Shown here one piece after another: positions 1 through 45,935 of a stretch of 45,935 nucleotides of DNA. The notes below the pieces were generated by a model, which was not told the origin of the DNA, searched no databases, and saw only the letters and a list, made by a program, of their open reading frames with translations. The stretch lies in contig CAMYMR010000007.1 of assembly GCA_947259285.1 (NCBI GenBank), forward strand, positions 1 through 45,935. The letters are read 5' to 3'. Position numbers and translations under genes: made by a program. Origin of the DNA: an uncultured Woeseiaceae bacterium (GTDB lineage: Bacteria; Pseudomonadota; Gammaproteobacteria; Steroidobacterales; Woeseiaceae). How positions within the stretch are numbered: position 1 is the stretch's first letter; each line of letters opens with the position of its first letter.

Positions 1-12
1 AAGGGGCGAAGA

Positions 13-924
13 TCAGACATTATTCTCACCGAGCCAATCTCTCGGTTTCAGGTAGTCACGGTACAAGGTTTCTTCCGCGGAGCCCGGTTCAGGCTGCCAG
101 TTATACGTCCAGCGAACCAGCGGCGGCAGCGACATCAGGATCGACTCGGTTCGGCCGCCAGACTGAAGCCCGAACAAAGTGCCGCGATCGTAGAGCAGGT
201 TGAACTCGACGTAACGGCCGCGTCGGTACAGCTGGAAATCGCGCTGCCTGTCGCCGTAGGGGTGTGCCATGCGCTTTTTCACGATCGGCCTGTAGCCGCT
301 CAGAAAACTGTCGCCGACGGACCTTACGAAAGCGAAACTCTTATCGAAGCCTTGCTCGTTGACGTCGTCGAAAAACAGACCGCCCACACCGCGGGTCTCG
401 CCGCGATGCTCGAGGTAGAAATAACGGTCGCACCACTCCTTGTAGCGCGGGTACAGGTCATCGCCATACGGCAGGCAGGCGTCCCTGGCAGTCTTGTGCC
501 AGTGCAGTACGTCCTCATGAAACGGGTAGTACGGCGTGAGGTCGAAACCGCCGCCAAACCACCAGACCGGCTTATTATCGCCGGCGCTGAAGAAGCGGAA
601 GTTCGCGTGCGTCGTCGGGATATAGGGGCTGCGAGGATGCAATACGAGCGACACGCCGAGTGCCTGAAAGCGCTTGCCAGCCAGCTCCGGTCGCGTCTTC
701 GTCGCCGACGGCGGCATCTGGTCGCCAAATACATGCGAGAAGCTGACGCCGGCCTGCTCGAAAACGCTGCCCTCGGCCAGTACGCGACTCTCGCCGCCGC
801 CGCCGCCCGGTCGCTGCCAGGCGTCGTGTGCAAAATGTGCCCGTCCATCCAGCTGCTCGAGTTCCGCACAGATGCGGTTCTGCAAGGCGACCAGGTAGTC
901 TTTTACATCGTCGATATTGCTCAT
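13..924 (-). CDS. hemF: Aerobic coproporphyrinogen-III oxidase
   Basis: Cytoplasmic enzyme of heme synthesis that uses O2 to decarboxylate two propionates of coproporphyrinogen III, giving protoporphyrinogen IX. The 303-residue product has the usual family length (about 300). It carries the conserved block [17 protein letters not shown] (residues 97-112), the [14 protein letters not shown] segment (121-134), and the GLFFDDVNE and [25 protein letters not shown]-type C-terminal blocks. The ATG overlaps the stop of the upstream tsaC gene in an ATGA arrangement, so the two are probably translationally coupled, in the order topA-tsaC-hemF. The same tsaC/hemF neighbourhood occurs in Pseudomonas. 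Use of the oxygen-dependent enzyme implies aerobic growth. Identification is firm. Confidence 0.97.
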
Positions 925-1469
925 TGTCGGTGCGGCCGGAGCACTTTATTGCTGGAGAGGTCACGAATTTCGGATGCGCCCGATGCAGGTCCACAGTCCC
1001 CGGGCACGATGTAGTCTACACGTTGTGCAAATTGACGGCGCAGGACAATACGATTGCGCGCAACCGGTTTGCCGCTGAGGTTGGCGCTCGTCGATACGAT
1101 GGGAGAGTCAACGGCGTTGCAGATAGCGGCGGCGACCGGATTGCTCGTAATGCGCACGGCGAGCCCCTCGTGTTCGCCGCGAATAATCGGAGCCACTCTG
1201 CGGCCGGCCGGCACGATCCAGGTCACCGGGTGCGTCGGATCCGGCTCAGGTATCGAGCGTCCCTCGGGCAGTGCCACCCATCCATCGAGCTGTCCGCTGT
1301 TTGCCGCGATGAGTATCAGGCCCTTTCGGGCATCGCGCTGCTTGACGCGTAACAGCCGCTCTACCGCAGGCAGATCGTCGGGAAGGCATCCCAGACCGAA
1401 CACGCCTTCGGTCGGGTACGCAATGATGCCACCCCCCAGCAAGACCTCAGCGGCACGCATTACAAACAT
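921..1469 (-). CDS. tsaC: Threonylcarbamoyl-AMP synthase (YrdC/Sua5 family)
   Basis: Makes threonylcarbamoyl-AMP from threonine, bicarbonate and ATP, the first step of t6A37 modification of ANN-decoding tRNAs. The 182-residue protein is the short single-domain TsaC form without the Sua5 C-terminal domain. Visible motifs are [11 protein letters not shown] (residues 18-28), the KQRDARKG nucleotide/bicarbonate-binding block (43-50) and STSANLSG (126-133). The ATG at 1469 is used here; an in-frame ATG three codons later is an alternative. It lies 12 bp downstream of topA and overlaps hemF by 4 bases (ATGA), so it sits in the middle of a three-gene unit. Identification is firm. Confidence 0.95.
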
Positions 1470-1481
1470 TAAAGGTCTCCG

Positions 1482-3929
1482 CTAGCCGCTTTTCTTTTTT
1501 GCTTTCCTGGCGGCCGACTTCTTCGCAGTCTTTTTCTTCGTACTCTTCTTCCTGGCTTTCTTCTTGGCCGGCTTCTTCTTGGCCTCTTTGGCGGGGCCGT
1601 TCTTTTTCGCGACCTTCTTCTTACCTCGCCGTCCGCGCTCCGGCGCGGCAGCCAGAAGCTCCTTGCATTCATCCAGCGTCAGCGACTTTGGGTCCCTGTC
1701 CTTGGGTACGCGAGCATTCTTCTTCTTGTCGGTTATGTATGGGCCGTATCGACCGTTGAGAACCTGGATGCCATCGTCCTCAAAGTCCTGGATGATGCGG
1801 TTTGCGTCCTCGATCTTTTTTGCCTCGATGAGTTCGAGCGCGCGCGGCAGTTCGATCGTGTAAGGGTCGTCATCCTCGCCGCGTATGGAGACATACTTGT
1901 CACCGTAGCGAACGTATGGCCCGAAGCGGCCAACGCTCGCTGACACCGGCAAACCGTCCGGGGTCTCACCGAGCTTGCGCGGCAGCTTGAATAACTCCAT
2001 CGCCGTTTCGAGATCGATCTCGTTCATCTTCTGGCCAGGGCGCAGGCCTGCAAACTTCGGCTTTTCCTCGTCGTCCTTGGTGCCGATCTGCACGAAGGGA
2101 CCATAGCGACCCATTCGCACTGTGACCGGTTTACCGCTTTTCGGATCGACACCCAGCTCACGGGCCTGCGCCACCTGCTCACGGGTGACCGAGTTTTCCT
2201 TTTCCTCGCAGAGCTCGTGAAAGGGCCCCCAGAACTGTTCGAGCAGCGGCACCCACTCTTTCTCACCGAGCGACACCCGGTCGAGGTCATCCTCGAGGCG
2301 CGCGGTGAAGTCGTAGTCAACGTACTGCGTAAAATGCTCGGTCAGAAATCCGTTGACGATCCGGCCTATATCGGTCGGAATGAATCGTTTGCCATCCGTC
2401 TCGACGTACTCGCGATTCTTGAGTGTTGCGATGATGCTCGCATAGGTAGACGGGCGGCCGATGCCATACTCTTCGAGCGTCTTCACAAGGCTTGCCTCGG
2501 TGAAGCGCGGCGGCGGCTCCGTGAAGTGCTGTTCCGTCAGCAGCTCGTCGAGCGTGATCGAGTCGCCTTCCTCGATTTCCGGAAGCAAGCGATCACTGTC
2601 ATCATCCTTGGCGTCGTCTCTGCCCTCCTGGTAAACGGCCATGAAACCCGGGTTGACGAGGACCGAACCATTGGCGCGCATGCGATGGCCGAGCTCCTCG
2701 TTGCCTGCTGCCATTTCTACGGCAACCGTATCAAAAACGGCCGGCACCATCTGACAGGCCATGGTGCGTTTCCAGATCAACGAATAGAGCCTGTACTGGT
2801 CCTCATCCAGAGAGCCTCTGATTTCGTCCGGAATATACGAGACAGACGTCGGGCGTATCGCCTCATGCGCTTCCTGTGCATTCTTCGACTTGTTCTTGAA
2901 TTCGCGGGGCGACTCCGGGAGATTGTCAGCCCCGTAGCGCCCCGTGATGACCTGCCGAATCTCTTCGATGGCCGAGTCCGCCAGCGTCACCGAGTCGGTG
3001 CGCATATACGAAATAAGACCGACGTTTCCTTCGCCCGGAAGCTCGATACCTTCATAAAGTTTCTGCGCGACGCGCATCGTGCGCTGCGTATTGAAGCCGA
3101 GCTTGCGAGACGCCTCCTGTTGCAGCGTTGATGTCGTGAACGGGGCGGTTGGGTTGCGGCGACGCTGCTTCTTCGAGACGCTGAGAACCTGAAGCCGGCC
3201 CTGTGCGGCATCCAGAATCGTGTTCTCCACTTCGCGAGCGGCCGTTTCGTTTTCGAAGCTGAACTGCTCAACTTTTTCGCCCTTGTAGCTGACGAGTCGC
3301 GAGGCGAAGGGCTGTTCGTTCTTGCTGACTTTTGCTTCTATTGACCAGTATTCGCGAGCCTTGAACGCTTCGATTTCGAGCTCACGCTCAACGATCATCC
3401 GTAGCGCAGGGCTTTGTACCCGGCCGGCCGAAAGTCCGCGCTGGACCTTCTTCCATAATAGCGGGGACAGGTTGAATCCGACGAGGTAGTCAAGCGCCCG
3501 GCGCGCCTGCTGGGCCCCTATCAGAGCGTCGGACAGCTGTCTCGGGTGGGCGACGGCATCCTGCACGGCCTGTTTGGTGATCTCATGAAAAACGACACGA
3601 TGCACGGCTTTGGCGTTGAGCGCCTCTTTCTCCTTCAGCAACTCGATCAGGTGCCACGAGATCGCTTCCCCCTCGCGATCCGGGTCAGTTGCGAGGTAAA
3701 GGGCGTCGGCTTTCTTAAGGGCGCGAATGATCGCTTTCACGTGCTTTTCATTGCGTTCGATGATCTGGTACTTCATCGAAAATTCGTTTTCCGTATCGAC
3801 CGCGCCTTCCTTGGGGACGAGGTCGCGCACATGACCGTAGGAGGCCAGGACATCGAAATCCTTGCCAAGGTACTTGCTGATCGTCTTCGCTTTCGCGGGC
3901 GATTCTACAATGACGAGATTCTTTGACAT
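1482..3929 (-). CDS. topA: DNA topoisomerase I (type IA)
   Basis: Relaxes negative supercoils through a transient 5'-phosphotyrosyl break. With the ATG at 3929 the protein is 815 residues. An in-frame TTG eight codons upstream would fall inside a terminator hairpin, and MSKNLVIVESPAKAK is the classic N-terminus. The Toprim domain has Glu9 in VESPAKAK and DPDRE at 82-86. The catalytic tyrosine is Tyr308 in the GLISYMRTDSV block. The C-terminal third has repeats of the GRYGPF/GRFGPY/GRYGPY type instead of four-cysteine zinc ribbons. It ends in a tail of about 55 residues made almost only of Lys, Ala and Arg (after about residue 757). The tail resembles histone-H1-like DNA-binding tails of some other bacterial TopA proteins. 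The gene has its own promoter and is followed by tsaC and hemF. Confidence 0.97.
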   Translation of the reverse strand: MSKNLVIVESPAKAKTISKYLGKDFDVLASYGHVRDLVPKEGAVDTENEFSMKYQIIERNEKHVKAIIRALKKADALYLATDPDREGEAISWHLIELLKEKEALNAKAVHRVVFHEITKQAVQDAVAHPRQLSDALIGAQQARRALDYLVGFNLSPLLWKKVQRGLSAGRVQSPALRMIVERELEIEAFKAREYWSIEAKVSKNEQPFASRLVSYKGEKVEQFSFENETAAREVENTILDAAQGRLQVLSVSKKQRRRNPTAPFTTSTLQQEASRKLGFNTQRTMRVAQKLYEGIELPGEGNVGLISYMRTDSVTLADSAIEEIRQVITGRYGADNLPESPREFKNKSKNAQEAHEAIRPTSVSYIPDEIRGSLDEDQYRLYSLIWKRTMACQMVPAVFDTVAVEMAAGNEELGHRMRANGSVLVNPGFMAVYQEGRDDAKDDDSDRLLPEIEEGDSITLDELLTEQHFTEPPPRFTEASLVKTLEEYGIGRPSTYASIIATLKNREYVETDGKRFIPTDIGRIVNGFLTEHFTQYVDYDFTARLEDDLDRVSLGEKEWVPLLEQFWGPFHELCEEKENSVTREQVAQARELGVDPKSGKPVTVRMGRYGPFVQIGTKDDEEKPKFAGLRPGQKMNEIDLETAMELFKLPRKLGETPDGLPVSASVGRFGPYVRYGDKYVSIRGEDDDPYTIELPRALELIEAKKIEDANRIIQDFEDDGIQVLNGRYGPYITDKKKNARVPKDRDPKSLTLDECKELLAAAPERGRRGKKKVAKKNGPAKEAKKKPAKKKARKKSTKKKTAKKSAARKAKKKSG

Positions 3930-3950
3930 CTTATATAAGTGACCCGAAAA

Positions 3951-3978
3951 CAAAAAAACCGCAGTGCGTGCCGCGGTT
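3951..3978 (-). terminator. Intrinsic terminator between smg and topA
   Basis: On the minus strand AACCGC (3978-3973) pairs perfectly with GCGGTT (3962-3957) across a 10-nt loop, and a run of seven T follows directly. It lies about 90 bp past the smg stop and only 21 bp before the topA ATG. It would end transcripts coming from dprA-smg. The predicted topA start site falls inside the first arm, so topA's own RNA should not fold it. Confidence 0.75.
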
Positions 3979-3980
3979 CA

Positions 3981-4007
3981 ATTACAGCCTTGTTCGCTGT
4001 GTGTCAA
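3981..4007 (-). promoter_or_regulatory. Predicted sigma-70 promoter of topA
   Basis: On the minus strand a perfect -35 TTGACA (4007-4002) is followed after 15 bp by TGTAAT (3986-3981), five of six matches to the -10 consensus. The spacer is shorter than the ideal 17. The expected start site near 3974 gives a leader of about 45 nt before the topA ATG. Predicted by eye only. Confidence 0.5.
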
Positions 4008-4069
4008 GGAAATCGATTTTCTTGCCCGGCACAAAGCCGCAAAACTACCGACCGAACAAGCCGGGTGTT

Positions 4070-4546
4070 CTAGTGAAGTAAGCCGGAGGCTTCCTCGAAG
4101 ACAAGGTCTTCCATGCGAGCGTAGGCCAGCTCCTGGCCCGGCTGGCTAAACAGCACCATCAGTACAACCCACTTGATTTGATCGACGTCGATGTCCGGCG
4201 TTTCGAGCGCTAACAAACGATCGACCAGAATTTCTCGTTGCGGGGGGGACAGTATGCCGATTTGCTCAAGATAGGTGACGTATCCGCGGCACGACGAATC
4301 GAGCCGTTCCTGCTCGAAGTCATTGAAGATGCGCGTGCCGTGCCGGGTCTGATGGCCGTAGTCGAGACTCTGTTGCTGGTCCGTCAGCGCATCCAGCCAT
4401 GATAAAGCGCGATCGATTTCCATATCGCCGAAACCTGCGCGCGACAGTTCGGCGCGCAGTTCATTCTGATCGGGTTCGGGATCTTCTTCTGTGTCGACGT
4501 ACGTTTCAAACAAGTACATGAGCACATCAAGTACGTTTTCTTTCAT
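4070..4546 (-). CDS. smg: Smg family protein (DUF494)
   Basis: A 158-residue protein of the Smg/DUF494 family, whose biochemical function is not established. The N-terminal MKENVLDVLMYLFETYVDTE matches the family signature, the protein is acidic and helical, and the length is typical (about 157). It starts 38 bp after the dprA stop on the same strand, the dprA-smg order known from enterobacteria, so the two are probably co-transcribed. It ends ahead of a hairpin terminator that separates it from topA. Conservation next to dprA suggests a nucleic-acid or envelope role, but nothing in the sequence shows one. Confidence 0.93.
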   Translation of the reverse strand: MKENVLDVLMYLFETYVDTEEDPEPDQNELRAELSRAGFGDMEIDRALSWLDALTDQQQSLDYGHQTRHGTRIFNDFEQERLDSSCRGYVTYLEQIGILSPPQREILVDRLLALETPDIDVDQIKWVVLMVLFSQPGQELAYARMEDLVFEEASGLLH

Positions 4547-4584
4547 GCCTGGAGCGGCTCCTTGCGCTGCGTTTGACTAAATGC

Positions 4585-5685
4585 TCAACCTGATAAGGTG
4601 TATCGTCCGCCGGACAATGACTCCACTTCTCCATGGAGCTCCAGGATCAGAAGCATGGAGGAAAGCTGGTCAATCGTCAAACTCGATTGTGCCGCCAATT
4701 CGTCGATGCTGACCGGATCGTGGCCCAACAGCTTGCGCAATTCTACATAGTCCTCGTCATCATCAGCCGGTTCCGCCTCCGGATGTGTTGTTTTCGCTGG
4801 AGTTTGCATCATGTGATGGGTAAGTGGCGAAAGTTCACTCAATATATCCGCAGCGGTTTCGGCGAGTTTTGCACCCTGTCGAATCAGGGCATGGCAGCCT
4901 CGTGCGAGCGGATTATGGATAGAGCCGGGCAACGCGAATACCTCCCGCCCCTGTTCGGTCGCGAGCCGTGCGGTAATCAGCGAGCCGCTGCGCCTTGCCG
5001 CCTCGACAACCAGCGTTCCGAGAGACAGGCCGCTGATAAGCCGGTTACGCTCGGGGAAATGGTGCCGCAGGGGTCGTGCTCCGAGTGGATATTCGGTGAC
5101 AAGCGCGCCGCTTCCAGAGATCGCGTGCGCGAGGTCGCGGTTGGCCGCAGGGTAGACCCGGTCGATGCCGTGACCCAGAAATGCAACCGTTTTGCCGCCG
5201 GCATCCATTGCCCCGCGATGCGCGGCGGTATCGATGCCCTCCGCCAGTCCGCTGACGATAGAGAATCCGCTTTTCGCGAGATACCTGGCGAATTCCAGCG
5301 AATTGCGGAGCCCCCCTCGCGTCGGGTTGCGACTGCCAATTATCGCTAGCGACGGCAACTGCAAGGCGTCGACATTGCCGTTTACATACAAGAGCAGAGG
5401 TGGCGCCGGTATCTGCGACAGCAATTCAGGATAATCGTCCTGACCCAGCGCAACGATGTGGTGTGAATCGTGCTCGAGCCACGCGACGGCGCTGTCCAAT
5501 TTTGCATTGTCCGGCGAGGCGATAGCCTGACTTTTGTCGTCGGTCAGGCCGGCTTCATTCAGTTCACGCCGTGGTTGTTCAATGATGGCGGTGACGTCGC
5601 CATAGCGCGAGCAAAGCGTCCTGAATTCGGCGACGCGCAAATGGGCCTGCGAAAGAATCAGCCATGCGCGGCTTGTCTGGTCCAT
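4585..5685 (-). CDS. dprA: DNA-processing protein DprA/Smf
   Basis: Loads RecA on incoming single-stranded DNA during natural transformation and protects that DNA. The 366-residue protein has an N-terminal helical (SAM-like) region, then the Rossmann-fold core with IIGSRNPT (115-122), SGLAEGID (145-152), FPERNRLISGLS (210-221), SGSLITA (233-239) and GREVFALPG (246-254). A low-complexity linker (about 293-312) leads to a DprA-type winged helix (about 315-366). It is preceded by a terminator that isolates it from tsaP and followed by smg. With tsaP it suggests capacity for pili-dependent DNA uptake, although many non-competent bacteria also keep dprA. Confidence 0.96.
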   Translation of the reverse strand: MDQTSRAWLILSQAHLRVAEFRTLCSRYGDVTAIIEQPRRELNEAGLTDDKSQAIASPDNAKLDSAVAWLEHDSHHIVALGQDDYPELLSQIPAPPLLLYVNGNVDALQLPSLAIIGSRNPTRGGLRNSLEFARYLAKSGFSIVSGLAEGIDTAAHRGAMDAGGKTVAFLGHGIDRVYPAANRDLAHAISGSGALVTEYPLGARPLRHHFPERNRLISGLSLGTLVVEAARRSGSLITARLATEQGREVFALPGSIHNPLARGCHALIRQGAKLAETAADILSELSPLTHHMMQTPAKTTHPEAEPADDDEDYVELRKLLGHDPVSIDELAAQSSLTIDQLSSMLLILELHGEVESLSGGRYTLSG

Positions 5686-5740
5686 AAGCGGGTCCGTGGC
5701 AGCACGGGTTCATGATACCGTCAAACGCGGCGGAACTCGT

Positions 5741-5753
5741 GGCAATAATTGCC
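5741..5753. promoter_or_regulatory. Perfect 13-bp palindrome upstream of dprA
   Basis: GGCAATAATTGCC is a perfect inverted repeat (6+1+6) lying 56 bp upstream of the dprA start, between that start and the tsaP terminator. Its place in the only stretch available for a dprA promoter makes an operator possible, but a chance occurrence cannot be excluded. Confidence 0.25.
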
Positions 5754-5775
5754 TGGAATCGAGCGAATAGCCCGC

Positions 5776-5803
5776 AAAAAAAACGGCGCCTGGAAGGCGC
5801 CGT
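5776..5803 (-). terminator. Intrinsic terminator after tsaP
   Basis: On the minus strand ACGGCGCC and GGCGCCGT form a perfect 8-bp stem around the loop TTCCA, followed by a run of eight T (5783-5776). It begins 20 bp after the tsaP stop codon and separates tsaP from dprA. A strong, textbook structure. Confidence 0.92.
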
Positions 5804-5823
5804 CTTCGACTTCGTTTCAATCC

Positions 5824-7026
5824 TTAGCGAATCGGATTGCGCACCGCATCGAGTACATGAAGTGCCTGCGTTGCCTCCATCACGAGACCGTAGCTAATGC
5901 GATCGTAGGTCTTGAAAATCATCACGGTGCCCGCTTCCTCGTCGGGCAGCTTGACCGTTCCGCCGCCGATGCGATCTTTGACCACTTCGCCGGTCTGGAA
6001 GACCGAGAGGACGTCGCCAACGGACAGTCCATTGTTGGTGCCGCGGTTTATGACGACAACCTGATACTGTCCTATCTGGGTCACGCCGCCCACAACCGAA
6101 ATGATACGGCCGTCGATGACAGTACTCGGTGCGCGCGGGAAGAAATTGAGCGGGATATCCACCGTATCCGGGATCAGCCGGTCGCCCTTCACCGTTTCGC
6201 GGTTAGTATCGGTCAACGCGACGGTCGCCGGGTCCCCGCCGCGCGTGAGGACGCCCTCGCCCACCAGGAGTCCCTCATAGCCGATCAGGCGATTATCGTC
6301 GGGATCCCGCAACGGATCGCCGATATGCACAACGTTGTAGCGAGTGCCCGGCGTGTCGCCGGAAACACGACGCACATAGACCTCGTTGCCAGCCGCCGCG
6401 ATCAGGTGTTCACCGCGGGTGTCGACAATGTACGGCAAAGAGTCGGCCTGATCTTTCTCAAGAATAACGCCTGTCGAGAGAAACGCGGCGACCGCTTCGT
6501 AAGGAATGCTGTTAACCGCCTCCGTCAGCGGGGTTACACGCGCCTGGGGTGATAGCCGGTAGGCCGAACCGCGGAGGTTGGTGATGCGAGGCTGGCCGTC
6601 GATGTAGACAAGACCGAGCACGTCGCCGGGATAGATCAGGTGCGGGTTTACGATATCCGGATTCACATACCAGATCTCGGGCCAGAACCAGGGGTCCTTC
6701 AGGAATTTTGCGGAGATGTCCCAAAGCGTGTCGCCGACCTGTACGACATACTCGTCGGGGGCTCCGGAAGCCAGCGGTACAGGACCACTGATCGGCTGCA
6801 GAACGGGCTCGCTGTATGACGGTTGTGCGGGTGCAGCTCGCTGATCAGGCTCGATCGACGTCGAGGCTCCGCCGGATGTCTGCGGCGAGGAAACAACCGG
6901 CGCGCTGCTGCTCGGCGCATCGTCATCGCGGGAAAACGGATTTAGAGAGCATCCGGCCAGGGTTACGGCGAGCGTAAGAACGGTCAGCCTGCAACTCAGT
7001 TTCAGGCAAATCTTGCTGAGGGACAT
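5824..7026 (-). CDS. tsaP: LysM-domain lipoprotein, TsaP-like
   Basis: Peptidoglycan-binding envelope protein of the group that includes TsaP, which in Pseudomonas and Neisseria anchors the type IV pilus secretin to peptidoglycan. The 400-residue product starts at ATG 7026, which has GGAG upstream; a TTG six codons earlier is less likely. It has a signal peptide with lipobox LAGC (Cys26), a Ser/Pro-rich linker (about 30-90), one LysM domain (about 92-140, VVQVGDTLWDIS and PGDVL) and a long C-terminal beta-rich region. The position beside dprA and divergent from def-fmt-rsmB is the tsaP locus position of Pseudomonas. The lipidation site is a notable detail. The assignment to TsaP rests mainly on synteny and LysM architecture. 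Confidence 0.85.
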   Translation of the reverse strand: MSLSKICLKLSCRLTVLTLAVTLAGCSLNPFSRDDDAPSSSAPVVSSPQTSGGASTSIEPDQRAAPAQPSYSEPVLQPISGPVPLASGAPDEYVVQVGDTLWDISAKFLKDPWFWPEIWYVNPDIVNPHLIYPGDVLGLVYIDGQPRITNLRGSAYRLSPQARVTPLTEAVNSIPYEAVAAFLSTGVILEKDQADSLPYIVDTRGEHLIAAAGNEVYVRRVSGDTPGTRYNVVHIGDPLRDPDDNRLIGYEGLLVGEGVLTRGGDPATVALTDTNRETVKGDRLIPDTVDIPLNFFPRAPSTVIDGRIISVVGGVTQIGQYQVVVINRGTNNGLSVGDVLSVFQTGEVVKDRIGGGTVKLPDEEAGTVMIFKTYDRISYGLVMEATQALHVLDAVRNPIR

Positions 7027-7307
7027 AATTCGCGGGTGCTCCAATCAATTAGGTTTCAGCCGGCGCTATCCAGGCATTGCTATACTATGTCGGTCCGATC
7101 AAGCTCAGGCTGCTAATTACGTCACATTTCCGGTCCCAACCGGGTTCCGAAAGGGTGTTTTTCAGGCGGCATTGTCCGACATCTTATTCAATAAAGTCAA
7201 ACATTTAGGTCGTTTTTGTAGGAGTTCACGCGAAATATCGCCCGATTCATTATGGTTTGAAGGGTTGATTTTGCATCTTCCGTCACGAGAATGACTTTCA
7301 GGAAATT
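7027..7307. other. Divergent intergenic region, tsaP / def
   Basis: This 281-bp gap is the largest in the window and must hold the promoters for tsaP (minus) and def (plus). It is more AT-rich than its surroundings, particularly 7180-7275. A small inverted repeat TTATTCAATAA lies at 7184-7194. Weak pairs such as TTCACG-17 bp-CATTAT on the plus strand can be drawn, but none is convincing. No open reading frame or RNA gene is recognised in it. Confidence 0.5.
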
Positions 7308-7826
7308 ATGGCGAAACTAAAGATATTGGAATTCCCTGACCCCCGGCTCAGGACGAAAGCGGCACCCGTCGAGGTCGTCGACGATAATCTGCGCGCGCTA
7401 ATCGACGACATGTTCGAGACCATGTACGCCGCGCCGGGTATCGGTCTTGCGGCAACGCAGGTGGACGTGCATCGTCGGCTGCTGGTCGCCGATGTGTCCG
7501 CCGATCGGTCTGATCCGCACGTACTGATCAACCCGGAGATCCTCGAAAAGGACGGCGTGATCGCCACCGACGAGGGCTGCCTCTCCGTTCCCGGATACTA
7601 TGAAGAGGTCGAGCGCGCCGAGCACATTCGTGTTCGTTTTCTCGATCGACAGGGTGAACCTCAGGAAATGGAGGCGGAGGGCCTGCTTGCGGTCTGCATC
7701 CAGCACGAGATGGATCACCTGCTCGGAAAATTGTTCGTTGACTATTTGTCTGAAGCGAAGCGCCAGCGCATTCGCAAGAAGCTGCTCAAAGAACGTCGCC
7801 ATCAATCCGCCGCGGTCGTCGCGTAA
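7308..7826 (+). CDS. def: Peptide deformylase
   Basis: Metalloenzyme that removes the N-formyl group from nascent proteins. The 172-residue protein has all three family motifs: GIGLAATQ (44-51), EGCLSVPG (89-96) with metal ligand Cys91, and QHEMDHL (132-138) with ligands His133 and His137 and catalytic Glu134. AGGA lies just upstream of the ATG. It is the first gene of the plus-strand run def-fmt-rsmB, which pairs deformylase with the formyltransferase that creates its substrate. Identification is firm. Confidence 0.98.
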
Positions 7827-7861
7827 GCGGTTTAAACGCGGACAGCGCCAACACCGTCACG

Positions 7862-8818
7862 ATGAAAGATGCCAGGGTGATATTCGCCGGCACGCCGGAG
7901 TTTGCGTGTGCCTCTTTGTCTGCGCTGGTCGACTCCGGCGTCGTCCCCGTCGCCGTCTTGACCCAGCCGGATCGTCCCGCCGGCCGCGGCAAACACATCA
8001 TGGCGAGCCCCGTAAAGCGTTACGCCGAAAAGCATGGCATCCCGGTCCTGCAGCCCGTCACCCTGCGTGAAGACGGAGTGGTTTCCGACCTTGCGGCGCT
8101 CGAGCCGGACGTCATGGTTGTCGCAGCTTACGGATTGATATTGCCGCAGAATGTGCTGGACATACCCTCTCGGGGCTGTATCAATGTGCACGCCTCACTG
8201 CTACCGCGTTGGCGAGGTGCGGCCCCGATTCAGGCGGCGATCCTCGCGGGCGACAAGTTTTCAGGAATCAGCCTGATGTCGATGACGGCCGGTCTCGACT
8301 GCGGTCCCGTATTCATCGCCAGCCAGATCGAGATAGCCGACGACGAAACCGCCGGATCACTGCACGACAAACTCGCGAAGCTCGGGGGCGATCTGCTGGC
8401 ACGTCACCTTGACGACATTCTGGAAAACAGAATCGAAGCCGTTCCTCAGGACGAGACAGTGGCGACCTATGCCCCCAAGATACAGAAGCCGGACGCACAG
8501 CTCGACTGGTCCAGGAGCGCCAGTGAACTGGAGCGCCAGGTGCGCGCCTACAACCCGGTTCCCGGAGCGTTCATGTTTGCCCCCGCCGATGCGGCGCAAG
8601 CGGAAGAATCATTGCGCATCAAATGCTGGCAAGCGCAGAGTGTCGAAGACATTAGTGCAATGCCGGGGACGGTCGTAGCCAGTGGCGCCGATGGTATCGT
8701 AGTCGCTTGTGGCCGCGGTGCGCTGCGAATGCTCGAACTGCAGCTGCCCGGCAAACGACGTATAGCAGCCCGCGAATTTTCGAACCAACTCGACCTGGTC
8801 GGTCGAGTACTAGGCTAG
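7862..8818 (+). CDS. fmt: Methionyl-tRNA formyltransferase
   Basis: Transfers a formyl group from 10-formyltetrahydrofolate to initiator Met-tRNA. The 318-residue protein has an N-terminal Rossmann formyltransferase domain with the catalytic triad Asn108, His110 and Asp146, the signature SLLPRWRGAAPIQ (112-124), the N-terminal VIFAGTPEFA block and a C-terminal OB-like tRNA-binding domain (from about 210). It starts 35 bp after def and ends 3 bp before rsmB, consistent with a single operon. Length matches the family (about 315). Confidence 0.98.
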   Translation: MKDARVIFAGTPEFACASLSALVDSGVVPVAVLTQPDRPAGRGKHIMASPVKRYAEKHGIPVLQPVTLREDGVVSDLAALEPDVMVVAAYGLILPQNVLDIPSRGCINVHASLLPRWRGAAPIQAAILAGDKFSGISLMSMTAGLDCGPVFIASQIEIADDETAGSLHDKLAKLGGDLLARHLDDILENRIEAVPQDETVATYAPKIQKPDAQLDWSRSASELERQVRAYNPVPGAFMFAPADAAQAEESLRIKCWQAQSVEDISAMPGTVVASGADGIVVACGRGALRMLELQLPGKRRIAAREFSNQLDLVGRVLG

Positions 8819-8821
8819 AAA

Positions 8822-10147
8822 ATGGCGAGCGCCGGAGCCCGGGTGCGCGCAGTTGCTGCAGAGATCGTCGACGCCGTCACCACGGGCGGCCGGTCACTCG
8901 ATGCGGCGATTGCAGACAATGAAAGCGGCCTCTCAGCTAACGATCGTTCCCTGCTGCGCATGCTGTGCTACGGCGTGTTGCGTCATCACTGGCAGCTCGA
9001 GGGCTGGGCCGGCGAGCTGCTGGCACGGCCGCTAAAGCGCAAGGACAGCGTGATCAGTGCGCTGCTATCAGTTGGTCTGTACCAGCTGAGCGATACGCGC
9101 GTACCGGACCATGCCGCAGTGTCACAGACAGTCGAAGCTGCAAGATTACTGCGAAGACCAAAGCACGCGGGCCTGATTAACGCCTGTTTGCGACGCTTTC
9201 AACGCGAAAACCTGGCCCGCGAGCCGCAGCTCAATGAGGAGCGTCGGTGGAATCATCCGAGGTGGTTGATAGAAGCACTCAAACGCGATTGGCCCGATGA
9301 CTGGGAAGCGATTCTCGTGGCCAACAATGAACGCGCGCCGATGTGGCTGCGCGTCAATTCATCGCGACAAGAAGCGGCAAACTATCAGGGCAGACTGGCG
9401 GCAGCCGGAATTTCCGCGGAGGTTTTGCCGGGACTACCGGATGCACTGCGTCTGTCCAATCCGACGTCGGTCGATGAGCTGCCCGGCTTTGCCGACGGCG
9501 ATGCCTCGGTGCAGGATGCGGCTGCACAGATAGCGGCACGCTGGCTACTTTCCAAAACCCGTGGGCGAATACTTGACGCCTGCGCCGCACCGGGGGGCAA
9601 GAGCGGCCACCTTCTTGAAGCAGGAGGCGGCGATATCGAACTCACGGCGGTCGAAAGCGACGCGTCGCGAATCCACAGCATCAAGCAGAACCTCGATCGA
9701 CTGGGGCGCGACGCAACGATAATAGCCGCCGATGCATCGAAACCTGTAGCGTGGTGGGATGGCAGGCTGTTTGACGGTGTTTTGCTGGACGCGCCGTGTT
9801 CGGCGACCGGCGTGATTCGTCGACATCCCGACATCAAATTGCTGCGTCGAGCCAGCGATGTCGAGGAACTAAGGCGCCTGCAGGGCGCTTTACTTGAGGC
9901 GCTCTGGCCCTTGCTCGCGCCAGGCGGATTCTTGTTGTACGTCACTTGTTCAACACTGGCAGCTGAGAATGACAATGTGGTCGCCGCATTTCTCGACGAT
10001 CACGTTGATGCGGTAAAGGACGAGATGTTGCCAAATAACAACATCCGCGATCTAATGCGGAGGAAGGCCTGCGGATACCAGATCCTGCCCGGTACAGCGG
10101 GGCTCGACGGCTTCTACTACGCATGCCTCGAAAAGAAGGTTTCCTGA
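8822..10147 (+). CDS. rsmB: 16S rRNA (cytosine-967 C5)-methyltransferase
   Basis: Methylates C967 of 16S rRNA with S-adenosylmethionine. The 441-residue protein has an N-terminal NusB-like helical RNA-binding domain (about 1-140) and a C-terminal Rossmann methyltransferase domain. The SAM-binding block LDACAAPGGKSGHLLE precedes the two conserved cysteines, one in LLDAPCSATGVIRRHPDIK near residue 326 and one in VTCST near 376. The start lies 3 bp after the fmt stop. The next gene begins 7 bp after its stop, so it links the translation genes to the ntrYX block. Confidence 0.97.
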   Translation: MASAGARVRAVAAEIVDAVTTGGRSLDAAIADNESGLSANDRSLLRMLCYGVLRHHWQLEGWAGELLARPLKRKDSVISALLSVGLYQLSDTRVPDHAAVSQTVEAARLLRRPKHAGLINACLRRFQRENLAREPQLNEERRWNHPRWLIEALKRDWPDDWEAILVANNERAPMWLRVNSSRQEAANYQGRLAAAGISAEVLPGLPDALRLSNPTSVDELPGFADGDASVQDAAAQIAARWLLSKTRGRILDACAAPGGKSGHLLEAGGGDIELTAVESDASRIHSIKQNLDRLGRDATIIAADASKPVAWWDGRLFDGVLLDAPCSATGVIRRHPDIKLLRRASDVEELRRLQGALLEALWPLLAPGGFLLYVTCSTLAAENDNVVAAFLDDHVDAVKDEMLPNNNIRDLMRRKACGYQILPGTAGLDGFYYACLEKKVS

Positions 10148-10154
10148 AAACACG

Positions 10155-10757
10155 ATGCTCCAGTTTCTGCGATCAAGCCAACAAAGGACCACGATCATCC
10201 TGTTCGTTGTCTGTGCGGCCGTGTTCGCGATCGGGACCGGTCTGGCCCAGGAAGAAATCCAGCGAGAAGGCTATTTCGAGGTACGGTCTGCAACGACCGA
10301 GGTGCGGGATGGCGTTCATACGCTCGACGCGCGCTTACAGCTTGTTCTAAGCAGCGAGGCGCTGGCAGCGCTGGAAAGCGGTGTCACGTTGACCATCGAG
10401 CTGCAGATGCAGGTCATTCGAGTGCGCCGGTGGATCGTTGACGATGCCGAGGCGGAGCTGGCCGTGCGTTACGAGCTCGAGTACCGCCCCTTGAGCCAGC
10501 GCTACATCGTGAAGAACCTGAACAGCGGGGAACAGGACTCCTTCGCAACGCTTTATTCCGCGCTCAACAGTCTCGGACGTATCCAGGGCCTGCCCGTCAT
10601 TGACGATGCACTGCTGCAATCTGACCGTGACTATCGTCTTCGACTGCGTGCAATGCTCAATACGCGGCAGTATCCGGCGACCTTAAGACTGTTGTTTTTC
10701 TGGCGCGGCCAGTGGCAGCTGCAAAGCGAATGGTTCGAATGGCCGCTCGAGCGCTAA
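10155..10757 (+). CDS. DUF4390 family exported protein
   Basis: A 200-residue protein of the DUF4390 family, of unknown function, typically found between rsmB and an ntrY-type kinase. It has a positively charged start, a hydrophobic segment (about 13-30) and a probable signal-peptidase site after GTGLAQ. The mature part is beta-rich and contains the family-like pattern of a long strand region ending in [16 protein letters not shown]. It overlaps the following kinase gene by 28 bases if that starts at 10730. The tight packing suggests a role linked to the NtrY sensor in the periplasm, but this is inference from position. Confidence 0.82.
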
Positions 10758-12973
10758 AAAGGGCACTGTATTTTCTCGTGGCGTCGTCAGGCGTCGGTCT
10801 TGCCCTGGCCGCGCTGTTCCTCCTGACGCAGACGGTGCAGAAGTCCGACGATTTCGATCGGCTGCAGGACATTATTCTCGCCATCAATATCGCAGGCGGT
10901 GTTCTGCTGATCGCTCTGCTTTTTGGCAATCTGGCACGACTGCTGCGCGACTATCGTCAAAACGTACCGGGAGCAAAACTCAAGGCGCGCATGGTTGGTA
11001 TGTTCGTCGGGCTGGCGGTCCTGCCACTGCTCGTCGTCTTCTACTTCTCGATGCAGTTCATCAATCGCGGCATCGATAGCTGGTTTAACGTGCAGATTGA
11101 AGAGGGACTCGAGAACGCGCTTACGCTAAGTCGTGCCGCCCTCGAAATGCAGAAACGCCAGAACCTGTTTGCAACGCAGGAGGCCGCGAAACGATTGGCG
11201 CGGGTCAACGACAGGCAGATTGTCTTCGAGCTAAGCATGCTGCGACGCGAGGTCGGCGCTAGCGAGATGACGCTGTATGGCCAGAACAACACCGTCCTCG
11301 CCACGAGTACAGATAGCCCTGCCGCAAGCCTGCCGAAGCCATTGTCCGAGGAGGTGGTGCTGCAAATGCAGCAGGATCGGCCGTTCGTCAGCCTCGAGTC
11401 CTTCGGTACCGGCCGGGTGGGGGTCCGGACGGCCGTCGTATTCAGGCAACAGGGCAGCCGCGCGCGCGAGGTTCGCGTTGTGCAGGCCCACTACCCCGTC
11501 ACGGAGCGCCTGGGGCGCATGATCAACAGTGTCGAAAAGTCATACCAGGAGTATCAGCAGCTTGTCTTTTTCCGTGAGGACCTGAAGGACCTGTTATCGC
11601 TGACTTTGGCTTTCGTGCTGCTGCTGAGTTTGCTGGCGGCCATATACGGCGCCTTCGTGTTGTCGCGCAGACTCGTCGCGCCGATTCAGGACCTCGTGGC
11701 CGGAACACGAGCCGTGGCGATGGGCGACTTCGATACGCGTCTGCCAACCCCGACGCGCGACGAGATTGGTTTCTTGATCAGCTCGTTCAACGACATGACT
11801 CAGCGTCTTGCGACCGCCCGTCGCGAGGCGAGTCGCAACCAGGCGCTGGTTGAAGCCGAGCGGACCCATCTCGAGGTCATTCTGGCCCGCCTTTCGACAG
11901 GCGTTCTTGCGTTAGAGACAGACCTCACGATTCGCGCTGCGAACCAGGCATCGAGCTCGATCCTGGGCGTCGATCTCGACCGTCGTGCCGGCGAGTCGCT
12001 ACCTAAAATCGCCGAAGAGAACCCGCTCCTGGATCAGTTCGTGGATGTTGCTTGCGTCCATCTCGATGCGGGCGAAACGGAATGGCGCGAACAGATTGTC
12101 CTGCGCGGGGACGTCGGTCGCCGCGTCTTGACCTGCGCATGTACAGCATTACCCGGTGATGAGAGTCATGCGGCGGGGTATGTCATCGTGTTCGATGACA
12201 TCACCGCGTTACTTCAGGCACAGCGCGATGCGGCCTGGGGTGAGGTGGCCCGACGCCTGGCGCACGAGATCAAGAATCCGTTGACGCCGATTCAGCTTTC
12301 TGCCGAGCGGATGCGCAGAAAGTACCTGCATACGATGCCCGACGAGGAGGCGCAGGTTCTCGATCGTGCCACGCACACGATCGTGCAACAGGTGGAGGCG
12401 ATGAAGGAAATGGTCAATGCCTTCAGCGACTACGCGCGCGCGCCCGACATGGACTTTGCACTTTTTGATATCGACAAGCTGGCCCACGAAGTCGTCGATC
12501 TGTATCGGGCTCAGGAAAGCGGCGTGGAGATGGTGCTGACGACCGATCCTACGATGCCGCTGATCGAGGCGGACATGGGTCGAGTGCGGCAGATGCTTCA
12601 CAACCTTATTCGGAATGCAGTCGAAGCACTGGAAGGTACAAGTGACGGCCGAATTGATGTTCACATTAGTGCCGCAGAGATCGATGAGGTTGAAATGATC
12701 CAGATCAAGGTTGAAGACAACGGACCGGGTTTCAGCACGGGGTCGGTCAATCAAATCTTCGACCCTTATGTAACGACGAAACCGAAAGGCACGGGACTTG
12801 GCCTGGCGATAGTGAAGAAGCTGGTAGAAGAACACATCGGTTCAATTCGTGCGAGTAACCGCAATGATGGTGGGGCAATGATCAGTATTCGGCTGCCAGT
12901 CAATGATGCAGCACGCGAGATGATAATTGCCAAAGCGCCCGGACGCGCAGACATAAGGAGGGAACAAGCATGA
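10730..12973 (+). CDS. ntrY: NtrY-like membrane sensor histidine kinase
   Basis: Inner-membrane two-component kinase. From ATG 10730 the protein is 747 residues; ATG 10739 or GTG 10712 are alternatives. It has transmembrane segments near 12-32, 47-66, 86-106 and 288-311, a periplasmic sensor part between the last two, HAMP (about 310-360), PAS (about 385-475), a HisKA box [20 protein letters not shown] with phospho-acceptor His512, and a GHKL ATPase domain with [17 protein letters not shown] and GTGLGLAIV. This architecture is that of NtrY. All kinase motifs appear intact. It overlaps ntrX by 4 bases (ATGA), so kinase and regulator are coupled. The signal sensed cannot be read from the sequence. 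Confidence 0.9.
12955..12961 (+). promoter_or_regulatory. Strong ribosome binding site for ntrX
   Basis: AAGGAGG lies 8 bases before the ntrX ATG at 12970, inside the end of ntrY. It is among the strongest Shine-Dalgarno sequences in the window and fixes the ntrX start. It suggests the regulator is made independently of, and perhaps in excess of, the kinase. Confidence 0.8.
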
Positions 12974-14319
12974 GCAATCCTCATGTATTGGTGGTCGACG
13001 ACGAGGCCGACATTAGGGCTCTGATAAAAGACATCCTGTCGGACGAGAATTATGGCGTCACGGCTGCGGCTAATGCCGATGAAGCGCGCAAGGCAATGGA
13101 ATCGCGAAAGTTTGACCTTATCTTGCTCGACATCTGGATGCCGGATACCGATGGCATCACGCTGTTGCGCGAATGGTCGGACGCTGGCGACCTGAACTGC
13201 CCGGTCGTGATCATGTCGGGGCATGGCACGGTCGATACGGCGGTGGAAGCAACGCGGCTGGGCGCCTTTGATTTTGTCGAAAAGCCCCTGTCGCTGGCGA
13301 AGCTGCTGCGCACTGTAGAAGCGGCACTCGAGTCTGCGGGTAGACAAACGAAGACTGCGCGCAAGCTGTTGCCGTCGCTGTTAGCGCCCGTGGGCCGAAG
13401 CGCCTTGATGCAGGGGCTGCGTGAGCGAGTACAACAGTATGCGCGACACGATGGGTCGGTTCTGATGAGCGGGGAACCCGGAACGGGCCGCGGCGCATTT
13501 GCACGCTACATGCACGCGCTAAGCCGCCGGGCGGATGAGCCGCTGACAACCCTGACCGCAGCCTCGATTACCGAGAGCAATTTCGAAGAGCAGCTGCTTG
13601 GTAGCGAGCATGGCGACGAAGTCATCGCCGGCGCGTTCGAGAGGGCGTCGGGCGGAACCCTCGTCATCGAGGAGCTCGCCGATCTGAACGACGCCGCGCA
13701 GCGGGTATTGTTCGGAGTACTGGAAGACGGTTGCTTCACACGCGTGGGTGGCTCTCGGCCGTCAAAGGCCGATGCGCGCATCGTGGCCACGATCGGCGTC
13801 GATTATGAATCCAGAATCGAGTCGGGCGCATTGCGACGTGATCTGGTCGCACAGCTTAGCGAATTACAGGTTCGCGTCCCGCCGCTGCGCGACTATGCGG
13901 AGGACGTACCCGAGTTGCTTGCCTACTATGTTGACAAACTGGTGGACTCCGAAGGCCTCACCTTCAGGCGATTCAGCGTTGCAGCGCAGAACCGGCTGAG
14001 AAACTATCCGTGGCCTGACAATGTACGCGAGCTCAAGAATCTCGTGCGGCGACTATTGCTGTCGGGCCGCGACGACGATATCGGACTCAAAGAGGTTGAA
14101 GATGAGATCAGTGCTGCAGCGGCGATCGACGAGCCGCTGGTCAAGCAGGACCTCCTGGCACTTCCGCTTCGCGAGGCACGCGAGCAATTTGAGCGTGCGT
14201 ACCTGCAGCAACAGCTGGCGCTGTGCGATGGCAAGGTTGGGCAGCTCGCGAAACGCGTCGGGATGGAGCGCACGCATCTGTACAGAAAGCTGCGGTCGCT
14301 CGGCGTGGAGTTCAAATAG
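12970..14319 (+). CDS. ntrX: NtrX-like response regulator with degenerate AAA+ domain
   Basis: DNA-binding response regulator paired with the NtrY-like kinase. The 449-residue protein has an intact receiver (acid pocket Asp10/Asp11, phospho-acceptor Asp54, Lys105), a central AAA+ domain (about 138-365) and a C-terminal Fis-type helix-turn-helix (about 405-447). The AAA+ domain departs from sigma-54 activators at every key site. Walker A reads GEPGTGRG, with Arg174 in place of the essential Lys. The GAFTGA loop is replaced by sequence around 210-222. Walker B is LVIEEL rather than LFLDE, and the sensor I Asn is lost (VATIG). It probably neither hydrolyses ATP nor drives sigma-54 polymerase, and more likely acts as a simple DNA-binding regulator with sigma-70, as known for Rhodobacter NtrC. 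Confidence 0.88.
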
Positions 14320-14473
14320 TCCGTCGGGGAGTTCCTCTCGCTCAAGCTCGCTCGGCATCTTGCCTCACTCGCATCGGGTTCCGCTCGTTCAGGCGTCCTG
14401 CGTCACTTCGTTTCATACGACGCTTGAGGAACCCTCCGAGCAATGCCCGGCATGAGAATAATCGGCCGTGCTG

Positions 14474-15679
14474 TCATTCTTCGGGTGTCTGCAGTACGTG
14501 CGGCTCGAGCGGCGGCCGGTAGGTCGGCAGTATCCTGCCGTCCGGCAGGAACCTGAGTCCTGATTCTCCGAAGTCTTCTTCACTTAAGCCCCGCATTAGA
14601 TTCAGTGCACGAGCATCAGGATCAACACTCGGCCCGGCCGGCCGTCGTTGTATCGTCGAAATGATCTTTCCCTCGACAAACGCTCCGTATCCGTCGAGCG
14701 TGGTTATCAGGATCGGCGCAATTCCTTTTATGCCGGCGACACTGATTCCGTAATACGTCGCAAAGTTACCGAGGCTGTAGGCGATCAACCTGCCCTTGTA
14801 ACGCTCCATTCCGCGTACAACGTGCGGTCCGTGGCCGATTACAAGGTCGGCGCCTGCATCAATTACGCCGCGCGCAAACCAGACGACGTCGCCTCGCGGT
14901 TCACCATAGTATTCTTCTTCGGCAAACGGCACGTGCGTTGCGTCGGCACCCTCTGCGCCGCCGTGGAATGAAACCAGGACAATGTCATGCGATGCCGAGA
15001 AATCGGCCACCGTCTGGAACGCGAGCGCATAGTCAAGCAGCATGTTGGAGTTCTTGGTAACGGCGTATGCAAGCACTGCAATGGCGAGGCCATTAACCTC
15101 CAGGCTTGCGAAGTCGCCGGCACGGCCGGAGTGGTGCATGCCGGCCGAGGCGATCGCCCGCATGCTACTGCTGCGGCCCGCCTCTCCGAAATCGCGGGCG
15201 TGGTTGTTGGCGAGGCTCAATACGTCGAAACCGGCTGTGCGATAGTGATCGACGTAGCGCGTGGGTGAGCGAAACAGGTAACAGGCACTCGGATTGCTGC
15301 ATTTCTTGGCGGGCTCGCCGCCGTCGAGCAAAACACCCTCAAGATTGCCGAAAGCCACGTCAGCCGCCGACAAAAACGGTGCAACGTCGGTCAGGAAACT
15401 GATGCCATCGTCGTCTGGAAGGTGATTCTGCGGGTAGTCGGTACCGATCATCATATCGCCGACAGAGGCGATGCTAAGGCGCAGCGTCGATTTAGCCGGC
15501 GGTGGTGGTGGTGGCGGCGGCACGGGTTCCGGTACGGGTTCAACCGGCCTTGCCGGCGGTTCGGCAACATCCGCGGGTGGCGGAGTGGTCGTGCAGGCCC
15601 CCAGATGCAAGAACACGATCAGGACGGCGAGCCGCCCGACGCCGGGCGGACACCTAACGCAGCTGAAACAAGCGGTCAC
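14474..15679 (-). CDS. CapA family lipoprotein (poly-gamma-glutamate capsule type)
   Basis: Member of the CapA/PgsA metallophosphatase-like family, named for poly-gamma-glutamate capsule synthesis; the precise enzymatic role is unsettled. The 401-residue product starts at GTG 15679. It has a signal peptide with lipobox LGAC (Cys29), a proline-rich linker with eight consecutive Pro (about 46-62), and then the fold motifs VGDMMIG (about 73-79), NLEG, SLANNHARDFGEAG, SFHGG, IGHGPHVVRG and YSLGNF. It starts 5 bp after the SPOR gene and is last in argS-SPOR-capA. No other capsule genes are present nearby, so a role in a poly-glutamate capsule is doubtful and a broader envelope role is possible. 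Confidence 0.85.
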   Translation of the reverse strand: MTACFSCVRCPPGVGRLAVLIVFLHLGACTTTPPPADVAEPPARPVEPVPEPVPPPPPPPPAKSTLRLSIASVGDMMIGTDYPQNHLPDDDGISFLTDVAPFLSAADVAFGNLEGVLLDGGEPAKKCSNPSACYLFRSPTRYVDHYRTAGFDVLSLANNHARDFGEAGRSSSMRAIASAGMHHSGRAGDFASLEVNGLAIAVLAYAVTKNSNMLLDYALAFQTVADFSASHDIVLVSFHGGAEGADATHVPFAEEEYYGEPRGDVVWFARGVIDAGADLVIGHGPHVVRGMERYKGRLIAYSLGNFATYYGISVAGIKGIAPILITTLDGYGAFVEGKIISTIQRRPAGPSVDPDARALNLMRGLSEEDFGESGLRFLPDGRILPTYRPPLEPHVLQTPEE

Positions 15680-15684
15680 AGGCC

Positions 15685-16263
15685 CTAATCACTCAAGCGG
15701 ATCCGGAAAACGTCGATCTTGGCGGCGCGCAGGCGGCTGCGCAGCATGTTCAGCTCGTCAAGGTCGTCGGTCGGACCAATGTATACGCGGTGATAATTCT
15801 TGTCGTTGACCTTGACGCGTTGAATATGAGATTCGATGCCGTGAAGGGCGAGTTCAGCGCGACGGCGATCCGCATCTTTGTTGGTGGAAAAGGAGCCCGC
15901 CTGCAGCACGTAAACGCCCGGCTCGTCAATTGCTTTCGGCGCGACGTCGGCCTCAACCTCCGGCGCGGTCTCGGGCGTTATGACCTCGAAGTTGGGCAGT
16001 ATGTCGTAGAACGTAAAGCGTTTGTCTTCCGGCTTTTCCGTTGCGGCCGGAGCCGCCGGTGTCTCGTCATTGTAATCAATAGTGTCTTGCAGGCTCGCCG
16101 GCGCCGGCGCGTCGACATTTGCTGCGGGCGTCGGCTCGTTACTATTGACGTAGACAGCGAACGCGACCGACAGGCCGATCGCGAGACCGAAAAGCATCCA
16201 GACAAAAGGCGGGTATTCGGTCTTTTTCGAACGACTAACGCGGCGCTTCTTGCGTTTTGCCAC
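15685..16263 (-). CDS. SPOR-domain membrane protein (FtsN-like)
   Basis: Bitopic inner-membrane protein expected to bind denuded septal peptidoglycan. The 192-residue product has a basic cytoplasmic N-terminus (KRKKRR), one transmembrane segment (about 19-38), an acidic Ala/Pro-rich linker, the short FYDILPNFEV motif (about 84-93) and a C-terminal SPOR domain (about 113-190) opening with GVYVLQAGSFS. It begins at GTG 16263, sharing one base with the argS TAG, so the genes are coupled. The priA-argS-SPOR order is that of Pseudomonas. FtsN itself is a plausible identity, but the sequence does not prove it. Confidence 0.88.
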   Translation of the reverse strand: MAKRKKRRVSRSKKTEYPPFVWMLFGLAIGLSVAFAVYVNSNEPTPAANVDAPAPASLQDTIDYNDETPAAPAATEKPEDKRFTFYDILPNFEVITPETAPEVEADVAPKAIDEPGVYVLQAGSFSTNKDADRRRAELALHGIESHIQRVKVNDKNYHRVYIGPTDDLDELNMLRSRLRAAKIDVFRIRLSD

Positions 16264-18014
16264 TACATTCTCTCCGGCGCGGAAACGCCCAGAATACCCA
16301 GGCCATTTGCGATCACAATGCGTGCGGCGGAAACGAGATAAAGCCTTGCGTCGCGCAGCGAGGCATCATCAACAATGAAGGCATGCGCGTTGTAGTACGT
16401 GTGAAAGTCATTGGCGAGATCGCGGAGGTAATGAACAAGATGTTGAGGCGCGCGATTGTTCGCAGCCAGCTGGACAACTTCGGGATATCGGCTCAGCGAC
16501 GTCATGAGCGCCTTTTCCTGTTTCTCGAGCAAAAGTCCCAGCTGATTTCTGCCCTTAGCACTGTCCCAGTCGAGGGACTTCTCTTTGAGCTGCCGAAAAA
16601 CGCTGGCCACGCGGGCATGTGCGTATTGAATGTAATACACCGGGTTGTCACTGGACTGGGACTTCGCGACGTCCAGGTCGAAGTCGAGGTGCTGGTCATT
16701 GGATCTGGATACGTAGTAGAAACGCGCCGCATCGTTGCCCACCTCGGCACGTAGTTGTCGCAGCGTGTCGAATTCACCGGAACGCGTCGACATCTGCATC
16801 TTCTTACCGCCGCGATACAGCGTCACGAACTGCATGAGTTCCACCTCAAGCGAGTCCCCCTTATAGCCCATCGCCTCGAGTCCAGCACGGACTCGTGTTA
16901 CGTAACCGTGGTGATCGGCGCCGAGTATGTCGATCAGGTGATCGAAGCCGCGTTCGCGCTTCTCATGGTGATAGGCAATGTCCGACGCAAAATAGGTCTT
17001 CGCCCCGTTTTCACGAACGACCACACGGTCTTTCTCGTCGCCAAAGTCTGTTGCCTTGAACCAGGTGGCGCCGTCTCGCCTGTAGAGCATGCCACGCTCT
17101 TCGAGTACGGTCAGCGCCGTGTCGATCGCATTACCCCGGGTGAGGCTTTGTTCCGAGTACCAGCGGTCGAAGGTCACGCCAAACTCGCGAAGGTCGTCTT
17201 CAATGTCGTCGCGAATCGAGTCGAGGGCTTGCTGGCGAATATGGTCAAAACCGGCGTCACCCAGCAAGGACTTCGCCCTCGCGATCAGCGCTTCGATATA
17301 CGCTTCCTTGTCGCCTTCCGGCGCGTCGGGCGGCAGATCGGACAGCAGCGCTTCGCCCGAAACAGCAGTAACACCGTCGGTGTTGATCGCTGCCGCGATT
17401 TCACGAATATAGGCGCCACGGTAGCCGCCCTGTGGAAACGGAACGACAATGCCGTCGGCTTCGAGCAGGCGCAGCCAGACGCTCAAACCCAGAATATCCA
17501 TCTGTCGTCCGGCGTCGTTAACATAGTACTCGCGCTCGAGCGGGTAGCCGACTGCCTCCAGCAGGTTTCCGACCGTGGCGCCGTACGAAGCGTGTCGACC
17601 GTGACCGACGTGCAGCGGTCCGGTCGGGTTAGCAGACACAAATTCGAGAAGAATCCGGGGCCCGTCTTTTTTAGGCTGCCGCCCGTATTCGGTGCCGCGA
17701 TCGAGAATCGTCTCCAGCTCGGCATGAAAGGCCGTGGAGCCCAGGTGAAAATTGATAAAGCCGGGTCCGGCCACCTCGACCTTGTCGACATCGCTGGCCT
17801 CCGCCAGGGTTTCGACAATACTCGTAGCAATATCGCGTGGGCTCTTCTGCGCCGGCTTGGCCAGCCGCATGGCGATGTTGCTGGCAAAGTCGCCATGACT
17901 GGCATCGCGGGTACGCTCAACCGTGTCTTGAATCGAAAAGTCAGACGCCGCCTCTGCCAGTTCCGGCAGCTTGGCGAGGGCATCCTTGAGGAGATCAGCG
18001 ACGATGTGCTTCAT
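16263..18014 (-). CDS. argS: Arginyl-tRNA synthetase
   Basis: Class I aminoacyl-tRNA synthetase that charges tRNA-Arg. The 583-residue protein (family about 580) has the Arg-specific N-terminal domain (about 1-110), the HIGH motif as HVGH (135-138) within SANPTGPLHVGHGRH, a KMSKS-equivalent MSTRSG near 403 as is normal in ArgRS, and the DALR-type anticodon-binding C-terminus. It lies 112 bp downstream of priA on the same strand and is followed directly by the SPOR gene. The ATG at 18014 has no evident Shine-Dalgarno. Identification is firm. Confidence 0.98.
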   Translation of the reverse strand: MKHIVADLLKDALAKLPELAEAASDFSIQDTVERTRDASHGDFASNIAMRLAKPAQKSPRDIATSIVETLAEASDVDKVEVAGPGFINFHLGSTAFHAELETILDRGTEYGRQPKKDGPRILLEFVSANPTGPLHVGHGRHASYGATVGNLLEAVGYPLEREYYVNDAGRQMDILGLSVWLRLLEADGIVVPFPQGGYRGAYIREIAAAINTDGVTAVSGEALLSDLPPDAPEGDKEAYIEALIARAKSLLGDAGFDHIRQQALDSIRDDIEDDLREFGVTFDRWYSEQSLTRGNAIDTALTVLEERGMLYRRDGATWFKATDFGDEKDRVVVRENGAKTYFASDIAYHHEKRERGFDHLIDILGADHHGYVTRVRAGLEAMGYKGDSLEVELMQFVTLYRGGKKMQMSTRSGEFDTLRQLRAEVGNDAARFYYVSRSNDQHLDFDLDVAKSQSSDNPVYYIQYAHARVASVFRQLKEKSLDWDSAKGRNQLGLLLEKQEKALMTSLSRYPEVVQLAANNRAPQHLVHYLRDLANDFHTYYNAHAFIVDDASLRDARLYLVSAARIVIANGLGILGVSAPERM

Positions 18015-18126
18015 GGGGACAGGCAGTGCTGCAATTGCGAGGCGGCAATTCTACCCGGATATTTCGTTCGATGTAGGCCTCGTGGCCGCTACCCGCGCAG
18101 CCGTGAAATATCGGATCAGAGGTTTC

Positions 18127-20334
18127 CTAGAAGAGTTCGATGGGATCAACGTCGATTGACCAGCGGACCTTGCGTCCTGAGGACTGCTGTTCCAGCGTCG
18201 GGCGCAGCACCCCAAGCAGCTTGTGCAAAGCGTGGCGATCGCTGCTTTGCAAAAGGAGCTGCACCCTGTATCGGCCTGCTTTACGCGCCATTGGAGCGTC
18301 GACCGGGCCGAGGATGCGGGTGCGATCGTCCGCATTTTCAGCAACGATTCGCTTTGCATCCTCAAGAAACCTGAATGCGTCACTATGTCTGTGTGCCGCC
18401 GCCCGCAACAGCGCGAGCCGCGTGAACGGCGGCCAGCGAGTGACCTGGCGCTCAGCCAGAGCTTGCTCCGAGACCTGGCGGTAGCCGCCCTCGATCAGCG
18501 TCGACCAGAACGGGTTGTCCGGGAATGCGGTCTGGATGAGCACCTCGCCGGCCCGACTCTCGCGGCCGGCACGCCCCGCGACCTGCACGATAGACTGTGC
18601 AAGGCGCTCTGCGCTTCGAAAGTCGGTGCCGAACAAGCCTTGATCCGCGTTTACGATGCCAACCAGCGTCAGCTTGGGAAAGTGATGGCCCTTGGATAGC
18701 ATCTGGGTGCCCACGAGGATGTCGGCAGCGCCCTCCGTTGCGCGATCGAGCACCTCGTTCATGGCGCCTTTGCGTTGCGTGCTGTCGCTATCGACGCGGG
18801 TGATAACGTGATCGGGAAACCTTGAGCAAAGCGCTTCTTCCAGTCGTTGTGTGCCCTCGCCAAGCGGTTTCACGGGTTCTCCGCATTCACCGCAGCTCGA
18901 GTCGAGTCGACGAACGGCCCCGCAATGATGGCAACGCAGTTGTTTCTTTCCGGCGTGAACGGTCAGGCGGGAGTCGCAGCGCTCACAGCCGGCTATATGA
19001 CCGCAGCTGCCGCAGATCAATGTCGGGGCAAAGCCCCGGCGGTTCAGAAAAATCAGCGCCTGCCCGCCTGCCGAGAGATGGCTCTCGATCGCAGCGCTCA
19101 AGGGCTCACTGATGCCGTCCGTCGCCGGTGTGCGAACTGTGTCGATCAGGTGTATCGTCGGCGGCTTCGCACCGCCGGCACGAACCGGCAGGCGAATGTG
19201 CTCGTAGTTACCCGTCTGGCAATGCTGCAACATCTCGAGCGTTGGCGTCGCAGAGCCCAGTATCACCGGTACGTCAAGCTGTTTAGCGCGGACGATGGCG
19301 AGATCCCGGGCCGAATACCGCAGTCCCTCCTGTTGCTTGAAGGATTGGTCATGTTCTTCGTCAACGATTATGAGACCCGGACGGTTTAACGGTGTGAAGA
19401 TCGCCGAGCGAGTTCCGACCACGAGACGTGCGGCGCCCGAACGGGCAGCACGCCATGCAGCCAGTCGTTCGTTATCGGTCAGGGCCGAGTGCAGCAGCGC
19501 CGGTTCTATACCTAAGCGGTCGCGAAGTCTTGCAATCAGTTGCGGTGTCAGCCCGATCTCGGGGGCCAAAACCAGTACCTGCTTTCCGCGGTCGATAATG
19601 TCCTGCATCCGCTGTAGATAGACCTCGGTCTTGCCACTGCCCGTGACGCCATCTATCAGGTAGGCGCCGAAGGTATCGCTTGCACGTAGTGCTGCAAGCG
19701 CCCGTTGTTGACCCTCGTTAAGCGTCAGCCGCCTCGATGCAGTGTTTGTCAGCGTCTCATTGAAGTCGTCCGAGGGCATATCACGGCGCGTGATGTAGCC
19801 TTTCTTGAAGAGTGGGGCCGCGGCGCGCCGCCAGTTAGGCAGCTCTTCGGTCAGGCGGTCGGCCTCGACACCGACGACGCCAGCATCCAGCAGCAGCTCC
19901 AGCAATTCGGCTTGCTTCGGTGCCCTTGTGGCCAGGGTATCGACATTCGTCGCTTCGCCGGCATCCGTCGCGCCGATGGTCTCAACGGTCGGGTGCAGGG
20001 GCTTCCCGTGACGCAGCAGGGCGGGTAGTGCGGCTGCCACCACCTCTCCGATGGGATGGTGATAGTAGTCGCTTGTAAAACGGATCAGCCGGAGATCGGC
20101 CGCGGACAAGATCGGAGTCGTGTCGATTATTTCGGTGCAGCGACGCAGCTTGCCCGCGGGCAGCGCCGACTCATCGGAGTGACCAAGGACCAGGCCAATC
20201 GCCTGGCGTCGTCCGAAGGGCACGCGCACCCGGCATCCGGGTACCGGAACCGGCCCGTCCGCAGGCGGCAAATAGTCGAATTCGCGCGACAAGGGCACGT
20301 TGACTGCGATGTTCAGAAGGATGATGTTGCTAAT
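18127..20334 (-). CDS. priA: Primosomal helicase PriA, non-canonical start
   Basis: Replication-restart helicase that recognises stalled forks and reloads DnaB. Motifs are Walker A GVTGSGKTEVYL, the DEEH box IIVDEEHDQSFKQ, the eight-cysteine zinc module (CGSCGH, CERCDS, CHHCG, CGECG) and GTQMLSKGHHFP. The first conventional start is GTG 20298, which would give 723 residues but begin inside the conserved first strand of the DNA-binding domain. Upstream the frame stays open to a TAA and encodes SNIILLNIAV just before VNVPLSREFDYLPP, matching the usual PriA N-terminus. The only fitting start is ATT at 20334 (735 residues), or CTG 20316. The gene has its own promoter and is divergent from the sigma factor gene. 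Confidence 0.93.
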   Translation of the reverse strand: MSNIILLNIAVNVPLSREFDYLPPADGPVPVPGCRVRVPFGRRQAIGLVLGHSDESALPAGKLRRCTEIIDTTPILSAADLRLIRFTSDYYHHPIGEVVAAALPALLRHGKPLHPTVETIGATDAGEATNVDTLATRAPKQAELLELLLDAGVVGVEADRLTEELPNWRRAAAPLFKKGYITRRDMPSDDFNETLTNTASRRLTLNEGQQRALAALRASDTFGAYLIDGVTGSGKTEVYLQRMQDIIDRGKQVLVLAPEIGLTPQLIARLRDRLGIEPALLHSALTDNERLAAWRAARSGAARLVVGTRSAIFTPLNRPGLIIVDEEHDQSFKQQEGLRYSARDLAIVRAKQLDVPVILGSATPTLEMLQHCQTGNYEHIRLPVRAGGAKPPTIHLIDTVRTPATDGISEPLSAAIESHLSAGGQALIFLNRRGFAPTLICGSCGHIAGCERCDSRLTVHAGKKQLRCHHCGAVRRLDSSCGECGEPVKPLGEGTQRLEEALCSRFPDHVITRVDSDSTQRKGAMNEVLDRATEGAADILVGTQMLSKGHHFPKLTLVGIVNADQGLFGTDFRSAERLAQSIVQVAGRAGRESRAGEVLIQTAFPDNPFWSTLIEGGYRQVSEQALAERQVTRWPPFTRLALLRAAAHRHSDAFRFLEDAKRIVAENADDRTRILGPVDAPMARKAGRYRVQLLLQSSDRHALHKLLGVLRPTLEQQSSGRKVRWSIDVDPIELF

Positions 20335-20359
20335 CGGGCTGTCTCTATAGATTTAACAT

Positions 20360-20390
20360 AATATAAGAAGGCGGCGGTCAAACCTGTCAA
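20360..20390 (-). promoter_or_regulatory. Predicted priA promoter
   Basis: On the minus strand a perfect -35 TTGACA (20390-20385) is followed after 19 bp by TATATT (20365-20360), five of six matches to the -10. The predicted start near 20353 leaves about 19 nt of leader before the ATT proposed as the priA start. That is a normal spacing and supports the upstream start over one at GTG 20298. Confidence 0.5.
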
Positions 20391-20416
20391 CCGGACCTGT
20401 TGCTCACCCGTTAAAC

Positions 20417-21097
20417 ATGGCAGACACGTTAGATGACCTCGTCGTGGAGTCAAGAGATATGGAAGTCAGCACCACGGTTTTTGCGGTATCTTGTGCCGGC
20501 ACGCCATCAACAGGGACACAGGCACTGCAAAAAGAACGGCAACTTAACCAGTTCCTCGCTGAGGTGGAACGGCGTGCGCTGCGTATTGCCGAAATTGCGG
20601 TGCGGGATCGAGACGAGGCGCTGGATCTCGTTCAGGACGCGATGATCAAGCTGGCGCGCAATTACTCGGATCGTGCCGCCGAGGAGTGGACGCCGCTGTT
20701 CTATCGAATACTGCAAAACAGCGTGCGCGACTGGCACCGTCGGCAGGCCGTTCGCAATCGTGTGTTCGTTTGGTTCAAGCGCAAACCCGCCGACGACAAC
20801 GATTATGATGCAATCGCGGCCGCGCCGGACTCCGGCGGGCGAACGCCGGACGAGGAGCTGCAAAACAGCGAGGCGATGCGAAGCCTCGAAACGGCGGTGT
20901 ATGCGTTGCCCGCGAGACAGCGCGAAGCCTTTATGCTGCGCACATTCGAAGGTCTCAACGTTGCGGAGACCGCTGTGGCGATGGGCTGCAGCGAGGGCAG
21001 CGTAAAGACACACTACTCCCGGGCGATACACGCGCTGCGGGAAAAACTGGAAGAACACAGGCCCGGCGATTACGGGTCCGCGGATGGTGAACGATGA
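20417..21097 (+). CDS. ECF-like RNA polymerase sigma factor
   Basis: Sigma-70 family factor of the extracytoplasmic-function type. The 226-residue protein has region 2 (about 50-115) with EIAVRDRDEALDLVQDAMIKLA and WTPLFYRILQNSVRDWHRR, a linker of about 40 residues, and region 4 (about 155-215) with ALPARQREAFMLRTFEGL and the helix-turn-helix VAETAVAMGCSEGSVKTHYSR. ATG 20417 has no good ribosome site; ATG 20462 has GGAG upstream and would remove a non-conserved 15-residue start. It overlaps the DUF3619 gene by 4 bases (ATGA). The sigma-DUF3619-DUF3106 order is also known from betaproteobacteria. The regulon is unknown. It is divergent from priA. Confidence 0.92.
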   Translation: MADTLDDLVVESRDMEVSTTVFAVSCAGTPSTGTQALQKERQLNQFLAEVERRALRIAEIAVRDRDEALDLVQDAMIKLARNYSDRAAEEWTPLFYRILQNSVRDWHRRQAVRNRVFVWFKRKPADDNDYDAIAAAPDSGGRTPDEELQNSEAMRSLETAVYALPARQREAFMLRTFEGLNVAETAVAMGCSEGSVKTHYSRAIHALREKLEEHRPGDYGSADGER

Positions 21098-21450
21098 ACG
21101 AGCAAGACAAGGCATTCGAAAAGAAGGCAAAGGCTGCATTCGATGAGTCCGTTGGTGCATTGGATGCAGCAACGCTGTCGAAGCTGAATCGCAGCCGCCA
21201 TGAAGCGCTTGCCGAGTTGCGGCGTCCTAAACACCAGTGGTCCAACTGGATGCCTGCGACAGGTGTTGCGGCGGCAGTGCTGATCGCCGTGGTGTGGTTA
21301 CAAAGTCCTGGCGTCGTAACAGACCTGAACGGAACAACGGCGGCGACTGATATGGAGATTCTGCTCGGCGAGGACAGTATCGATATGCTGGAGGACCTGG
21401 AATTTTACAGCTGGCTCGACATGGCGGAAACGGATGGCGATGTCGGCTGA
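21094..21450 (+). CDS. DUF3619 family single-pass membrane protein, candidate anti-sigma
   Basis: A 118-residue protein with a charged cytoplasmic N-terminus (about 1-52), one transmembrane segment (about 54-70) and an acidic C-terminal tail exposed outside, ending in a stretch rich in Asp/Glu with LEDLEFYSWLDM near 104-112. Family function is not established. The topology, the size and the 4-base overlap with the sigma gene are those expected of a membrane anti-sigma factor, so that role is a reasonable inference. Its last 17 bases overlap the next small gene. Confidence 0.8.
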   Translation: MNEQDKAFEKKAKAAFDESVGALDAATLSKLNRSRHEALAELRRPKHQWSNWMPATGVAAAVLIAVVWLQSPGVVTDLNGTTAATDMEILLGEDSIDMLEDLEFYSWLDMAETDGDVG

Positions 21451-21676
21451 CCACAGACTGGGCGCCGTTGTCTTTGGGCTGCTGCTGTACGGCGGAGAGG
21501 TTCTGGCCGCGGACGAAGAACCGCCGGAAATCGAACTGCTGGAGTACCTCGGCATGTGGGAGGAATCGGATGAATACTGGCTGATCCTCAACGAAGCAGT
21601 AGCGGCCGAGAATGAAGAACGGATCGATCCCGTACCGCAAGGTGAAGAATCGATGGAGAAAGATGATGAAAGCTAA
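21434..21676 (+). CDS. Small acidic exported protein in sigma operon
   Basis: An 80-residue protein of unknown function. A hydrophobic segment (about 10-25) ending in VLAA looks like a cleavable signal peptide. The mature part of about 55 residues is strongly acidic and contains PEIELLEYLGMWEESDEYW (about 31-49). ATG 21440 is an alternative start two codons in. It overlaps the DUF3619 gene by 17 bases and the DUF3106 gene by 14, so it is embedded in the operon and very likely translated. Its acidity is the mirror of the Arg-rich DUF3106 product encoded next, which may be its partner. Confidence 0.75.
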   Translation: MAMSADHRLGAVVFGLLLYGGEVLAADEEPPEIELLEYLGMWEESDEYWLILNEAVAAENEERIDPVPQGEESMEKDDES

Positions 21677-22154
21677 CAACCTTGTTGCACGGACCGCGGT
21701 GGCTATCGCCGCATTACTGGTGGTCAGCTTAGCTAATGCCCAGGATGACGGAATTAGCTGGCATGAACTCAGTGATGGGCAGCGCGAGATTCTCAGCCAG
21801 CTGGAGAGCAGCTGGGACTCTCTTCCGGCGGAGCGCCAGCAGCGACTATCGAGGGGTGCGCAACGCTGGGATGCCATGTCGCGACAAGAGCGCCAGCAGG
21901 CGAGAGGCCGATTTCAATCGTGGCGCAAACTGTCCGATGAGCGGCGTGAACTGATTCGGGAACGTGCTCAGATCTTCAAGAATCTTTCTCCCGAAGAGCA
22001 GGACCGCATACGAAAGAACTACCGTAACTACCGGCAGATGAATCGGGAACGCCGAGAGCAGCTGAGAGATCGCTACAAAAGGATGACGCCGGACCAGCGG
22101 CAACGGCTGCGGGATCGTCTGACCCGAAGGCCGCGACCGGCTCCAAGAGATTGA
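21663..22154 (+). CDS. DUF3106 exported Arg-rich repeat protein
   Basis: From ATG 21663 (ATG 21666 is equivalent; GGAG lies just upstream) the product is 163 residues. A signal peptide ends near ALLVVSLANA (cleavage about residue 26). The mature protein is a series of 18-residue units: 36-53, 54-71, 72-89, 90-107 and 108-125, then two shorter ones (126-140, 141-156). Each starts with Leu/Met plus Ser/Pro/Thr/Asn, carries Glu/Asp, Gln and Arg, and has an aromatic residue at position 16 in the five full units (W, W, W, F, Y). It is highly basic and should be almost entirely helical in the periplasm. It is the last gene of the sigma operon and is followed by a strong terminator. The function is unknown. 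Confidence 0.85.
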   Translation: MMKANNLVARTAVAIAALLVVSLANAQDDGISWHELSDGQREILSQLESSWDSLPAERQQRLSRGAQRWDAMSRQERQQARGRFQSWRKLSDERRELIRERAQIFKNLSPEEQDRIRKNYRNYRQMNRERREQLRDRYKRMTPDQRQRLRDRLTRRPRPAPRD

Positions 22155-22176
22155 ACGGCTAACCGAGAAACTGCCT

Positions 22177-22206
22177 AAAGACCTCCGACGGGAGGTCTTT
22201 TCCTTT
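22177..22206 (+). terminator. Intrinsic terminator of the sigma operon
   Basis: AAAGACCTCC and GGAGGTCTTT form a perfect 10-bp stem around the tetraloop GACG, followed by a T-rich tract (TTCCTTT read on from the stem). It lies 22 bp after the DUF3106 stop and about 55 bp before pntA, so it separates the sigma module from the transhydrogenase genes. Confidence 0.93.
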
Positions 22207-22259
22207 GTGCCTGCAGATTGCCTTCGTTACACTGCCGCAGTCCAAATGGAGGCGCGAGA

Positions 22260-23795
22260 ATGAGAATCGGTGTTCCCAAGGAAACCCACGCAGGCGAACG
22301 TCGGGTCGCAACGACGCCCGAGGTTGCGACACAACTCGTCAAGCTCGGCTTTAGTGTGGCGGTCGAGTCCGGTGCGGGTGCTGCGGCGAGCTACTCTGAT
22401 GAAGCATACCGAGGTGCCGGCTGCGAAATAATTGCGTCGAAAAGCGAGCTGTGGGAACGATCCGACCTCGTTCTTAAAGTCAGGGCTCCCGAGGGCGATG
22501 AGGCGGCCGGCCTGCGAGCGGACCAGACGCTGATCAGCTTTGTATGGCCCGGTCAGAATCCCGAGCTTCTGGAGCAGCTGACGAATAGCGGTGCCACGGT
22601 GTTGGCCATGGACAGCGTGCCGAGAATCTCACGCGCACAGAAAATGGATGCGCTGAGCTCGATGGCAAACATCGCGGGTTACCGTGCGATCGTAGAAGCC
22701 GCGCAGCATTTCGGCCGCTTTTTCACAGGACAGATCACTGCTGCTGGCAAAGTTCCTCCCGCCAAAGTGTTGGTGATTGGCGCCGGCGTTGCCGGACTGG
22801 CGGCCATCGGCGCGGCGAAAAGCATGGGCGCCATCGTTCGTTCATTCGATACGCGTCCCGAGGTAAAGGAACAGGTCGAAAGCATGGACGCCGAGTTCCT
22901 GATGCTGGACTTCGAAGACGATGAAGACGGCTCCGGCGAGGGCGGCTATGCGAAGGTAATGAGCGCGGCATTCATCGAGGCCGAAATGGCGTTGTTCGCG
23001 GAGCAGGCGAAAGACGTTGACATCATTATCACGACGGCGTTGATTCCGGGAAAACCGGCACCCAAGTTGATTACCGCGGAAATGGTTCGATCGATGCGCG
23101 ACGGCAGCGTAATTGTCGACCTCGCAGCGGAACAAGGCGGCAACTGCGAGCTCACCCGGCCCGACGAGGTTGTAGAGGCAAACGGCGTTTCGATCATTGG
23201 CTATACGGACCTGCCCAGCCGGCTCGCAGCGCAGTCGAGCCAGCTGTACGCGAGCAACTTGCGCCATCTTCTGACAGACATGACGCCGGAGAAGGACGGC
23301 AGTATCGTTGTCGATTTCGAGGACGAGGTCGTTCGTGGTGCGACGATCTGCAAAGACGGCGAAACGACCTGGCCACCACCGGCGCCGAAACTAACGGCAG
23401 CACCGCCCAAAGCTGAGCCTGCACCTGCTCCCGTGGTTGAGGAGAAAAAGCCATCCGTAGCGGGACCGATTATTGCGACGGTGGTGGCCGGCTTCGCGTT
23501 GCTAGGCCTCGGCGCGGTCGCGCCGCCATCGTTCATGGCGCACTTCACGGTATTCGTGCTGGCGTGCTTCGTGGGCTACATGGTGATCTGGAATGTCACC
23601 CCCGCACTGCATACGCCGCTGATGAGTGTCACGAACGCAATCTCCAGCATTATCGTCATCGGTGCGCTGCTGCAGATTAGCTCAGCCAATAACTTAATCA
23701 TGTGGATCGCCGTAGCGACGGTGTTGATAACGAGCATCAACATCGCCGGTGGGTTTGCAGTAACGCGCCGCATGCTAGAAATGTTCAGAAAGTGA
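22260..23795 (+). CDS. pntA: NAD(P) transhydrogenase subunit alpha
   Basis: Proton-translocating transhydrogenase subunit that binds NAD(H) and passes hydride toward NADP+ at the cost of the proton gradient. From ATG 22260, with GGAGG upstream, it is 511 residues, like the fused E. coli-type alpha subunit (510). The N-terminal domain [17 protein letters not shown] and the dinucleotide fold VIGAGVAG (172-179) form dI. A Pro/Ala-rich linker (about 378-400) leads to four transmembrane helices (about 402-500). A TTG 14 codons upstream is unlikely to be the start. pntB follows after 7 bp. With GltBD in the same window it supplies the NADPH that enzyme needs. Confidence 0.97.
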
Positions 23796-23802
23796 GACCG
23801 GC

Positions 23803-25200
23803 ATGATTAACGCGGGCATCGTAACTGTTTCCTATATCACTGCGACGGTTCTTTTTATCCTTGCGCTTGGCGGCCTTTCCCACCCGGAGACTGCGCGCCG
23901 CGGCAACTGGTTCGGCATCATCGGCATGGCGATTGCTTTGCTGGCAACAGTGCTCGGCGTCGTTACGCAGCATTACGCGTTGCTCGTCGGTGCGCTGCTC
24001 ATCGGGGGCAGCATCGGCCTGGTGCTCGCGCGACGCGTGCAGATGACCCAAATGCCGGAGCTTGTCGCCGTGTTGCACAGCCTGGTGGGTATCGCCGCTG
24101 TCGCGGTCGGATTCGCGAACTTTATGGATCCCGACAAGCATTTCGTCGGCATCGAGCTGACGATACACGACATCGAGACGTATCTCGGAATCCTGATCGG
24201 CGCGCTGACCTTCTCGGGCTCGGTGATCGCGTTCGGCAAACTGTCGGGCCGCATCAGCGGCAGCCCGCTGCTCCTGCCTGCGCGTCACTGGCTAAACCTG
24301 CTGCTGCTGCTCGGCGCGATCTGGTTTGGACGCGAATTCGTACTGCAGTCTGCGGCTGGCGGCGGCATGACGCCCCTCGTCATCATGACCATAATCTCAC
24401 TGCTGTTCGGTATCCATATGGTCATGGCGATCGGCGGTGCGGATATGCCTGTTGTTGTGTCGATGCTGAACAGTTACTCCGGATGGGCGGCATCCGCCAC
24501 CGGATTCATGCTCAGCAACGACTTGCTTATTGTCACGGGCGCGCTGGTTGGATCGAGCGGTGCGATCCTCAGCTACATCATGTGTCGGGCAATGAATCGA
24601 AAATTCCTGGCAGTTATTGCGGGCGGCTTCGGTACCGGTGGCGGCGCAGCAGCGAGTGGCGGCGGCGCGGATCAGGGCGAGGTCGTCCCCATCGACGCGC
24701 AGGAGACGGCGGCACTCCTGGCCGGCGCAAAAGAGGTCATGATCGTCCCGGGGTACGGCATGGCAGTCGCGCAGGCGCAGCACACGGTCTTCGAAATTAC
24801 GCGGGTATTACGAGAGAAAGGCGTGAACGTCCGCTTCGGCATACACCCGGTCGCGGGACGTATGCCGGGCCACATGAACGTGCTGCTTGCCGAGGCGAGA
24901 GTGCCTTACGACATCGTCTTCGAAATGGACGAGGTCAATGACGATTTTCCCGAAGTCGATGTCTCCGTGATCATCGGCGCAAACGACATCGTGAACCCGT
25001 CGGCGCAGGAAGAGCCGGATAGCCCGATCGCCGGTATGCCGGTACTGGAGGTCTGGAAGGGCGCTACGTCAATCGTATTAAAACGCAGTATGGCAACGGG
25101 CTATGCTGGCGTTCAGAATCCGCTGTTCTTCAAGGAGAATACGCGCATGCTGTTCGGAGACGCGAAGGAAACCCTGGACGAGGTTCTGAAGACGCTGTAG
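23803..25200 (+). CDS. pntB: NAD(P) transhydrogenase subunit beta
   Basis: Partner of PntA that forms most of the proton channel and the NADP(H)-binding dIII. The 465-residue protein (E. coli 462) has about nine transmembrane helices in residues 1-265, a Gly/Ala-rich linker (about 272-290), and the C-terminal Rossmann-like dIII with [41 protein letters not shown] and [11 protein letters not shown]. It starts 7 bp after pntA and is surely co-transcribed. No clear terminator follows it before the next promoter. Confidence 0.98.
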
Positions 25201-25221
25201 TGCTTGCTTGAAATGGCGGCG

Positions 25222-25288
25222 AATGCGTCAATGCGTCGACTGGTTCCTTGGCGGAGCAGCTAAGATTCGTCATAATCTTGAATGCGTC
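25222..25288 (+). repeat. Three direct copies of AATGCGTC around a promoter
   Basis: AATGCGTC occurs at 25222-25229 and directly again at 25230-25237, ten bases before a predicted -35, and a third time at 25281-25288 across the predicted transcription start. The layout, two adjacent upstream sites and one at +1, is that of operators for a repressor or activator. The units are only 8 bp, so chance is possible. Confidence 0.45.
25248..25276 (+). promoter_or_regulatory. Predicted promoter of the HNH nuclease operon
   Basis: TTGGCG (25248-25253) and CATAAT (25271-25276) are separated by 17 bp, with four and five of six consensus matches. The predicted start near 25283 gives a leader of about 30 nt before ATG 25314. 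It is the only good candidate in the 113 bp between pntB and the HNH gene. Confidence 0.45.
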
Positions 25289-25313
25289 CAGTGACTCTTA
25301 GTGAGGTGTGGAA

Positions 25314-25967
25314 ATGCTCGCCGGGCTCGCGTCCGACATTTCGCAGCAGGTCTTGAGAACCGATGTTGCAGGAATGCCGCTCGAATGGATTGACTACCGC
25401 GAAGCGGTGCGTCTCTACCATGCCGAGCAGGTTGCGTATGACTGCGGCACTCGCCTTTACTCCGTATTCGGCGGATACAGTGCATTTGACGGCAGCCGCA
25501 GCCGCATAGACGTGAACTCGATCATCGCGACACATGGCACGAGCCGGGGGCTATCACGGAACCGGGATCAGTACGTGCCGCCGCTGAATAACCGCACCTT
25601 GTTCAGGCGCGACGCAAATCTGTGCCTTTACTGCGGGATGCGCTACATGACACGTGATCTGACGCGTGATCACATAACGCCGGTATCGCAAGGTGGCACC
25701 GATTCATGGACCAACGTCGCAACGGCCTGCCGCCGCTGCAATAATTACAAGGGTGGTCGTACCCCGGAGCAGGCTGCCATGCAGCTGATAGCGGTGCCGT
25801 TCACGCCCAACTATGCCGAATACATTTATCTGAAAGGCCGGCGGGTGCTGACCGACCAGATGCAATATCTGCTTGCGCATATTCCGCGTTCCAGCCCGCT
25901 GCACGCGCGCCTGAGTGATCATCTGTCCAACGGCCAGGAAATCGTTGAAGTACATTTTCATGACTGA
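25314..25967 (+). CDS. HNH endonuclease family protein
   Basis: Stand-alone HNH nuclease-like protein of 217 residues from ATG 25314, which has GAGG 7 bases upstream; GTG 25308 is an alternative. The zinc-supported HNH fold is complete: Cys104-x2-Cys107, the DH pair at 119-120 in RDHITPVSQGG, Asn134 in SWTNV, and Cys139-x2-Cys142 in CRRCNNYKGG. A family-specific N-terminal part (1-95) precedes it. It resembles the McrA-like HNH proteins widespread as single genes in bacteria, for which no restriction partner is known. No methylase lies nearby. It is first in an apparent operon with a 5'-3' exonuclease 30 bp downstream. Substrate unknown. Confidence 0.88.
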   Translation: MLAGLASDISQQVLRTDVAGMPLEWIDYREAVRLYHAEQVAYDCGTRLYSVFGGYSAFDGSRSRIDVNSIIATHGTSRGLSRNRDQYVPPLNNRTLFRRDANLCLYCGMRYMTRDLTRDHITPVSQGGTDSWTNVATACRRCNNYKGGRTPEQAAMQLIAVPFTPNYAEYIYLKGRRVLTDQMQYLLAHIPRSSPLHARLSDHLSNGQEIVEVHFHD

Positions 25968-25997
25968 CATGCGCGCCGTGCGCTTAACTCTCAGGTA

Positions 25998-26888
25998 ATG
26001 CAGTACCTGATCGACGCAAGCGTCTACGTCTTTCGCGCGTATTATTCCATGCCCGATGACATGGTCGACGAGAGCGGCAATCCGATAAACGCGCTCTATG
26101 GCTTCTGCCGGTTCATCGGCGACTTCATGGAAAACGTTACGCCCGAGTACGTCGCCGTTTTATTCGACGAAAGTTTGTCGAAGTCGTTTCGTACCGAGAT
26201 TTATCCGCAGTACAAAGCCAATCGCGAGCCGGCGCCGCCAGAGCTGAAACGCCAGTTCGGGCAGTGCCGTCGTTTTGTGCGCGCACTTGGCGTCATGGAA
26301 TGCGCCAGCCCTGCGTACGAGGCGGACGATCTGATCGGCACGCTGGTGACGCACGGACGAGATCAGGGCCGCGCATCGACGATCGTAAGTCGCGACAAAG
26401 ACCTGACGCAGCTGCTGACCAAGGAAGACGTATTCTGGGATTTCGCCGGTAAGGGAAAGCTCCATTATGACGAGATACCGGCGTCGTTCGGCGTGTGGCC
26501 GGAACAGATCGCGGATTTTCTCGCGCTAGCTGGCGATGCGGTGGACAACATCAAGGGTGTTCCCGGCGTGGGCAAGAAGACGGCCGCCGAACTGTTGAAT
26601 CATTTTGGCAGCCTCGAAAATATTTACGACAACATCGACAAGGTGCATGAGGTAAATGTGCGCGGCGCCAAGACACTGGGTACGAAGCTCGAAACCCATA
26701 GAGATGACGCCATGCTTGCTCGTCGTCTGACCGGCATCGCCTGTGACGCGCCTATCGAGAATGCCGAGACGGCGATGCAGCCCACGGCGCCAAGGCTGGG
26801 CGAGATCAACGCGCTGTTCGATGAGGTCGGCATCGGCAGCGCTCTGCGAAGACAGGCCGAGCGCGTTTCCGACATCTACCGGCACTAA
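25998..26888 (+). CDS. 5'-3' exonuclease (PolA-type PIN/H3TH nuclease)
   Basis: Stand-alone structure-specific 5' nuclease related to the N-terminal domain of DNA polymerase I. The 296-residue protein has the PIN-like core with acidic metal ligands Asp6, Asp57, Glu108/Asp110/Asp111 (YEADDLIG), Asp133/Asp135 (SRDKDLTQL) and Asp180/Asp183 (GDAVDNIKGVPGVGKKTAAELL), the last within the helix-3-turn-helix DNA-binding motif. The full acidic set is retained, unlike the E. coli ExoIX/Xni proteins, which lack part of it. It would process flaps or RNA primers. It sits 30 bp after the HNH gene and 12 bp before the fructosamine-kinase-like gene. Confidence 0.92.
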   Translation: MQYLIDASVYVFRAYYSMPDDMVDESGNPINALYGFCRFIGDFMENVTPEYVAVLFDESLSKSFRTEIYPQYKANREPAPPELKRQFGQCRRFVRALGVMECASPAYEADDLIGTLVTHGRDQGRASTIVSRDKDLTQLLTKEDVFWDFAGKGKLHYDEIPASFGVWPEQIADFLALAGDAVDNIKGVPGVGKKTAAELLNHFGSLENIYDNIDKVHEVNVRGAKTLGTKLETHRDDAMLARRLTGIACDAPIENAETAMQPTAPRLGEINALFDEVGIGSALRRQAERVSDIYRH

Positions 26889-26900
26889 GGCCGTTCGACG

Positions 26901-27770
26901 GTGCGGGACTGGTCATCATTAGCGCGACAGTTGAGCGCGGCGGGAATCGCTGTTCCAAAAGACCCGCGGCTGAGCCCCATCGGCGGCGGCGATATCAGCG
27001 CCGCCTGGCGTCTCAGTGCCGAACAAGGCGATATCTTCCTCAAGACCGGGGGCGTCGCCTCGGCCGAGATGTTTTCGGCCGAGGCGGAGGGCCTGCAAGA
27101 GATCGCCGAATCGAATGCGATACGTGTTCCGGAGGTGCTCGCCGTTGGGCAAACTCCGGATACCGCCTATCTTGCGCTGGAGTGGCTGTCGTTCGACCGG
27201 CCGAACGCCGATACGGAGCGGCAGCTGGGTGAGCGATTGGCCGCCATGCACCGTGCGACCAGCGCCCGGTTCGGCTGGCATCGCGATAACACCATCGGAC
27301 TGACGCCACAACATAACCCCTGGTCGGAGGACTGGGCGACCTTTTTTCAGCAGCATCGCCTTGCTTACCAGCTTGAGCTCGCGGCGGACAACGGATTTAC
27401 CGGCGAATTGCAGAGAGAAGGAAAGCGCCTTCTCGATCGACTATCCGCGCTCTTTGAAGGCTACGAGCCCGTGCCCTCCCTGCTGCACGGCGATCTCTGG
27501 GGCGGCAATTGGGCCAGCAGTAATCGCGAGCCCGTGCTGTTCGATCCGGCTGTTTATTACGGCGACCGCGAGACGGATCTCGCGATGACACGACTATTCG
27601 GCGGATTCCCACGAGCGTTCTACGAGGCATACGAACGCGCCTGGCCGCTGGAGGCAGGCAGCCAAAAGCGGCAGCATCTTTACCAGCTTTATCATGTTTT
27701 GAATCATCTGAACCTGTTCGGAGGCGGTTATCTTGGCCGTGCGCTGGCGTTGATGAAGGCTCTGCGGTAG
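26901..27770 (+). CDS. Fructosamine kinase family protein
   Basis: Protein of the fructosamine-3-kinase family (protein-kinase-like fold), whose members phosphorylate ketosamine adducts on glycated amines so that they decompose. The 289-residue protein starts at GTG 26901. It contains the family N-terminal GGGDISAAWRL, the catalytic loop LLHGDLWGGNWAS (about 193-205) and the metal-binding segment FDPAVYYGDRETDLAM, and has the usual length (about 290). It lies 12 bp after the exonuclease gene and 22 bp before the serine hydrolase. The physiological substrate in bacteria is not established; low-molecular-weight ribulosamines or protein adducts are possible. Confidence 0.93.
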   Translation: MRDWSSLARQLSAAGIAVPKDPRLSPIGGGDISAAWRLSAEQGDIFLKTGGVASAEMFSAEAEGLQEIAESNAIRVPEVLAVGQTPDTAYLALEWLSFDRPNADTERQLGERLAAMHRATSARFGWHRDNTIGLTPQHNPWSEDWATFFQQHRLAYQLELAADNGFTGELQREGKRLLDRLSALFEGYEPVPSLLHGDLWGGNWASSNREPVLFDPAVYYGDRETDLAMTRLFGGFPRAFYEAYERAWPLEAGSQKRQHLYQLYHVLNHLNLFGGGYLGRALALMKALR

Positions 27771-27792
27771 CGTGCCGCTAGAGGAGAGCGGT

Positions 27793-29064
27793 GTGAAAAA
27801 AGCGATAGCAACAATCGGCATGCTGGTGCTAATAGCGGCGCTGGCGTTGACGCAGCTCGGCCTGCGAGACAAAGACGTGACGCCGGGGCTAATCACTGAA
27901 AGACTTGCACGAATCGACGCTGCAATCAGTGCCGAGGTGGATGCCGGGAAAATTCCCGGTGCTGTGGCACTCATTGCCAGAAATGGTGAAGTCGCTTACC
28001 ACAAGAGCTTTGGCTTTGCCGATATTGATACGAATAGGCCCATGCAACTGGACAGCATTTTCCGTATTGCGTCGATGACCAAGGCGATAACCTCGGTCGC
28101 GGCAATGACGCTGTATGAGCAAGGCCTTTTTCAGCTGACCGACCCACTTGCGAAGTACATTCCGGAGTTCACGACAATGGAGGTAATCTCCGAAGTTGAT
28201 GAACAAGGCAACGTTACCGCGACGGTTCCTGCGACAAAGCCGATTCGCATTATCGATCTGCTAACGCATACGTCGGGCATCGGCTATCCGTTTATTCCAA
28301 GCAAAGTTCAGGCGTCGTACCGTGACGCGGGGATCATCGACGGGCTGACGGTCCAGAAGCTCGAGCTGGCAGCGCAAATGAAGCTGTTGGCGACTCAACC
28401 CTTGCTTTTCGAGCCGGGATCGAAATTTGCCTACGGCCTGAGCACAGACGTTCTCGGATATCTGATCGAAGTGCTTAGTGGCAGGTCGCTGGACCAGTTC
28501 TTTGCCGAGCAGATTTTTACGCCACTGCAAATGAAGGATACGTACTTCTACCTGCCAGATGAAAAGGCAGGCCGTCTTGTCACCTTATATAACAATGTTG
28601 ACGGGGTTGGCCTGGTTGAGCACGAAGGCAGCGGCACCGACATCGAAGTTAATGACGCGCTCTACCCCATCGTCGGCGCGAAAACATATTTTTCAGGAGG
28701 CGCAGGACTGTCATCTACGGCGGCAGATTACGCTCGCTTCCTGCAGATGCTGCTGAACGATGGCGAGCTTGACGAAGTGAGAATCCTCGGCCGAAAATCC
28801 GTGGAGCTAATGCGTACCGGGCGTGTCGACTGGGATGGCGACAGTATCGCCGACTTTGGGCTCGGGTTTGCCGTGGTATCAGACATCGGCAAGCATGGCG
28901 AACTGTCGTCGGTGGGCGCGTATGGTTGGGGCGGCGCCTTCAATACCGTCTACTGGATTGATCCCACCGAGCAGTTGGTCGGGGTCTATATGTCGCAGGC
29001 GCGCCCAACCCGGTCGGATATGGGTGAAAGGTTCAGAGCGGTGGTTTACCAGGCGCTCGAATAG
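27793..29064 (+). CDS. Serine hydrolase, class C beta-lactamase/esterase fold
   Basis: Secreted or membrane-anchored penicillin-binding-protein-like hydrolase. From GTG 27793, with GAGGAG just upstream, it is 423 residues. GTG 27772 is in frame but lacks such a site. An N-terminal hydrophobic segment (about 5-24) serves as signal or anchor. The catalytic SxxK is S94-MT-K97 in RIASMTKAITS, followed by a YxS motif at Tyr214 (AYGLS) and a C-terminal GWGGAFNTVYW block in place of the KTG. Such proteins include esterases, peptidases and beta-lactamase-like enzymes, and substrate cannot be predicted. It is last in a four-gene plus-strand run and converges with the VOC gene 8 bp away. Confidence 0.9.
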   Translation: MKKAIATIGMLVLIAALALTQLGLRDKDVTPGLITERLARIDAAISAEVDAGKIPGAVALIARNGEVAYHKSFGFADIDTNRPMQLDSIFRIASMTKAITSVAAMTLYEQGLFQLTDPLAKYIPEFTTMEVISEVDEQGNVTATVPATKPIRIIDLLTHTSGIGYPFIPSKVQASYRDAGIIDGLTVQKLELAAQMKLLATQPLLFEPGSKFAYGLSTDVLGYLIEVLSGRSLDQFFAEQIFTPLQMKDTYFYLPDEKAGRLVTLYNNVDGVGLVEHEGSGTDIEVNDALYPIVGAKTYFSGGAGLSSTAADYARFLQMLLNDGELDEVRILGRKSVELMRTGRVDWDGDSIADFGLGFAVVSDIGKHGELSSVGAYGWGGAFNTVYWIDPTEQLVGVYMSQARPTRSDMGERFRAVVYQALE

Positions 29065-29072
29065 GGTGCTGG

Positions 29073-29840
29073 CTAGCCCGGAAAGTCGCTGACGTCGCCC
29101 GACTCGTCTACTTCGTAGGCCTCGCCCAGGAAGTCTTCCTCAAATGCGTAAAGCATCGTCCCTTCCGGCGCTTTCACGGCGACGAAAGCGCCCTCAAAAC
29201 CGGGAAACTTCTCGAAGCGCATTCCATGATGCTCGAGCGACCCCATCAGGGCATCACGGTCGGCGCACCTGAACGACAGGGATGGGCCGTCTAATGCGAT
29301 GCTCTCGGATAAGCCTAACGGAGCGCCGTCGGCGTCGAAACGCATGTGTACGGTAGGATCTTCACGCATTTCCAGCAGCGTGGGCGCGATGGGCGCCCAG
29401 AACTGTGCCGCATGCAAAGCATCACGGACTGGCAGCGTGAGCTCGAGCCATGAGCCCAATAGCGAATCTCGTTCCGACTCATCGCTCGCGTGAAACGTCC
29501 GTGCTTCGAGCATTGCTATTGCATGCCCGTCCCGATCCGCGAAACGTAATTCGTTGAAGGAATCTTCATCGAGCTGCATATAACTGAAGTTGACACCACG
29601 GTCCGTCATCGATCGGCCGTGTTTTGCGAGATCCTGCTGGACGAAAGTCAACGCGGGCGCATCGAACTCTCGATCATGCAGTCCGATGTTCAGCTCACCG
29701 TCACTGACCACGGCATACTTGTGAGACCACATATCGCCAATCTCGAGCTCGACGAATCCGAGCGTCTTGTAGAATTGCAGTGACTCGAGAATATCCGTCG
29801 TGCGGACGGAAAACTCGAGAAACCGGCCGATCGTGGTCAT
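29073..29840 (-). CDS. VOC family protein (two glyoxalase/dioxygenase-like domains)
   Basis: A 255-residue protein with two vicinal-oxygen-chelate modules (about 5-110 and 128-240). The first opens with FLEFSVRTTDILESLQFYKTLGF and ends in ADRDGHAIAMLEAR; the second ends in VAVKAPEGTMLYAFEED. The canonical His/Glu metal ligands of glyoxalase I are not all evident, so activity is uncertain. The ATG overlaps the hemH stop (ATGA), so it is translated with ferrochelatase. The coupling suggests a role related to heme or iron handling, but that is only inference from position. Confidence 0.85.
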   Translation of the reverse strand: MTTIGRFLEFSVRTTDILESLQFYKTLGFVELEIGDMWSHKYAVVSDGELNIGLHDREFDAPALTFVQQDLAKHGRSMTDRGVNFSYMQLDEDSFNELRFADRDGHAIAMLEARTFHASDESERDSLLGSWLELTLPVRDALHAAQFWAPIAPTLLEMREDPTVHMRFDADGAPLGLSESIALDGPSLSFRCADRDALMGSLEHHGMRFEKFPGFEGAFVAVKAPEGTMLYAFEEDFLGEAYEVDESGDVSDFPG

Positions 29841-30922
29841 CTGGAAGCGCCCATCGCCAGCGCGCGTTGGCCGGATGCAGGATCATCGACGTAAGTTTGT
29901 GGCCAGCCGCCGACGTGTTTTTCGATCAGGCCGGCGAGAAAACGGATGTGGTCGTCGCGCGCATTCAGAGCAGGAATATAGTGCAGGGATTCGCCCCCCG
30001 ACTCGACAAATAACTCTGCGTTCTGCATCGCGATCTCCTCGAGTGTCTCAAGGCAGTCGGTGGAGAAGCCGGGGCAAACAACATCAAGCCGACCGATGCC
30101 CTGCTTACCTAGCTCTGCAACAGTTTCATCCGTGTAGGGTCTCAACCATTCTTCACGCCCAACGCGAGACTGAAACGACAGCAACCATTGATCGTCGCGC
30201 AGTTCGAGGGTTTCCGCAAGCAGCCGAGCCGTCTTTTGGCATTGGCAATGATAGGGGTCGCCGTCAAGCAGGGTTTGCCTGGGCACGCCATGAAACGAGA
30301 GCATCAGCTTGCTACCGCGACCATTCTTATCCCAATATTCGCGAACACTGGCGGCAAGCGCACCTATATAACCGGGCTCATCGTGGTACTGATTGATGAA
30401 CCGCGCCTCCGGGATCCACCGTAGCCGATTGAATTTGCGCGCAACGGCATCGATAACGGACGCCGTCGTGGTGCCCGAATACTGCGGATACATTGGCAGC
30501 ACCAGCAGCCGCCTGGCGCCCTTGGCCAGAAGTCGGCCTATCGCCGCATCGATCGACGGCTCCCCGTAGCTCATGGCCAGCTCCACGTTCGCCGACCCCG
30601 ACAGTCGTTTCTCCAGTTCCTTTTGAACGCCCTCGACAATGGCCTTTGAGAACAGCATTAGCGGCGAACCCTCATCGGTCCAGATTTTTCGATAGGCGGC
30701 AGCAGATCGCGCTGGCCGAATCCTCAGGATGATGCCATTGAGAATCAACCACCAGAGCCACCGGGGATATTCGATGACCCGCGGATCGGAGAGGAACTGC
30801 TTCAGGAATCGTCGCACCGCTCGCGGCGTCGGTGCCTCCGGCGTGCCAAGATTGACGAGCAGGATTCCGGTGGATTCTGACTGCCCGTGTTTGAACTCAG
30901 GGGTTGATTGGTAAGTCGGCAT
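29837..30922 (-). CDS. hemH: Ferrochelatase
   Basis: Terminal heme enzyme inserting Fe2+ into protoporphyrin. From ATG 30922 the protein is 361 residues; an upstream in-frame start would add 20 residues that do not match the family. Recognisable blocks are GILLVNLGTPEAPTP (19-33), LPMYPQYSGTTT (142-153), SFHGVP with active-site His211 (209-214), QSRVGREEWLRPYTDE (251-266) and CPGFSTDCLETLEEI (283-297) with the catalytic acidic residues. With hemF at the other end of the window it covers two late heme steps. It is followed by the VOC gene with an ATGA overlap and is divergent from a conserved hypothetical gene. Confidence 0.97.
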   Translation of the reverse strand: MPTYQSTPEFKHGQSESTGILLVNLGTPEAPTPRAVRRFLKQFLSDPRVIEYPRWLWWLILNGIILRIRPARSAAAYRKIWTDEGSPLMLFSKAIVEGVQKELEKRLSGSANVELAMSYGEPSIDAAIGRLLAKGARRLLVLPMYPQYSGTTTASVIDAVARKFNRLRWIPEARFINQYHDEPGYIGALAASVREYWDKNGRGSKLMLSFHGVPRQTLLDGDPYHCQCQKTARLLAETLELRDDQWLLSFQSRVGREEWLRPYTDETVAELGKQGIGRLDVVCPGFSTDCLETLEEIAMQNAELFVESGGESLHYIPALNARDDHIRFLAGLIEKHVGGWPQTYVDDPASGQRALAMGASR

Positions 30923-31035
30923 AAATCCGATAAGCAGGTTCAGACGCGCCCAACAGTACTGTAAAGCCATGCCGGGCGCCACTCGATCGAGCTATAATTC
31001 CTTGTCTTGATTGACATTTGTCGTGTGAAATCCAA

Positions 31036-31488
31036 ATGAATGCACTCCCCGAAAAAAGCAACGATACCGTGGACCGCTGGACCCTGGTACGTGATATCGG
31101 CGTCCTCCAGGTCAAACTCATTGTTGACGGACTCAGAGACCTGTTGCTCGTGCCCGCTTCGCTGATTGCCGGTCTGATGAGCCTCTTGTCCAGTGATACG
31201 GAGCGACCGGGGCCTTATTTCTACCAGCTGCTGGATCTGGGAAAACAAAGCGAACACTGGATAAACCTGTTTGGCGCACTGCAGAACGCTCCGGCGGATC
31301 TCAGACAGGTCGAGCCCTTCCCGAAGGCAGACATGGACGAACTCGTTGGCCGACTGGAGACATTCATGATCGACGAGCACAAACGCGGCGGAATTACGGC
31401 ACAGGCCAAGAATCGTTTCGACACGGCGCTCAACGCGTATCGACAAAAGCGGGATGAGAGCCGGCAAGGCGCGTCCCAAGACTCGTAG
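31036..31488 (+). CDS. Conserved hypothetical protein with hydrophobic helix
   Basis: A 150-residue protein (ATG 31036; a TTG six codons earlier is less likely) not assigned to a known family. The N-terminal half, TVDRWTLVRDIGVLQVKLI then a hydrophobic stretch LLLVPASLIAGLMSLL (about 36-51), looks like an amphipathic or membrane-associated helix. The C-terminal half is soluble and helical, with DMDELVGRLETFMIDEHKRGG and a basic tail. A TATAAT at 30993-30998 could be its -10, but no good -35 lies upstream of it. It is divergent from hemH and convergent with the AGCS transporter gene. Function unknown. Confidence 0.7.
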   Translation: MNALPEKSNDTVDRWTLVRDIGVLQVKLIVDGLRDLLLVPASLIAGLMSLLSSDTERPGPYFYQLLDLGKQSEHWINLFGALQNAPADLRQVEPFPKADMDELVGRLETFMIDEHKRGGITAQAKNRFDTALNAYRQKRDESRQGASQDS

Positions 31489-31541
31489 ACTCTGGTGAAA
31501 TTTCGGCTGTTTACAACCGTCGACCTCGAAGCATCGCTTCC

Positions 31542-33254
31542 TTATTTATTTTGAACATCGCGGCCTGACAGCAAGTCGTCGAGATGCGGCGGCGGATGAT
31601 CGGGACCCATGCGGCCGGACTTCAGTCGACCGATATACTCCCTGTATGCGCGCATCGCCTGATAGCCGAAAATCCAGCAGATCGGGAGATTCGCGAACAT
31701 CATGACACCCGTGCCTACGCCGATCACGTTGTCGAGGTCGGCAGCGGTTCGAACCAGGCCGAGTGTTGCGACAATGATCAGCAGGCAGTACACGATCCTG
31801 TAGCCGAACACGGCTTTCTCACCGGCGAGAAACACCAGTGCCTGTTCGCCGTAGTAGCTCCAGGAAATCATGGTGGATATCGCGAACATCCAGGCGGCGA
31901 TGGTGACCAGCCATTTACCGAGACCGGGCGCTACGCTGTCAAACGCCTTCGCCGTCAAGGTTGCGCCGACATAGCTTCGATATAGGCCATCACCGACGAT
32001 TGTCGGTTGCGTGGGCCCCGAAAAGTTGTTCCATGTCGTCGCGTAACCCGTTTCACTTGCGGTAACGACACCCTCGATACGGTGTCGCGTCAGGCTGGTG
32101 TCTTCATTCAGATGCGCCTCGACAACCAGCGTCGTTTTATCGCCGATGACCCAGTTGTCGCCGGGAAGCGGCGTCTGTGCGAATTGCCAGCCATCCGTGG
32201 TTTGCTCGACCCGGGGTAAGGTCTCGAATGCTACATCCGGCGCGCGGTTCCAGATGCCGGTCGAGAGGATAATCAGCGCTGTAAACGTGCAAACGACGAT
32301 TGTGTCGATGAAAGGTTCGAGTCCGGCCACGATGCCTTCGCGAACCGGCTCGTCGGTCTTTGCTGCGGCGTGGGCGATTGGTGAAGACCCCTGGCCCGCT
32401 TCGTTTGAAAACACCGCGCGCTTTAAGCCGAACAGGAATGCAGAAGCGGCGGTACCGCCGATGAATGCGCCTGCAGCTTCGGTCGGCATGAACGCCGATT
32501 TGACCATCAGCGCGAACATGCCGGGTATATCGCCCGCATTGGCAAAAAGAACGTAGCTGCCAGCGACGAGGTAAAGAAAAACCATCAGGGGCACAAGTGT
32601 CGCCGTGACTTTGCCGATGCGCTTGATGCCACCGATAATGACCGCGCCGACCAGCACCGCGAGCACGATGCCGGTGATCCAGCTCGGCACCGAGAAGTAT
32701 TCCTCGGTAAGCTCGCCCACATTCCAGGCCTGAAACATGTTGCCGCCCGTTGCGGTAGAGACGAGCAACATCGCGCAAAAGAAAACGCCGATTGCCTTAC
32801 CCAGCCCGGCAAGGCCGCGCCGCTCGAGTCCTTTGGAGGCCACCCACATCGGGCCGCCGTGCGGGTTTTCAGGATCCGCTGTATTGCGGTACAGCATCGA
32901 CAGCGTCACCTCGGTGAGCTTGATGGCCATCCCGAAAAAGCCGGCGACCCACATCCAGAAAACGGCGCCCGGCCCACCGAGCGCGATTGCCAATGCGACG
33001 CCGCCAATATTGCCGAGGCCAACGGTTGCAGAGAGCGCTGCCGATAAGGCCTGAAAATGGTTGATGGCGCCCGGGTCGTCCGGATCGTCATAGACGCCGC
33101 GCACGACGTTTGGGCCGTGGGTCAGGGCGCGATACTGCGAGAAGCCGCTCCAGAAGGTGAACAGGACGCCGGTTCCGATGATCGCGTACAGCACGTAGTT
33201 GTGCCACAGGAAGGCGTTGATCGTGCCGAGCAACGCACTGAAGTCCCCCATCAT
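31542..33254 (-). CDS. AGCS family sodium:amino acid symporter with inserted soluble segment
   Basis: Inner-membrane Na+-coupled alanine/glycine/glutamine-type symporter. The 570-residue protein has GLGNIGGVALAIALGGPGAVFWMW (79-102), the FSNEAGQGSSPIAHAAA signature (282-298) and about ten to eleven transmembrane helices. Typical AGCS proteins have about 440-540 residues. Here the loop after the helix ending near 334 carries about 90 extra polar residues (about 336-428, TTDGWQFAQTPLPGDNW onward) rich in beta-type sequence before the next conserved TAKAF segment. GGGGA precedes the ATG at 33254. The substrate is not determinable; alanine is the family's commonest. Confidence 0.93.
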   Translation of the reverse strand: MMGDFSALLGTINAFLWHNYVLYAIIGTGVLFTFWSGFSQYRALTHGPNVVRGVYDDPDDPGAINHFQALSAALSATVGLGNIGGVALAIALGGPGAVFWMWVAGFFGMAIKLTEVTLSMLYRNTADPENPHGGPMWVASKGLERRGLAGLGKAIGVFFCAMLLVSTATGGNMFQAWNVGELTEEYFSVPSWITGIVLAVLVGAVIIGGIKRIGKVTATLVPLMVFLYLVAGSYVLFANAGDIPGMFALMVKSAFMPTEAAGAFIGGTAASAFLFGLKRAVFSNEAGQGSSPIAHAAAKTDEPVREGIVAGLEPFIDTIVVCTFTALIILSTGIWNRAPDVAFETLPRVEQTTDGWQFAQTPLPGDNWVIGDKTTLVVEAHLNEDTSLTRHRIEGVVTASETGYATTWNNFSGPTQPTIVGDGLYRSYVGATLTAKAFDSVAPGLGKWLVTIAAWMFAISTMISWSYYGEQALVFLAGEKAVFGYRIVYCLLIIVATLGLVRTAADLDNVIGVGTGVMMFANLPICWIFGYQAMRAYREYIGRLKSGRMGPDHPPPHLDDLLSGRDVQNK

Positions 33255-33360
33255 AATCCCCGATTCCCGGACACCGCTGACCAGTTATTTCGCAACTGCT
33301 ATTCGCGCCCGGCGCCGCCCGGCAGGCGTGGCGCGGGATAACTGAAAGCGGGTTCCGTGC

Positions 33361-34647
33361 TTAAGCCGCCTCCATGATAGCCGAAACGCCCATCCCGCCG
33401 GCGGTGCAGACTGAAATCAGGCCACGCCCGGAGCCCTTTTCCTGCAGCAATTTGGCCATGGTGCCGATAATACGGGCGCCTGTCGCAGCGAAAGGGTGGC
33501 CAATTGCGATACTGCCGCCTTTCGTGTTCAGTCGAGACAGGTCGATGGGGCCCATTGCCGACCTGCGTCCAAGCTTGTCGCGGCAGAACTCCTCGGACTG
33601 CCACGCTTTCAGCGTCGCGATCGTTTGAGCGGCGAACGCCTCGTGAATCTCGTAGAAATCAAAATCCTGCAGATCCAGATTTGCCTGCTTCAGCATATCC
33701 GAGACGGCATAGGCGGGCGCCATCAGGAGACCTTCCTGGTCAATGAAATTAACGGCGGCAAATCTGGCGAATGTCAGGTATGCCATTACGGGCAGGTTCT
33801 TCACACGCGCCCAATCCTCCGATGCGAGCAGAACCGCGGCGGCGCCGTCGGTCAGCGTCGTGCTGTTGCCCGCGGTCATCGTGCCGTCGCCGCTCTTATC
33901 GAAAACCGGCTTCAGCGCGCTAAGCTTTTCGAATGTCGTATCGCGCCGGATAATGTTGTCCTGCTCGACATCCATATACGGAACGACGAGATCGTCGAAC
34001 CAGCCCTCATCGTAAGCCGCCGCGGCTTTGATATGGCTGGACAGTGCAAGCTGGTCCTGATGTTCTCGCGGAATGTCCCACTCCTTGGCCGTTAGCTCGG
34101 TGCTTTCCCCCATCGAGAGCTTGGTGCGCGGCTCGAGAACCCCCGGCAGCACCGGCTTGAAGTGCCGCGGCCGAATGCGAAACAAAGGGCTGATGCGACT
34201 CGTGGCCGATCGTGCGCGATGCATTTCCAGGAGAATGCTGCGGTAGTCATCCGGATAGACGATCGGCGCATCGCTAATCGTGTCCGTTCCTCCGGCCATG
34301 CCCGCCTCGATCTGCCCGAGCGCAATTTTGTTCGCGATCATAATAGCGGCCTCGAGGCTTGTGCCGCAGGCGCGCTGCAGGTCGACGCCAGGGGTCTGCA
34401 GAGAGAGCCCCGAATCGATCACGCATTCACGAGCAAGGTTCCAGTCTTTCGAGTGCTTGATCACTGCGCCGAGCGCAACGTCGCCGAGGGTTTGTCCTCG
34501 CAGGTCAAATTTCTGGACCAGCCCGTCCATTGCGGCCACCATCAGGTTCTGGTTCGTGCAATCGCGATAAGCTGTGTGTGACCGGCAAAACGGAATGCGT
34601 GAGCCACCGATCACGGCAACTCGAATCGATCGACCATCGTGCAACAT
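33361..34647 (-). CDS. Acetyl-CoA C-acyltransferase, FadI-like thiolase
   Basis: Thiolase that cleaves 3-ketoacyl-CoA or condenses acetyl-CoA. The 428-residue protein has the nucleophile Cys94 in QRACGTSLEAAI, the HEAFAAQ block, His384 in GGSIAIGHPFAATGARI and the second Cys414 in SVCTAGGMG. Its length and insertions resemble FadI (about 436), the beta subunit of the anaerobic-type fatty oxidation complex, but no fadJ partner is adjacent. GGAG lies 7 bases before the ATG. The AGCS gene follows about 106 bp downstream on the same strand with its own ribosome site. Thiolase assignment is firm, the FadI subgroup likely. Confidence 0.93.
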   Translation of the reverse strand: MLHDGRSIRVAVIGGSRIPFCRSHTAYRDCTNQNLMVAAMDGLVQKFDLRGQTLGDVALGAVIKHSKDWNLARECVIDSGLSLQTPGVDLQRACGTSLEAAIMIANKIALGQIEAGMAGGTDTISDAPIVYPDDYRSILLEMHRARSATSRISPLFRIRPRHFKPVLPGVLEPRTKLSMGESTELTAKEWDIPREHQDQLALSSHIKAAAAYDEGWFDDLVVPYMDVEQDNIIRRDTTFEKLSALKPVFDKSGDGTMTAGNSTTLTDGAAAVLLASEDWARVKNLPVMAYLTFARFAAVNFIDQEGLLMAPAYAVSDMLKQANLDLQDFDFYEIHEAFAAQTIATLKAWQSEEFCRDKLGRRSAMGPIDLSRLNTKGGSIAIGHPFAATGARIIGTMAKLLQEKGSGRGLISVCTAGGMGVSAIMEAA

Positions 34648-34713
34648 ACCTGTCTCCGTTATTCGCTGTTATGCAGGGGCGCCGCAACTTTACACCATCC
34701 GCAGACTCGATCA

Positions 34714-34766
34714 CTAGGGAGCCGCTGATCAATCATTCGCGAAATAGTTGATCAGAGCTTCCCTGG
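34714..34766. repeat. Imperfect 19-bp inverted repeat upstream of the MATE gene
   Basis: CTAGGGAGCCGCTGATCAA (34714-34732) and TTGATCAGAGCTTCCCTGG (34748-34766) match as an inverted repeat at 15 of 19 positions, around a 15-bp centre containing the palindrome TTCGCGAA. Terminal sequences of the type GGGA-x-CTCTGATCAA recall inverted ends of IS5-group elements. It may be a minimal mobile repeat or an insertion-sequence remnant, or simply a hairpin. It has no T run, so it is not a terminator. It ends 6 bases before the MATE start codon. Confidence 0.55.
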
Positions 34767-34772
34767 GATAAG

Positions 34773-36140
34773 ATGCGCAGCATGGCGGCGGTACAAGACG
34801 GCGGATGGCGCGTGCAGGCAAAGTCGCTGCTACGACTGGGCGGGCCACTGATCGTTAACAATCTTGCCGTCGCTGGCATGCAGTTTGCCGATGCGGTGAT
34901 GGCCGGGCGCCTGGGTGCCGATGCGCTCGCCGCGGTTGCCGTTGGAGGCAGCGTCTGGTTTCTGGGCTTTTCATTATGCCTGGGCTTGTTGATGGCAATC
35001 TCGCCTATCGCAGCACGGCACTTTGGGGCCGGTAATTACGGTTTGATTGGGCGCTACACGCGACAGGGCGTTTACCTGGGCATCTCGTTCGGCGTGATGC
35101 TGATTCTGATCGCCCAGTTCGCGATTGCCCCGATGCTCGTGATGATAGGCATCGACCCCGAGTTTCGTGATCTCACGGTCGGTTATGTCCACGCAATCAT
35201 GTTCGGTGGCCCCGGCATTTTCATTTTTCTTGCACTCAGATTTACAACCGAGGGTGTTGGTCATACGCGCCCGATCATGTTCACGTCCCTGTTCGCGTTG
35301 ACCTGCAACGTGCTGCTTAACTATGTCCTTATGTTCGGCAAATTCGGCGCGCCGGCGCTGGGCGTCGTCGGCTGCGGCGCCGCCAGCGCAATAACCATGT
35401 GGCTCGTCGCGCTGGCACTTGCCGCGTACATGTTCGTCAGTAAGCATTACCAGCCGTTCAGGATCTTCGCGCGTCTGGCGCCGCTCAGACTTCCGGTGCT
35501 CAAGGAAATAGTCGCGCTTGGTATACCAATCGCGATAACCATCACGGCCGAAGCCGGCCTTTTCTCCGCCGTTTCCATTCTTATGGGCACTCGCGGGACG
35601 GAAATCACGGCTGCTCACCAGATTGCGATCAATTTTGCGGCGACGATGTTCATGGTTCCGCTGGCGCTGAGCTCCGCGACGACGATTCAGGTAGGTCAGC
35701 TTATCGGTGCCGGCAAGTTGCACAGCGCACGGTTGAGCGGCGCCGTGGGCATTGGGTTGTGCGCGCTGTTTATGAGCCTCTCGGCGATATTCCTGCTGAC
35801 GTTCCGGAACGGCGTCGTTAGCCTGTACACGGACGACGCGGCTGTGCGTGGGATAGCGATCAACCTGTTATTGATGGCCGCGATCTTCCAGATAGCGGAC
35901 GGCGTGCAGATTGGGGCCGCGGGCGCCTTGCGTGCTTACAAAGACACGCGATATCCGATGATCGTCAATATGTTTTCTTACTGGGTGCTGGCGTTTCCGC
36001 TGGCGTTCCTCGCCGCTATTACGTTCAAAGCGCCGCCGAATTACATCTGGGGCGGTTTCGTGGTCGGGCTGGGTGTCGCGGCCATCATGTTGTCGTTGCG
36101 CTACAACCGGATATCGAAAGTCCAGGCCGCGCCGAGCTAG
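34773..36140 (+). CDS. MATE family multidrug/toxin exporter (NorM-like)
   Basis: Inner-membrane cation-coupled antiporter with 12 predicted transmembrane helices in two homologous halves. The 455-residue protein (family about 450) has the N-terminal LGGPLIVNNLAVAGMQFADAVMAGRLGADALAAVAVG typical of NorM, and the corresponding second half starting at IVALGIPIAITITAEAGLFSA near 248. GGGA lies close to ATG 34773; ATG 34782 is an alternative. The stem of the inverted repeat at 34714-34766 abuts the ribosome site. It is divergent from the thiolase gene. Its stop codon overlaps that of the DUF924 gene on the other strand in a shared CTAG. Confidence 0.95.
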   Translation: MRSMAAVQDGGWRVQAKSLLRLGGPLIVNNLAVAGMQFADAVMAGRLGADALAAVAVGGSVWFLGFSLCLGLLMAISPIAARHFGAGNYGLIGRYTRQGVYLGISFGVMLILIAQFAIAPMLVMIGIDPEFRDLTVGYVHAIMFGGPGIFIFLALRFTTEGVGHTRPIMFTSLFALTCNVLLNYVLMFGKFGAPALGVVGCGAASAITMWLVALALAAYMFVSKHYQPFRIFARLAPLRLPVLKEIVALGIPIAITITAEAGLFSAVSILMGTRGTEITAAHQIAINFAATMFMVPLALSSATTIQVGQLIGAGKLHSARLSGAVGIGLCALFMSLSAIFLLTFRNGVVSLYTDDAAVRGIAINLLLMAAIFQIADGVQIGAAGALRAYKDTRYPMIVNMFSYWVLAFPLAFLAAITFKAPPNYIWGGFVVGLGVAAIMLSLRYNRISKVQAAPS

Positions 36141-36805
36141 GTGCCGCCCTGGCCGAAGTCGGGGCTATCACCGGCCAGGTACTCATCCTCTTCCGGCGTG
36201 TTCTGACGATTCAATAGCTTGTTGCGGTAGGGGAAGCGTCCAAACTGATCGATGATGTCCTTGTGGAGTTCGGCGAAGTGCGCAATCGTCAAGAACGTCT
36301 CCCGCAGTGTTGGTGACACCGACGCCGCGAGACGATTATAGAGTTCGACCGATTTTGCCTGCACCTTGCGTGACTCGGCGTGCTGCAGCGGCATGTAGAA
36401 GAAGACCTTCTGAATCGGCGTAAGGCCTCGATCCTTCTTTTCCATGGCGCCCTGGACGCATAGCTTGAGGGCCAGCTGATCTTTGGAAAATGCCTTCGCT
36501 GTGCCACGATAAATATTGCGACGAAACTGATCAATAAGAATGATCAATGCAAGACGGCCAAGCGGGTCATGCCCCCAATGCTCAAGCTCACCGTTGCTGG
36601 CTTTGGTGACTTCAATCTCAAAGTCTTTCTTGATTTCGTGATCGAATACCGGGTCTTCGTTGAACCAGATTTCCATGCGCTGATCGATTTGAGGCGCTGT
36701 AAGCGCCTGTTCTTTGAACCAGAAGGACAGGATCGCCTCGATGCGGACCTGATCGTCATCGGTTATCGTGGCGTCCATGCTTTCGCTCAGGAGTTTTACT
36801 GGCAT
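36137..36805 (-). CDS. DUF924 family protein
   Basis: A 222-residue, mostly helical, cytoplasmic protein of the DUF924 family (alpha-solenoid TPR-like fold, function not established). Family blocks include ILSFWFKEQ near 24, WGHDPLGRLALIILIDQFRRNIYRGTAKAFSKD (about 77-108), FFYMPLQHAES and GRFPYRNKLLNR near 191. ATG 36805 is used; ATG 36778 would shorten it by nine residues. It converges on the MATE gene with 4-base overlapping stops and is divergent from the lipoprotein pair. Confidence 0.93.
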   Translation of the reverse strand: MPVKLLSESMDATITDDDQVRIEAILSFWFKEQALTAPQIDQRMEIWFNEDPVFDHEIKKDFEIEVTKASNGELEHWGHDPLGRLALIILIDQFRRNIYRGTAKAFSKDQLALKLCVQGAMEKKDRGLTPIQKVFFYMPLQHAESRKVQAKSVELYNRLAASVSPTLRETFLTIAHFAELHKDIIDQFGRFPYRNKLLNRQNTPEEDEYLAGDSPDFGQGGT

Positions 36806-36931
36806 ATCGACTGATCCAGGCTATCGCTCTGTATCCAGTGTGCGGGCGTCGCGGCAAAGCAAGTGCGAACCCGGTCACAAATTGAGCCAATCAGGACAAA
36901 TAAGGCATCGGATACCAGTAGACTTTACCAG

Positions 36932-37417
36932 ATGACAGGAGATCAAGCGGCAATTCACGGGCGGGGTTACCTCCGCTATGGGTTACCCGCGATTGCATTG
37001 GTGGGGCTGCTGACTGCTTGCGGCGGACCGTCACCCGGGCCTGAGGCCGAGGTTCGAAGCTGGATCGAGCGCGGCGCTGCGGCGGCGGAGGCCAAAGAAC
37101 GAGATACCTTGATGGACATGATCTCGCCCGCCTATGCTGATTCGCGTGGTTATAACCGCGCTCGTATTGGCGATACATTGCGGTTCTATTTCCTGCGAAT
37201 GAACGCAATCGAGCTGATTATGTCGATCGACGAAATCAGTGTAATAGGCGACTCTGCGGCGGAAGCCCGGGTCACCGTGGGCATGGCAGGCAAGCACGAT
37301 GGTGCTCTGGGCTTCAGCGCGGACGCGTACCAATTTGCGTTCGAGCTCGAAAAAGGCGGCAGTGACTGGCGGCTGATTTCTGCGCGCTGGGGCGAACTGG
37401 GCAAGGAGCTGAAATGA
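36932..37417 (+). CDS. Lipoprotein, NTF2-like fold probable
   Basis: A 161-residue exported protein. From ATG 36932 the signal peptide reaches a lipobox LTAC with the modified Cys near residue 30. The mature domain (about 38-160) begins with EAEVRSWIERGAAAAEAKERDTLMDMIS and ends with a strand pair DWRLISARWGEL, the pattern of NTF2/SnoaL-type folds. That assignment is from pattern only. It overlaps the LEA-type lipoprotein gene by 4 bases (ATGA), so the two are produced together at the envelope. Function unknown. Confidence 0.75.
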   Translation: MTGDQAAIHGRGYLRYGLPAIALVGLLTACGGPSPGPEAEVRSWIERGAAAAEAKERDTLMDMISPAYADSRGYNRARIGDTLRFYFLRMNAIELIMSIDEISVIGDSAAEARVTVGMAGKHDGALGFSADAYQFAFELEKGGSDWRLISARWGELGKELK

Positions 37418-37899
37418 GGAACGTCTATCGAACGTTGACCCCGGGCCTTGCGCTGCTTGCGCTTGCTGTGTCCGGATGTGCGACGACCATGGAAGACATC
37501 GTCAAGAGCCCAAGCGTTGAGCTACGCAGTGTCGAGGTCATGGGACTCGGTTTTAATGGCCAGACGTTCTTGCTGTCGTTCAATGTGGAGAACCCGAATC
37601 CGTTTGCTTTGCCTGTCAGCTCGGTCAGCTACTCGTTGAAACTCGACGGGCAGCGCTTCGCGAGCGGCCAGACACCCGGCGAGTTTTCAGTGCCGGCGAG
37701 CGGCAGCGGCGAGTTTGCGATTAGCGTTGACCTGAATCTGCTGCAATCGGCACCGCAGCTGCTCTCGATCGTTCGCCAGGGAGTCCGTAAGGACGTCGCT
37801 TACGAACTCGATGGTCGTTTCGACATCGATATTCCCCTGGCGCCCGCCGTTTCGTTCCGAAATACAGGGGCCATTCGTCTCAGGCCGACGTCGTTCTAG
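37414..37899 (+). CDS. LEA type 2 family lipoprotein
   Basis: A 161-residue lipoprotein with signal peptide and lipobox VSGC (Cys22). The mature part is a single LEA-2/WHy-type beta-sandwich with the characteristic LLSFNVENPNPFALPVSSVSYSLKLDGQRFASGQ and a later strand block FRNTGAIRLRP. Such domains are linked with desiccation or stress protection in plants and occur in many bacterial lipoproteins of unknown role. It is translationally coupled to the NTF2-like lipoprotein gene upstream (ATGA). A hairpin follows 22 bp after its stop. Confidence 0.9.
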   Translation: MRNVYRTLTPGLALLALAVSGCATTMEDIVKSPSVELRSVEVMGLGFNGQTFLLSFNVENPNPFALPVSSVSYSLKLDGQRFASGQTPGEFSVPASGSGEFAISVDLNLLQSAPQLLSIVRQGVRKDVAYELDGRFDIDIPLAPAVSFRNTGAIRLRPTSF

Positions 37900-37921
37900 A
37901 CGACTGCAGCGACGAAGCATC

Positions 37922-37947
37922 GCTATGGTTACGCGCGCAACCATAGC
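37922..37947. terminator. Perfect hairpin after the LEA lipoprotein gene
   Basis: GCTATGGTT and AACCATAGC form a perfect 9-bp stem around the loop ACGCGCGC, 22 bp after the LEA stop and about 190 bp before gltB. No T tract follows on either strand, so it is not a standard intrinsic terminator. It may instead protect the 3' end, act with Rho, or be an operator in the gltB leader. Confidence 0.45.
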
Positions 37948-38051
37948 CATCGGCGGCTGATTTACCCCGAAAGCCAGCCGTAACAGCCCGATTTTCCGCC
38001 AAAAACCGACCGATTTTCGGCACGCTGGAGCCTCGGCGAGGCTTCCTGCTC

Positions 38052-38057
38052 TATACT
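38052..38057 (+). promoter_or_regulatory. Possible -10 element of gltB
   Basis: TATACT lies 78 bp before the gltB ATG and matches five of six -10 positions. There is no recognisable -35. The corresponding region holds instead a small hairpin AGCCTC-GGC-GAGGCT (about 38029-38043) and, further up, a repeated CCGATTTTC. Lack of a -35 would fit an activator-dependent promoter. The rest of 37948-38134 shows nothing else. Confidence 0.3.
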
Positions 38058-38134
38058 TACCGGTTCGCGGCGTTCTTCGCCAACCCAACGAATTGAGTTA
38101 ACACCAGGGAACGCCTGCGCTCCCGACGGCACGT

Positions 38135-43995
<5,861 letters not shown>

Positions 43996-43997
43996 AT

Positions 43998-45281
43998 TCA
44001 GCGTTCGAGTTCACGGGCTTTCCTCTTCTCGGTCTTCTCGTACGCTATCAGGGCACGCAGCGCAGTCATCGAGAGGTCCGGCGGCAGCCCATCGGCCAGT
44101 CGGTAGATCTGCTCGTAGAACCAGCCGATACGAGCAAATCCATTGATGGCCTTGATCATTGCGATCGGTGAGTGGGGCCCAAGGATCCCCGGGCCGACGC
44201 GCAGCGCGCTCTCGACATCAGGCGCAACATCCAGATCGCCTCGCATGATCTTTGCCGGGAAATCGGGATCCGTGCACAGCGGTCGGCCAAGGCCGATCAT
44301 GTCGACGTCGCCACCCGCCAGAGCATCGTTCATTCCCGCTGCCGAACGAAATCCACCGGTGACCATCAACGGCATCGTCGCAACCTGGCTCGCCTTGACT
44401 GCGTAGTCGAAGAAATAGGCTTCGCGTGGCTGTTCATAGTTGCCGCCGGAAATCTCCAGGAGGTCGAGGCCCTCCTGGTTCAGCATCTCGATAACCCGGA
44501 GACAGTCTTCGAAGGAGAACCCACCTTTCTGGAAGTCGGCCGAATTCAGTTTCACGGCGACGGCAAAATCCGCGCCGACCTCCTTGCGCACTGCGCGTAC
44601 GCACTCGAGCAGCAGTCGTGCGCGGTTTTCGAGCGAGCCGCCCCACTCGTCATCGCGTTGATTGACCCTCGGCGAAAGAAACTCCGATAGCAGATAGCCG
44701 TGTGCGCTGTGCACCTGCACACCGGTGAATCCGGTCTGCTTCGCAATGCCGGCGGCGAACGCAAAACGCGCAATAACGTTGCGAATCTCGTCGCCGGTCA
44801 GTGCCCGAGGCTTGCCGAAGCGACCGCCGGGCAACGCAACGCCAATGTCAGACGGCCCCACCGGTTCCGAGGCGATCAACGCCGGTGTCTGGCGTCCGGC
44901 GTGACTGATCTGCATCCACAGCTGAGTATCCCCGCTGGTCCCTGCCTCGGCCATGGCCTCGAGCGCGCCCACCTGCGACGCGTCTTGCGGTCCGTCAATA
45001 ACGATGTTTCCGGCCCGTTCGAGGTAGCGTCGGTCGACCTGCACGTTGCCGGTGAGCAGCAAGCCGGCGCCGCCCTCCGCCCAGCGCCGGTAAAGTCTGC
45101 CGTGCCTGCCGGTGGCGCGATTAGCGGAGTCGGCGAGGCCCTCTGTCATAGCGGCTTTGCATAGCCGGTTTTTGACGCTGGCGCCGCAGGGCAGCGTAAG
45201 CTGACTTCGAATGCTGATCTCTTGTTGATCCTTGTCTTCGTCCAAGTCCTGTCTCCCGCGCTTATGAGTGTCTCGCCACAT
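43998..45281 (-). CDS. Old Yellow Enzyme family NADH:flavin oxidoreductase
   Basis: FMN-dependent TIM-barrel oxidoreductase. From ATG 45281 it is 427 residues; an upstream TTG would add 14 unrelated residues. Visible features are KNRLCKAAMTEGLAD at the barrel start, WMQISHAGRQTP, the substrate-binding pair in QVHSAHGYLLSEFLSP, the RVNQRDDEWGGSLENRARLLLE signature, LLEISGGNYEQP, and the phosphate-binding GGFRS and IGLGRPLCTDPDFP. A C-terminal extension (about 370-427) is helical. It lacks the iron-sulfur domain of 2,4-dienoyl-CoA reductases. The substrate is unknown; enoate or xenobiotic reduction is typical of the family. Confidence 0.93.
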   Translation of the reverse strand: MWRDTHKRGRQDLDEDKDQQEISIRSQLTLPCGASVKNRLCKAAMTEGLADSANRATGRHGRLYRRWAEGGAGLLLTGNVQVDRRYLERAGNIVIDGPQDASQVGALEAMAEAGTSGDTQLWMQISHAGRQTPALIASEPVGPSDIGVALPGGRFGKPRALTGDEIRNVIARFAFAAGIAKQTGFTGVQVHSAHGYLLSEFLSPRVNQRDDEWGGSLENRARLLLECVRAVRKEVGADFAVAVKLNSADFQKGGFSFEDCLRVIEMLNQEGLDLLEISGGNYEQPREAYFFDYAVKASQVATMPLMVTGGFRSAAGMNDALAGGDVDMIGLGRPLCTDPDFPAKIMRGDLDVAPDVESALRVGPGILGPHSPIAMIKAINGFARIGWFYEQIYRLADGLPPDLSMTALRALIAYEKTEKRKARELER

Positions 45282-45353
45282 TCCCAGAATAGGGTTCGAA
45301 CCGGGGTTTATGGATATAGCCAACGCGCAAACTTTGGTTTCACCCTTATTTTT

Positions 45354-45935
45354 TCAGGGTCCGAGCGATTCCAACAGGCGCTCCACGAGTGCCGCGCCCA
45401 CCCAGGAGCCGAAACCCAGAAAGATATACAGTGCCACTCTGCCGTAACTTCCGGCATCGAACGGCCACTCGCTGATCTCCATGAGACGGCGTTCGATCGC
45501 GAGATCTGCGCGGAGCTGCTGCGCGTCATCTACCGATCGCGATTCCGGATTTCGCCGTGAAGCAATCGCTTGTCGAACCTGCTTGAGTTCCACCTGCTTC
45601 AGTGTTTTCAGTCGCTGATGAATGCCCCAGGTCGGAAGCACCAGCGCCAATGCAGAGGCGCCAACCAGCATGATCAGCGATACGGCGGTGCCGATCGCCG
45701 GCGCTTTGGGATCCAACCAGAGATTGGCTGAGACGGACAGACAAACGACGGCGAGCAAGCTGGTGCGAACGCCCTGTTGCGCGTAGGGCCGGATGAGGGA
45801 CGTATCGAAAAGATCGATGTGCCGGATCTGCCGTGCAGTCTGAGAAATACGTATCGCATTCCGGATGAGCAGAAGCATGAAGCGAAAGATGAACCAGCCC
45901 ATAAACACCAATCCCACGAGCGGGATGAGGATATC
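45354..45935 (-). CDS. Integral membrane protein, partial at window edge
   Basis: The frame is open to the end of the window (DILIPLVG precedes the first internal GTG at 45917), so the N-terminus is missing. The visible 193 or so residues have hydrophobic segments at the beginning (IPLVGLVFMGWFIFRFMLLL), two further ones in the middle and one near the C-terminus (YIFLGFGSWVGAALVERLL). Between them is a charged region (KTLKQVELKQVRQAIASRR, then a coiled-coil-like DDAQQLRADLAIERRLMEI). No family is recognised. It may be a subunit or regulator of a larger membrane system encoded beyond the edge. The OYE gene follows 72 bp downstream. Confidence 0.75.
   Translation of the reverse strand, partial: DILIPLVGLVFMGWFIFRFMLLLIRNAIRISQTARQIRHIDLFDTSLIRPYAQQGVRTSLLAVVCLSVSANLWLDPKAPAIGTAVSLIMLVGASALALVLPTWGIHQRLKTLKQVELKQVRQAIASRRNPESRSVDDAQQLRADLAIERRLMEISEWPFDAGSYGRVALYIFLGFGSWVGAALVERLLESLGP

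Follow-up and report, generated by a model that had tools for sequence, protein, structure and literature searches.

The stretch of DNA analyzed here (the window, 45,935 nucleotides in length) comes from an uncultured Woeseiaceae bacterium, and an ORF scan of it recovered an operon of four overlapping open reading frames, all on the plus strand. The encoded products are an ECF sigma factor, a DUF3619-like membrane protein, a small acidic exported protein and an exported Arg-rich DUF3106 protein (Table 1). A first-pass annotation, made from the letters of the DNA only, had described a self-contained module of four genes closed by a strong terminator; all of these elements were found at the places assigned to them, and the module is self-contained, as proposed, and widely conserved. 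The open reading frames of that annotation stand, but the starts of three genes do not, and they are now set at 20459, 21440 and 21666. The sigma factor gene more probably begins at ATG 20459 than at ATG 20417, because the latter lies only 4 nt beyond the end of the −10 element; in the alignment of the DNA upstream of sigma genes, ATG 20459 is preceded by a conserved GGAGTCAAG stretch. ATG 21440 is the start of the acidic gene that is kept among relatives, and the DUF3106 gene starts at ATG 21666 rather than at 21612, with a signal-peptide-like stretch opening the reading frame from 21666.

Table 1. Features of the sigma factor operon, in window coordinates
Feature	Position	Strand	Basis
ECF-type promoter, GTCAAC-N17-CGTTA	20386..20413 (−35, 20386-20391; −10, 20409-20413)	+	Upstream conservation, match counts in the window
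ECF sigma factor gene	20459..21097 (revised start; earlier 20417)	+	NCBIfam, Pfam; promoter position and conservation for the start
DUF3619-like single-pass membrane protein, putative anti-sigma	21094..21450	+	Sub-cut-off Pfam match, relatives, alignments A2 and A5
Outer-tail residues of the DUF3619-like protein	F104, 21403-21405; W107, 21412-21414	+	Alignments A2 and A5
Small acidic exported protein, 78 aa	21440..21676 (ORF opens at 21434)	+	Linkage to DUF3106, codon-position pattern
Conserved IELLEYLGMW stretch of the acidic protein (family approximately FLEFLG....D..W)	21530..21559	+	Alignment of 13 sequences
Exported Arg-rich DUF3106 protein	21666..22154	+	PF11304 match
Intrinsic terminator	22177..22200	+	Stem of 10 pairs, loop of 4 bases, T-rich tail

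The first gene almost certainly encodes an ECF sigma factor, as judged from its match to NCBIfam PRK09047.1 (249.3 bits against a cut-off of 173) and to the Pfam families Sigma70_r2 (25.1 bits) and Sigma70_r4_2 (55 bits), each passing its cut-off, with region 3 absent among the 10 Pfam families listed. A conserved TGTCAAC ... CGTTA pattern emerged when the DNA upstream of the sigma genes was aligned, i.e., an ECF-type promoter that is new here and is laid out like an autoregulated ECF promoter. Of 81 operons (the window and 80 loci), 51 have the GTCAAC-N16/17-CGTT form ahead of the sigma gene, with a spacer of 16 in 44 operons and of 17 in seven. Among the 44 operons, pairwise identity is 0.34 in the spacer, 0.29 in the 15 bases upstream and 0.33 in the 15 bases downstream, which is approximately the level of chance; the seven operons with the longer spacer are close relatives, and the corresponding values are 0.54, 0.50 and 0.63 (the motif itself has an identity of 1.00 in both sets by selection). 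Within the window, the 11-base form GTCAAC-N16/17-CGTTA was found once against 0.02 expected, and the 10-base form GTCAAC-N16/17-CGTT once against 0.21 expected. The site was not found at 23 betaproteobacterial or beta-like loci, at two Porticoccaceae loci, or at L085, L088, L092 and L094; one further locus, L044, begins inside the promoter. Autoregulation is the usual pattern of ECF operons, and since the promoter precedes the sigma gene in 51/81 operons, the sigma factor is probably self-driven; we consider autoregulation through the GTCAAC/CGTT promoter very likely, and infer that the site is read by the operon's own sigma factor. The promoter was found exclusively in operons that also carry the acidic gene (51/56, versus 0/25 of the others), a co-occurrence that may be due to common descent and not to function. 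A literature search for TGTCAAC in connection with sigma factors returned only unrelated titles.

The product of the second gene scores 18.6 bits against PF12279, below the gathering cut-off of 22.2, and is therefore referred to as DUF3619-like. Its relatives in a 19-sequence alignment (A2) match PF12279 in 17 of 19 cases at E ≤ 0.1 (best, 2.5e-32), and one iterated profile unites the γ- and β-proteobacterial members. Residues L31, R35, A38 and F104 are invariant both in these 19 sequences and in a larger alignment of 67 (A5), F104 being constant from γ- to β-proteobacteria, whereas W107 is nearly invariant in the smaller set but not in the larger one, being replaced by F in some members. The predicted topology places L31, R35 and A38 in cytoplasmic helices—two N-terminal helices are predicted for this part by AlphaFold2—and F104 and W107 in the outer tail. 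Gene position and single-pass topology fit the anti-sigma role in which the protein had been placed by the first-pass annotation, and on this basis it is likely to be the anti-sigma factor of the neighboring sigma factor. A search of solved structures with the A5 profile (E ≤ 10) gave no convincing relative. The last gene of the operon is more readily assigned: its product reaches 100.2 bits against PF11304 (DUF3106), well above the gathering cut-off of 24.3, with lower scores for Metal_resist (14.8 bits, cut-off 29.2) and LTXXQ (12 bits, cut-off 24.3). No RseB family appeared at E ≤ 1 in Pfam or NCBIfam, and no convincing sequence relative of DUF3106 was seen among solved structures. A full-text search of non-subscription papers found no description of a function for DUF3619 or DUF3106, neither name occurring in any of them.

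The small acidic protein has no Pfam or NCBIfam match, and 13 members of its family likewise gave no match to Pfam; L39, G40, D46 and W49 are invariant in an alignment of 13 sequences. The gene looks protein-coding by its codon-position pattern, with 260, 187 and 426 substitutions at positions 1, 2 and 3, respectively (15 pairs drawn from 6 sequences), although most of the differing codons (415 of 633) alter the residue. The charge-pairing idea proposed earlier has partial support: the charges hold in the window, where the mature acidic protein carries a net charge of −19, the DUF3619-like outer tail −13 and the mature DUF3106 protein +13. Across 56 γ-proteobacterial operons, however, the mature acidic part has a median charge of −19 within a range of −25 to +1 (the weakest among L079-L094), i.e., the protein is not strongly acidic in every operon. 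The DUF3106 region has a median of +13 in 55 operons, and the DUF3619 tail a median of −12 in 52/56 γ-proteobacterial and −4 in 18/23 β-proteobacterial operons, the remaining operons having been left out as misfits to the tail pattern. The short motif that the DUF3619 tail and the acidic protein had been thought to share did not hold up: hhalign aligned 3 columns at a probability of 0.9%—no detectable homology—and an acidic-aromatic character is the sole thing that the two have in common. In 179 loci and the window (stored strand scanned), no case was found of the acidic gene and DUF3106 lying in one frame. That the acidic protein binds DUF3106 is a tentative proposal, and that it would compete with the DUF3619 tail for DUF3106 is an unlikely extension of it.

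To gauge how widely the operon occurs, we relied on two samples. A sigma factor search of named genomes gave 88 loci, the best 80 of which were kept; iterated profiles found DUF3619 in 79/80 and DUF3106 in 78/80 of these. The exceptions, L107 and L118, lie at the ends of contigs and stop short of where the acidic gene could be tested for. Upon recounting at E < 1e-5 with the window added, DUF3619 was present in 80/81, DUF3106 in 78/81 and the acidic family in 56/81 operons. The order of sigma factor, DUF3619 and DUF3106 is common to γ- and β-proteobacteria, and it is identical in 78/78 operons with both DUF families at this threshold. Besides the two contig ends, the 25 loci without the acidic gene comprise 23 true lacks—22 betaproteobacterial or beta-like (one of them, L117, titled Mycobacteriaceae) and one from Porticoccaceae (L104). 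Since these 22 testable loci do without it, the core circuit there can dispense with the acidic gene. A single-sequence search with the acidic protein of the window gave matches in 49 of 80 nearer relatives at E ≤ 1.

For the second sample, the same 370 genomes of the class were searched for both families; DUF3106 was found in 107 of them and the acidic family in 64. Among the acidic-family matches, 60/64 share the strand of DUF3106 and lie upstream of it at a distance of no more than 700 bases. The acidic gene thus adjoins DUF3106 in 60 of the 107 genomes with any DUF3106 match, and in 60 of the 81 with a stronger match (E ≤ 1.4e-20), these 81 being the genomes entered into the adjacency count; the remaining 21/81 genomes gave no adjoining acidic match at the sensitivity used. 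An absence from most homologous operons, named in the first-pass annotation as the outcome that would speak against its model, is not what the sampled class displays (60/107 and 60/81), and most operons of the γ-proteobacterial sample do genuinely carry the acidic gene as a linked part.

The contact between the DUF3619 tail and DUF3106 was approached through a locus from Comamonadaceae (L114), in which the two proteins lie in one frame and can be modeled as one chain by reading through a single stop. With a two-protein alignment of 54 further rows, AlphaFold2 returned a model with a mean pLDDT of 80.5 and a pTM of 0.60. DUF3619 residues 91-100, 101-110 and 111-120 had pLDDT values of 90, 94 and 95 with DUF3106 in the chain, compared with 83, 69 and 67 when DUF3619 was modeled alone from the DUF3619 rows of the same loci, and blocks outside 91-120 differed by no more than 6 between the models. 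The tail is well defined only in the presence of DUF3106, as would be expected if it packs on that protein; the evidence consists of pLDDT values rather than contacts, from one betaproteobacterial pair that has F in place of W107. DUF3106 is a reasonably probable partner of the DUF3619 outer tail. In-frame pairs with one stop also occur in γ-proteobacteria (L121, L126, L094 and L089), where the acidic gene, translated in the wrong frame, supplies an Arg-rich linker. Foldseek gave no match for the L114 two-protein model at E ≤ 0.001, and the best VIA-align hit (Z = 4.6) is too weak for fold assignment; five of the six best rows span the DUF3619 tail into DUF3106, and four of these five are HMG boxes or HMG-box proteins (Z ≤ 4.6).

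To outline a possible regulon, exact GTCAAC-N16/17-CGTT sites were sought in the bacterium's own genome and in 60 relatives, with the reversed motif as control. The own genome contains 8 exact sites against 5 for the control—hence the site count alone proves little—and the relatives contain 75 sites in 42 genomes against 41 in 27. The genes behind the sites recur, falling into groups A, C and D. Group A comprises exported, Arg-rich, DUF3106-like proteins built of MSDEER..RERWESMS repeats; of two scanned against PF11304, L186 reached 23.5 bits (cut-off 24.3) and L227 had no match. The members of group C are lipoproteins for which "glycine-zipper" serves as a description only, because the Gly-zipper score of 14 bits falls below the cut-off of 28.9, and the lipoproteins of group D contain a stretch resembling DUF4382 (24.7 bits against a cut-off of 25.0). 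Across the 60 relatives, orthologs were found in 22 (A), 32 (C) and 38 (D) genomes, some of the group A matches being weak and repetitive (E up to 6e-4).

Upstream regions of these genes were scored with a weight matrix derived from the 51 self promoters at a threshold of 14 bits. Such sites precede 19/23 located group A loci (24 fetched, L329 not located), corresponding to 18/21 distinct genes, as L323/L330 and L325/L331 represent one gene each. They also precede 23 of 30 group C loci (30 of 32 rows; the other 7/30 lack a site) and all 29 testable group D loci (30 of 39 rows, L359 being dropped for want of upstream DNA). With the genomes of site discovery removed, the counts were 14/17 loci (14/16 genes) for A, 16/23 for C and 27/27 for D. 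For comparison, 12.5 bits marked the 99.9% point among 1500 shuffled pieces of 280 nt, and unshuffled pieces of the fetched loci, true sites included, had a 95% point of 7.3 and a 98% point of 20.4 bits. Flanks and spacers in A, C and D are little conserved (identity, 0.26-0.43). Some sites of every group fall inside mechanical ORFs of at least 300 nt on the same/other strand (self, 12/11 of 51; A, 4/6 of 17; C, 3/5 of 20; D, 7/6 of 29), so a coding overlap is possible for individual sites. In the own genome, sites stand ahead of such genes at C5 (group D), C7 (sigma factor), C24 (group C), C27 (L183, a small ORF that resembles a lipoprotein gene) and C64 (group A, also inside mechanical ORFs on both strands), while those at C44, C47 and C67 fall in ORFs. 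An envelope regulon is predicted from the exported or lipid-anchored nature of the proteins encoded behind the recurring site, and we are fairly confident that groups A, C and D constitute the regulon of the GTCAAC/CGTT site.

A further candidate target, the Spy/CpxP-like exported proteins of group B, was dropped, although a site lies just upstream in 20/20 loci. In the genome of the window, this site is the coding end of the preceding gene—an end that the 20-locus alignment keeps—and, unlike in A, C and D, its spacer (identity, 0.64) and flanks (0.66-0.80) are conserved. The site is thus coding, and group B belongs to another ECF operon.

The explanation that we prefer for the whole, with moderate confidence, is a cell-envelope circuit in which an ECF sigma factor drives its own operon, and the operon probably runs a response of the envelope that has so far gone undescribed. 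The gene order and its conservation, the promoter footprint and the recurrence of the site at target genes are its observed foundations, with the reservation that genomes at the level of the genus do not count as independent samples. In such a circuit, the sigma factor would be held by the DUF3619-like protein through short cytoplasmic helices, with one membrane span leading to a conserved periplasmic tail. DUF3106—exported, Arg-rich and all-helical—would bind this tail, as the docking predicted for one betaproteobacterial pair suggests, and thereby either stabilize the anti-sigma factor or report the state of the envelope. Once DUF3106 is drawn away, the sigma factor would be freed. The freed factor would then transcribe its own operon from the GTCAAC-N16/17-CGTT promoter, together with the genes for the DUF3106-like repeat proteins, the glycine-zipper lipoproteins and the DUF4382-like lipoproteins, and newly made DUF3106 would restore the brake. 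In γ-proteobacteria, the acidic exported protein would join the circuit as a further partner, in all likelihood one of DUF3106, and tune the brake step.

Other readings of the operon assign the periplasmic proteins or the promoter differently. DUF3106 and the acidic protein might be outputs instead of sensors, e.g., a chaperone-like pair or an envelope-polymer binder in the periplasm, while proteolysis of DUF3619, or some other route, frees the sigma factor. Genes for effectors are commonly neighbors of the sigma factor gene that controls them, and the regulon holds further exported Arg-rich DUF3106-like repeat proteins (L186, at 23.5 bits; 19/23 loci behind a site) that would suit an effector role equally; the predicted tail docking and the invariant F104, however, suggest an action of DUF3106 on the anti-sigma factor as well, and we regard a pure output role as rather unlikely. 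A different concern is that some other sigma factor might recognize the promoter, in which case the sigma gene of the window would be a target and not the source. The genome does contain at least one other ECF operon (G000:C67), and the promoter specificities of ECF groups can overlap, yet the site precedes a window-type sigma gene in 51/81 operons with surroundings that are mostly unconserved, and autoregulation is the norm for such operons—which leaves this reading very improbable.

The titration switch envisaged in the first-pass annotation, in which the acidic protein mimics the DUF3619 tail, competes for DUF3106 and sets the threshold of the response, draws on the opposite charges in the window, on the near confinement of the acidic gene to the slot just before DUF3106 (60/64) and on the conserved acidic-aromatic stretches in both the acidic protein and the tail. 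It is set against the lack of detectable homology between these two, the weak charge of several acidic-family members and the betaproteobacterial loci that do without the gene, and in our judgment it is improbable. It would amount to a dedicated periplasmic titrator added in γ-proteobacteria, capturing DUF3106 as the anti-sigma tail does—a doubtful idea. If true, the release of the sigma factor would depend on the ratio of two exported proteins from the same operon, and also on how much DUF3106, together with its regulon relatives, is drawn off by a stressed envelope.

Under the preferred explanation of an autoregulated envelope circuit, the promoter, the target list and the predicted contact between tail and DUF3106 turn a set of DUF proteins into a testable envelope signaling system, present in many γ- and β-proteobacteria. 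Woeseiaceae, which are abundant uncultured bacteria of marine sediments, gain a predicted stress regulon.

Two known systems offer the closest parallels. CnrYXH of Cupriavidus metallidurans consists of the ECF sigma factor CnrH, the short anti-sigma factor CnrY, the cytoplasmic part of which embraces the sigma factor with two helices, and the periplasmic sensor CnrX, where metal binding is thought to switch CnrY (PMC4598750). The operon of the window resembles it in having an ECF sigma factor, a short putative anti-sigma factor with a cytoplasmic part predicted as two helices, and a separate periplasmic protein. Unlike CnrYXH, the operon carries an extra small acidic protein, and no metal genes were seen among the predicted target groups A, C and D; moreover, the DUF3619 and DUF3106 profiles matched no CnrY or CnrX chain among solved structures (for DUF3619, A5 at E ≤ 10). 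The RpoE-RseA-RseB system of Escherichia coli combines an envelope ECF sigma factor, a membrane-anchored anti-sigma factor and a periplasmic binder of its outer part (PMC8103513). The likeness lies in a sigma factor, a putative anti-sigma factor in the membrane and a predicted periplasmic partner of the outer tail; in contrast to RseB, DUF3106 is small, all-helical and without an RseB family match. The promoter of the window also differs from the σE consensus. By analogy, the operon would work most like systems of the CnrX/CnrY and RseB/RseA type, which does not imply membership in either. SbrI/SbrR and PA3285 are further ECF systems, from Pseudomonas, that came up in the literature and may or may not be related to the window operon.

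In the betaproteobacterial operons, a sigma factor homologous to that of the window (44-52% identity) is likewise followed by DUF3619 and then DUF3106; these operons differ in having neither the acidic gene (lacking in 22/22 testable loci) nor the GTCAAC-N16/17-CGTT site (0/23). Several of these sigma/DUF3619/DUF3106 operons go on to encode an RDD-like membrane protein.

Alignment of the DNA upstream of the sigma genes revealed a further conserved stretch, approximately ATTT.ACATAAT (window 20350-20365), in many relatives—located between the sigma promoter and the divergent priA-like gene, and perhaps representing the -10 region of the latter on the other strand. We also observed an exact GTCAAC-N16-CGTTA site at position 2001 of L226 (G011:C89), a locus from a congeneric genome of small size. 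The gene found 78 bases downstream of this site is a homologue of the window gene at 22218, which comes after the operon and which we take to be transhydrogenase-like.

In Pleionea (locus L091, 4880-5599), the slot of the acidic gene is occupied by a low-complexity exported protein of 239 aa, with the LELLTFLAEF core as the only part kept. Moreover, a sigma/DUF3619/DUF3106 operon of betaproteobacterial type was present at L117, a locus from a record titled Mycobacteriaceae—probably a mislabelled bin.

Finally, the genome to which the window belongs carries another ECF operon (L294). A Pfam search with its Spy/CpxP-like exported protein returned no match; the layout of the operon, with gene names assigned by eye, recalls that of CnrHYX.

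Genes of the L294 operon (G000:C67)
Feature	Position	Remark
Sigma-like protein	within 565-1908	named by eye
Short protein, 120 aa	within 565-1908	anti-sigma position; named by eye
Spy/CpxP-like exported protein	within 565-1908	named by eye
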